Source of the DNA: Pseudomonadota bacterium | Lineage (GTDB): Bacteria > Pseudomonadota > Alphaproteobacteria > Acetobacterales > Acetobacteraceae | Assembly: GCA_021781835.1 (NCBI GenBank) | Contig: JAJXWD010000022.1 | Location: 1-44,914, forward strand | Length of the DNA stretch: 44,914 nucleotides | Reading direction: 5' to 3' | Part shown: positions 1-44,914 of the stretch, piece by piece | Layout of the letters: the number at the start of each line of letters is the position of its first letter | Position numbering within the stretch: the stretch's first letter is position 1 | The notes under the pieces: generated by a model | Told to the model about the DNA's origin: nothing | The model's database searches: none | What the model saw: the letters and a program-made list of their open reading frames with translations, nothing else | Program-made: the position numbers and the translations under genes

Positions 1-1018
1 CCCGCCCGGCCTCGCCCGCGCGGGCCGCCTCCACGCCGGCATTGAGCGCCAGCAAATTGGTCTGGAAGGCGATTTCATCGATCACCCCGATGATCTGGCT
101 GATCTGGCGGCTCGACCCCTCGATCTGCCCCATCGCCGTCACCGCCTCGGTCACAATCCCGCCCGACTGCGCCGCCTCCTGGTGTGCCTCGGCCACCATG
201 CGCCGGGCCGCCACCGCGCCCTTGGCGGCCTCGGCCACGGTGCCGGTCACGCTGGCCAGGGCGCGGGCTGTCTGGGTCAAGGCGTGGCCGGTCTCATCGG
301 CGCCGCGTGCCAGATCGGCCGCCGCCTCATGCATCTCCCCGGCCTGGGCGCGCACGCTCTCGGTGCTTTGGCGCACCGCCCCCAGCGTGCTGCGCAGCGA
401 GGCCTGGGTGGCGTTGAAATCGGCGCGCAGCACCTCGTATTCCGGGGGAAACCGGCGGCTCAGATCATGGGCCAGATCGCCCTTGGCCAACGCCGAGAGC
501 CCGTCCGCCAGCGCGTCCACCATTTCGGTCTGCACCCTGGCCTGTGCCTCGCGCTCGGCGGCCATGGCGGCCTCGGCTTCCTTAATCGGCGTCAGATCCA
601 GCAGCGTCTCCACCACATAGCGTATCTGGCCATCGGGCGCGCGCAGCGGCCCGGCATCTATGCGCAAATAAAGCCGCCGCCCGCTCGGCAGGTCGCACCA
701 GTTTTGCGCCACCATGCGCCCCTCGGCGTCTTGCTGGTTGTTCTGGGCGTAAAGCCCGCCGGCCTTGTCGGTGGCGCCGCGCAGCACCAGATCGGCCAGG
801 CAAGGCCGCGCCGCCGGGTAAAATCCCCGCCAATGCTCGCGCGTTCCCATCACCTCGGCGGCTTTCAGCCCGGTCAGCGCCTCCACCGCCGGGTTCCAGC
901 ACGCCACGGCTCCGCTGGCATCGAGCACGAACATCGGCACCACCATATGGCCCAAAAACGCTTCAAACGGCAGCGGCACGGTCCCGTGGCCCTGCCTGGG
1001 CTTACGCCAGAACGCCAT
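1..1018 (-). CDS. Methyl-accepting chemotaxis protein, soluble, PAS-containing (C-terminus beyond window)
   Basis: This chemoreceptor signals to the CheA/CheW array. 339 codons are visible, reading from 1018 to the left edge. The order is a PAS sensor (about residues 20-140, with [18 protein letters not shown]), a HAMP-like stretch (about 165-205), then the long helical signalling domain with the hallmark [20 protein letters not shown] near residues 313-332. The protein continues past position 1, so the descending arm of the hairpin is missing here. No membrane segment precedes the PAS domain, which implies a cytoplasmic receptor. The ATG at 1018 is preceded by a very strong purine-rich ribosome binding site (GGAGGGAGGGG). 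The ligand is unknown; such PAS domains often bind haem or flavin, but no cofactor residue can be assigned. The family call is very secure. Confidence 0.93.
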
Positions 1019-1128
1019 ATTTTCCCCTCCCTCCGCGGCACCGCGGGTTCTTCCGCCCTACCAAAGATAAATTTCCGCTTCACTAACGGCGCGTGACGCC
1101 GCCGCCAGCTTTGGGTATGGTGCCGGCC

Positions 1129-1542
1129 ATGTTCCGTATCCGCCCGTTCGCCGCCCTGCCCCTCCTGGCCCTGCCCCTGCTCGCCTCCTGCTCGGCCCTG
1201 ACCGAAACAGCCCAGCCCGCCCCGGAGGCACCGCGCGCGCCCTCCATCACCGAGGCCACGCTCAAACAAACGGAGCAAAACGCCTATTGGCGCGGTTTCG
1301 CGGCCGGGCGCCATTACCAGCTGGAAAAAGACGCCCACGCCGCCCCGGCCGACCTCACCCCCGCCACCCCAGACACCCCCACCGCCAGCACCGCCCCCGG
1401 CACCACGCCAGCCACCGGCGCGGCGCCCGCCACCACCGCCACCACCGCCGCCGCCAGCCCGCCGCCGCCCAGCCCGCCCAGCCCCCCCCGGCCGGGCAGC
1501 CTCTACAGGCCCAGCGGCGTCGCCCAGCCCTTGGGCAATTAG
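1129..1542 (+). CDS. Small Ala/Pro/Thr-rich lipoprotein, unknown function
   Basis: I do not recognise a family. From the ATG at 1129 the protein has 137 residues. It opens with a lipoprotein signal peptide (MFRIRPFAALPLLALPLLASC), with lipobox LLASC and the acylated Cys at residue 21. A short ordinary segment follows (about 22-75, including KQTEQNAYWRGFAAGRHYQLE), and then about 55 residues of low-complexity Pro/Ala/Thr. Upstream in-frame starts at 1093 (GTG) and 1117 (ATG) would only lengthen the region before the signal peptide, so 1129 is preferred. It is divergent from the chemoreceptor and 57 bp upstream of uup. The Pro-rich tail may span the periplasm or peptidoglycan; that is inference. 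Confidence 0.6.
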   Translation: MFRIRPFAALPLLALPLLASCSALTETAQPAPEAPRAPSITEATLKQTEQNAYWRGFAAGRHYQLEKDAHAAPADLTPATPDTPTASTAPGTTPATGAAPATTATTAAASPPPPSPPSPPRPGSLYRPSGVAQPLGN

Positions 1543-1599
1543 CCCTCACGGCCGTGCCGGGGGCTTGAGTCTCGGCGCCCAAGCGGGCACACAGCCCCC

Positions 1600-3402
1600 A
1601 TGGCCGCCCCCCCGCTTCTGCTGCTCGACCAAATTTCCCTCACCCTCGGCACCGTGCCCCTGCTGAGCCGTGCCGGCCTTTCGGTTGGCGCGGGCGAGCG
1701 CATCTGCCTGGTCGGGCGCAACGGCTCGGGCAAATCCACCCTGCTCAAAATCGCCTCGGGCGAGGTTTCGTTCGATTCGGGCACGCGCTTTCTCCAGCCC
1801 GGCGCCACCATGCGCTATCTGCCCCAAGAGCCCGACCTCTCAGCCTTCCCCTCGGTCATGGATTATGTGCTGGCCGGCCTCGGCCCCCATGACGACGAAT
1901 ACCGCGCCCGCTATCTGCTGGGCGAGCTGGGGCTCAAGGAAACGCTCAGCCCCGCCAACCTCTCGGGCGGCGAGGCGCGGCGCGCAGCGCTGGCGCGCAC
2001 CCTTGCCCCCACGCCCGACCTGCTGCTCCTCGACGAGCCGACCAACCATCTCGACCTGCCCGCCATCGAGTGGCTGGAATCCGAGCTGAAATCCCTCTCG
2101 AGCGGCCTCGTGCTCATCTCCCACGACCGCCGCTTCCTCGAGACCCTCTCGCGCGCCATGGTCTGGCTCGACCGCGGCGAGACCAGGCGCCTCGACAAGG
2201 GCTTCGCCCATTTCGAGGCCTGGCGCGACGAAATCCTGCTCCAGGAGGAGCTCGACTTCCACAAGCTCGGCCGCAAAATCGCCCGCGAGGAAGACTGGCT
2301 CCGCCACGGCGTCTCGGCGCGGCGCAAGCGCAACGTCAAGCGGCTGGGCAACCTGCACACGCTGCGCGCCCAAAAGCGCGATTATGTCCACAAGCTGGGC
2401 ACCGCCAAAATGGCCTCGCTCGAATCCGCCACCTCTGGCAAAATCGTCGCCGATCTCGACAATGTCTCCAAATCCTTCGGCGCGCGGCCGGTCATCTCCG
2501 CCCTCACGCTGCGCGTCCTGCGCGGCGACCGGCTGGGCATCGTCGGCCCCAACGGCGCGGGCAAATCCACCCTGCTCAAGCTCATCCTCGGCGAGCTGGA
2601 GGCCGACACCGGCACCATCAGGCGCGGCACCGCGCTCGAAATCGTCACGCTCGACCAAAAGCGCGCCACCCTCGACCCCGACACCTCCCTCGCCGACACG
2701 CTGACCGGCGGCAAATCGGACCTCGTGGTCATTGGCGGCCAAAGCCGCCACGTCATCGGCTACATGAAGGATTTCCTCTTCAAGCCCGAACAGGCGCGCA
2801 CCCCCGTCGGCACGCTCTCGGGCGGCGAGCGCGGGCGGCTGCTGCTGGCCAAGGCCCTCACCCTGCCCTCCAACCTGCTGGTGCTCGACGAGCCGACCAA
2901 CGATCTCGACCTCGAAACCCTCGACCTGCTGGAAGAGTTGCTGGCCGACTACCAGGGCACCGTCATCACCGTCTCCCATGACCGTGACTTCCTCGACCGC
3001 GTGGCCACCTCCGTGCTGGTCTCCGAGGGGGAAGGCAAATGGCTCGAATATGCCGGCGGCTACGCCGACATGCTGGCCCAGCGCGGCGCCGCGCCCGGCG
3101 CGCCCACCGCCCGCCCCGAGAAAAAACCCGCCCCCAAACCAGCCCAGCCCAGCCCGTCAGCCTCCCCCGCCGCGCGCAAGATCTCCTTCAAGGAGATGCA
3201 TGAGCTGAAAACCCTGACCGCCGACATCGACAAGCTCCAGCGCGAGGTGCAAGCCACCGAAGCCCAGCTCGCCACCCCCGGCCTGTACGAAAAAGACCCC
3301 AAGACATTCACCACCGCCTCCCAGTCCCTGGGCAAGCTCCAAGAGCGCCTGGCCCAGGCCGAGGAGCGCTGGCTCGAGCTGGAAATGCTCAAGGAAGGCT
3401 GA
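1600..3402 (+). CDS. uup: ABC-F family ATPase, Uup type
   Basis: This is a 600-residue soluble protein with two ABC ATPase domains and no membrane domain. Domain 1 has Walker A GRNGSGKS (about 39-47), signature LSGGE and Walker B LLLLDEPTNHLD. Domain 2 has Walker A GPNGAGKS (316-323), signature LSGGE and Walker B LVLDEPTNDLD. The inter-ABC linker is rich in Arg/Lys (SARRKRNVKRL), as in ABC-F proteins that bind the ribosome. A Pro-rich hinge leads to a C-terminal coiled coil (about 535-600, KEMHELKTLTADIDKLQREV), the part that distinguishes Uup from EttA or YheS. Members of the family act at the ribosome or on branched DNA intermediates. The gene is followed immediately by an intrinsic terminator. 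Confidence 0.9.
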   Translation: MAAPPLLLLDQISLTLGTVPLLSRAGLSVGAGERICLVGRNGSGKSTLLKIASGEVSFDSGTRFLQPGATMRYLPQEPDLSAFPSVMDYVLAGLGPHDDEYRARYLLGELGLKETLSPANLSGGEARRAALARTLAPTPDLLLLDEPTNHLDLPAIEWLESELKSLSSGLVLISHDRRFLETLSRAMVWLDRGETRRLDKGFAHFEAWRDEILLQEELDFHKLGRKIAREEDWLRHGVSARRKRNVKRLGNLHTLRAQKRDYVHKLGTAKMASLESATSGKIVADLDNVSKSFGARPVISALTLRVLRGDRLGIVGPNGAGKSTLLKLILGELEADTGTIRRGTALEIVTLDQKRATLDPDTSLADTLTGGKSDLVVIGGQSRHVIGYMKDFLFKPEQARTPVGTLSGGERGRLLLAKALTLPSNLLVLDEPTNDLDLETLDLLEELLADYQGTVITVSHDRDFLDRVATSVLVSEGEGKWLEYAGGYADMLAQRGAAPGAPTARPEKKPAPKPAQPSPSASPAARKISFKEMHELKTLTADIDKLQREVQATEAQLATPGLYEKDPKTFTTASQSLGKLQERLAQAEERWLELEMLKEG

Positions 3403-3412
3403 GCGCCAACAC

Positions 3413-3441
3413 AAAAACCCCCGCCACGGCGGGGGTTTTTT
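3413..3441 (+). terminator. Intrinsic terminator of uup
   Basis: A perfect 8-bp GC stem (CCCCCGCC at 3418-3425, GGCGGGGG at 3428-3435) with a 2-nt loop is followed by six T residues. Five A residues lie upstream, so it could also act on the opposite strand. It begins 11 bp after the uup stop. A copy of the dispersed element begins at the last T of the run. Confidence 0.88.
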
Positions 3442-3544
3442 AGATCGATATTGGTTTAGATTGCGTCGACAGACGCAAGCTAAACCAATGAAATTGATCG
3501 TTAAATATGCTTAGAGCGGGGGCGTCATAATGCATCCCGCTCTA
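3441..3544 (-). mobile_element. MITE-like two-hairpin element, copy 1
   Basis: This 104-bp copy of a dispersed element has ends TAGATC and GCTCTA. It holds hairpin A (3450-3489: ATTGGTTTAG arms around a perfect inner stem TTGCGTC/GACGCAA) and hairpin B (3512-3544: TAGAGCGGG and CCCGCTCTA arms). Relative to copies 3 and 4 it is inverted. It abuts the uup terminator on the left and lies 60 bp from the stop of the DUF3035 gene on the right. No direct repeat flanks it. It contains no open reading frame of its own. Confidence 0.82.
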
Positions 3545-3604
3545 ACAGTCGCATACCCCCCGGACCAGCCCGCTCAGCGCCGGCCCGGCAAGAGCCTCAT
3601 GCGT

Positions 3605-4171
3605 TCAAAAAGAGTTCAGCAGCTTGTGCCAAAAGCCGGCGGGCTGCACGGGGGCCTGCTGGGGCGTCGCGCCCTGGGTCACGGGCAGGCCCAGCGCCTC
3701 GTTCTGCTGCAGGCGCTTGGCCTCGGCGCTGGCATCCACCACCTGGTCGCTGCCCTCGCCCTGGCCTTCGAGCTTGGCCACAAACCCGGCGGGGCGCGAG
3801 GCCACCAGCGCGTTCTGGTTCACCTGCTCGCGGATACCGGCGGGCGGCGTCGGGCCGGCCTCGTTCAGCAGCTCCTGCGCGCCGGCGGTCGCGCCGCCGG
3901 TCGGCGCGCCCACGGCCTGCTGGGGCACCAGCGCGGCTTCGCCCAGCGTGGCGGCATCCTGCTCCTGGGTGGGCGCCTGGCCGGGGTTGGGCGCGGGCAG
4001 CTGGCCCAGTTCGGGCGGCAGCGACAGCGGCGGCTCCTCGCCCACCTGAAACGCGTCAGGCGGATTGGCTTCCAGCCCGAAATCCTGTTTGACTTGGTGG
4101 GAGCAGCCGGCCAGCAGGGTGGCGGCGGCGAGGGTCAGGGCGGCGGTGCGCACGGGGCGGATCAGGGTCAT
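3605..4171 (-). CDS. DUF3035-type lipoprotein
   Basis: This is a 188-residue lipoprotein precursor. Its signal peptide MTLIRPVRTAALTLAAATLLAGC carries lipobox LAGC with Cys23. The mature N-terminus (QDFGLEANPPDAFQVGEEPPLSLPPEL) matches the DUF3035 family of alphaproteobacteria, where a conserved 'PDEF/PDAF.V....PL..PP' block follows the lipid anchor. The remainder is Gln/Ala/Pro-rich and probably unstructured. It follows lspA with about 9 bp between them, so the lipoprotein is encoded next to the signal peptidase that would process it. Its function is not known. It is the last gene of the ribF-ileS-lspA operon. Confidence 0.75.
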   Translation of the reverse strand: MTLIRPVRTAALTLAAATLLAGCSHQVKQDFGLEANPPDAFQVGEEPPLSLPPELGQLPAPNPGQAPTQEQDAATLGEAALVPQQAVGAPTGGATAGAQELLNEAGPTPPAGIREQVNQNALVASRPAGFVAKLEGQGEGSDQVVDASAEAKRLQQNEALGLPVTQGATPQQAPVQPAGFWHKLLNSF

Positions 4172-4180
4172 GGCGTCTTC

Positions 4181-4672
4181 CTATCTCTCCCCGCCGTCTT
4201 GGGCAACGGGGGGGCGGGCGAGCAGATTTTCGATCATCAGCACCAGCACCCCGCACACAATGGCCGAATCACCAACATTGAACACCCAAGGGTAATAAAG
4301 CGCGCCGAAATGGGCCTGCAAAAAATCCACCACCGCGCCAAAGCGCACCCGGTCGATGACATTGCCAACCGCGCCCCCGGCAATGGCGCCCACGGCAATG
4401 GTCACCACCCAGCCTTGCGCCCGCCACATCCAGGCGAGCAGCGCCAGCACGGCCAGGCTGGCGATGGCGGCAAACACAAACCGCCCGCCCGCGCCGGCAA
4501 ACATGCCAAAGGTAATGCCATGGTTCCACACCAGCACGAGGTTGAGCACCGGCCCCGCGCGCACCACCTGGCCGCTCTGCAAATCCAGCGGCCCCAGCGC
4601 CAGCGCCTTGCTCAGCTGGTCGGCCAGCACCACCAGCACAAAGGCCAGCCCTCCGGCGATCCGGCGTTTCAT
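4181..4672 (-). CDS. lspA: Lipoprotein signal peptidase (signal peptidase II)
   Basis: LspA is an inner-membrane aspartyl protease that removes the signal peptide from prolipoproteins after lipidation. The 163-residue protein has the expected four hydrophobic segments and both catalytic aspartates: NVIDR and FNVGDSAI near the C-terminus. The start chosen is the ATG at 4672 (MKRRIAGG), which overlaps the ileS stop as ATGA and implies translational coupling. A start 24 bp upstream (4696) would lie inside ileS and adds residues without family support. The ileS-lspA arrangement is common in proteobacteria. Likely substrates in this window include MlaA and the DUF3035 protein. Confidence 0.93.
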   Translation of the reverse strand: MKRRIAGGLAFVLVVLADQLSKALALGPLDLQSGQVVRAGPVLNLVLVWNHGITFGMFAGAGGRFVFAAIASLAVLALLAWMWRAQGWVVTIAVGAIAGGAVGNVIDRVRFGAVVDFLQAHFGALYYPWVFNVGDSAIVCGVLVLMIENLLARPPVAQDGGER

Positions 4673-7416
4673 ACCGCCTCGCAGCAACGCGCGCACAGCG
4701 TCGGATGGCCTTCATTCGCGCCCACTTCGGGCAGCACCTTCCAGCAGCGTTCGCATTTCTCGCCCATGGCCTTCACCGCCCCCGCCGCCTCGCCAAACAC
4801 GGCCGAGGAGGTAATGCAGATCTCCGCCCAAAACCCAACATCGGCCCGCAGCGCCCGGGCCGTCTCGCCCAGCACCGCCTCGGCCTGCAACGAAGACCCA
4901 ATCACCTTCTCCACCCGCATGCGCTCAATGGCCCCCGTCACCTTCAGCCGCTCGGCGCGGATGGCGCCAAACGCCTCCGCCAGCGCCTCGTCGCGCCAGC
5001 TCTCCGGCACCTCGGGAAACGCCTCCAGATGCACGCTGGCCTCATCGCCATGGCGCGCCATCCAGGCTTCCTCGGCGGTAAAGGGCAGCGCGGGCGCCAG
5101 CCACGTGGTCAGGGCGCGCAGCAAAACATCCAAAAAGCTCCGGCAGGCCCGGCGCGTGGCGCTCGCGGGCGCGTCGCAATAGAGGCTGTCCTTCCTGATA
5201 TCGAAGTAAAACGCCGAGAGGTCGGTGGCGCAAAAATGATGAATGGCCGGGTACACGCCGGTCCAGTCATGGCTCTCCACCGCCATCCTCACCTTCTGGT
5301 TCAGCTCCCACAGCCGGTGCAGCAAAAACCGCTCAAGCTCGGGAAACGCCGCCTCGGCCACGCGCTCATCCTCGTCAAACCCATCGAGCGAGCCCAGAAT
5401 CCAGCGCAGGGAATTGCGCAGCCGGCGGTAAAGCTCGGCCTGCTGCTTCAAAATCTCCGGGCCGATGCGCAAATCCTCGGACGTGTCCGCATTCATCACC
5501 CACAGGCGCAAAATATCGGCGCCGAACTTGTCGTTCACCTCCTGCGGCGCGGTCACATTGCCGAGCGACTTCGACATTTTCCGCCCCTGCTCATCGAGCA
5601 CGAAACCATCGGTGACGATGGTCTTGAACGGCGCCGCGCCGCGCGTGCCCACGGCCTCGAGCAGCGAGGCCTGAAACCACCCGCGATGCTGGTCCGAGCC
5701 TTCCAGATACACATCCGCCGGGGTCTTCATCCCGCGCGCCTCGAGCACGAAGGCATGGGTCGAGCCCGACTCGAACCACACATCCACCACATCGAAAATC
5801 TGCTCATAATCGTCGGGGTTGCGCTCAGGCCCCAAAAAGTCGCTGGCCGGGCGGGCATACCAGGCATCGGCGCCCTCGGCGGTGAAAATCTCCACCACCC
5901 GCGCCACCACGGCCGCGTCGCGCAGCGGCTCATGGGTGCGCTTATCGACAAAAATGGCAATCGGCACGCCCCAGGCCCTCTGGCGCGAGATGCACCAATC
6001 GGGCCGCGTCTCCACCATCGCGCCAATGCGGTTGCGCCCGATCTCGGGCACGAACCTGGTCTCCGCAATCGCCCGCAAGGCCTTTTCCCTGATCCGGTCC
6101 GCGCCATCCATGGCAATGAACCATTGCGCCGTGGCGCGGTAAATCAGCGGCGCCTTGGAGCGCCAGGAATGCGGATAGGAATGGAGGAACTCGTTCCTCT
6201 GCAACAGCGCCCCGGCCTGGGTCAGCGCCGCGCACACCGGGTCGGCGGCCTTGTACACATGCAAGCCCCCAAACAGCGGCACGCTGGCATAATAGCTGCC
6301 GTCATCGGCCACCGTGTCGGGCACGTTAATGCCATGCGCCTTGCACAGCGCGAAATCGTCCTCGCCATGGCCCGGCGCCATATGCACAATGCCGGTGCCC
6401 GCCTCCATGGTCACAAACTCGCCCAGCATCAGCGGCACCGTGAAATCATACCCGGCATCGGCCTTGGCGAGCGGATGGCGAAACCGCATCCCCTCCATCT
6501 CGCGCCCCGGAAACACCCGCACGATCTGGTGCGCGCTCACGCCCACCTTGGCGCAAAACTCCTCCAGCAGCTCCTTCGAGACAATCAGCCGCTCGCCCGC
6601 CACCGCCAGGCTGCCCTCGGCCACCGCGCTCACCTCGATCAGCGCGTAGTCCAGCTCATGCCCGGCCGCCAGGCCGCGATTGCCCGGAATCGTCCAGGGC
6701 GTGGTGGTCCAGATCACCACGCAAGCCCCGGCAAACGGCCCGTCCTCGGCCCGGAACCGCACATAAATCGCGGTATCCTTCTTGTCGTGATACTCAACCT
6801 CGGCTTCCGCCAGGGCGGTCTTTTCCACCGGGCTCCACATCACCGGGCGCAACCCGCGATAAAGCGCGCCATTGAGCAAAAACCGCCCAATCTCGCCGGC
6901 AATCAACGCCTCCGAGGCAAAATCCATGGTCGCATAGCGGTTGGCCCAGTCACCGGCCACGCCCAGGCGCTGAAACTCCGCCGACTGCACATCCAGCCAA
7001 TGCTGCGCATACTCCCGGCATTGCTTGCGAAATTCCAGCACCGGCACCTGGTCTTTATCCAGCTTCCTGGCCCGGTACTGCTCCTCCACCTTCCACTCGA
7101 TCGGCAGCCCATGGCAGTCCCAGCCGGGAATGTAATCGGCATCGCGCCCCGCCATCTGCTGCGCGCGGTTGATGACATCCTTGTGAATCTTGTTCAGCGC
7201 GTGGCCGATATGGAGGTTGCCATTGGCATAAGGCGGGCCGTCATGCAGCACAAAGCCGGGCCGCCCCTTGGCCGCCGCGCGCAGCCTGCCCCACAGCCCC
7301 ATCTCCGCCCAGCGCGCCAGCATCTCGGGCTCGCGCTTGGGCAGTTCGCCGCGCATGGGAAACGCCGTGCGCGGCAAAAACACGCTGGCTTTATAATCGG
7401 GCTTGGCTTCGCTCAT
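4669..7416 (-). CDS. ileS: Isoleucyl-tRNA synthetase
   Basis: This is a 915-residue class Ia aminoacyl-tRNA synthetase. The HIGH signature appears as GNLHIGHALNK (residues 69-72 for HIGH), and KMSKS lies at about 613-617 (GRKMSKSLGN). Between them is the CP1 editing domain, which includes TTTPWTIPGNRG. The C-terminus carries a four-Cys zinc site (CERCW and CARC). Length and domain order are those of the bacterial short-type enzyme. It sits 21 bp after ribF and overlaps lspA by 4 bp, so it belongs to the ribF-ileS-lspA operon. Nothing is unusual about it. Confidence 0.97.
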   Translation of the reverse strand: MSEAKPDYKASVFLPRTAFPMRGELPKREPEMLARWAEMGLWGRLRAAAKGRPGFVLHDGPPYANGNLHIGHALNKIHKDVINRAQQMAGRDADYIPGWDCHGLPIEWKVEEQYRARKLDKDQVPVLEFRKQCREYAQHWLDVQSAEFQRLGVAGDWANRYATMDFASEALIAGEIGRFLLNGALYRGLRPVMWSPVEKTALAEAEVEYHDKKDTAIYVRFRAEDGPFAGACVVIWTTTPWTIPGNRGLAAGHELDYALIEVSAVAEGSLAVAGERLIVSKELLEEFCAKVGVSAHQIVRVFPGREMEGMRFRHPLAKADAGYDFTVPLMLGEFVTMEAGTGIVHMAPGHGEDDFALCKAHGINVPDTVADDGSYYASVPLFGGLHVYKAADPVCAALTQAGALLQRNEFLHSYPHSWRSKAPLIYRATAQWFIAMDGADRIREKALRAIAETRFVPEIGRNRIGAMVETRPDWCISRQRAWGVPIAIFVDKRTHEPLRDAAVVARVVEIFTAEGADAWYARPASDFLGPERNPDDYEQIFDVVDVWFESGSTHAFVLEARGMKTPADVYLEGSDQHRGWFQASLLEAVGTRGAAPFKTIVTDGFVLDEQGRKMSKSLGNVTAPQEVNDKFGADILRLWVMNADTSEDLRIGPEILKQQAELYRRLRNSLRWILGSLDGFDEDERVAEAAFPELERFLLHRLWELNQKVRMAVESHDWTGVYPAIHHFCATDLSAFYFDIRKDSLYCDAPASATRRACRSFLDVLLRALTTWLAPALPFTAEEAWMARHGDEASVHLEAFPEVPESWRDEALAEAFGAIRAERLKVTGAIERMRVEKVIGSSLQAEAVLGETARALRADVGFWAEICITSSAVFGEAAGAVKAMGEKCERCWKVLPEVGANEGHPTLCARCCEAV

Positions 7417-7437
7417 AATCTCAACTCATCTCCACAA

Positions 7438-8361
7438 TCACGGATGGCTGGCGAAAAACGCCCGGGCCGCCCGCGCGTCCGTATCTATCTGGGCTTTGAG
7501 GGCTTGGAAACTCTCGAATTTCTGTTCTTCCCGCAAAAACGCATGCAGGGCCACGCTCAGCTCCACCCCGTACAGATCGCCCTCATAGTCAAAAAAATGT
7601 GCTTCCAGCCTCGGCTCGGTGCCGCCCACGGTGGGCCGCAGCCCGATATTGGCCACGCCCCGCACGCGCGCGCCGTCAATGGCCGCGCTCACCGCATACA
7701 CGCCCCTCAGCGGCTCCAGATGCCGCCCCAGCGCGATGTTGGCGGTGGGAATCCCAATGGTCCGCCCGCGCTTGTCGCCATGCACCACCACGCCCCTGAT
7801 GGTGTGCGGATGCCCGAGCAAAGCCGCCGCGCGCTCCGGGTAGCCATCCTGCAACAGCCGCCTGATCCGGCTCGAAGAAATCGGCCCCTCGGCGTCGCAC
7901 AGCTGGGGCACCACCGAGAGCCCCATGCCCAGCGCCTCGGCGCGGTGGGCCAGATACGCCACATCCCCGCCCCGCCGGTGGCCAAAGGCAAAATCCCCCC
8001 CGCAGGCCAGATGCACGGCGCCCAGCCCCTCATGGAGCACCTCCTCCACGAACTGCGCGGCGCTCAAATGCGAAAACGCCGCGTCGAACGGAATTTCATA
8101 AAGCCGCTCCACCCCCAGCGCCGCCAGCGCATGGGCGCGCTCGGCGGCCAGGGTCAGCCGGAAGGCCGGATCCTGCGGGCGGAAAAACTCCCGCGGGTGC
8201 GGCTCAAAGGTCAGCACCGCGCGCGGCAAATCCGGCCGCGCCCCATGCAGCGCGCGCAGCACGGCCTCGTGCCCCTTATGCACGCCATCGAAATTGCCCA
8301 GCGCCACGGCGGCGCCCCTGGCCTCACGCGGCAATCCCCGCCAGTCGGTATAAATCTTCAT
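7438..8361 (-). CDS. ribF: Bifunctional riboflavin kinase / FAD synthetase
   Basis: RibF converts riboflavin to FMN and FMN to FAD. The 307-residue protein has an N-terminal nucleotidyltransferase domain with GNFDGVHKGH (residues 22-31) and the ISSSRIR motif, followed by the riboflavin kinase domain with the GDKRGRTIGIPTANI motif. I take the ATG at 8361 (MKIYTDWRGLP) as the start. A longer frame opens at 8424 but would run into the region upstream of the divergent gene and has no family support. It is the first gene of the ribF-ileS-lspA-DUF3035 transcription unit and diverges from the DUF2125 gene, with 77 bp between starts. Confidence 0.95.
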   Translation of the reverse strand: MKIYTDWRGLPREARGAAVALGNFDGVHKGHEAVLRALHGARPDLPRAVLTFEPHPREFFRPQDPAFRLTLAAERAHALAALGVERLYEIPFDAAFSHLSAAQFVEEVLHEGLGAVHLACGGDFAFGHRRGGDVAYLAHRAEALGMGLSVVPQLCDAEGPISSSRIRRLLQDGYPERAAALLGHPHTIRGVVVHGDKRGRTIGIPTANIALGRHLEPLRGVYAVSAAIDGARVRGVANIGLRPTVGGTEPRLEAHFFDYEGDLYGVELSVALHAFLREEQKFESFQALKAQIDTDARAARAFFASHP

Positions 8362-8438
8362 GGTCCTGAGAAACCCCCACACTTGGCCGCCGGTCAAGTG
8401 TGGGGCAAAAGAGACAGGCAACAAAACGGAGTCCGGCC

Positions 8439-9632
8439 ATGCGCGGCGTCATTAAATTTCTTGTCGGCCTGGCGGTTTTGGCCGCCATCGCCTGGGCGGG
8501 ACTGTGGGTTTACGCCCAGCATCGCCTGGCTGGCATGCTCAGCGCCTACGCCACCGCCGTCACCAGCCCCGACGGCACCAGCCAGCTCACCTATGACAGC
8601 CTGAGCACCGGCACCTCGCCGCTTTCGGCCACCGCCACGCTGCATGATGTGCGCCTGTCCCTCCAGCCGGCCGGGCTCGATTCCCCGGTGGTCGCGCGCC
8701 TGGCCACCGTCACCGCCCGCATCGACGCCACCCAGCCCCTGACCATGTATATCGACCTGCCCCCCCGGCTCGACATCACCGCCGACGGCAACGATGTCGT
8801 GCTCACCTTCGGCAGCGCCGCCCTGTCCGCCACTCTCGACCCCCAGCAGCTCTTCACCCCCGCCGCCAACGCCATCCTCGGCCAAAGCTTCGCCTTCACC
8901 AACCTCAACCTGCTCGGCTCCTCCGGCTCCATCCAGCTTGCCCACATGGACAACCTGTCCGGCACCGAGCATTTCGCCCTCCAGGCCTCCGCCGCCCAAA
9001 CCGCCCTCACCACCCACACCCAGCTCGATGGGCTGGTCCTGCCCCCCTGGCTCACCCAGCTCGCGCAGCTGCCCTTCGGCGGCAAGCTCGCCCATCTGTC
9101 GCTCGACCTCACCCTCTCCGGCCCGGTCGATTGGCGCGCCCTCGCCCAGCAGCTCCGCGCCAACCAAAATGAAGCCGCCCAGGAGCAGCTCCTGCTCACG
9201 ACCCTGCATGGCTGGGCGCTGGCTGGGGGCTCTGGCAGCCTGCACACCAACATCGTGCTCGGCCCCACCACGCTCGACGCCAGCGGCACGGTGAAATTCG
9301 ACGATTCCGCCCAGCCTTCGGGCCAGGCCAGCCTCACCGCCAACCATCTCGATGCCCTCGCCGCCCAGCTCACGCAGAGCTTCCCGGACACGCAAGACGA
9401 CATCAAGCAAGCCGAGGCCCAGCTCTCCCCCTACCTCACCACCACCAGCCAAGACGGCCAGCTCCTCACCCTCCATGCCACCTACGGCAAAACCGGCGTG
9501 ATCCTGAACGGCCAAAACATCGCCGACATGCCGCCCCTCGACTGGAACGCCCTGCTCAATCCGCCTGCGGACGATAATGGCGGCCTCGCCATCCCCGCCC
9601 CGGATGCCGGCTCCGGCGCCGCGAGCCCCTAG
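8439..9632 (+). CDS. DUF2125-like envelope protein
   Basis: A 397-residue protein starts at the ATG at 8439 (MRGVIKFLVGLAVLAAIAWA) with ACGGA just upstream. One N-terminal hydrophobic segment (about 4-22) could be a signal anchor. The rest is rich in Ser/Thr/Leu with alternating polar and apolar residues, typical of beta-rich periplasmic domains of the DUF2125 family of alphaproteobacteria (YDSLSTGTSPLSATATLHDVRL). Its function is unknown. The stop codon TAG (9630-9632) is the first triplet of the second MITE-like copy, so the C-terminus may have been set by that insertion. Codon use is strongly C-ending. The family call is moderately secure. Confidence 0.7.
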   Translation: MRGVIKFLVGLAVLAAIAWAGLWVYAQHRLAGMLSAYATAVTSPDGTSQLTYDSLSTGTSPLSATATLHDVRLSLQPAGLDSPVVARLATVTARIDATQPLTMYIDLPPRLDITADGNDVVLTFGSAALSATLDPQQLFTPAANAILGQSFAFTNLNLLGSSGSIQLAHMDNLSGTEHFALQASAAQTALTTHTQLDGLVLPPWLTQLAQLPFGGKLAHLSLDLTLSGPVDWRALAQQLRANQNEAAQEQLLLTTLHGWALAGGSGSLHTNIVLGPTTLDASGTVKFDDSAQPSGQASLTANHLDALAAQLTQSFPDTQDDIKQAEAQLSPYLTTTSQDGQLLTLHATYGKTGVILNGQNIADMPPLDWNALLNPPADDNGGLAIPAPDAGSGAASP

Positions 9633-9712
9633 ATCACTATTGGTTTGGATTGAGTCGACAGACGTAAGCTAAACCAATGAAATTGATCGTTAAAATATAA
9701 CTAGAGCGTGTG
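9630..9712 (-). mobile_element. MITE-like element, copy 2 (truncated)
   Basis: Hairpin A is complete (ATTGGTTTGG and CTAAACCAAT arms around TTGAGTC/GACGTAA, which contains two mismatches). Hairpin B is cut off after TAGAGCGTGTG, so this copy is decayed or truncated on its right side. Orientation is the same as copy 1. Its first three bases are the stop codon of the DUF2125 gene. Confidence 0.75.
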
Positions 9713-9742
9713 ATGCGCCGAGGCACACCAACGCCGCGCGAC

Positions 9743-9777
9743 AAAAAAACGCCGCCCCCACCGGGAGCGGCGTTTTT
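9743..9777. terminator. Bidirectional intrinsic terminator between DUF2125 gene and mlaC
   Basis: A stem-loop AAAAACGCCGC...GCGGCGTTTTT has one internal mismatch and a short loop (cccaccggg), with A and T runs on the two sides. It lies between convergent genes and can end transcription from both. Confidence 0.8.
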
Positions 9778-9897
9778 CGTGCGAGTCCCGCGCCGAATTC
9801 ATACCAGTCAGCCCTGAGGCCGGCCGGTATGCGCGTGGGGGCGGCCACGCGCGAACTCAAAGAGTTACACCAGCCCGCCACCGGTGGCGGGAGGGTA

Positions 9898-10521
9898 TTA
9901 CGAGTTGGCCGAGAGCTTCTGGATCTGGTTCCGCATCGCGCTCAGCAGCGCCGAGACATTGCCGCCATTATCCGTGATCACCGACGAATAATCATTGCGC
10001 GTGGTGATCCGCAGGCTGGTTCCCGCCACGATCACATCGATGATCTGCGGCTTGCCGCCAATCTCCTCAACCACCCAGCCCACATCGGCGGGCGGATGGC
10101 CGGGCGTGCTCACGGTGGTGTCCACCACCACATCGCCACCCTGCGGCTTGGTGCCGTTCACCGTGAACGACACGCCCTGATACGCCTTGATCTGATAGGT
10201 GATGTTATAGGCCAGCAGCTGATGGAACAAATCCTGGAACTGCGTGTGCTGGGCGGCGGTGGCGATGTTGATATAGCGCCCCAGCACATAATCGCCCACC
10301 TGGCTCACGGCCACAATCTGGTTCACCAGCGTGCGCAGCGCTTCGGCGCGGCTTTGCTGGGTGCCCGGGCCGTTGACAATGCCCGCCATCTGCTGCCCGG
10401 CGCTGGCAATGAAGGCCTGCGCGTCGCCGGCCGAAATCGGGTCGGCTTGCGCGCCCTTGGCCATCAGCCCGAGCAGGGGCGTCACGGCGGCGGCGGCCAG
10501 AAAAAAACGGCGAAGATGCAT
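9898..10521 (-). CDS. mlaC: MlaC/Ttg2D periplasmic phospholipid-binding protein
   Basis: This is a 207-residue secreted protein of the MlaC (Tol_Tol_Ttg2) family, which carries phospholipid between MlaA at the outer membrane and the MlaFEDB transporter at the inner membrane. The signal peptide is MHLRRFFLAAAAVTPLLGLMAKGAQA, and its RRFF may be a twin-arginine motif. Family features include the helical N-terminal half (VSQVGDYVLGRYINIATAAQHTQF) and the C-terminal strands (KPQIIDVIVAGTSLRITTRNDYSSVI). It follows mlaA by 17 bp. The rest of the Mla complex is not in this window. Confidence 0.9.
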   Translation of the reverse strand: MHLRRFFLAAAAVTPLLGLMAKGAQADPISAGDAQAFIASAGQQMAGIVNGPGTQQSRAEALRTLVNQIVAVSQVGDYVLGRYINIATAAQHTQFQDLFHQLLAYNITYQIKAYQGVSFTVNGTKPQGGDVVVDTTVSTPGHPPADVGWVVEEIGGKPQIIDVIVAGTSLRITTRNDYSSVITDNGGNVSALLSAMRNQIQKLSANS

Positions 10522-10538
10522 GGTCTATTCCTGTAAAA

Positions 10539-11342
10539 TCAATTGGAAGGGGGCATCGCCCAGGTGGGCGGGGTGCGTCCCTCTGCCTCGTACACCTGCA
10601 CCACCTCTGAGGCACGAGATTGGCGATAAAGGCTCCGAAATGTGGCATAAGGGTCAAGCGCGGTGGCCTTGATCTGGTCGATCGTATCGAGCAGCTCGGC
10701 GCGCGTATTGATCAGATGCAGCCCGGTCTCGGCATAGCCAAAATCGCTCAGCGCGGCGCTGGCCGGGGCCAGCTCCATCGGCGTGGCGAAATATTCGTAA
10801 GGCAGGTTCCACACATCGCGCGCGCCCGAGGGGCCAAACACCGGCAGATACAAATAAGGCCCGGCGGGCAGCCCCCAGATCGCCAGCGTGATGCCAAAAT
10901 CCGTGTCCGTCTCGGGCAGGTGCATATGCTTGGCCAGGTCGAAAATGCCGCCAATGCCGAAGCTCGAATTGACGATGAAGCGCATCAGCGACACGCAGGC
11001 ATCGCGCGGCATCCCCTCGAGGATGAAATTCACCGTCCGCGCCGGCTCGCCGATATTGGAGACGAAATCCCCCACATGGTTGCGGATCGTCTGGTTGGTG
11101 ACATCCACATACCCCTCGGCCACCGGCTTCATCACATAGGTGTCGAGCGTGTCATTCACCTTGTAAAATTCCCGGTTGGTCGGCTCCAGCGGGTCGTTCA
11201 CCGCCTCATAGGCCTGGTAATCCGCCACATCCGTTTTGGGCGGGGCGCTGGCACAGGCGCTCAGCCCGGTCATCAGCACCACCCCCGGCACCACCAACAT
11301 CATCTTGCGCGCCCCAAAGCGCCCGCGCCCCGACTTGCTCAT
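10539..11342 (-). CDS. mlaA: MlaA (VacJ) outer-membrane lipoprotein
   Basis: MlaA removes misplaced phospholipid from the outer leaflet of the outer membrane. From the ATG at 11342 (MSKSGRGRFGARKMM) the precursor has 267 residues, with a signal peptide ending in lipobox LSAC. Family motifs are present: NDPLEPTNREFYKVND, the VGDFVSNIGEP region, and NSSFGIGGIFDLA followed by DTDFGITLAIWGLPAGPYLYLPVFGPS. An upstream in-frame start at 11414 would add 24 residues before the signal peptide and is rejected. It forms an operon with mlaC downstream. Confidence 0.94.
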   Translation of the reverse strand: MSKSGRGRFGARKMMLVVPGVVLMTGLSACASAPPKTDVADYQAYEAVNDPLEPTNREFYKVNDTLDTYVMKPVAEGYVDVTNQTIRNHVGDFVSNIGEPARTVNFILEGMPRDACVSLMRFIVNSSFGIGGIFDLAKHMHLPETDTDFGITLAIWGLPAGPYLYLPVFGPSGARDVWNLPYEYFATPMELAPASAALSDFGYAETGLHLINTRAELLDTIDQIKATALDPYATFRSLYRQSRASEVVQVYEAEGRTPPTWAMPPSN

Positions 11343-11533
11343 GCAACCACACTCTCGAATTCGGCACGGCAAAGCCACCCCGGCCCGCCCACGATCAGCC
11401 TGTCGCCCCCTCATACCCCGCCCGCCGCGTTCACGCCACCTCCTCGCGCATGCAATACAGCCCTGCCCGCCAATTCACTCTTGCCTAAACCGCCCCCACC
11501 TGCCACCTACCCGCGCCACGGAGCTTCGCTGAA

Positions 11534-12469
11534 ATGACCCACCCCGCCGCCGCCAATTCCCTTGCCCGCTGGGCCCAATCCCCGCGCATCAACCCCCTCC
11601 CCGCGCGAGACGGCGCCCACCCGCCCGCCATTTCCTTCGAATTCTTCCCCCCCAAGACCGAAGCCCTGGAAACCCAGCTCTGGGCGGCCATCCGCCGGCT
11701 CGAACCGCTCAGCCCCGCCTTCGTTTCCGTCACCTACGGCGCCGGCGGCTCCACGCGCGAGCGCACCCACAACACCGTGGTCAAGCTGGTGCAGGAAACC
11801 AGCCTCACCCCCGCCGCCCACCTCACCTGCGTCGGCGCCTCGCGCGGCGAGGTCGATGAAGTCGCCCGCCGCTACTGGGATGCCGGGGTCAAACACATCG
11901 TGGCACTGCGCGGCGACCCGCCGCCCGGCCAAATCTACCAGCCCCACCCCCAAGGCTACGCCTACGCCGCGGACCTCGTCGCCGGGCTGAGGAAAATCGC
12001 CGATTTCGAAATCACCGTCGCCGCCTACCCCGAAACCCACCCCCAAGCCCCCTCGCCCGCGGCCGACCTCGACAACCTCAAACGCAAGCTCGATGCCGGC
12101 GCCACCCGCGCCATCACCCAGCTCTTCTTCGATAACACCCTCTATCTCCGCTTCCTCGACCGCGCCCTGGCCGCCGGCATCAAAGCCCCCATCGTGCCCG
12201 GCATCATGCCCATCACCAATTTCGCCCAGGCCGGCAAATTCGGCGCCCATATTCCCGCCTGGCTGGCCGATATGTTCGAAGGCCTCGATGACGACCTGGA
12301 AACACGCCGCATGGTCGCCGCCGCCACCGCCGCCGAACAAGTCCGCCTCCTCCAAGCCAACGGCATCGACGAATTCCACTTCTACACCCTCAACCGCCCC
12401 GACCTCACCTACGCCATCGCCCGTATCCTGGGCGTCAAGCCAGCCGGCCATGGCGCTGTCTCTTCGTAA
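11534..12469 (+). CDS. metF: Methylenetetrahydrofolate reductase
   Basis: MetF is a flavin-dependent reductase that makes 5-methyl-THF for methionine synthesis. The 311-residue protein has the N-terminal FEFFPPKT motif carrying the conserved catalytic Glu, then VTYGAGGST, the ALRGDPP loop, and the TQLFFDN strand. Length and order match bacterial MetF. The ATG at 11534 is used. The gene is divergent from mlaA (191 bp between starts). It is strongly C-rich on the coding strand. Downstream lies the first hairpin array. Confidence 0.96.
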   Translation: MTHPAAANSLARWAQSPRINPLPARDGAHPPAISFEFFPPKTEALETQLWAAIRRLEPLSPAFVSVTYGAGGSTRERTHNTVVKLVQETSLTPAAHLTCVGASRGEVDEVARRYWDAGVKHIVALRGDPPPGQIYQPHPQGYAYAADLVAGLRKIADFEITVAAYPETHPQAPSPAADLDNLKRKLDAGATRAITQLFFDNTLYLRFLDRALAAGIKAPIVPGIMPITNFAQAGKFGAHIPAWLADMFEGLDDDLETRRMVAAATAAEQVRLLQANGIDEFHFYTLNRPDLTYAIARILGVKPAGHGAVSS

Positions 12470-12473
12470 GGTG

Positions 12474-12673
12474 CCCCAGGGGGCGCTGCCCCCTGGACCC
12501 CCGCCAAGGGCCGAGAGGCCCTTGGATCCCACCCGGCTCTTGGAAGGGGATGCCCTTTCAAGGCTTCAGCCCCGTCGCGGCACGAAGCCGGGCATCCCCT
12601 TCCAAGAGCCGATTATTGAGGTCCAGGGTCTCGGACCCTGGCAGGGGGGCCTGGGGGGACAGCGTCCCCCCAG
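12474..12673. repeat. Symmetric hairpin array 1
   Basis: Five perfect hairpins fill the metF-uvrD gap. In order they are: CCAGGGGGC/GCCCCCTGG (12476-12496), CCAAGGGCC/GGCCCTTGG (12504-12525), a long hairpin with 21-bp arms (12535-12555 with 12590-12610), CCAGGGTC/GACCCTGG (12623-12641) and CTGGGGGGAC/GTCCCCCCAG (12651-12673). The two hairpin pairs face each other around the central one. The same layout recurs at about 17.3 and 25.4 kb. Roles as terminators, protein-binding sites or mobile repeats are all possible. Confidence 0.85.
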
Positions 12674-12700
12674 AGTCACCCCACGAAAGGGGCAACACCC

Positions 12701-14839
12701 ATGACCAGCTATCTTGATGGACTGAACGCGGCGCAGCGTGAGGCGGTGGAGACCGTGGATGGCCCGGTGCTGGTGTTGGCTGGTGCCGGCACGGGCAAGA
12801 CGCGGGTTCTCACCACGCGGTTCGCGCATATTCTGCTCAGCAAGCGGGCGTTTCCCAGCCAGGTTCTGGCGGTCACCTTCACCAACAAGGCGGCGCGTGA
12901 GATGCGCGAGCGTCTCTCGCGCGCGCTGGGTCAACCGGTTGAGGGCCTGTGGCTGGGCACGTTTCATGCGCTGGCGGCCAAAATGCTGCGCCGCTTCGCC
13001 GAGCGTGTGGGGCTGACCAGCGGCTTTTCCATTCTCGACACCGACGACCAGCTGCGGCTTTTGAAGCAGGTGATGGAAGCCGCGCACATCGACATCAAGC
13101 GCTGGCCGGCGTCGGCCCTCATGGCGCAAATCCAGCGCTGGAAGGACAAGGGCTTCCTGCCGGGCCACATCCCCACATCCGAGAGCACCGACTTCGCCGG
13201 CGGCCGCGCCGAGGCGCTCTATAAATCCTACCAGGACCGCCTGCGCGCCCTCAACGCCGTCGATTTCGGTGATTTGCTGCTGCTTTGCGTGCATCTCCTC
13301 AAATCCGACGCCGAGGTTCTGGCCCATTACCAGCGCCAGTTCCGCTATATTCTGGTCGATGAGTACCAAGACACCAACCTGGTGCAATATTACTGGCTGC
13401 GCCTGCTCGCGCAGGGCCATAAAAACATCTGCTGCGTGGGCGATGACGACCAGAGCATCTATTCCTGGCGCGGCGCCGAGATCGAGAACATCCTGAAATT
13501 CGAGCGCGATTTCCCCGGCGCCAAGATCGTGCGGCTGGAAGCCAATTACCGCTCCACCGCCCCCATCCTGGCCGCCGCCTCGCACCTCATCGCCCATAAT
13601 GAAGGCCGCCTGGGCAAAACCCTGCATGCGGGCCGCGAGAGCGCCCATGGCGAGCCGGTGGAGATCATGTCGCTGTGGGATTCGGAAGAAGAAGCCCGCG
13701 CCGTGGCCGCGCGCGCGCAATCGCTCTGGCGCGCGGGCCACAAGCTGTCCGAAATCGCCATACTGGTCCGCGCCGGCTTCCAGACCCGCGCCTTCGAGGA
13801 GCGGCTGATCGTGCTCGGCCTGCCCTACCGCATCGTCGGCGGCCTGCGCTTTTACGAGCGCGCCGAAATCCGCGACGCCATCGCCTATCTGCGCCTGCTG
13901 GTGCAACCCACCGACGATCTGGCCTTTGAGCGCATCGTCAACACCCCCAAGCGCGGCGTGGGCGAGAGCGCGCTGCGCCTGATCCACGAGACGGCGCGCG
14001 CGCGCGGCCTGCCTTTGTTCGCCGCCACCCGCCACCTCGCCGCAACCGGCGGCTTCAAGGGCAAGCTCCTGCAAACGCTGCGCGCCCTGCTGGCCCAGCT
14101 CGATGAGTGGCGCGACAGCCTCCCCCGCGAGGGCCATGTGGTGGTGCTCGACCGCCTGCTCGACGAATCGGGCTACATCGCCATGTGGAAAGCCGACAAA
14201 TCCCCCGAAGCCCCGGGCCGGCTCGAAAACCTCAAGGAGCTGTCCCGCGCCCTGGCCGATTTCGCCACGCTGGGCGAATTTCTCGAGCATGTGGCGCTGG
14301 TGACGGAAGCCGAAACCCAATCCGACGACCAGAAACTCTCGATCATGACCCTGCACGGCGCCAAGGGGCTGGAGTTCGACACCGTCTTCCTGCCCGGCTG
14401 GGAGGAAGGCCTGTTCCCCAACCAGCGCGCGCTCGATGAGGGCGGCAACAAATCGCTCGAGGAAGAGCGCCGCCTCGCCTATGTCGGCATCACCCGCGCG
14501 CGCAAGCTGGCCATCATCACCCACGCCGCCCGGCGCAAGACCTATGCCGGCTGGAACGACGCCATCCCGTCCCGCTTCCTCGATGAGCTGCCCGAGCACG
14601 CGGTGCGCCATTCGGGCTCGGCGGCGCAAAGCCAGTACGGCACCCAGATTTACCGCCCCCCCGAACCCGCGCCCCGCCGCGAGAGCGCCTCCAAAATCGC
14701 ACCGGGCGCGCGTGTGTTTCACCAAAAATTCGGCTACGGCACCGTCACCGGCGCCGATGGCGGCCGGCTCGACATCACCTTCGACAAAGCCGGACCCAAA
14801 CGCGTATTAGAGGATTTCGTAGAACGTCATGGAACCTGA
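12701..14839 (+). CDS. uvrD: UvrD/PcrA/Rep-type DNA helicase (superfamily 1)
   Basis: This is a 712-residue ATP-dependent 3'-5' helicase. It has a Q motif (LNAAQREAV, about residue 12), Walker A AGAGTGKT (about 27-34), motif II DEYQDTN (about 220), GDDDQSIYSWRGA (motif III), LEANYRS (motif IV) and the C-terminal YVGITRARK (motif VI). The last 45 residues (GARVFHQKFGYGTVTG) form the Tudor-like tail seen in PcrA/UvrD. UvrD, PcrA and Rep are hard to separate by eye, so the symbol is a best guess. The stop overlaps the prmA start by 11 bp. The first few hundred bases are more G-rich than the flanking genes. Confidence 0.92.
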   Translation: MTSYLDGLNAAQREAVETVDGPVLVLAGAGTGKTRVLTTRFAHILLSKRAFPSQVLAVTFTNKAAREMRERLSRALGQPVEGLWLGTFHALAAKMLRRFAERVGLTSGFSILDTDDQLRLLKQVMEAAHIDIKRWPASALMAQIQRWKDKGFLPGHIPTSESTDFAGGRAEALYKSYQDRLRALNAVDFGDLLLLCVHLLKSDAEVLAHYQRQFRYILVDEYQDTNLVQYYWLRLLAQGHKNICCVGDDDQSIYSWRGAEIENILKFERDFPGAKIVRLEANYRSTAPILAAASHLIAHNEGRLGKTLHAGRESAHGEPVEIMSLWDSEEEARAVAARAQSLWRAGHKLSEIAILVRAGFQTRAFEERLIVLGLPYRIVGGLRFYERAEIRDAIAYLRLLVQPTDDLAFERIVNTPKRGVGESALRLIHETARARGLPLFAATRHLAATGGFKGKLLQTLRALLAQLDEWRDSLPREGHVVVLDRLLDESGYIAMWKADKSPEAPGRLENLKELSRALADFATLGEFLEHVALVTEAETQSDDQKLSIMTLHGAKGLEFDTVFLPGWEEGLFPNQRALDEGGNKSLEEERRLAYVGITRARKLAIITHAARRKTYAGWNDAIPSRFLDELPEHAVRHSGSAAQSQYGTQIYRPPEPAPRRESASKIAPGARVFHQKFGYGTVTGADGGRLDITFDKAGPKRVLEDFVERHGT

Positions 14840-15713
14840 ACTGCTCGACTGCATCTCGCTCCGCGTCCCCGCCGACGCGCTCGAAGCCTTCGAGGCCGCC
14901 CTCTCCTCGGTCTGCCGCGCCGTCTCCTTCTACCATGACGAGGAGGTGGATGAATGGGACATCCAGGCCGTCAAGGAGCGTGGCGAGCATGAGGAAGACC
15001 TTGCCGCCGCGCTGGCGATCGCCGGCATCCTCACCGGCCTCTCCCCCGCCCTCAGCCGCGAGCTGGTGCCGGTCGCCGGCTGGCTGGCGCGCACCCAGGC
15101 GGCCTTCCCCGAGCAATTCATCGGCACCCGCTTCGCCATTCGCGGCACCCATATTCACGAGCCCGAAATCCCCGGCCGCATCACCCTCACGCTCGATGCC
15201 GGGCTGGCCTTTGGCACGGGCGAGCATAACTCCACCCGCGGCTGCCTGGTCATGCTGGAGCACTATGCGCGCCGCCACGCCCCCCGCCGCATCCTGGATC
15301 TTGGCACCGGCTCTGGCATTTTAGCCATCGCGGCGGCCAAATTCCTCCACCAGCCCGTCCTCGCCTCAGACATCGACCCCCGCGCGGCGCGCGTGGCCAA
15401 CGCCAACGCGCAACTCAACGGCGTGGCCGCCCGCGTGCACGCCATCCAGGCCGATGGCTGGCAAACCCCCAAACTCACCCGGGGCGCGCCCTATCATCTG
15501 GTGTTCGCCAACATCCTGGCCCGGCCGTTATGCGCCATGGCCCATTCCCTGGCCGCACACCTCGCCCCCAACGGCCACGCCATCCTGGCCGGGCTGCTCA
15601 ACACCCAGGTCAACTGGGTGCTCTCCGCCCACCGCCGCCAAGGGCTGGTGCTGGAGCACCGCCTCATAGACGGCGCCTGGTCCATCCTGCTGCTGCGCAA
15701 ACCGGGCGGCTAA
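14829..15713 (+). CDS. prmA: Ribosomal protein L11 methyltransferase
   Basis: PrmA trimethylates ribosomal protein L11 with SAM. The 294-residue protein has an N-terminal substrate-binding domain, a linker, then the family signature LAFGTGEHNST (compare GTGxHxTT), SAM motif I ILDLGTGSGILAIAA, the acidic ASDIDP turn and the FANILARPL catalytic-loop motif. The start ATG at 14829 lies within the last codons of the helicase gene, indicating coupled translation. No anomalies are seen. Confidence 0.92.
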   Translation: MEPELLDCISLRVPADALEAFEAALSSVCRAVSFYHDEEVDEWDIQAVKERGEHEEDLAAALAIAGILTGLSPALSRELVPVAGWLARTQAAFPEQFIGTRFAIRGTHIHEPEIPGRITLTLDAGLAFGTGEHNSTRGCLVMLEHYARRHAPRRILDLGTGSGILAIAAAKFLHQPVLASDIDPRAARVANANAQLNGVAARVHAIQADGWQTPKLTRGAPYHLVFANILARPLCAMAHSLAAHLAPNGHAILAGLLNTQVNWVLSAHRRQGLVLEHRLIDGAWSILLLRKPGG

Positions 15714-15776
15714 CCCCCAACTAAAGGTTGCAATCTCCCCAGATCCTCCGCCATACACAACCGGCGGGGGATTTTC

Positions 15777-17312
15777 ATGTCATCCACCACCATCAGCACC
15801 TACACCACCACGCCGGTCCGCCTCACCACCACCGGCGCCGCGCTCACGCTCACCCCAGCCGCCACCCTCGCGGCGGGCACCGCCACCGGCATAGTCCTCA
15901 CCGCGCCATCGCAATCGGTGCGCACTGCCGGCACCATCACCAGCCTGGGCACCGCCATCGCCGGCTACAGCCTGGCCACCATCGCCAATTCCGGCCTGGT
16001 GCTGGGCTATCGCGCCGCCCTCGCGCTTGGCCCGCAAACCAGCCTCACCAACAGCGGCACCATCCGCGCGGACGGCGTTTCGGGCATCGGCATCACCCTC
16101 GGCCCCACCGACACGCTCGACAATTCCGGCCTCATCACCGGCGCCCGCGCCCTCTATTATTTCGGCCTCGGCGGCGCCCTCACCCTGCTCAACACCGGCA
16201 CCATCGCTGGCCGCCAAGACGGCATCGCCCTGTTCGGCACCGCCGCCACCATCATCAACGAAGGCACCATCTCCGGCGCCAACATGGCGCTCTACGATTC
16301 AAACCTCATCGCCCCCCCCAGCCTCGACCTCATTCTCACCCCCGGCGCCCTGCTCGCGGGCGGGGTCAATGTCGCGGGGGGCAGCTTCGCCCTCACCCTG
16401 GCCGCCACCAACCCCATGGCGCCCGGGCTCACGTCGGGCACGCTCACCCTCACCACCATTTCCGGCCTCACCAGCCTCGCCTTCGCGCCCGCCGCCAGCT
16501 GGACCCTCACCGCCCCCAGCGCCGAGCTGGCCGCCATCCCCACCATCTCCGGCCTCACCAGCCCCGATGAGCTGATCCTCACAGACCTCACCAGCCCCGC
16601 CACCCTCACCATCGGCACACCCGGCCAGGTCACCCTCAGCAACGCCACCCTCACCACCACCCTGGCCATCAGCGGCGCCGAACCCGGCATCAGCACCTAC
16701 CAGCTGGTCAAAACCGCCTCGGGCGCCTACGCCCTCACCACCCAGGCCATCTGCTATCTGCGCGGCACAAACATCCTCACCCCCACCGGCCCGCGCCCCA
16801 TCGAAACCCTCACCATCGGCGACCATGTGCTCACCCGCTTCGGCGGCATCCGCCCCATACGCTGGATCGGCCGTCAAACGCTGCGCCCCGCCCATCACGC
16901 CCCCGCCCTCGCCCCCATCCGCATCGCCCCCGGCGCGCTCGGCCCCAACCAGCCGGCCCGCCCGCTCCATGTCTCCCCCGGCCACGCCCTGCTGATAAAC
17001 AACACCCTCATCCTGGCGGAACAGCTGCTCAACGGCACCACCATCACCCAGCCCCCAACCCCACCCCTCATCGAATATTACCAGCTCGACCTCGGCACCC
17101 ATGACTGCGTCATCGCCGAAGGCACCTACGCCGAAACCTACGCCGACGCCGGCGCCATGCGCGCCCAGTTCGACAACGAAGCCGAATTCCACCGCCTCTA
17201 CCCCAACCACCTGCCCCCCGAAGAACCCGAACTCTGCGCTCCCCGCCCCCGCAAAGGCCCCCGCCTGCACAACGCCCTGGCCACCCTGCCCAAGCAATCC
17301 GCGGCCGCCTGA
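15777..17312 (+). CDS. Beta-repeat surface-type protein with C-terminal Hint (self-processing) domain
   Basis: A 511-residue two-part protein. Residues 1-320 are Thr/Ser/Ala/Gly-rich with repeated turns of the form NSGTI (around 71, 92, 116, 139, 161), typical of parallel beta-helix passenger proteins. Residues 322-455 match the Hint_2 domain of Hedgehog/intein autoprocessing proteins. They include nucleophile Cys326 in AICYLRGT, the GDHVLTRFGGIRPIRWIGRQ strand, SPGHALL (His403) and a late THDCVIAEG block (His442). A Pro-rich tail of about 50 residues follows. No N-terminal signal peptide is obvious, so export may use another route. Such proteins are frequent in Acetobacteraceae. Self-cleavage at Cys326 is inferred. 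Confidence 0.85.
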   Translation: MSSTTISTYTTTPVRLTTTGAALTLTPAATLAAGTATGIVLTAPSQSVRTAGTITSLGTAIAGYSLATIANSGLVLGYRAALALGPQTSLTNSGTIRADGVSGIGITLGPTDTLDNSGLITGARALYYFGLGGALTLLNTGTIAGRQDGIALFGTAATIINEGTISGANMALYDSNLIAPPSLDLILTPGALLAGGVNVAGGSFALTLAATNPMAPGLTSGTLTLTTISGLTSLAFAPAASWTLTAPSAELAAIPTISGLTSPDELILTDLTSPATLTIGTPGQVTLSNATLTTTLAISGAEPGISTYQLVKTASGAYALTTQAICYLRGTNILTPTGPRPIETLTIGDHVLTRFGGIRPIRWIGRQTLRPAHHAPALAPIRIAPGALGPNQPARPLHVSPGHALLINNTLILAEQLLNGTTITQPPTPPLIEYYQLDLGTHDCVIAEGTYAETYADAGAMRAQFDNEAEFHRLYPNHLPPEEPELCAPRPRKGPRLHNALATLPKQSAAA

Positions 17313-17314
17313 TA

Positions 17315-17460
17315 CCCCGAGGATACCTTGGGGAACCACCGTTCCCCCACCCGCCATGAAAAAAGGGGCCCACGCGGGACCCCTTTTGTCATGGCGAAAT
17401 CATGGCGTCCAAAGGCTGGCCTTTGGCGGGGGGGGGTGTAGGGGGGCAGCGCCCCCCACG
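17315..17460. repeat. Symmetric hairpin array 2 (includes terminator-like hairpin)
   Basis: This array lies between the convergent Hint-protein gene and pntB. It contains an imperfect left pair (CCCCGAGG with CCTTGGGG, then TGGGGAAC with GTTCCCCCA), a central hairpin with 18-bp arms and two mismatches (17354-17371 with 17376-17394, including AAAAGGGG/CCCCTTTT), then CCAAAGGC/GCCTTTGG (17409-17426) and GGGGGGC/GCGCCCCCC (17441-17457). The central stem with A and T tracts could serve as a two-way terminator. Confidence 0.75.
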
Positions 17461-17467
17461 GCCTCCC

Positions 17468-18874
17468 TCAGTGCCCGAGGGCCTGCACGATTTCCTCGGT
17501 CATCTTCTTGGCATCGCCAAACAGCATCATGGTATTGTCGCGGAAGAACAATTCGTTCTCGACGCCCGCATACCCAGACGCCATCGAGCGTTTGACGAAC
17601 AGCACGGTCTTGGCCTTATCGACCTCGAGGATGGGCATGCCGAAGATCGGCGAGGCCGGGTTGCTCTTGGCCGCCGGGTTGGTCACGTCATTGGCGCCGA
17701 TCACATAGACCACATCGGCGGTCGAGAACTCGTTATTGATCTGCTCGAGCTCGAACACCTCGTCATAGGGCACGTTGGCTTCCGCGAGCAGCACGTTCAT
17801 GTGCCCGGGCATGCGCCCCGCCACCGGATGAATGGCGTATTTCACTTCCACGCCCTCGGCCTTCAGCATATCGGAGAGTTCGCGCAGCGCGTGCTGGGCC
17901 TGGGCCACGGCCATGCCATAGCCCGGCACGATGATCGCCTTGGAGGCGTTTTTCATGATGAAGGCGGCATCGTCCGCCGAGCCGATCTTCACGGCCTTGT
18001 CGCCGCCCGGCCCCGCCGCCGCGGCCGCCCCGGCATCATTGCCGAACCCGCCGGCGATGACATTGATGATCGAGCGGTTCATGCCCTTGCACATGATGTA
18101 GGACAGAATGGCGCCCGACGAGCCGACCAGCGCGCCGGTGACGATGAGCGCGAGGTTGCCGATGGTAAAGCCGATGCCCGAAGCCGCCCAGCCCGAATAA
18201 GAGTTGAGCATCGAGACGACGACCGGCATGTCCGCGCCGCCGATGGGGATGATCAGCAGCACGCCAAGGCTGAGCGCGAGGAGCGCGATCAGGCTGAACA
18301 AGACCCCCGAACCGCCCGAGAACACAAAGGCGATGACCAGCACCAAAATGGCGATGCCGATGCCGGCATTGAGCTTATGCTGGCCCGGAAAGGTCACCGG
18401 CTTGCCCGAGAGCAGTGCCTGGAGCTTGCCAAAGGCGATCAGCGAGCCGGTAAAGGTGATGGCGCCGATGGCCAGGCCGAGCGACATCTCGATCAGGCTC
18501 TCGGCATGAATATGGTGCGGCACGCCGATGCCAAAGCTCTGCGGCGCGTTCAGCGCCGAGGCCGCCACGAACACGGCGGCTAGACCGACGAGCGAGTGGA
18601 ACGCCGCGACGAGCTGGGGCAGCGCGGTCATCTTGATCTTCTGCGCGACCACCAGCCCGACCGAGCCGCCAATGGCGATGCCGAGCAAAATGGTCAGCCC
18701 CCACCCCAGGCTCATGCCGCCATGCAGATAGGTGGCGACAATGGCGATGACCATGCCGATCATGCCAAAGCGGTTGCCCCGGCGTGAGGTGGTGGGGTGC
18801 GAAAGCCCGCGCAGCGCCAAAATAAACAGGACAGCGGCGACGAGATAAGCAAACGCGGTGAGCGACTGGTTCAT
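17468..18874 (-). CDS. pntB: Proton-translocating NAD(P) transhydrogenase, beta subunit
   Basis: PntB is a 468-residue inner-membrane subunit that binds NADP(H) and contributes most of the proton channel. The N-terminal half contains about nine hydrophobic segments. The C-terminal domain (about 290-468) has the NADP-binding signature VPGYGMAVAQAQHALRE and the YAIHPVAGRMPGHMNVLLAEA block. It is the last gene of pntAA-pntAB-pntB, with a 12-bp gap from pntAB. The enzyme uses proton-motive force to make NADPH from NADH. Confidence 0.96.
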   Translation of the reverse strand: MNQSLTAFAYLVAAVLFILALRGLSHPTTSRRGNRFGMIGMVIAIVATYLHGGMSLGWGLTILLGIAIGGSVGLVVAQKIKMTALPQLVAAFHSLVGLAAVFVAASALNAPQSFGIGVPHHIHAESLIEMSLGLAIGAITFTGSLIAFGKLQALLSGKPVTFPGQHKLNAGIGIAILVLVIAFVFSGGSGVLFSLIALLALSLGVLLIIPIGGADMPVVVSMLNSYSGWAASGIGFTIGNLALIVTGALVGSSGAILSYIMCKGMNRSIINVIAGGFGNDAGAAAAAGPGGDKAVKIGSADDAAFIMKNASKAIIVPGYGMAVAQAQHALRELSDMLKAEGVEVKYAIHPVAGRMPGHMNVLLAEANVPYDEVFELEQINNEFSTADVVYVIGANDVTNPAAKSNPASPIFGMPILEVDKAKTVLFVKRSMASGYAGVENELFFRDNTMMLFGDAKKMTEEIVQALGH

Positions 18875-18886
18875 GACCCCGGCCCC

Positions 18887-19282
18887 TTATTTTTTCTTGA
18901 ACATGGCGAGCATGCGGTTGGTCACCGCGAAGCCGCCAAAAATGTTCACGCTCACCAGCACCACGGCCAGGAACCCGAACACATGCGCCACCATCGAGCC
19001 ATGCAGCCCGGTCGCCAGCATGGCGCCCACGATGATGACCGAGGAGATGGCATTGGTCACCGCCATCAGGGGTGAATGCAGCGCGGGCGTCACGCTCCAC
19101 ACCACATAATAGCCGACGAAAATGGCCAGCACGAAAATGCTGAACAGATACACAAACGGCGCGGCCGGGGGCGCGTTGGCGGCGGCGGCGGCGGCCATGC
19201 CGGCGGCGGCCTGCGCGAGGTCGGCCGCCTGGTGCGAAAGGGCGGCCGCCTGGGCGGCGATGTCAGCGGGGGTCGATGTCAT
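18887..19282 (-). CDS. pntAB: NAD(P) transhydrogenase alpha subunit part 2 (membrane part)
   Basis: A 131-residue protein with an Ala-rich N-terminus and three or four membrane segments ([34 protein letters not shown]-like, [19 protein letters not shown]). It corresponds to the membrane portion of the E. coli PntA C-terminus. The split of the alpha subunit into two genes is the arrangement known from Rhodospirillum rubrum and its relatives. The gene lies 16 bp after pntAA and 12 bp before pntB. Confidence 0.92.
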
Positions 19283-19298
19283 TGGCGGGTCCTCCGGT

Positions 19299-20432
19299 TC
19301 ACGCGGCGGGCTTGAAGTTCGGGTGCATGATCTCGCCCTTCTGGGTGAGCAGCGCGCCCTTGATCAGATCATCCTCCGGGCGCAGCGCGGGGGCTTGCGC
19401 CTCCTTGTCCCAGAAGGTGGTGAGGAAGGTGAGCAGATTGCGCGCATAAAGCTGGCTCGCCGCCACGCCGATGCGCGCGGGCCAGTTGCGGTGCCCCAAA
19501 ATGGTCACGCCATTGGGGGTGGTGATCACCTCGCCCGGCACGGTGGCCGCGCAATTGCCGCCCGAATCCGCCGCCAGATCGATGATGATCGACCCCGCCT
19601 TCATGTTGTCCACCATTTCCTGGGTCACGATCACCGGCGCCTTGCGCCCCTGCACCAGCGCGGTGCAGATGATGATGTCGTTCTTGGCGACGGTGGTGAG
19701 CATCAGCTCGGCCTGCTTCTTGCGGAATTCCTCCGACATCTGCCCGGCATAAGGCCCGGTCTGCTTGGCCGATTCCTCATCGTCCACGCCGACATAGCTG
19801 GCGCCGAGCGAGCGGATTTCCTCTTTCGCCGCCGGGCGCACATCGGTGCCCGAGACAATGCCGCCAAGCCGGCGCGCGGTGGCGATGGCCTGCAAGCCCG
19901 CCACACCGGCGCCGATCACGAACACGCGCGCCGGCGCGACGGTGCCGGCCGCCGTCATCATCAGCGGAAAGCCGCGCGCAAACGCGTTCGCCGCCTCGAT
20001 GACCGCGCGATACCCCGCCAGATTAGCCTGGCTCGAGAGCACATCCATGCTCTGCGCGCGGGTGATGCGCGGCAGCAATTCCAGCGCCACGGAATCGATC
20101 TTCCTGGCCGCCAGATCCCCCGCCAGCGCCGGATCGGAGGCGGCGTTGAGCTGCCCGATCACCAGCGTGCCGGGCGCGATCAGCGCGCGCACATCCTCAT
20201 CGGGCGCATTGACGCAAAACAGAATGCCGGCACCCTCCAGCGCCGCGGTGGCATCCGCCACGATCTTGGCCCCGGCGGCGGCAAACTCCTCGTCCGAAAT
20301 GGCGGCGGTCACGCCCGCGCCGGCTTCCACCGCCACGTCGAGCCCCAAGCCAATCATTTTCTTCACCGTATCCGGAGTGGCTGCCACTCTGGCCTCCCCC
20401 GCACGGCACTCCTTCAAAACCGCGAGACGCAT
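19299..20432 (-). CDS. pntAA: NAD(P) transhydrogenase alpha subunit part 1 (NAD-binding)
   Basis: A 377-residue soluble domain I of transhydrogenase, homologous to alanine dehydrogenase. It begins [21 protein letters not shown], with the conserved E-R-R/A-E-A-R-V motif, and contains the NAD-binding [18 protein letters not shown] and the [18 protein letters not shown] segment. AAGREAP-type linkers are absent because the membrane part is encoded separately downstream. The ATG at 20432 has AAGGGA 8 bp upstream. It is the first gene of the pnt operon. Confidence 0.95.
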
Positions 20433-20523
20433 TTGCCGATCCCTTATTTTAACCTGTTGATCTCACATTGTGCGAGCGCAGCGAAATATTCAAGCCTCCA
20501 CCCGGGGGGCAACAGCCATGACG

Positions 20524-20555
20524 AAAAAAGCCACCCAGCCTCGCGGCCGGGTGGC
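20524..20555 (-). terminator. Intrinsic terminator of the pepF-kinase operon
   Basis: Read on the minus strand, a GCCACCC...GGGTGGC stem (20549-20555 with 20530-20536), with an inner GCC/GGC pair, is followed by six U residues (A run at 20524-20529). It lies 20 bp beyond the kinase stop. Confidence 0.85.
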
Positions 20556-20575
20556 GTCGCGTCCCCGCCCCGGCG

Positions 20576-21928
20576 TTACTTGGCGCCCGGCACCCCGGCG
20601 CGGGCCAGCGTTTGCGCCTGGCGCGCGCTCATCGCCGCCTCGTCAAACCCGTCTATGGTCTCATGAAACAGCCGGCACCAGTTCAGCTCCGCGCCCAGCC
20701 GCATGAACACCGCCCCCAGCCCGATGGCCGAGCGGTCCATCAGCACAAACTCCCTGGGCGGCTTCACGCCCCCGGTGCGTTTGAGCCCCTCATGCACCTT
20801 GGCCGCCACCTCGCGGCCAAATTCCGTGCCTGTGCCGGGCTGGATGGGCCGCACTCGGTCCTCCATCAGCGGCTGATAGAGGAATTTCGCCCATTCATTG
20901 AGCACCTCCACCTGCTCGTCCGAAATCCCCGCAAACCCCCACACCTGATAAGCCCCCTTGGCGCGGGCGAAATCCCCTTCCTGCGTGGCCTTGAACAAAT
21001 CCAGCACGCCCTTGATGAACTGCCCCGGAAACACCCGGATCGAGCCGTAATCCAGCAAATTCAGCCCGCCCGCCTCATTGATCTGGTAATTGCCCAGATG
21101 CGGGTCGCCATGAATGACGCCATATTTATAAAGCGGCACATACCACGCCCGAAACAGCGCCGTCGCCAGCCTGTTCCTGGCTTCCTGGCTGGGATTGCCG
21201 GCCAGCCATTGGCGAAACCCCACGCCCTCGAGCCAGCTCATGGTCAGCAGCCGGCGGGTGGTATAACCCTCGATCGGCTCTGGCACGCACACATCGGGCA
21301 CGCCGTCGAGCATGATCCGGTAGAGCCGCATCTGCGCGGCCTCGCGCTCATAATCCAGCTCTTCCCGAAACCGCTCGGCCAGTTCCAGGTAAATCTCATC
21401 CTGGATGATGGCGTTATCGAGCCGGGCATAAAGCCCCATGGCCAGCTTCACCTGGCGCAAATCGGCCTCGATCACGCTCGGCATGTCCGGATATTGCAGC
21501 TTCACCGCCACGTTCCGGCCATCGGGCAGGGTTGCCTTGTGCACCTGCCCCAGGCTCGCCGCCGCCACCGCCTCATGGCCAAAGCCGCCAAACCGCTTCT
21601 GCCACTCCGCCCCCATCTCGCCGCTCATGCGCCGTTTCACGAACGCCCAGCCCATTGGCGGCGCGTTTGACTGCAACTCCGAGAGTTGCGCGGCATATTC
21701 GGGCGGCAGCGCATCGGGCACGGTCGAGAGAAACTGCGCCACCTTCATCATCGGGCCCTTCAGGTTCCCGAGCACCGCCTTCAAATCCTCGGCATGCTTG
21801 GCCTGATCGGTCTTGAGGCCCAAAAACCGCTCGCCCGCCACGCGCGCCGCAATGCCGGTCACCGCGCCAGAGGTGCGCGCCATCCGCCCCAATTCGCCAA
21901 ACAGGCTGGCCCCTTCACGTTCGGTCAT
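20576..21928 (-). CDS. ABC1/UbiB-AarF family atypical kinase
   Basis: A 450-residue protein of the ABC1 (COQ8/UbiB) protein-kinase-like family, whose members support ubiquinone synthesis or other lipid-linked processes. Visible family features are the N-terminal motif region GPMMKVAQFLS, the Ala-rich nucleotide loop AAASLGQVHKA in place of a Gly-rich loop, VAVKLQYP (Lys of the ATP site), HGDPHLGNY (catalytic loop) and LLDYGSI (DFG equivalent). The first motif reads KVAQ rather than the usual KxGQ. No C-terminal membrane anchor is obvious, unlike UbiB. The start overlaps the pepF stop as ATGA. The substrate is unknown, so I give no symbol. Confidence 0.87.
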   Translation of the reverse strand: MTEREGASLFGELGRMARTSGAVTGIAARVAGERFLGLKTDQAKHAEDLKAVLGNLKGPMMKVAQFLSTVPDALPPEYAAQLSELQSNAPPMGWAFVKRRMSGEMGAEWQKRFGGFGHEAVAAASLGQVHKATLPDGRNVAVKLQYPDMPSVIEADLRQVKLAMGLYARLDNAIIQDEIYLELAERFREELDYEREAAQMRLYRIMLDGVPDVCVPEPIEGYTTRRLLTMSWLEGVGFRQWLAGNPSQEARNRLATALFRAWYVPLYKYGVIHGDPHLGNYQINEAGGLNLLDYGSIRVFPGQFIKGVLDLFKATQEGDFARAKGAYQVWGFAGISDEQVEVLNEWAKFLYQPLMEDRVRPIQPGTGTEFGREVAAKVHEGLKRTGGVKPPREFVLMDRSAIGLGAVFMRLGAELNWCRLFHETIDGFDEAAMSARQAQTLARAGVPGAK

Positions 21929-23724
21929 GCCCGCTCCAGCTCATCGATAAAGCCCGAAATCACATCGAGCCCGCGCGTCCAAAATTCCGGGTCCGAGGCA
22001 TCCAGCCCAAAGGGCGCCAGCAATTCCTTATGCCGCTTCACCCCGCCCGCTTCCAGCATCCGCTTATACTCAGCCCGAAACGCCGCCTTGTCCGCCGTCT
22101 GCTGATAGGCGCCATAAAGCGCGTTCACCAGGCAATCCCCAAACGCATAGGCATAAACATAAAACGGCGTATGGATGAAATGCGGGATATAAGCCCAAAA
22201 CATCCGGTATTCGGGGGTAAAGTTGAACACCTCGCCCAGGCTTTCGCGCTGCACCTCCAGCCAGATCTCGCCCAGCCGCTCGGGCACCAGCTCGCCCTGG
22301 CGCCGCTCCTCATGCACGCGCTGCTCGAACGTGTAGAAGGCGATCTGGCGCACCACGGTGTTGAGCATGTCCTCCACTTTCGAGGCCAGCAAAATCCGCC
22401 GCGCGCCCGGGTCGGTCTCGGCGTCGAGCAGCCGCCTGAAGGTCAGCATCTCGCCAAACACCGAGGCGGTCTCCGCCAAGGTGAGCGGCGTGTTGGACAT
22501 GAAATAGCCCCGCCCGCCCGCCAGCACCTGGTGCGCGCCATGGCCCAGCTCATGGGCCAGCGTCATCACATCGCGCGCCTTGCCATGATAATTCATCAGC
22601 ACATAAGGATGCACCGACGGCACGGTGGGATGCGCGAACGCCCCGCCCGCCTTGCCGGCCTTGGGCGCGGCATCGATCCAGCCGCGCTCAAAAAACGGCT
22701 CAATGGTCTTGGCCAACTCCGGGCTGAAGGCGTCATAGGCCTCCAGCACCAGCCGCTTGGCCTCGGGCCAGGCAATCGCGCGGTCCTCATCCTTGGGCAG
22801 GGGCGCGTTGCGGTCCCAGTGCTCCAGCGTCTCCAGCCCCAGCCACTTGGCTTTGAGCGCGTAATAACGGTGCGAGAGCCGCCCGTAATTGGCCCGCACC
22901 GCGCTCACCAGCGCCGCCACCACCTCGTCTTCCACCATGTTGGACAAATTACGAAACGCCTCCGGCGTCGCATAATGGCGCCACTCATCCTCAATGGCCT
23001 TGTCCTTGGCCAGCGTGTTGGTGATCAGCGCAAACAGCTTCTCGCGGCCCTCCAGCGCCTGGCCCACGGCCTTGCCCGCCGCCTCGCGCACGCCGCGGTC
23101 GCGGTCCGAGAGCTTGTTGAGCGCGGCGGACAAAATCAGGCTCTCCCCCGCCACCTCCACGCGCATGCCGCTCATGGTCTCGTCAAACAGCCGGCTCCAG
23201 GCGGCATGCCCGGTCACGTCCTTTTCCATGAGCAGCTTTTCCAGCTCATCGGAGAGCTGGTGGGGCAAAAACATGCGGCTATCCCTGATCCAGGGCGCAT
23301 AACGCGCCAGCGCCGGATCGGCCAGCTTCTCCGCCAGCACGCCCTCCTCCAGGCGGTTGAGTTCGAGCGAGAAAAACAGCGTATGGGTCGAAATATCGGT
23401 CACACGCTCCGAAACGGTCTGGTAAAACTGACCATTGGCCGGGCTGTCCGAATCGGCGGCATATAAAAGCTGGGCATAGGAAGAAACCTTGCCCATCGCT
23501 TCCGCCAGCGCCTCATACCGCGCGATGGCCGCGCCCAGCTCGGCGCCGCTCAGCGCCGCCAGCCGGCCCTTGAATTCCGCCTCGAACGCCACCGCGCCGC
23601 CCGCGGCGTCCTTCAGCTCGGCCTCGATGCGCGGGTCATCCAGCCCCTGGTAAAAATCGCGCAAATCCCATGCGGGCAGGCCGCTTTCCTGTCCGGCCGA
23701 AACACCATCCGGGGCAAATCTCAT
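21925..23724 (-). CDS. pepF: Oligoendopeptidase F, M3 family
   Basis: A zinc metallopeptidase of about 599 residues that degrades oligopeptides in the cytoplasm. The active site LAHELGHGAHQ (HExxH) lies about two thirds along, followed by the downstream Glu region (LAETASVFGEM). The C-terminus has the M3B features (FWAYIPHFIHTPFYVYAYAFG). I prefer the ATG at 23724 (MRFAPDGVSAG); an in-frame start at 23778 would add 18 residues and is possible. It is divergent from the APC permease with about 100 bp between starts, and translationally coupled to the ABC1 kinase. Confidence 0.92.
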   Translation of the reverse strand: MRFAPDGVSAGQESGLPAWDLRDFYQGLDDPRIEAELKDAAGGAVAFEAEFKGRLAALSGAELGAAIARYEALAEAMGKVSSYAQLLYAADSDSPANGQFYQTVSERVTDISTHTLFFSLELNRLEEGVLAEKLADPALARYAPWIRDSRMFLPHQLSDELEKLLMEKDVTGHAAWSRLFDETMSGMRVEVAGESLILSAALNKLSDRDRGVREAAGKAVGQALEGREKLFALITNTLAKDKAIEDEWRHYATPEAFRNLSNMVEDEVVAALVSAVRANYGRLSHRYYALKAKWLGLETLEHWDRNAPLPKDEDRAIAWPEAKRLVLEAYDAFSPELAKTIEPFFERGWIDAAPKAGKAGGAFAHPTVPSVHPYVLMNYHGKARDVMTLAHELGHGAHQVLAGGRGYFMSNTPLTLAETASVFGEMLTFRRLLDAETDPGARRILLASKVEDMLNTVVRQIAFYTFEQRVHEERRQGELVPERLGEIWLEVQRESLGEVFNFTPEYRMFWAYIPHFIHTPFYVYAYAFGDCLVNALYGAYQQTADKAAFRAEYKRMLEAGGVKRHKELLAPFGLDASDPEFWTRGLDVISGFIDELERA

Positions 23725-23825
23725 ATCCAGGCTCCCAATTTCCGCCCCCAGATTTAGGCGCAATGCCACAGACGTCAAATGCCCACCCCTTGGCGTTTGG
23801 CGCGCAACTCCCTAGCCTGCGCGCC

Positions 23826-25388
23826 ATGACTGGCACCTCCCTCCGGCGCGATGCCGGCAAAACCGGCCTGCTGCTCGCCTCCATCGGGGGCATGATCGGC
23901 TCCGGCTGGCTGTTCGGCGCGCTCAACGCCGCCAAAATGGCCGGCCCGGCCGCCCTCATCTCCTGGGTGCTGGGCGCCGCGGCCGTGGCGCTGCTGGCCT
24001 TCGTCTATGCCGAGCTCTCAACCCTGTTCCCCCGCCCCGGCGCCGTCATCGCCTTCCCGCTCATCGCCTTCGGGCCGCTGGCCGCCGAAATCATGGCCTA
24101 TGTCAATTTCCTGGCCTATTGCGCCGTCGCCCCCATCGAGGCCCTGGCCGTCACCAATTACGCGGCCAATCTCTGGCCCGCCCTGCAAGCCGCCAACGCC
24201 ACCCTCACCCCCCTCGGCCTGGCCGCCGCCCTCGCCCTCATGGTGCTGTTCACCCTGCTCAATCTCGGCGCCCTCCGCCTCGTGCTGCGCTTCAACAACG
24301 CCCTCACCGCCTGGAAACTCGCCATCCCCGCGCTCACCGTCGCCGCCCTCGCCGCCACCCGCTTCCACCCCGCCAATTTCACCGCCCACGGCTTCGCGCC
24401 CTTTGGTGCGGGCGGCATCGTCACCGCCATCTCGGGCTCGGGCATCATCTTCACCTTCCTGGGCTTTCGCCAAGCCATCGAGCTGGCGGGCGAAACCGCC
24501 AACCCGGCCAAATCCCTCCCCTTCGCCATTCTCGGCTCCGTGGCGTTGTGCGCGCTGCTCTATCTCGGGCTGCAAGCCGCCTTCATCGGCGCCCTGCCCG
24601 CCGCCGCCCTCGCCCATGGCTGGTCCGCCCTCAGCTTCCCCGGCATCGAAGGCCCCTTCGCCGGCCTCGCCGCCGCGCTCAGCCTGCCCTGGCTCGCCGC
24701 CCTGCTTTATCTCGATGCCGCCCTGAGCCCGGCCGGCGCCGGCATCATCTACAACACCACCGCCGCGCGCGTCATCTACGCCATCTCACAAGCCGGCATG
24801 CTGCCCCGCGCCTTCACCGCCACCAGCCGCCAGGGCGCCCCCATACCCGCCCTCATCCTCTCCTTCCTGGCCGGCATCTGCTTCCTCGCCCCGCTGCCCT
24901 CCTGGCAACATCTCGTCGCCACCCTCTCCTCCATCGGCGTGCTCGCCTACGGCATCGGCCCCGTGGTGCTGGTCTGCCTGCGCGCCACCCTCCCCGAATC
25001 CCAAACCCCGCGGCCCTTCCGCCTCTTCGCCTACCAAATCACCGCCCCCGCCGCCTTCATCGTCTCCAACCTCATCGTCTTCTGGGCGGGCGCTGGCGTC
25101 GCCAATACCATCTTCCCCCTCATCCTCGCCGCCACCCTCGCCTCCCTCGGCTACCGCGCCGCCACCCAAAAACCCCTCGCCCCCCTCAAACCCCGCCAAG
25201 CCGCGTGGCTCATCCCCCATCTCGGCTCCCTCTGGCTCATCACCGCCCTCGGCCCCCAACACGGCCCCCACCTGCTCACCCAAACCACCGGCGCCGCCGC
25301 CATCGCCCTCACCTCCCTGGCAACCCTGGCCCTCGCCCGCCGCTCCGCCCTCCGGCCACCTGACACGGGCCTGGCCCCGGCCTCCTAA
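23826..25388 (+). CDS. APC superfamily amino acid permease
   Basis: A 520-residue inner-membrane transporter with about 12-14 hydrophobic segments. TM1 carries the APC substrate-site motif GGMIGSGWLFG (about residues 19-29), and the later GSGIIFTFLGFRQAIELAGE matches TM6-7 of amino acid/polyamine permeases. The start chosen is the ATG at 23826 (MTGTSLRRDAGKTG); longer frames upstream overlap pepF. The substrate cannot be read from the sequence. The coding strand is very C-rich. The gene ends next to hairpin array 3. Confidence 0.88.
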   Translation: MTGTSLRRDAGKTGLLLASIGGMIGSGWLFGALNAAKMAGPAALISWVLGAAAVALLAFVYAELSTLFPRPGAVIAFPLIAFGPLAAEIMAYVNFLAYCAVAPIEALAVTNYAANLWPALQAANATLTPLGLAAALALMVLFTLLNLGALRLVLRFNNALTAWKLAIPALTVAALAATRFHPANFTAHGFAPFGAGGIVTAISGSGIIFTFLGFRQAIELAGETANPAKSLPFAILGSVALCALLYLGLQAAFIGALPAAALAHGWSALSFPGIEGPFAGLAAALSLPWLAALLYLDAALSPAGAGIIYNTTAARVIYAISQAGMLPRAFTATSRQGAPIPALILSFLAGICFLAPLPSWQHLVATLSSIGVLAYGIGPVVLVCLRATLPESQTPRPFRLFAYQITAPAAFIVSNLIVFWAGAGVANTIFPLILAATLASLGYRAATQKPLAPLKPRQAAWLIPHLGSLWLITALGPQHGPHLLTQTTGAAAIALTSLATLALARRSALRPPDTGLAPAS

Positions 25389-25390
25389 CC

Positions 25391-25588
25391 CCAAGGGGGC
25401 TTTGCCCCCCTTGACCCCCCACCAGGGGCCGAGCCCCTGGACCTCAATAGATTTCAAGCCTCAGAAAAGGGGGCCGCCCGTGCCGTTTCAAACGGCAAAA
25501 GCGGCCCCCTTTTCTGAGGCTTAACTATTTGGTTTCCAAAGGCCTCTCGGCCTTTGGCGGGGGTTCCAAGGGGGCAGGGCCCCCTTGG
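25391..25588. repeat. Symmetric hairpin array 3
   Basis: Hairpins in order: CAAGGGGGC/GCCCCCCTTG (25392-25413), CCAGGGGC/GCCCCTGG (25422-25440), a central hairpin with perfect 20-bp arms (25458-25477 with 25501-25520) whose loop holds GCCGTTT/AAACGGC, then CCAAAGGCC/GGCCTTTGG (25536-25557) and CCAAGGGGGC/GCCCCCTTGG (25566-25588). It separates the convergent APC permease and gapR genes. The AAAAGGGGG/CCCCCTTTT central stem can act as a terminator in both directions. Confidence 0.85.
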
Positions 25589-25615
25589 GGCCAGAACGCC
25601 CCGGCCACGCCCGCG

Positions 25616-25870
25616 TCACATCCCGATGGCGCGGCGGTAGATGTCGAGCAGGGTTTCCTGTTCCTCGACTTCGGCGGGTTCTTGTTTACGGATGCGGATG
25701 AGCTGGCGGATGACCTTGACATCGAAGCCGGCGGATTTGGCTTCCTGGAAGATATCCTTGATATCCCCCGCGAGGGCTTTGCGTTCTTCTTCCAGCCGTT
25801 CGACGCGTTCGATGATGGAGCGCAGCCGGTCACCGGCGATGTTTTTGGCGGCGGTCTCGGTATCGGCCAT
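25616..25870 (-). CDS. gapR: GapR (DUF2312) nucleoid-associated protein
   Basis: An 84-residue, fully helical protein of the DUF2312/UPF0335 family. In Caulobacter, GapR forms a clamp on overtwisted DNA and supports replication and topoisomerase action. The family core is clear: DRLRSIIERVERLEEERKALAGDIKDIF, then AKSAGFDVKVIRQLIRIRK, ending ETLLDIYRRAIGM. Length is as expected. The ATG at 25870 has a purine-rich upstream region. It is divergent from pyk and convergent with the APC permease across hairpin array 3. Confidence 0.93.
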   Translation of the reverse strand: MADTETAAKNIAGDRLRSIIERVERLEEERKALAGDIKDIFQEAKSAGFDVKVIRQLIRIRKQEPAEVEEQETLLDIYRRAIGM

Positions 25871-26007
25871 GGGGTGGTGCTCCTGTGGTGGCGGATGATG
25901 GGGCCGTGGGAGTAGCGCCGGGGGCTTGGGCGCGTCAATGGGGGGTGAGGGGTGGCTTGCCGGGCCACGGTGAGAGGGCGCATGGTGGAGGCATCAGGGG
26001 GAAAACC

Positions 26008-27432
26008 ATGACAGATCGCGTCCGCCGTCATCGCCGCACCAAGGTTCTGGCCACGCTGGGGCCGGCCAGCTCCACCCCGGAAATGATCTTACATCTCTTC
26101 CAGGCTGGCGCCGACATTTTCCGGCTCAATTTCTCTCATGGCGCGCATGAGGACCATGCCCGGCGCGTTGAGATGATCCGCGCCGTCGAGCGCAAGACCG
26201 GCCGGGCGATCGGCATTTTGGCCGATGTGCAGGGGCCCAAGCTGCGGGTGGGGACGTTTCAGTCGGGGCGTGTGCAGTTGCAGGCCGGGCAGAGCTTCAT
26301 TCTCGACCAGAACCAGGCGCCGGGCGACACGCGCCGCGTCTGCCTGCCTCACCCCGAGATCATCGAGGCCGCCGAGATCGGCGCCACCTTGCTGCTCGAT
26401 GATGGCCGGCTCCGCCTCCGCGTCCAGCACAAGCGCGACGATCATCTGGTCACCCAGGTTTTAAATGGCGGCGTGCTCTCCGACCGCAAGGGCGTCAACG
26501 TCCCCGACGTGGTGCTGCCCATTCCCGCGCTCACGGTCAAGGACCGCGCCGACCTCGATTTCGTGCTGCCGCTCGGGATCGACTATATCGGCCTGTCCTT
26601 CGTGCAGCGCCCCGAGGATGTGCAGGAGGCCCGCGCCATCGCGGCGGGCCGGGCGCTGGTGATGGCCAAGATCGAAAAGCCCCAGGCGCTCGACAATCTG
26701 GAGGCGATTTTAAACGCGGCGGATGCGGTGATGGTGGCGCGCGGCGATCTGGGGGTGGAGTTGCCGCCCGAGGAAGTGCCCATCGCCCAGCGCCGGATCA
26801 TCCGCGCCGCCCAGCAGCGGGGCAAGCCGGTGGTGGTGGCGACCCAGATGCTCGAGAGCATGATCACCGCCCCCGCCCCCACCCGCGCCGAGGCTTCCGA
26901 CGTGGCGAGCGCCGTGTTCGACGGGGCGGATGCGGTGATGCTCTCGGCCGAGAGCGCGGCCGGGCAATATCCCCGGGAGGCGGTGAACATGATGGACCGC
27001 ATCATCGCCCGCGTGGAGCGCGACGAGGATTGGCGCAGCCTGCTCGACGCCAAGCGCCCCGCGCCCGAAAACTCCTCGGCCGACGCGATTGCCGCCGCCG
27101 CCGTGCAGGTGGCCCATGTCACCGGAGCCAAGGTGATCGTGGCGCTGACCGAATCGGGGTCCACGGCCCTGCGCGTGGCGCGCGAGAAGCCGGATTGCCC
27201 GGTCATTGGCCTGACCACCAACATCCACGTCGCGCGCCGGCTGGCCGCGGTGTGGGGGGTGCATGCCGTGGTCACCGAGAGCGTGCATTCCATGACCCAG
27301 GCCGTTGAGGTGGCGCGGAAATTGGCGCGGCTCGAAGGGTTTGCCGCCAAGGGGGAGGAGCTGGTGGTGGTGGCGGGCGTGCCGTTTGGCGTGCCGGGCA
27401 CCACCAATGCGCTGCGGGTGGCCACGGTCTAA
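26008..27432 (+). CDS. pyk: Pyruvate kinase
   Basis: A 474-residue glycolytic enzyme converting PEP and ADP to pyruvate and ATP. It begins MTDRVRRHRRTKVLATLGPASS and shows FRLNFSHG, ADVQGPKLRVG, the catalytic-Lys motif VMAKIEKPQAL, the VARGDLGVELP block and the ATQMLESMI segment. The C-terminal domain ends in the GVPFGVPGTTN loop. The ATG at 26008 has AGGGGG 6-7 bp upstream; a frame open from 25885 has no family support. Adjacency of pyk to a DUF2312 gene is common in alphaproteobacteria. Confidence 0.96.
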   Translation: MTDRVRRHRRTKVLATLGPASSTPEMILHLFQAGADIFRLNFSHGAHEDHARRVEMIRAVERKTGRAIGILADVQGPKLRVGTFQSGRVQLQAGQSFILDQNQAPGDTRRVCLPHPEIIEAAEIGATLLLDDGRLRLRVQHKRDDHLVTQVLNGGVLSDRKGVNVPDVVLPIPALTVKDRADLDFVLPLGIDYIGLSFVQRPEDVQEARAIAAGRALVMAKIEKPQALDNLEAILNAADAVMVARGDLGVELPPEEVPIAQRRIIRAAQQRGKPVVVATQMLESMITAPAPTRAEASDVASAVFDGADAVMLSAESAAGQYPREAVNMMDRIIARVERDEDWRSLLDAKRPAPENSSADAIAAAAVQVAHVTGAKVIVALTESGSTALRVAREKPDCPVIGLTTNIHVARRLAAVWGVHAVVTESVHSMTQAVEVARKLARLEGFAAKGEELVVVAGVPFGVPGTTNALRVATV

Positions 27433-27688
27433 TGCCATCTCGCCAAATGTTTGACGCTTCCAATCCGATGTCGGAATGGTATGCCTCTTTTATTTCGCGC
27501 ATGGCCGCCCCACCAACCTCACGCGCATACAACTCAGCCTCAGGGCTGACGGGCAGACCCCCTTAAGATGGGATAAAAATCCTGTAAAACCGGCAGCTTG
27601 GCTGGCATTTCGGGCATCTTTCCTGCTTGGCGCGGCGGGCAAACTTGGCTAAAGGAAACGACAATTCCGAGGCTTCAAGGATACTGAC
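27433..27688. other. Intergenic region with no recognised gene
   Basis: These 256 bp are noticeably less GC-rich than the neighbours. I see no open frame, RNA gene or clear terminator. It presumably holds the promoter of the lipoprotein gene that follows; an AAAGGAAA stretch near 27652 is too far upstream of its start to be its ribosome binding site. Confidence 0.4.
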
Positions 27689-28270
27689 GTGACGATTGCC
27701 CCCCGCTTTTCCCGCCCCGCGCTGACACTGGCCGCCGGCCTCGCCGGTCTTGCCCTGCTGGCCGCCTGCTCGGGCAAGCCCAAGCCGCAAACCGCCATGG
27801 CCCCGGCGGCGGCGGTCGGGCATGTCTATCCGGTGGCGGTCGATGTGCCGCCACCCGTGTCGCCGCGCATTCACTTCACCGCCAGCCAGCAGGCGGCCGA
27901 CCAGCAGGCGTTCAACGTCATCGGGCTGAAATCGGCGCTGATGGTGGCGGCCCTGACCTGCCAGCAGCAGCCTGAATATGACCAGTTCATGGGCAAGTTC
28001 CAGCCCCATGTGCTGGCTGAGCAGCGGGTCATGGACAGCTATTTCCGCAAGGCCTCGGGCCGCTACTCGGGCCAGGCGATGGAAGACCAGTTCGTGACCG
28101 GCCTGGCCAATGACCAGACCATCTCGGGCCAGGCCCAGGGGGCGCTGTTCTGTGTCAATTCGGAAGCCGAGTTCAAGGCCGTGCTGGCCCTCACCTCCAA
28201 CGCCGCGCTCGACCAGTTCGTGACCGCCTCGCCGCCCGATGCCGTGGTGGCCAGCACCGCCGCGCCGTAA
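27689..28270 (+). CDS. Putative lipoprotein, unknown function
   Basis: A 193-residue protein with a GTG start at 27689. The signal peptide (MTIAPRFSRPALTLAAGLAGLALLAACSG) carries lipobox LAAC with Cys at about residue 27. The mature part has a helical segment (about 62-160) with two further Cys (LTCQQQPEYDQFMGKF and LFCVNSEAEF) that could form a disulfide. I recognise no named domain; the helical Cys-paired arrangement recurs in small alphaproteobacterial periplasmic proteins. It is followed by a strong terminator. Confidence 0.65.
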   Translation: MTIAPRFSRPALTLAAGLAGLALLAACSGKPKPQTAMAPAAAVGHVYPVAVDVPPPVSPRIHFTASQQAADQQAFNVIGLKSALMVAALTCQQQPEYDQFMGKFQPHVLAEQRVMDSYFRKASGRYSGQAMEDQFVTGLANDQTISGQAQGALFCVNSEAEFKAVLALTSNAALDQFVTASPPDAVVASTAAP

Positions 28271-28292
28271 TCCCGGCCCAAACCGCGCAACG

Positions 28293-28334
28293 CCACACAA
28301 ACCCACAAAAAATGTGGGTTTGTGTGGTTTTTTT
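28293..28334 (+). terminator. Strong intrinsic terminator
   Basis: A perfect 15-bp stem (CCACACAAACCCACA with its complement at 28313-28327), a five-A loop and seven T residues lie 23 bp after the lipoprotein stop. Confidence 0.93.
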
Positions 28335-28370
28335 GTGTGATACGGTGAATTGGCGGCGTTGCGGCCTCCC

Positions 28371-28984
28371 TCATCCCGCGCCTGGTTGGGATTTTGGCCA
28401 GATGAGCCACAAAACCAGCACCAGCAGCGGCGCGCCGGGCGAGATCCCCAGATGCGAGAGCACGGGGTAGAGGCTGGTGCCGGCATCGAGCAGCGCCAGC
28501 GCCGCCAAGCTGAGCGAGAGAAAGGGCAGGTCGTAGATCATGGCGAGCGGCACTAGAGCGGGATGCGTTATGACGCACCCGCCCTAGTTATATTTTAACG
28601 ATCAATTTCATTCGTTTAGCTTACGTCTGTCGACTCAATCTAAACCAATATTGATCTAGGCACGCCGCCACCAGCGCCACCCCCGAGCAGATCCCAGCAT
28701 ATATAGGCCACCGGCTCTGGCAGCCGGGTGAAGGGGGTGATCAGCAGCAGAAAGGGCGGCGGGTAGTAAAAGCTGGCGATGCCGGGCGTGATGTCTGGCA
28801 CCGGCTGCGCGAAAGCCCGGGCGCTGTGCCAGAACAGGTCGAAATCATAGGGGACGAAGCCGCCCGTATGGGCGCTGACCCCGCGATGGGCGTAAACATC
28901 GAACAGCAGGGCGGCGAGCGCCGAGAGGCCGATGACCGCGCCGTAAAGCCGTGTTTCAACACGCCCCGGCGCGGCGGGGCTCAC
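28371..28984 (-). pseudogene. GT87/DUF2029-like membrane protein gene, interrupted by MITE-like element
   Basis: The gene starts with a GTG at 28984 that overlaps the gshA stop as GTGA. The 5' part encodes membrane-protein sequence with features of GT87 (DUF2029) polyprenyl-phosphate mannosyltransferases: VPYDFDLFWHSARAFA and SFYYPPPFLLLITPF. At 28658 the frame runs into the 105-bp element and stops inside it. Past the element, from 28553, the sequence resumes as a hydrophobic C-terminus (LAMIYDLPFLSLSLAALALL). Removing the element and one copy of the flanking GGCAC (110 bp) rejoins both parts in one frame of about 167 residues. GT87 proteins are normally about 400 residues, so an internal deletion probably preceded the insertion. 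Confidence 0.8.
28554..28658 (+). mobile_element. MITE-like element, copy 3, with 5-bp target duplication
   Basis: This 105-bp copy runs from TAGAGC to GATCTA and is flanked on both sides by GGCAC (28549-28553 and 28659-28663). It holds hairpin B (28554-28586, TAGAGCGGG and CCCGCCCTA arms with inner TGCGT/ACGCA) and hairpin A (ATTCGTTTAG and CTAAACCAAT arms, outer GATCAAT/ATTGATC). It carries no coding sequence, so movement would need a transposase encoded elsewhere. It lies inside a GT87-like gene. Confidence 0.88.
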
Positions 28985-30348
28985 AACGCCCCGGCCTCGA
29001 AAATGTGCCGGACCTCGCCCTGCCAGGCGCCGTGATAGAGGGCCAGCCAATGTTCGGCCTGGGTGGGGGCGCCGGCGGCGATTTCGGCCAGCGGGTCGAG
29101 ATAGGATTGCTCGTCCCGCCCCTGCTCGTCTTGCCTGTCGCGCGCCCGCAGCCCGGCCTGGGCGATGGCCACCACCTCGGCGGCCAGGGCGCGCAGGGTT
29201 TGGGCGCCCAGGGGGGTGTTGATGCCGGTGCGCGGCACCTCGGCGCGCAGGCCGAGCAGGGTTGGGTAGGGGATGGTGCGGCTCAGCTCATAGGCGGCGT
29301 TCAGGGCCGTCTCATCGTAGAGCAGCCCGGTCCAGAGGGCGCTTTGGGCCAGCATCATGGCCGGGCTGCCGGCATCGGCGCCACGGGTTTCGAGGTAGGT
29401 TTTCAGCCGGACATCGGGGAAGGCGGTGGTGGCGTGGTCGGCGAAATCGCCGACCGTCGCGCGCGCGCCGGGCAGGGCTTCGAGGCGCCCGGCCATGAAA
29501 TCGCGGAAGGATTTGCCCAGGGCGTCGATGTAGTGGCCATCGCGGTAGACGAAATACATCGGCACATCGAGCAGCCATTCGGCGTAACGCTCGAAGCCGA
29601 AACCATCCTCGAAAATGACGGCGGGGATGCCAGAGCGCGCATTGTCGGTGTCGGTCCAGGCCAGGGCGCGGTTGGAGAGGTAGCCGTTGGGCTTGCCCTC
29701 ATAGAAGGGCGAATTGGCGAACAGGGCGGTGGCGAGCGGCTGGAAGGTGCTGGCCACGCGGAGTTTCTTGACCATGTCGGCCTCGGACGCGAAATCCAGA
29801 TTGGCCTGGACGGTGCAGGTTCGAAACATCATGTCCAGCCCCCGCGAGCCCACCGTGGGCATGTAGGCGCGCATGAGCTGGTAGCGGCCCTTGGGCATCA
29901 TGGGCATGTCGGCGCGGGTGGCCTGGGGATGGAAGCCCAGCGGCGCGAAGCCAAGGCCCAGCGCGGGCGCGAGCTTGTGCAGACGGGCGATGTGGGCGTC
30001 CAGCTCGGCCTTGGTTTGGTGCAGGGTTTCGAGCGGCGCGCCCGAAAGCTCGAACTGCCCGCCCGGCTCGAGCGAGATGGAGGCGCCCCGCCACTTGAGG
30101 CCGATGACGTTTTCGCCGTCCAGAATGGGTTCGGCGCCGGTTTCCTCGCGCATGCGCCCGAGCAGCGCCTGGATGCCGGCGGGGCCTTCATAGGCCGGGG
30201 GGCGGCAATCTGGGCGGGTGAAGCCGAACGCCTCGTGCTCGGTGCCGATGCGGAAGCTCGCGCGCGGCTTGCACCCCGACGCCAGATAAGCGGCGAGGTC
30301 GCGCACTGAGCCTATGGGCCGGTTATCGGCATCACCCGGGTTCGACAA
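28981..30348 (-). CDS. gshA: Glutamate-cysteine ligase (plant/alphaproteobacterial type)
   Basis: A 455-residue enzyme for the first step of glutathione synthesis, GCS2 family. Recognisable parts are IGTEHEAFGF near the N-terminus (substrate Glu), SLEPGGQFELSGAP, PKGRYQLMRAYMPTVG, MFRTCTVQANLDF and the LDVPMYFVYR segment, all typical of the proteobacterial/plant class rather than E. coli GshA. It lies 20 bp after rsmE and its stop overlaps the start of the GT87-like pseudogene. Symbol use varies in this class (gshA or gcl). Confidence 0.93.
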   Translation of the reverse strand: MSNPGDADNRPIGSVRDLAAYLASGCKPRASFRIGTEHEAFGFTRPDCRPPAYEGPAGIQALLGRMREETGAEPILDGENVIGLKWRGASISLEPGGQFELSGAPLETLHQTKAELDAHIARLHKLAPALGLGFAPLGFHPQATRADMPMMPKGRYQLMRAYMPTVGSRGLDMMFRTCTVQANLDFASEADMVKKLRVASTFQPLATALFANSPFYEGKPNGYLSNRALAWTDTDNARSGIPAVIFEDGFGFERYAEWLLDVPMYFVYRDGHYIDALGKSFRDFMAGRLEALPGARATVGDFADHATTAFPDVRLKTYLETRGADAGSPAMMLAQSALWTGLLYDETALNAAYELSRTIPYPTLLGLRAEVPRTGINTPLGAQTLRALAAEVVAIAQAGLRARDRQDEQGRDEQSYLDPLAEIAAGAPTQAEHWLALYHGAWQGEVRHIFEAGAL

Positions 30349-30368
30349 GATCAGCGTCCCTATCTGTT

Positions 30369-31076
30369 TTACGGCTGGGCCGCGATGAGCAGCGCCAGGC
30401 CCGCTATTGTGGCGGTCTCTGCCCGCAGGATGCGAGACCCCAGGGACACGCGCATGACCTGGGGTCTGGCAGCGATAGCTTCAAGTTCGGCATCGGTAAA
30501 GCCACCCTCGGGGCCGACCATGAGCGCGCACGGGCCGGCGGCCGCGCCGAGCAGGGGGGCGGTGCGGCGCTCATCGGCCACGAACAAGGGGCGCGCGGGC
30601 CAGCCGCGCAGCAGCTCCATCACCGGCACGGGCGGGCGGATTTCGGGGACATCGAGGCGCTCGCACTGTTCGGCGGCCTCGATGGCGATGGCGCGCAGGC
30701 GCTCGAGATTGACATGGTCGGCCCCGGTGCGGGCGGTGAGCACGGGCTGGATGACGCTGGCGCCGAGTTCGGTGGCTTTTTCAACCACCAGATCGGTTTT
30801 GGCGCGCTTGAGCAGGGCGAAGCAGGCCCAGGCATCGGGGGCGGGATGCTGGGGGCGGGTTTGGACGCGCGCCGTGAGGGTGACGCGCTTTTTTGAAATT
30901 TGGGTGATTTCGGCCCGCCACTCGCCCTGCAGGCCGTTAAAGACCCGGCAGGTCTCGCCAGGGGCGGCGCGCAGCACATTGGCCAGATAATGGGCCTGGG
31001 CCTCGGGCAGCGGGAGTTCGGTGCCTTCGGCGAGGACGGGAACCGGGGTATAGAGACGAATTGACGCGATGCTCAT
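30369..31076 (-). CDS. rsmE: 16S rRNA m3U1498 methyltransferase
   Basis: RsmE is a SPOUT-class methyltransferase acting on U1498 of 16S rRNA. The 235-residue protein has the N-terminal PUA-like region (HYLANVLRAAPGE), ERATELG-like KATELGASVIQPV, AAEQCERL, the SAM knot motif VGPEGGF and the C-terminal LGSRILRAETA. The start chosen is the ATG at 31076 (MSIASIRLY). An in-frame start at 31124 would overlap the divergent ubiA gene. Only 18 bp separate the rsmE and ubiA start codons, so the two promoters must overlap coding sequence or the genes share control. Confidence 0.94.
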   Translation of the reverse strand: MSIASIRLYTPVPVLAEGTELPLPEAQAHYLANVLRAAPGETCRVFNGLQGEWRAEITQISKKRVTLTARVQTRPQHPAPDAWACFALLKRAKTDLVVEKATELGASVIQPVLTARTGADHVNLERLRAIAIEAAEQCERLDVPEIRPPVPVMELLRGWPARPLFVADERRTAPLLGAAAGPCALMVGPEGGFTDAELEAIAARPQVMRVSLGSRILRAETATIAGLALLIAAQP

Positions 31077-31094
31077 GAAAGGCCCAATAACACC

Positions 31095-32000
31095 ATGAAC
31101 GGTTACACGGATATACGCCGCCATGGCTGGGTGGCAAAACTGCCCGCCTCTTTCGAGCCCTATATATTGCTGGCGCGGTTTGACCGGCCGGTGGGGATTT
31201 GGCTGCTGTTTTTGCCCGGATTATGGGCGATTTGCCTGACCGCGCCCGGGCTGTGGCGCGGGCTGTGGCTGGCGGTTTTGTTTGCGCTGGGCGCGGCGGT
31301 GATGCGGGGCGCTGGCTGCGTGGTGAACGATATTTGGGACCGCGACCTGGATTCGCAGGTGGAGCGCACCAAGGGGCGGCCGCTGGCGGCGGGGCATGTG
31401 CGGCTGTGGCAGGCTTTCGCGTTTCTGGGGGGGCTGTGCCTGATCGGGCTGCTGGTGCTGCTGGCCTTGCCGCCGGTGGCGCGCTGGCTGGGCGTGGGCT
31501 CGCTGGTGCTGGTGGCGCTCTACCCCGCCGCCAAGCGCGTGACCTGGTGGCCGCAAATGATGCTGGGGCTCACCTTTGGGTTTGGCGCGCCGCTGGGGTT
31601 TGCCGCCGCGCACGGGGGGCTGGGCTGGGGCATGGTGCCGCTTTATGGCAGCGTGATTTTCTGGATTTTGGGCTATGACACGATTTATGCCCACCAGGAC
31701 CGGGTGGATGACGCGATTGTGGGGGTGAAATCAACCGCCCGGCTGTTTGAGCACCACACCAAGGCGTTTCTGGCCGTTTGTTACGGCACCACCCTGGCGC
31801 TGCTGCTGGTGAGCTTGGCGATGGCACGGCTGAACATGTTTGCCTATGCGGGCCTGGTGCCGCCCGCCGCGCTGTTGATGGCGCAGATTTTTGCCCTCGA
31901 TATTCACGACCCGGCGAAATGTTTGCGGCTGTTCAAGTCCAACCGCGAGGTGGGGCTGCTGGTGGCGGTGGCGATTTTGGTGGGGCGGCTGAGCCTGTGA
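31095..32000 (+). CDS. ubiA: 4-hydroxybenzoate polyprenyltransferase
   Basis: UbiA is a membrane prenyltransferase of ubiquinone synthesis. The 301-residue protein has about eight hydrophobic segments and both Asp-rich Mg-prenyl-diphosphate motifs: NDIWDRDLD in the second loop, followed by RTKGRPLAAG, and YDTIYAHQDRVDD. The ATG at 31095 is used. Its stop overlaps the GTG start of the SDR gene. The coding strand is strikingly G-rich compared with + strand genes left of 25 kb. Confidence 0.94.
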   Translation: MNGYTDIRRHGWVAKLPASFEPYILLARFDRPVGIWLLFLPGLWAICLTAPGLWRGLWLAVLFALGAAVMRGAGCVVNDIWDRDLDSQVERTKGRPLAAGHVRLWQAFAFLGGLCLIGLLVLLALPPVARWLGVGSLVLVALYPAAKRVTWWPQMMLGLTFGFGAPLGFAAAHGGLGWGMVPLYGSVIFWILGYDTIYAHQDRVDDAIVGVKSTARLFEHHTKAFLAVCYGTTLALLLVSLAMARLNMFAYAGLVPPAALLMAQIFALDIHDPAKCLRLFKSNREVGLLVAVAILVGRLSL

Positions 32001-32734
32001 GTGGACGTTTGCAGGGCAAGGTGGCGCTGATTACCGGCGCCACGGCGGGGATTGGGCTGGCGACGGCGCGGAAATTTGCCGCCGAGGGGGCGCGCGTGCT
32101 GTTGAGCGGGCGCAATGAGGCGGCCGGCACGGCGGTGGCGGCGGCGCTGGGCGGCGCGTTTATGGCCGCCGATCTGAGCGCGCCCGAGAGCGCGGCGCGG
32201 CTGGTGGACTGGGCCGAGGCCACGGCCGGGCGGCTGGATGTGCTGGTGAACAATGCCGGCATATTGTTTCAGGGGGATGCGCTCGCCTGCACCGATGCCC
32301 AATGGGACCAGACGATGCTGGTGAATGTGACGGCGGTGTTCAGGCTCTCGCGCGCGGCGCTGGGGCTGCTGGGGCGCGCGCGGGGGGTGATTGTGAATGT
32401 GGCCTCGGATTGGGGGCTGGTGGCGGCCGATGCGGCGGTGGCCTATGGCACCAGCAAGGGCGCGGTGGTGCAACTGACCCGCTCGATGGCCAAGGACCAT
32501 GCCCGCCAGGGCGTGCGGGTGAACGCCGTGTGCCCCGGCGACACCGACACCGCGATGCTGCGCGCCGAAGCCGGAAGCGAGGCGCGGATGGCGGCGCTGG
32601 CCGCCGCGATTCCGCTGGGCCGGCTGGGACGGCCCGAGGATGTGGCGGCGGCGATTGCGTTTTTGGCCTCCGATGAGGCGAGTTTCATCACCGGCGCGGC
32701 GCTGGCGGTGGATGGTGGAAATTCGGTCGTGTGA
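31997..32734 (+). CDS. Short-chain dehydrogenase/reductase
   Basis: A 245-residue classical SDR. It has cofactor motif TGATAGIG (about residues 13-20), NNAG, a catalytic Ser in NVASDWG, YGTSK (Tyr and Lys of the YxxxK pair), and the PGDTDT loop after the active site. The C-terminus ITGAALAVDGG is standard. The GTG at 31997 overlaps the ubiA stop (GTGA), so the gene is co-translated with ubiA. Arg in SGRNEA after the second strand suggests NADP preference. The substrate is unknown; a link to quinone metabolism is only positional. Confidence 0.9.
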   Translation: MSGRLQGKVALITGATAGIGLATARKFAAEGARVLLSGRNEAAGTAVAAALGGAFMAADLSAPESAARLVDWAEATAGRLDVLVNNAGILFQGDALACTDAQWDQTMLVNVTAVFRLSRAALGLLGRARGVIVNVASDWGLVAADAAVAYGTSKGAVVQLTRSMAKDHARQGVRVNAVCPGDTDTAMLRAEAGSEARMAALAAAIPLGRLGRPEDVAAAIAFLASDEASFITGAALAVDGGNSVV

Positions 32735-32933
32735 GGGCGCCTGATGGCACATCTCCCCTGCCCTTGCCGCCGCTTGACGGGTGGCGGGGGATGGGGAGCG
32801 AAGCGGAACACATTACCGGGACGCGGCAGGAAAGCGATGGGTTACGCTTGGCTTCATCCGTCTTGCGCTTGCTAACTCGCGCTACGGCATATGATGTGGG
32901 CATCGCGACGATTTAGTGACTGGAGTACGCCGA
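32735..32933. other. Intergenic region left of the AT-rich gene
   Basis: No gene is apparent. It contains a loose hairpin GATGGGTTACGC...GCTTCATCC (32836-32859) of the kind seen in dispersed palindromic repeats, and a CTTGACGGGTGG segment (from about 32773) that recurs at 33956, on the other side of the AT-rich gene. Confidence 0.4.
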
Positions 32934-33734
32934 GTGAAAAATGAGTTTGAGTCTAAATTTGACGGCGAGAAGATGCAGATTAACGGACTGCCTGCCAACT
33001 CGACCCTAAAAAAGGTCGAATATGCAAGTCAAAATTTATCGCAACTCAAATTCATTTCACTGTGTTCAATCAACATGGCGATTGCTAAATCTTATATGGA
33101 CGCCATTGCAGATTGCAAAGACTGGGGTGACGGCTTTTTGATTGATGCAGCTGTTGTAGCCATCGTGATAAAATATGGTTGTGTCTTTAAAAAAGACAAG
33201 AACAACAAAAGCTTAGACTGCAAGAAAATCTTTCAGGAAAAGGTTATTGTAGACAATAGATTTTATGGCCAAAATATCTCTATTAATGATCCTGAACTAA
33301 AGTTTTTACAGGCACACAATTATTTTATAAAGCTCAGGGATAAATTTCTTGCCCACGACGATAGAATGATCGGAGCAACAGAGTGCTTTGCTTCACTAGA
33401 TACCGAATTTCAGTGTAATAGAGTGTTTATTTCTTCAACACGAAGCCCCGCGTTTACTGCTTTAGGGGATTATCGTGATGATCTCCCAATTTGCATCGAT
33501 ATTGTGTACAGGTGGCTTCAAGGAGAAAAGCAACGACTTTGCCAAGTTGTCAACGACGAAATAAATAACCAAAAAATCAGTGTGCGCAAAAGCTTTCATG
33601 AGCCAGACTTTTCTGCATTCAGTGGTCTCCCCGCTGAGTATACTCACCGGCAAAATGGGTCTCATTGGAAGTATGACCCTAACACGCACAGTAGAGTTTC
33701 GGTCGATAATAGGAAAAGCCCAAAGCCTACATAA
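32934..33734 (+). CDS. AT-rich orphan gene, HEPN-like candidate
   Basis: A 266-residue protein that I do not recognise by name. The GTG at 32934 (VKNEFESKFDGEKM) has TGGAG 8 bp upstream; another GTG at 32916 is in frame. Base composition is far lower in GC than the rest of the window and codon use is A/T-ending (AAA, AAT, TTT), pointing to recent horizontal transfer. The protein is largely helical. LRDKFLAHDD (about residues 134-143) has Arg and His spaced as R-x5-H, the pattern of HEPN RNases such as AbiU2-like defence proteins. No partner gene is present. HEPN assignment rests on that motif and is tentative; existence of the gene is likely. Confidence 0.72.
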   Translation: MKNEFESKFDGEKMQINGLPANSTLKKVEYASQNLSQLKFISLCSINMAIAKSYMDAIADCKDWGDGFLIDAAVVAIVIKYGCVFKKDKNNKSLDCKKIFQEKVIVDNRFYGQNISINDPELKFLQAHNYFIKLRDKFLAHDDRMIGATECFASLDTEFQCNRVFISSTRSPAFTALGDYRDDLPICIDIVYRWLQGEKQRLCQVVNDEINNQKISVRKSFHEPDFSAFSGLPAEYTHRQNGSHWKYDPNTHSRVSVDNRKSPKPT

Positions 33735-33989
33735 AGGTTTTATGCAACGCCGCTGGCAGCAAGCCATAGGGCGGGCGTTGCCCGCCCTACGGTCTAATGT
33801 CGGTTTTTGGTGGGTACAAAACGGCTCCGACACGGCCGCCCTGGGCGCTGAGCCGATGCAGCGGCGCGTACCCATCGCCATGCGCCGCGTCCATGGCGGT
33901 GATGGGGGGGGGCGGTGCGCTGTACCCATCCTGCCGGCTCATGCCCCGGTTGAAACTTGACGGGTGGGGGCGGGTTGGGTGAAAGATAA
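33735..33989. repeat. Intergenic region with a perfect palindromic repeat
   Basis: No convincing gene lies here. A perfect hairpin TAGGGCGGGC/GCCCGCCCTA with loop GTT (33767-33789) follows the AT-rich gene and resembles REP-type repeats. The right half is GC-rich, close to the window norm, and ends in CTTGACGGGTGG (33956-33967), a match to the sequence left of the AT-rich gene. Confidence 0.6.
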
Positions 33990-34067
33990 TGCACCGGGGT
34001 GCTCGCGTGGTGCGGGCTGAGATTATACCCGTTGAACCTGTCTGGGTAATGCCAGCGAAGGGATGCA
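33990..34067 (+). promoter_or_regulatory. TPP riboswitch (THI element)
   Basis: The thiamine pyrophosphate aptamer is unmistakable: GGGGTGC at the 5' side, GGCTGAGA, ACCCGTTGAACCTG, then CTGGGTAATGCCAGCGAAGGGA. A short P1 can form between TGCA at 33990-33993 and TGCA at 34064-34067. The Shine-Dalgarno sequence of thiY (AAGGGA, 34058-34063) is the last conserved aptamer segment, so ligand binding should block translation directly without a separate expression platform. Confidence 0.96.
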
Positions 34068-34071
34068 GATC

Positions 34072-35019
34072 ATGCTCTCACGCCGTTCGTTTGTTGTTTC
34101 CGCCGCCCTGGCCGCGCCGGCCATCGCGCGCGCCGCGGGTGAACCGTTCACGCTGTTGCTGGACTGGTTTGTGAACCCCGACCATGCGCCGCTGTTCGCG
34201 GCGAAAACCTGCGGGGCGTTTGCCCGCGCGGGGCTGGCGGTGACGATGACCGCCCCCACCGACCCCGATCTGCCGCCCCGGCTGGTGGGCGCGGGCAAGG
34301 CCGATGCCTGCCTCAGCTATCAGCCCCAGCTTTACCAGTTCGTGGATAAGGGCCTGCCGGTGAAGCGGGTGGCGACGCTGATTGACCAGCCGCTTGATAC
34401 GCTGACCGCGCTGGGGGCGAGCGGGATTAAGACCATCGCCGATCTGAAGGGGCGCAAGATTGGGTATTCGGTGGAGGGGTTTGAGACCGTGCTGATCGGC
34501 ACCATGCTGAAAAGCGCGGGGCTGACGCTCGCCGATGTGACGCTGGTGAATGTGAATTTTAATCTGGTGACCGCGCTGCAGGCCAAGGAAGTGGATGCGG
34601 TGATTGGCACGTACCGGACTTATGAGGATATTCAGCTGGCGCAGGACGGGCTGGCGCCGGTGATCTTCGCGCCCGAGGATTATGGGGTGCCGCGTTCGGA
34701 CGAGCTGATTATGCTGGCCAATGACCGGAGCGTGGGCAGCGACAAGATGCGCCGCTTCGTGGCGGCGCTGGGCGAAGGGGTGGCGGCGCTGAAGAGCGAT
34801 CCGCAGGCCATGCTGGCGGGGTTTTTGAAAGATAATCCGAGCCTGAACGACAAGCTCGACCTGGCCTCGTGGGGGGCGCTGGTGCCGGGGTGTTTCGCGC
34901 CCGCGCCTGGCGCGCTGGATGGGGCGAAATACCGGCGCTACCGCGACTTCATGGCCGCGAACGGGCTGATTAAGCACGCGCTGCCACTGGCCGATTACGC
35001 CGTGGCCACCAAAGCCTGA
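34072..35019 (+). CDS. thiY: ThiY-type pyrimidine precursor binding protein (NMT1/THI5-like)
   Basis: A periplasmic binding protein of the NMT1/THI5 family that delivers a hydroxymethylpyrimidine precursor of thiamine to an ABC importer. The ATG at 34072 gives 315 residues and lies 8 bp from AAGGGA; an ATG at 34063 lies inside the riboswitch P1. The N-terminus MLSRRSFVVSAALAAPAIARA is a twin-arginine signal. Family features include LLDWFVNPDHAPLF, YQPQLYQF, GYSVEGFE and the PEDYGVPRSDELI segment. Control by TPP and the following ATPase and permease genes support the role. Confidence 0.93.
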   Translation: MLSRRSFVVSAALAAPAIARAAGEPFTLLLDWFVNPDHAPLFAAKTCGAFARAGLAVTMTAPTDPDLPPRLVGAGKADACLSYQPQLYQFVDKGLPVKRVATLIDQPLDTLTALGASGIKTIADLKGRKIGYSVEGFETVLIGTMLKSAGLTLADVTLVNVNFNLVTALQAKEVDAVIGTYRTYEDIQLAQDGLAPVIFAPEDYGVPRSDELIMLANDRSVGSDKMRRFVAALGEGVAALKSDPQAMLAGFLKDNPSLNDKLDLASWGALVPGCFAPAPGALDGAKYRRYRDFMAANGLIKHALPLADYAVATKA

Positions 35020-35023
35020 GACC

Positions 35024-35752
35024 GTGGGCCCGGCGCCTGGCATTACCATAACCGGGGCGACGCTGACCTATGACGGGGCGGCGGTGTTCGCGGGGCTGGA
35101 TGTGATGCTGGAGGCCGGGCGGCTGAGCGCGCTGCTGGGGCCGAGCGGCGTGGGCAAGACCAGCCTGCTGCGCGCCATCGCCGGGCTGGAGCGGCTGGAT
35201 GAAGGGACCGTGCACGCCAGCGACGGCGCGCCCCTGGCCGGGCGGGTGGCGTGGATGGCGCAGCGCGATTTGCTGCTGCCCTGGGCGGATGCGCTGGGCA
35301 ATGTGACGCTGGGCGCGAGGCTGCGGGGAGAAAAGCCCGATGCCGGGCGGGCCGAGGGGCTGCTGGCGCGCGTGGGGCTGGCCGAGAAGCGCCGCGCGCT
35401 GCCGGCCACGCTCTCGGGCGGGGAGCGCCAGAGGGTGGCGCTGGCCCGCACGCTTTATGAAGACAAGCCCGTGGTGCTGATGGATGAGCCGTTTTCGGCG
35501 CTCGATGCCATTACGCGCGCCAGGTTGCAGGAGTTGGCGGCGGACGTGCTGGCCGGGCGGACCGTGCTGCTGATTACCCACGACCCCTGGGAAGCCTGCC
35601 GGCTTGGCGAGGCGGTGTATGTGCTGAGCGGGCGGCCGGCCACGCTTTCGGCGCCGCTGGTGCTGGACGGCGCCATACCGCGCGCGCCCGATGACGAGGC
35701 GGCGCTGCGCGCGCAGGGGCGGCTGCTGAAGCGGCTGGAGGTGGGGGCGTGA
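35024..35752 (+). CDS. thiZ: ABC transporter ATPase for thiamine pyrimidine precursor
   Basis: A 242-residue ATPase with Walker A GPSGVGKT (about 38-45), Q-loop region MAQRDLLLPW, signature LSGGERQR, Walker B VVLMDEP and the ITHDPWEA H-loop. It belongs to the nitrate/sulfonate/taurine-type group, as ThiZ does. The GTG start at 35024 is 4 bp after the thiY stop. Its own stop overlaps the thiX start (GTGA). It powers the ThiXYZ importer from the cytoplasmic side. Confidence 0.9.
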   Translation: MGPAPGITITGATLTYDGAAVFAGLDVMLEAGRLSALLGPSGVGKTSLLRAIAGLERLDEGTVHASDGAPLAGRVAWMAQRDLLLPWADALGNVTLGARLRGEKPDAGRAEGLLARVGLAEKRRALPATLSGGERQRVALARTLYEDKPVVLMDEPFSALDAITRARLQELAADVLAGRTVLLITHDPWEACRLGEAVYVLSGRPATLSAPLVLDGAIPRAPDDEAALRAQGRLLKRLEVGA

Positions 35753-36483
35753 AGCGGGCGCTGGCCATGGCACTGGGGCTGCTGGGCGCCTGGTGGGGGG
35801 TGAGCGCGCTGGCGCTGGTGCCTGAGTTCATGCTGCCCTCGCCCGCCGAGGTGGCGCTGGCGGGGTGGCAGAACGGCGCGTACCTGGCCCAGAACGCGCT
35901 GGTGACGGGGAGCGAGATTTTGCTCGGGCTGCTGTGTGGCACGGCGCTGGGAGCGGGGGCGGCGCTGGTGATCGCGGCGTCGGGCACGCTGCAACGCTGG
36001 CTGATGCCGCTGCTGGTGGTCTCGCAGGCGGTGCCGGTGTTTGCGCTGGCGCCGCTGATGGTGCTGTGGCTGGGGTTTGGGCTGGCCTCGAAAGTGGCGC
36101 TGGCGGTGCTGGTGATCTTTTTTCCGGTGACGGCGAATTTTTTGGACGGGCTGCGGCGCACCGAGCCGGGGTGGCTGGATTTGGCCGCCACCATGGGCGC
36201 CAGGCCGTGGCGCGTGCTGCTGGGGCTGCGTTTGCCCGCCGCGCTGCCGGCGCTGGCCTCGGGCGTGCGGGTGGCGGCGGCGGTGGCGCCGATTGGGGCG
36301 GTGCTGGGCGAATGGGTGGGGGCTTCGAGCGGGCTGGGCTATGTGATGCTCAACGCCAATGCGCGCATTGAGACGGCGCTGATGTTTGCCGCGCTGCTGG
36401 TGCTGGGGGTGATGAGCGTGACGCTCTATGTGGCGGTGGACCGCGGCTTGCGCGCCGCTTTGCGCTGGAGCCCGGGAGGGTAG
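35749..36483 (+). CDS. thiX: ABC transporter permease for thiamine pyrimidine precursor
   Basis: A 244-residue integral membrane protein of the BPD_transp_1 (SsuC/TauC-like) group with about six hydrophobic segments. The EAA loop is visible as LDLAATMGARPWRVLLGLRLPAALP. The GTG at 35749 overlaps the thiZ stop. The stop codon TAG (36481-36483) consists of the first three bases of the fourth MITE-like copy, so the native C-terminus may have been altered. It completes the TPP-controlled thiYZX operon. Confidence 0.9.
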   Translation: MKRALAMALGLLGAWWGVSALALVPEFMLPSPAEVALAGWQNGAYLAQNALVTGSEILLGLLCGTALGAGAALVIAASGTLQRWLMPLLVVSQAVPVFALAPLMVLWLGFGLASKVALAVLVIFFPVTANFLDGLRRTEPGWLDLAATMGARPWRVLLGLRLPAALPALASGVRVAAAVAPIGAVLGEWVGASSGLGYVMLNANARIETALMFAALLVLGVMSVTLYVAVDRGLRAALRWSPGG

Positions 36484-36585
36484 AGCGGGATGCGTTATGA
36501 CGCACCCGCTCTACCTTTATTTTAGCGATCAATTTCATTGGTTTAGCTCGAATCTGGCGATTCGATCTAAACCAATATTGATCTA
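36481..36585 (+). mobile_element. MITE-like two-hairpin element, copy 4
   Basis: A full 105-bp copy. Hairpin B (36481-36513) is almost perfect: TAGAGCGGG/CCCGCTCTA with inner TGCGT/ACGCA. Hairpin A (36527-36583) has outer GATCAAT/ATTGATC, middle ATTGGTTTAG/CTAAACCAAT and a perfect inner stem TCGAATC/GATTCGA that differs from copy 1 on both strands. Both ends form stop codons: TAG of thiX on the plus strand and TAG of the TAXI gene on the minus strand. No flanking direct repeat is seen. Confidence 0.86.
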
Positions 36586-37560
36586 GCCGATATCGGCGCC
36601 GCTGACGCGCTGGCCGGCGGCGTTGAGGGCGGCGGCGGCGCCTTGGTGGAATTTGAGCCCGAGCCCGCCCGCGCCGGTGGGCGGTGGCGGGTTGGCGGCG
36701 GCGGGGATGGCGCGGGCCAGCTGAGCGCGGTGGGAGAGCGCGGCGCTGGTGATGATGTTGGCCAAGGCGGGCGCGAGGCTGGCCGCGCAGATGGCGTAAT
36801 TATCGGTGCCGAGCGTGGAGACGGGCACGCCCAGGCCCGGAAACGTGCCGCTGGGCAGGATGATTTCGCGGAAACCCGGCAATTTGGCGGCGACCAGGGC
36901 GCATTCATCCTGCGAAAACCCGATGAGGGAGAAACGATGCCCCATGGCCGCCTGGGTGATGACGCTGAGCGGCGGGGCGCCGATGAAGGCGCAGGCATCG
37001 AGCTGGCCGGACTGCATGGCCTTGATCTGGGGCGCGAGGTCGCCGGTGACGGTGCGCGCGGGCATGACGCCGAGCAGGCCGAGAATTTGGGCCACCGTGG
37101 CATCGACGGAGCCGCCATCGGGCCCGACGCCGATGGTGAGGCCGGCCAGCTCGGAAAGCCGCGTGGGGCCGCCGGGCGGCGCGAAGATTTGCAGCACCGA
37201 GACATAGGCCGGAAATAACAGCCGGAAAGAGGAGATTTTGGCCCCCGCCGTCCAGCCGCTGGTGCCCGTGACCGCCTGATGCGCGACCACGGCGGTGGTG
37301 AGGCCGAGCTGGGCGGTGCCTTCATCGATGAGCAGGATGTTGGCGTCGGCGCCGCCGGTTTCGTGGTAGGCGATGTCAACGCCCGCCGGCGCCGCCGCGA
37401 GCTGGCCCCAGGCGGGGCCGAACAGCGCATAGTCGCTGCCTGGACGGCCGGTGGCCATGACCAGGCCGCTGGGGGCGGACTGAGCGCGGGCCGGGCGCAG
37501 GCCGGAAGCGGCAAGGGCAAGGCCCAGACAGGGCAGTAACCGGCGGCGCGACAGGTTCAC
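36583..37560 (-). CDS. TAXI-family TRAP transporter substrate-binding protein
   Basis: A 325-residue periplasmic binding protein. The N-terminus MNLSRRRLLPCLGLALAASG is a twin-arginine signal ending in AQS. Family features of the TAXI type follow: MATGRPGSDYALFGPAWG, ETGGADANILLIDEGTAQLGL, IGVGPDGGSVDATVAQIL and TLGTDNYAICA. TAXI proteins work with a fused TRAP permease, but none is encoded nearby, so this is an orphan. The C-terminus (GADIG) ends exactly at the element border, and the stop codon is contributed by the element. The ligand is unknown. Confidence 0.85.
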   Translation of the reverse strand: MNLSRRRLLPCLGLALAASGLRPARAQSAPSGLVMATGRPGSDYALFGPAWGQLAAAPAGVDIAYHETGGADANILLIDEGTAQLGLTTAVVAHQAVTGTSGWTAGAKISSFRLLFPAYVSVLQIFAPPGGPTRLSELAGLTIGVGPDGGSVDATVAQILGLLGVMPARTVTGDLAPQIKAMQSGQLDACAFIGAPPLSVITQAAMGHRFSLIGFSQDECALVAAKLPGFREIILPSGTFPGLGVPVSTLGTDNYAICAASLAPALANIITSAALSHRAQLARAIPAAANPPPPTGAGGLGLKFHQGAAAALNAAGQRVSGADIG

Positions 37561-37690
37561 CGTTCATCCTCCCGTGAGGGCCTGATGGGTTGAGAGGCGT
37601 TTCAGGCGGTCTCGTCTCCCGCTTGGCGGGCCGATCCACGGTCATCGCGCTCCAGACGGGGCGGATTTGAACGCGGGCGGTTAATCATTG

Positions 37691-38581
37691 TCAAGCTTGA
37701 GGCGGGCGGCGCGGTCGCAGCTCGCTCACCACGATGCCCGCCACGATGAGCCCCGCCCCCAGCACCGCCAGGGGGGACAAGACATCGCCCGCCAAACGCC
37801 CGGCGATGCCGCCCCAGACCGGCTCGCCCGCATAGATGATGGCGGCGCGCGCCGGTGAGACGGATTTTTGCGCCCAGTTCATGGTGAGCTGGATGAGCGC
37901 GCTGGCCAGGCCCAGACCGAGGGCCGCCAGCAGCCAGACCCAGGAAAAGCCGGGCACGGGCTCGCCGACAAGGGGCATGGCGGCAAAGGAGACCAGACTG
38001 GCGGTGAAAAGCTGGATGAGGGTGACGCGGGTGCTGTCAACCTCGCCCGCGAAGCCGCCGATGAGCAGGATCTCGGCGGCGATGGCGGCGGCGCCGATGA
38101 GGGTGGCGGTCTCGCCCGGGCCAAGCCCGACATGCCAGGCCGCCGGGCCCGCGATGCAGGACAGCCCGGCAAAGGCCAGCGCGATGCCGCCCCAGGTGAG
38201 CAGGCGCGGCGGGCGGCGGAGCACCAGCCATTGCAGCAGCGGCACCATGGGCACGTAGAGCCCGGTGAGAAAGGCCGAGCTGCTGCTGGTGATGGAGCGC
38301 AGCCCGAAGCTTTGCAGCCCATAGCCCAGGAAAATGGACAGCCCGATGGCGCCGCCCGCCAGCAGCTCGCGGCCGGTGAGGAAGCGCAGCCTTGGCCGGA
38401 ACAGCGCCAGGCTGAGCAGGCCGGCGATGAGGAAGCGCACGCCGACGAAAAACAGCGGGCCGCTATGGCGCATGGCCAGATGGACGATGACGAAAGTGGT
38501 GCCCCAGACCATGGTGATGAGGAGCAGCGCCAGCTCCTGTTTGGTGAACAGGCTGGCGCGGCGGGGGAGCGCGGCGCTCAC
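37691..38581 (-). CDS. EamA/DMT-superfamily transporter
   Basis: A 296-residue inner-membrane protein with ten hydrophobic segments in two EamA repeats. It starts MSAALPRRASLFTKQELALLLITMVWGTTFV, where WGTTF is the usual TM1 motif. The second repeat begins about residue 155. The GTG start at 38581 overlaps the stop of the peptidase gene as GTGA. Members export amino acids or other metabolites; coupling to a proline-specific peptidase hints at amino acid efflux, which is inference. Confidence 0.88.
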   Translation of the reverse strand: MSAALPRRASLFTKQELALLLITMVWGTTFVIVHLAMRHSGPLFFVGVRFLIAGLLSLALFRPRLRFLTGRELLAGGAIGLSIFLGYGLQSFGLRSITSSSSAFLTGLYVPMVPLLQWLVLRRPPRLLTWGGIALAFAGLSCIAGPAAWHVGLGPGETATLIGAAAIAAEILLIGGFAGEVDSTRVTLIQLFTASLVSFAAMPLVGEPVPGFSWVWLLAALGLGLASALIQLTMNWAQKSVSPARAAIIYAGEPVWGGIAGRLAGDVLSPLAVLGAGLIVAGIVVSELRPRRPPQA

Positions 38582-39528
38582 CCCAGCGCCTTGGCGCGCT
38601 CCAGCGCCGCCACCAGCGCCAGGCGGATGCCCGGCTCGAGCGCGGAATGGCCGGCATCGGGGACCATGGTGAGGCGGGCGGCCGGCCAGGACTGGGCCAG
38701 CTCGAAGGCGCTTTGGGCCGGGCAGATCATGTCGTAGCGGCCTTGGATGATCTCGCCCGGTATGTGGCGGAGCTTGTGCATGTGGCCCAGGAGCCCGGCC
38801 TCGGGGAGAAACAGGCCGTGGCGGAAATAATGCGCCTCGATGCGCGCGAGGCCGATGGCGGTGCGGTCTTGCGCGAAGGCGGAGACGGCCTCGAAGCTCG
38901 GCAGCAGGGTGGAGCAGGAACCTTCATAGACCGACCAGGCGCGCGCCGCCGGGCCGTGAATGGCGGGGTCGGGGTTGGTGAGGCGCTGGAAATAATGCGT
39001 GAGCAGGTCGGCCTGCTCATGCGCGGGCAAAAACCCGGCGAAGGCGGCGTGGGCCTCGGGGAAGACGCGCGCCATGCCGTGGAGGAACCAGTCGACCTCC
39101 TGGGCGCGGCCCAGAAAAATGCCGCGCAATATGGCGCCCATGACCCGCTCGGGGTGGGATTGGGCATAGGCCAGCGCCAGGGTGGAGCCCCAGGAGCCGC
39201 CAAACAGCAGCCAGCGATTGATGCCGAGATGGACGCGGAGCTGCTCGATATCGGCCACCAGATGGGGGGTGGTGTTGTCCTCTATGCCGCCCAGGGGCAC
39301 GGAACGCCCGGCGCCGCGCTGGTCGAAGATGACGACCCGCCAGAAATGGGGGTCGAAAAACCGCCGGTGGACGGCCCCGGCCCCGGCGCCCGGCCCGCCA
39401 TGGAGGAACAGCACCGGATGGCCGGACGGGTTGCCGACCTGCTCGAAATACATGCGATGGCCGCCGGACAGGGGGAGATACCCGGTCTCGAAGGGCGCGA
39501 TGTCGGGGTAGAGGTCGCCGCGCGGCAT
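38578..39528 (-). CDS. pip: Proline iminopeptidase (S33 alpha/beta hydrolase)
   Basis: A 316-residue cytoplasmic peptidase that removes N-terminal proline. The oxyanion motif HGGPGAG and DQRGAGRS are family signatures. The nucleophile is the Ser in GGSWGS, and the other triad members lie in the RYDMICP and DAGHS segments. I use the ATG at 39528; a GTG three bases earlier is equally possible. It follows the aminotransferase gene by 7 bp and overlaps the DMT transporter gene. Confidence 0.93.
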   Translation of the reverse strand: MPRGDLYPDIAPFETGYLPLSGGHRMYFEQVGNPSGHPVLFLHGGPGAGAGAVHRRFFDPHFWRVVIFDQRGAGRSVPLGGIEDNTTPHLVADIEQLRVHLGINRWLLFGGSWGSTLALAYAQSHPERVMGAILRGIFLGRAQEVDWFLHGMARVFPEAHAAFAGFLPAHEQADLLTHYFQRLTNPDPAIHGPAARAWSVYEGSCSTLLPSFEAVSAFAQDRTAIGLARIEAHYFRHGLFLPEAGLLGHMHKLRHIPGEIIQGRYDMICPAQSAFELAQSWPAARLTMVPDAGHSALEPGIRLALVAALERAKALG

Positions 39529-39535
39529 CACAAGC

Positions 39536-40684
39536 TCAGGCGCTCAGGGCTTGGCGCAGCACGGCCGTGACGCGCAGGGCCTGGTCGTCGGTGAGGTCGG
39601 GGTGGATGGGCAGGGCCAGGATGCGCGGGCCGAGGCCCTCGGCGACCGGCAGGCTGGTGCCGTCATGCGCGGCGGCATAGGCGGGCTGCTCGTGCAGGGC
39701 GCGGGGATAGTAGATGGCATGGCCGATCTGGGCCGTGCCGAGGGCGTCCTTGGCGGCCTCGCGGGCCTCGTGCGTGGGGAAAAGCACGGCATAGACCGCC
39801 CAGGCGGAGCGGCTGTTGGGCACGCGCGCGGGCGTGGTGAGCAGGTTGCCCAATTCGCGGTCATAGATTTGGGCGATTTGCTCACGCCGCGCGAGCTCGG
39901 CCTCGAAGATGGTGAGCTTGGAGAGCAGCACGGCGGCTTGCAGCGTGTCGAGCCGGCCGTTCATGCCGATGCGCTCGACCTGATAGCGCGTGGCGCCCTC
40001 GCCATGGGTGCGGAGGGATTTATAGAGCGTGGCGCGCTCATCGGATTGGGTGAACAGCGCCCCGCCATCACCATAGCCGCCCAGGGGTTTGGAGGGGAAG
40101 AAGGAGGTGGCGGTGGCGTCCGCCTGGGTGCCGAGGCGCGCGCCATTGAGGCTGGCGCCGAAGGATTGGGCGCAGTCATCGAGGGTGAACAGGGCTTCGC
40201 GGGTGGCGAGGGCAGCGAGGGCGGGCCAGTCGGCCGGCTGGCCGAACAGATCGACGCCGATGATGGCGCGCGGCCTGAGGCGCCCCGCAGCGCGCACCTG
40301 CTGGATGCGGGATTCGAGGTGGGCGAGGTCGATCTGGAAGGTGCGGGGATCGACATCGACGAAGACCGGCGTGGCGCCGAGCAGAAGCGCGACCTCGGCG
40401 GTGGCGGTGTAGGTGAAGGCGGGCAGGAACACGGCATCGCCCAGGCCGATCTGCTCGGCCATGAGGGCGATGGTCAGGGCATCGGTGCCAGAGGACACGG
40501 TGACGCAATGTTTGGCGCCGCAGAACTGGGCCAGCTCGGCTTCGAGTTCGCGCACTTCGGGGCCGAGTATGTATTGGCCGTGGGCCAGAACGGCATTGAT
40601 GCGGGCCGCGACATCGCCGTGCAGACGGGCCTGCTGGGCCTTGAGGTCGAGGAAGGGAATCGGCGGGAGGGGTTGGGCGGTCAT
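39536..40684 (-). CDS. DegT/DnrJ/EryC1/StrS-family aminotransferase
   Basis: A 382-residue PLP enzyme that transfers an amino group to a nucleotide-linked keto-sugar. PLP sites are visible: SSGTDAL (phosphate), LDDCAQSFGA (Asp169/170) and the Schiff-base Lys199 in FFPSKPLGGYGDGG. The gene follows the CapD-type dehydratase with an 11-bp gap, and the two could act in sequence: 4,6-dehydration of a UDP-HexNAc then C4 amination, as in bacillosamine-type pathways. The exact sugar cannot be read from the sequence. Confidence 0.92.
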   Translation of the reverse strand: MTAQPLPPIPFLDLKAQQARLHGDVAARINAVLAHGQYILGPEVRELEAELAQFCGAKHCVTVSSGTDALTIALMAEQIGLGDAVFLPAFTYTATAEVALLLGATPVFVDVDPRTFQIDLAHLESRIQQVRAAGRLRPRAIIGVDLFGQPADWPALAALATREALFTLDDCAQSFGASLNGARLGTQADATATSFFPSKPLGGYGDGGALFTQSDERATLYKSLRTHGEGATRYQVERIGMNGRLDTLQAAVLLSKLTIFEAELARREQIAQIYDRELGNLLTTPARVPNSRSAWAVYAVLFPTHEAREAAKDALGTAQIGHAIYYPRALHEQPAYAAAHDGTSLPVAEGLGPRILALPIHPDLTDDQALRVTAVLRQALSA

Positions 40685-40695
40685 GATGCCCGAGC

Positions 40696-42588
40696 TTACT
40701 CCGCGGCGGCGCGTTCCGCGAGGGGCGCGGGGGGCAAAAATTCCGGCACCTGGCGCTGGAGCAGGGCGAGGGCGGCGGGCGTGTCGCCTTGGGCGGCGAG
40801 GCCGGACAGCTCATCGAGGGCCGCGCGGATCTCGGCCAGGGCGGCGCGCCGGGGGGTGGCGACCAGCAGGCCCGGCACAGAGGTGGGGCGCGGGGTTTCG
40901 GCGCCGTGGAAGAGCTGCTCGAACAGTTTTTCGCCGGGGCGGATGCCGGTGAATTCGATTTTGATGTCGGTCTCGGGGCGCAGGCCGGCGAGCTGGATCA
41001 TTTGGCGGGCGAGGTCGAGGATGCGCAGCGGCTCGCCCATGTCGAGCACGAAGATGCCGCCTTCGGGGACGATGGCGGGGTCGGCGCCCACGGACGCCGC
41101 CTGGAGGCAGAGCCCGACCGCTTCCTTGGCGGTCATGAAATAGCGGCGCATTTCGGGGGAGGTGACGGTGAGCGGGCCGCCCTGGGCGAGCTGGTGGCGG
41201 AACAGCTCGACCACCGAGCCGGTGGAGCCCAGAACATTGCCAAACCGTACCGTGACCACCCGCAGGCCGGCGCGGGCGTGGCGGGCCTCGATGTCGCGCG
41301 CCTGGGCGTAGAGCTCGGCCAGGCGCTTGGTGGCGCCCATGACCGAGCTGGGGTTGACCGCCTTGTCGGTGGAGATGAGGACCATGAGGCGGGCGCCCGA
41401 GTGGGCCGCGGCATCGGCCACCACGCGGGTGCCGAGCGCGTTGGTGCGCAGGGCTTCGAGCGGGTTGGACTCGACCAGGGGGACATGTTTGAGGGCGGCC
41501 GCGTGGAGCACGAGATCGGGGGTGAAGCCCTGGCAGAGCGCGGTTATGCGGGGCTCATCGCGGATGTCGGCGATGACCGCCTGGCGGGGCAGATGGGGGG
41601 CGGTTTCGGCCAGTTCGCGCTCGATCCGCCAGAGGGCGTATTCGGACGAATCGAGCAGCAGCAGCTCGGCCGGGGCCAGCGCCGCGACCTGGCGGGTGAG
41701 TTCGGCGCCGATCGACCCGCCCGCCCCGGTGACCAGCACGCGCGCGCCGGTGATGAGGGCCGCCATGCGCGCCAGATCGAGCGGGAGTTGCGGGCGCTGG
41801 AGCAGATCCTCGATGGCGATGGGGGCGAGGGCGGGGATGCCGTGGGCCGGGGCCAGACGGGTGAGGCTGGGGGTGCGCGCAACCGCCAGACCCAGAGCGG
41901 CGGCGCTGTCGAGCAGGCCGCGCAGGCCGGGGCCGGTGAGCACGCTGGCGGTGATGATGAGCAGGTCTGGCCGGGGGGTGAGGCGGCCAAGCGCGGCTTC
42001 GGCGTCATCGAGGCTGGCGATGATGTCGAGCCCGGCCATGCGGCCGCCGGCAGAGCGGGGCGAGAGGGCGATGAGGCCGCAAATGCGGTAGGGCGCGGCG
42101 GGCGCGCGGGCATGGGCGGCCAGGAACAGCTCGGCCTCCTCGCCGCTGCCCACCAAAATGGCGCGGCGATACCGGGCGGAGGCGGGCCGGACCAGCCGGC
42201 GCTCGCGCCATTGGCGGTAGAGCAGCTTGGGGAGGGTGAGCAGCGTGCTCTGCACCAGCGCCAGAATGACCGGAAAGCCGGGCGATGGCAGGCGCAGCCC
42301 GGCGCCCAGCATGAACAGCGAGAGCAGCAGCGCGACGGCCAGCCCGGACAGCGCCAGGGCCACCAGGTCGCGGAAGGAGACGAAGCGCCAATGAAGGCGC
42401 GCGAAGCCCAGGGGCAGACCGATGAGCCAAAAAACCAGCGCCCCGCCGAGCGCCAGGGGCAGCGGGCAATGGCCGTCTGGCCGGGCCAGCCACCAGGCCG
42501 CCGCCACGCCCAGCGACGCCGACGCGCCATCGAACGCCAGGTTGAGCGCCATGCGGCGAAGCAGATGCGGCGAGGCGTTTTGTCTCAT
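40696..42588 (-). CDS. CapD/WbpM-type membrane nucleotide-sugar 4,6-dehydratase
   Basis: A 630-residue protein. The N-terminal 130 residues contain four membrane segments, followed by a cytoplasmic Rossmann-like region (about 141-280) and the SDR catalytic domain with TGAGGSIG (287-294), AAALKHVPLVE, STDKAVNP and the S-M-K active-site motif VNPSSVMGATKR (411-422). Such proteins make UDP-4-keto-6-deoxy-HexNAc for surface polysaccharide or glycoprotein sugars. The ATG at 42588 (MRQNASPHLLRR) is used; a frame from 42624 adds 12 unlikely residues. No glycosyltransferase lies nearby. Confidence 0.9.
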   Translation of the reverse strand: MRQNASPHLLRRMALNLAFDGASASLGVAAAWWLARPDGHCPLPLALGGALVFWLIGLPLGFARLHWRFVSFRDLVALALSGLAVALLLSLFMLGAGLRLPSPGFPVILALVQSTLLTLPKLLYRQWRERRLVRPASARYRRAILVGSGEEAELFLAAHARAPAAPYRICGLIALSPRSAGGRMAGLDIIASLDDAEAALGRLTPRPDLLIITASVLTGPGLRGLLDSAAALGLAVARTPSLTRLAPAHGIPALAPIAIEDLLQRPQLPLDLARMAALITGARVLVTGAGGSIGAELTRQVAALAPAELLLLDSSEYALWRIERELAETAPHLPRQAVIADIRDEPRITALCQGFTPDLVLHAAALKHVPLVESNPLEALRTNALGTRVVADAAAHSGARLMVLISTDKAVNPSSVMGATKRLAELYAQARDIEARHARAGLRVVTVRFGNVLGSTGSVVELFRHQLAQGGPLTVTSPEMRRYFMTAKEAVGLCLQAASVGADPAIVPEGGIFVLDMGEPLRILDLARQMIQLAGLRPETDIKIEFTGIRPGEKLFEQLFHGAETPRPTSVPGLLVATPRRAALAEIRAALDELSGLAAQGDTPAALALLQRQVPEFLPPAPLAERAAAE

Positions 42589-42728
42589 GGGGCAACTATA
42601 ACCCGGAGCGAAGCAGGCGGCCACAACTTAAAATAATCCAACCTCTGTGGAGAATTGGGGAGCTTTTTGGCAAAAGCGCCCCAAACCCCGCAAAAATTCT
42701 TGATTATCCTTCAGGGAGACGAGAGGGG

Positions 42729-43190
42729 TCAGGCCAGCTCGACCAGGGCTTCGACTTCGACCGCGGCATCGAGCGGCAGCGAGGGCACGCCGACCGTGGA
42801 GCGGGCATGACGCCCGGCCTCGCCGAAAATGGCCACCGCCAGATCCGAGGCGCCGTTCATGACCACCGCGTGCTGGGTGAATTCGGGCGGGGCGGCGATG
42901 AAGCCGCCCAGGCGCACGATCTGTTTGATGCCAGACAGGCCGTTGGGCAGGGCGGCGTTGAGCTGGGCCAGCACGTTGATGAGGCAGAGACGCGCGGCAT
43001 ATTGGCCCTCTTCGAGGCTCACCGTCTGGCCGAGCTTGCCGGTGACGGCGACCTTGCCCTCGACCGCGGGCAACTGGCCCGAGACCACGGCGAGCTTGCC
43101 CGCGATGCTGACCGGCACATAGGTCGCCACCGGCTTCATGGGCGTGGGAAGGGAAATGCCGAGTTCGGCCAGACGCTCGAGAATGCTCAT
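42729..43190 (-). CDS. RidA/YjgF-family protein
   Basis: A 153-residue protein of the Rid superfamily, in the longer subgroup (compare the YjgF-like proteins of about 150 residues in alphaproteobacteria). It has VSGQLPAVEGKV near residue 37, CLINVLAQLNAAL, IVRLGGFIAAPPEF and a C-terminal HARSTVGVPSLPLDAAVEVEALVEL, with the Arg that binds substrate carboxylates in true RidA. RidA removes reactive enamines; whether this subgroup does so is uncertain. It is 10 bp downstream of the TSCPD gene, so they are likely co-transcribed. Confidence 0.88.
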   Translation of the reverse strand: MSILERLAELGISLPTPMKPVATYVPVSIAGKLAVVSGQLPAVEGKVAVTGKLGQTVSLEEGQYAARLCLINVLAQLNAALPNGLSGIKQIVRLGGFIAAPPEFTQHAVVMNGASDLAVAIFGEAGRHARSTVGVPSLPLDAAVEVEALVELA

Positions 43191-43200
43191 TGGGGTAACC

Positions 43201-44694
43201 TCAGCTCACCAGTTTGAGGGCCTTGCGGCGCTCACGGGGGGCGGGCGCCGGCAGGTCGAGCGGCAGCAGGGGCGCGCGCTCGGAGGCACCATCGCCCACT
43301 GTGTCGGCTTCCTCAAGGGTGGCGGGGGGAAGATTCGTCTGGCCGAGATAATTCACCGCCAGATTGCGGAACACGTAATCGAGCATGGAGGTGGCGGCGG
43401 GCACGGCGGCATCACCCTCGACCGCGCCAGACGGCCCGAAGCGGGTGAAGGTGAAGGCCTCGACGTAATCCTTGAGGTCAACCCCGTGCTGGAGGCCGAT
43501 GGACACGGCGATGGCGAAGGCATCCATGAGGCCGCGAAAGGCCGCGCCCTCCTTGTGAAGGGCGATGAAAATCTCGCCGAGCTTGCCGTTGGCGTATTCG
43601 CCGGTGGATAAAAACAGCTTGTGGCCGCCGACCGCGACTTTTTGCGTGTAACCCGAGCGGCGGGCGGGCAGGGCCTCGCGCATGCGGCGGCTGGGGGCGG
43701 GGGCCGCCGGGGCGACGCTGGGCAGAAAGGCGAAAAAGGGCTTGAGCGACTCGGCCATGACGCCCTGGGCGCCCGCGCGCGGCAGGGTGAACAGCTCATC
43801 GCCCGAGAGCAGGGCGGCCAGCGCCTGCTCGGCGCTCAGCCCTTCGGCGGCGAGGCGCGCCCGCACCCAGCCGGCCAGCCCGCCATCGGGCGCGGTGGCG
43901 GACAAAGCCGGGGCGAAATTGACCGCCTCGGCGCCGAGCAGGGCTTCGATCTCGGGCTCGGTGACGAAGCCGAGCAAGGTTTCGTGGCGGCGCTGGCCGG
44001 CTTGGGCGGCCTCGGCCTGGGCGGCCTGGGCGGCGGCGAGCAGGCCGGGCAGCGGCAGGGAAGCCGGCAGCTGGGGCACGGCGATGGCAAAGCCGGGCGC
44101 GCCGTTGAGGAGGGCGCTGGAGGCGAGATCGGCCTGGGCGGCGATGAAGCCCGAAAGGGCGGCCGCCACGTCGCGGGCCATGGCGCTCTCATAGGGCAGG
44201 CCAAGGCGGGCGAGCAGGAGGTTGAGATCGGTGAAGCTCAGGCCGAGTTTGGGCTCGGACGGCGCGGCCAAAGTGAGGCCGGTGACCGCCACGCGCACCG
44301 CCGCGCCGAGCGCGGGGAGGTCCAGCTCGTCATATTCATCGAGGAAGGCGGGGAGGTTGAGGCAAAAGCCCGGCACGCCGCCCGCGCGGTTGCGCCAGAT
44401 GCGCGCGCAGGGCGCGCCGCGGCGGGTGGCGACAAGGGCGCGGAGCTGCCCGGCGATGTCGCCTTCGAGCCCGGCCGTGACGGCGCGGGCCGCGATGGGA
44501 GCGACCCAGGCCTCGACGGCGATCGGCAGATCGACCCGGCCTTGGCCCACGAACAGCGAGGCCAGGGCCTGGGCCGCCGCGCGGCCAAACCCCTCGGGCA
44601 GGCGCACGGCGACTTGATCGGAATCGGGGTCGGGGGATGCGGCGAGCGTGATGAGCTTGTGGCCCTGCCAGTCCATTTTGTCTGCCTCACTCAT
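43201..44694 (-). CDS. Stand-alone TSCPD-domain protein (B12-ribonucleotide reductase C-terminal homologue)
   Basis: A 497-residue protein starting at the ATG at 44694 ([13 protein letters not shown]); an ATG at 44676 is also possible. Residues about 345-455 are very close to the C-terminal TSCPD domain of adenosylcobalamin-dependent ribonucleotide reductase (NrdJ): [75 protein letters not shown]. The catalytic barrel and the redox Cys residues of a reductase are missing. The first 330 residues are Ala/Leu-rich without a motif I can name. It may bind NrdJ or regulate it; that is inference. Confidence 0.87.
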
Positions 44695-44879
44695 GGTGAG
44701 GGGAGTGTACGCGAAGGGATGGGACGGGGAAAAGTGCATGTTGTGGTGAATCTGCCCCCGCGCCACAGAATCTTGTGGATAGTCTGAAAGTTGGGGCTTG
44801 GAATCGGGGGCGGCCGCGCGCTGATGCGCCGCGCCGGGCCACCATGGACCTCGGGCGCCGAACACATTATAGGGAGCGC

Positions 44880-44914
44880 ATGAGCAGCACCCAGAATTCC
44901 GCACAGGAGATCGG
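44880..44914 (+). CDS. Possible start of a divergent gene (cut by window end)
   Basis: An ATG at 44880 with AGGGAG 6 bp upstream opens a frame ([11 protein letters not shown]) running off the edge. CATTAT just before it could be part of a -10 region. Too little is visible to name it. It would be divergent from the TSCPD gene with about 185 bp between starts. Confidence 0.4.

Follow-up and report, generated by a model that had tools for sequence, protein, structure and literature searches.

How did a gene-less element of 105 bp with two hairpins come to lie inside a GT87-like gene, and what could have carried it there? The element, TAGAGC...GATCTA, is read directly at 28554-28658 of the window, by which we mean the whole 44,914-nucleotide stretch of DNA analysed here; the window is contig C7 of a genome of 2.9 Mb in 75 contigs (G000), which we call the own genome. 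A sequence-only reading of this DNA had described a non-autonomous, MITE-like mobile element caught inside the gene with a 5-bp target duplication. The mobile element stands, borne out by its copies, its target and its element-free sites; the 5-bp duplication does not. We consider it very probable that a transposase of the IS630 family (Tc1/mariner superfamily) mobilised the element in trans, as a non-autonomous MITE, and find that its target is YTAR with duplication of TA.

A two-hairpin element in a decayed gene

The two hairpins that had been proposed were supported by RNA folding (z -5.9 and -7.3, one per strand), and GGCAC does lie on either side of the element (Table 1). Each arm is itself an inverted repeat, while the two ends of the element share only TAGAKC. 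Reverse-complemented and taken with its TA, the right arm resembles the transposase-5' end of IS630 elements. An Rfam search at gathering score matched the element to no RNA family; the only Rfam match in the window is a TPP riboswitch at 33985-34079 (RF00059, 62 bits). The window also holds a GC-rich inverted repeat pair, 84% complementary, at 12614-12658 and 25405-25449, which is unlike the 105-bp element.

The surrounding minus-strand gene is GT87-like, as had been proposed, with a Pfam GT87 match of E 3.8e-5 and 24 bits against a cut-off of 25. Its orthologue in a sister species (genome G007, a MAG of JAKBAD01, with 83-87% DNA identity to the window around this locus) is an intact open frame of 408 codons. 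Compared with that frame, the window gene is short of about 190 codons at the element (between IAWD and AMIYD), of 13 codons further on and of about 12 bp left of the element; immediately ahead of the element, the alignment of the gene also has two gaps, one of 2 bases and one of 3. The deletion to the right of the element spans about 540 bp (in L045 the site is at 937 and homology resumes at about 1481). This bears on the frame argument of the earlier reading, in which removal of the element plus one GGCAC was offered as independent support: the gene has also lost about 540 bp beside the element, and the parts that a 110-bp removal joins (GGVP and LAMIYD) lie apart in the orthologue; the frame is restored by accident. 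Insertion, followed by deletion between short similar sequences, is the simplest account of the locus.

Table 1. Coordinates of the element, its surroundings and its relatives in the window
Feature	Positions	Strand	Remark
Two-hairpin element, 105 bp	28554..28658	+	left arm at left; net insertion 103 bp
Left TA of TA target duplication (target C-TA-G)	28554..28555	.	
Right TA of TA target duplication	28657..28658	.	
Left arm: imperfect palindrome, 33 bp, TA at both ends	28554..28586	+	varies between species
AT-rich linker joining the two arms	28587..28599	+	
Right arm: bulged hairpin GATC...GATC	28600..28656	+	
GACTC, a GANTC (CcrM site) in the apical stem of the right arm	28632..28636	.	positions 23-27 from right terminus
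GGCAC left of element	28549..28553	.	pre-existing target sequence, not duplication
GGCAC right of element	28659..28663	.	sister species: GGCAG there, no element
5' part of decayed GT87-like gene	28691..28990	-	start approximate
3' remnant of GT87-like gene (AMIYD...WPKSQP)	28377..28541	-	further small deletions
Second copy, 104 bp	3441..3544	-	
Third copy, left arm eroded	9630..9712	-	
Fourth copy	36481..36585	+	different apical stem, two GANTC sites

Copies in the genome and its relatives

The three further copies that had been pointed out in the window proved to be relatives of the element. The fourth supplies the TAG that terminates an open reading frame at 35749-36483; at the same TA the sister species carries a different hairpin of 48 bp, TAGAGC...GCTCTA (L229:1041-1088), and the same gene end (...RWSPGG, then stop) takes its TAG from the copy in the one genome and from this hairpin in the other.

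Among the matches listed by a DNA search of the own genome (best 40 of 91 candidates scored), at least 24 other copies share 95% identity or more with the reported one, which suggests a recent burst. From 32 copies we built a covariance model; its 147 listed rows include reverse-strand self matches (best 150 of 875 candidates scored), and the 80 best-scoring own-genome copies of that list make up the set tabulated here. The element thus displays MITE traits: it is short and gene-less, has many copies (the 80 best tabulated) and duplicates TA. Two of the own copies (C3:16897-17001 and C10:34428-34532) sit between the halves of inverted repeats resembling terminator stems.

Across the 61 genomes searched (the own genome, 36 of the same genus and 24 from other genera of the class), the element was matched by DNA in 17, all of them in the genus of the window's genome; named carriers include Acidocella aquatica (G009), MAG Acidiphilium sp. 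37-60-79 and MAG Rhodospirillales bacterium 20-60-12. A 17-base pattern search returned at least 93 stretches and yielded 49 elements with both ends recognised in named relatives; the listed matches of the same pattern in Rhizobium, Bacillus and similar were judged by eye to be unrelated sequence. A plasmid search using the element as query gave no match. At two loci of MAG 20-60-12 (L090 and L144) the right arm has quite different palindromes attached on its left, and the left arm accordingly appears to be an exchangeable module.

The target is YTAR and the duplication is TA

We examined four boundary placements and duplication lengths of 2-9 on 46 copies, and then 5-bp matches on the 80 best own copies. 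Matching 5-bp flanks were found in one of these 80, the reported copy itself, and in none of the 49 copies of named relatives. The sequence-only reading had named, as what would refute its insertion, the absence of a 5-bp duplication from other copies together with the lack of an uninterrupted gene in relatives; on the first count, with no such duplication at the rest of the 80, the 5-bp mechanism fails.

What the copies show instead is a TA duplication at a YTAR target. TA at both ends, with a length of 104-106, is found in 48 of the 80 best own copies, the others being mutated or eroded at an end or of another length. To the left of TA in these 48 clean copies, a count that keeps any members of tandem pairs, stands a pyrimidine in 44 (C 32, T 12, G 4), and to its right a purine in all 48 (G 25, A 23). 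On the assumption that copies are independent, which they are not fully, the chance of such a bias is about 4e-15 on the right and 1e-9 on the left; nearby sequence is about half purine. The remaining 32 copies show G 16 and A 16 on the right, and T 14, C 13, G 4 and A 1 on the left, and the elements of named relatives have a pyrimidine on the left in 36 of the 40 with TA present there and a purine on the right in 32/33. Among the matches listed for the own genome, at least three tandem pairs overlap by exactly TA, and one more lies at L135. Another own copy (C4:41214) shares its TA with a hairpin repeat of a different kind (L184, C4 at about 41094-41215), which lies in tandem with it and has GANTC at base 23.

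Sites without the element in the sister species agree with this target. Both flanks of 7 of the best 80 copies (numbers 9, 15, 35, 38, 42, 43 and 60) were matched within 700 bp of each other in the sampled G007 sequence; numbers 47, 53 and 67 were left out, their flanks lying on one G007 stretch but 1-3 kb apart. Six of the seven sites are element-free in G007, with 2-37 bases between the flanks or, at number 35, an intact open frame; the seventh, number 38 (window 36481), holds the different 48-bp hairpin. Three of the six (numbers 43, 35 and 9) fit one retained TA-equivalent, the other three being blurred by divergence; numbers 43 and 35 align ungapped at the site, and number 9 has equal spacing with gaps needed on its right. 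In a reciprocal case, one site is filled in G007 and is without the element in the own genome. The insertion itself therefore stands, with an uninterrupted GT87-like orthologue and other empty sites in the sister species. Number 35 is the reported copy: G007 reads GGCGAGCGGCAC-CA-GGCAGGCGGCCACCA where the window has GGCGAGCGGCAC-TA-GGCACGCCGCCACCA. Because the element-free site already reads GGCAC-CA-GGCAG, the GGCAC...GGCA near-repeat is older than the insertion.

IS630 elements with similar ends

The earlier reading had proposed looking for a transposase gene with TAGAGC ends; the search succeeded in related genomes, where such genes are those of IS630-family elements. Of 38 genomes in the genus, 27 have IS630-family (PF13358) matches. 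In 24 of 30 fetched IS630 loci, inverted ends bounded by TA were sought automatically, and TA-GAGC ends were identified at 5 of the 24: two copies in G007 and single ones in G017, G018 and G047. The other loci had other ends, none found, or ends off the contig. The G007 element, a PF13358 match 1053 bp long, has two open frames (of 148 and 201 residues, measured from stop to stop) and ends in TAGAGCTTGATTGGTTTAAATTG and TAGAGCGTGGTTGGTTTTGATTGAATCGGGGGATTC (in an alternative rendering, TAGAGCTTGATTGGTTTA / TAGAGCGTGGTTGGTTTTGATTGAATCGGGGGATTC); the flanks of its two copies are C/A and A/A, the latter not Y/R. YTAR flanks were found at all 17 plasmid-borne IS630 elements with definable ends. 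The 48-bp G007 hairpin starts like one end of the G047 IS: TAGAGCAGTTTCC.

The right end of our element, reversed, reads TAGATCAATATTGGTTTAGATTGAGTC. Tried against five IS630 elements, it is identical to the transposase-5' end at 23-26 of 36 positions (64-72%), a match equalled by none of 5,000 letter shuffles for any of the five; it is identical to the 3' end at 20-22 of 36, the shuffles covering the 5' end only. The left end agrees with either IS630 end at 10-12 of 14 positions. Given identity of this order and the nearly equal fit to the 3' end, the G007 IS is a relative and not a proven parent.

In the fragmentary own assembly we found no IS630 with TAGAGC-type ends; its single PF13358 match, at the start of contig C46, by eye resembles another end type, and the 1053-bp IS as query (best 12 of 92 candidates scored) found only a 46-bp fragment. 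We infer both the mobilisation in trans and which IS would have driven the burst in the own genome. The earlier reading's pointer to TAGAGC repeats in Rhizobiales proved useful, since IS630 elements of rhizobia bear TAGAGC ends, a comparison confined to IS ends. Of the two families searched, IS630 and IS5, the IS5 type (PF13340) was rejected as mobiliser: an automated end search covering 27 of 30 fetched loci found no TAGAGC ends, and the own genome has no PF13340 match. An IS630 of G051 (L291:900-2170, contig C69) was likewise set aside as a partner with shared ends, since by eye it has a TGTC-type end and lies at one end of a related hairpin, into which it has inserted at CTC-TA-GAGC, much as IS711 has into Bru-RS.

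CcrM sites at the same distance from the terminus

The apical stem of the right arm contains GANTC in 60 of the 80 best own copies and in 46 of 54 aligned elements (47 of the 49 from named relatives, L118 and L169 being left out, plus 7 own copies). It starts at base 23 from the terminus in 41 of the 54; in 50 of the best 80 own copies the start is at element position 79, the equivalent of base 23. Of the 54, 25 have the pair GANTC-N4-GANTC. Covariation within the alignment affects the N of GANTC and the flanking pair; G, A, T and C are mostly constant. Changes on both sides were counted in 12 base pairs of the hairpins, a number inflated by relatedness, versus 6.0 +/- 1.2 after shuffling and 2-7 with the partner slid.

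We compared these positions with a set of 21 IS630 elements, comprising 17 of 20 plasmid-borne relatives of the G007 IS (L328, L334 and L338 were without definable ends) and 4 elements from the genus. The end search gave a bonus for AGC after the first base and so favoured such ends; moreover, with three of the four genus elements near-identical and several of the plasmid-borne ones closely related, we estimate that the 21 represent perhaps a dozen independent lineages. In 20 of the 21, all but ISMno11, the first base of a GANTC is base 23 counted from the transposase-5' terminus; a second GANTC lies at 30-36 in 18/21, and one at 52-59 in 20/21. The opposite end has any GANTC in 2/21 and two in none, and inner 80-bp windows average 0.011. 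At least two sites fall within the 5' end of 20/21 elements, as against a mean of 0.6/21 and a maximum of 5 in shuffles. The second GANTC of the repeat, at 32, coincides with the second site of the G007 IS.

The pattern TAGAGC-N16-GANTC has 275 matches in 58 genomes of the class, compared with 78 for a reversed-pattern control. Nine genomes have at least 10 matches each (none does in the control), and outside those nine the counts are 87 versus 59, a slight excess. One genome of the class (G025) has 64 matches against 2 in the control, many of them near contig ends, suggesting IS expansion.

The repeat may have inherited its CcrM sites from IS630 ends, to judge by their position and the sequence around them. 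A RAMA-domain gene is present in the window's genome, with a control match in Caulobacter; we take a RAMA domain at the end of the protein to mark CcrM. An own copy with an inverted left arm (L220, C26:75686-75790) provides the TAG stop of a RAMA-domain, CcrM-type methylase gene, and this adjoining methylase is likely to be the one that methylates the GANTC sites on that copy.

Comparison with known repeats

The element fits the description of the Caulobacter CcrM-associated intergenic repeats, or CIRs; the likeness is one of description and not of CIR1-CIR4 sequence. As summarised in passages of two reviews (Chen and Shapiro 2003, via PMC2229807 and PMC10969869), CIRs have two inverted-repeat arms and a linker, measure about 110 bp, and carry GANTC at the tip of one arm and TA termini (PMC2229807). 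Ours shares all of this, including the length of about 110 bp, in an alphaproteobacterial host. It differs in coming from an Acidocella-type member of the Acetobacteraceae and in having one copy inside a now-decayed gene, whereas CIRs are given as strictly intergenic (PMC10969869), a status that is descriptive and not defining. In the consulted part of PMC2229807 the CIR target duplication is listed as '?', the mechanism of mobility is said to need more information and the function of the CcrM site to be undetermined; to this description our element adds a YTAR target, a TA duplication and a candidate IS630 partner.

Passages of the same review describe RUP of Streptococcus pneumoniae as a MITE of IS630-Spn1, 107 bp long, with a TA target and IS630-like ends (PMC2229807). 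By description our element resembles RUP in its size, its TA target and ends that resemble those of an IS630 element, and it probably works as RUP does with IS630-Spn1, as a MITE moved by an IS630 transposase. It differs from RUP in its two arms, repeats other than CIR being described there as folding by end-to-end pairing (PMC2229807), and in its unrelated host; those review passages do not mention GANTC for RUP. Bru-RS1 and Bru-RS2 of Brucella, likewise alphaproteobacterial, are palindromic repeats of 103-105 bp, in one of which IS711 is inserted at a YTAR site with TA duplication; compared by description, the relation differs from that between our element and IS630, in that the passages on IS711 have it inserting into Bru-RS and do not propose it as the mobiliser. 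IS630 elements of the ISRm2011-2 group have TAGAGC-type ends, YTAR flanks and GANTC at position 23 of the transposase-5' end in common with the repeat; they are about 1050 bp long and encode a transposase, whereas the repeat has no gene.

Discussion

How the element came to its present surroundings admits of two further accounts. The earlier one, in which a MITE of another transposase family makes 5-bp duplications and GGCAC is its footprint, is almost certainly wrong: it explains GGCAC on both sides of 28554-28658, but matching flanks occur in only 1/80 best own copies and 0/49 related copies, the orthologue read GGCAC-CA-GGCAG without any element, and its frame argument fails with about 540 bp missing as well. 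That missing stretch would be explained if two copies had inserted near its ends and recombined, deleting what lay between, with the GGCAC match pure chance. Allowing for one 3-base gap, the right flank aligns at least as closely with the distant G007 site; by eye, however, it also fits the site beside the left flank, where 14 of the 16 bases that follow TA are identical. This near site is one base from CTAG, whereas the distant one has CC instead of TA, and insertion plus a short-homology deletion needs fewer events. We therefore regard recombination between two copies as rather unlikely.

It is also conceivable, though improbable in our judgement, that the cell retains the repeats as chromosomal sites serving some role (linked to CcrM, transcription ends or mRNA stability), and that they spread rarely, their mobility being incidental. 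Compensatory changes keep both hairpins paired across species (the 12 double-change pairs versus 6.0 +/- 1.2), GANTC is mostly retained while its free N covaries, and some copies provide stop codons or sit within flanking inverted repeats, all of which such a role would account for. Set against it are the 24 or more other copies at least 95% identical to the reported one, the six examined sites that are element-free in sister species, and a choice of target that is that of an IS; IS630 ends also explain the placement of GANTC. The hairpins, with their conserved bulge, resemble REP/BIME units, and could suggest a REP/RAYT-type element moved on single-stranded hairpins by a Y1 (HuH) transposase. 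REP/RAYT elements have a linked Y1 transposase and are not known to duplicate TA, and for that class a YTAR target, tandem copies sharing TA and IS630 ends of the same terminus type would be unexpected; we hold this to be extremely improbable.

Mobilisation by an IS630 transposase would proceed as follows. The transposase would recognise the TA-GAGC and TA-GATC ends and insert the element at a YTAR site, with a TA left at either side. The reported copy would have entered C-TA-G in the GT87-like gene, which would then have decayed, losing about 540 bp beside the element. The right arm would descend from, or have been shaped by, the transposase-5' end of an IS630 element, its GANTC sites kept at the same distance from the terminus, and the left arm would be a short palindrome with the same type of terminus.

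Dam control of IS10, IS50 and IS903 transposition is described in the literature (PMC9296519), and by analogy CcrM may control transposition here. It is possible, and we propose it tentatively, that alphaproteobacterial IS630 elements are under cell-cycle control by CcrM, the GANTC 23 bases inside the transposase-5' end, with the additional ones at about 30-36 and 52-59, tying transposition or transposase expression to hemimethylation after passage of the fork, much as Dam does in IS10 and IS50, and that CIRs are their MITEs. A literature search found no paper stating a link between IS630 and GANTC, which is not proof of absence.

For a CIR-like repeat there are now a rule of target choice, sites free of the element and a candidate family of transposases, and its CcrM site begins at the same base as that of IS630 elements from several alphaproteobacterial families. 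Why such repeats carry CcrM sites thereby becomes a testable question on the control of IS630 transposition by methylation; if that control were real, the association of CIRs with CcrM would be explained without a cell-cycle role for the repeats themselves.
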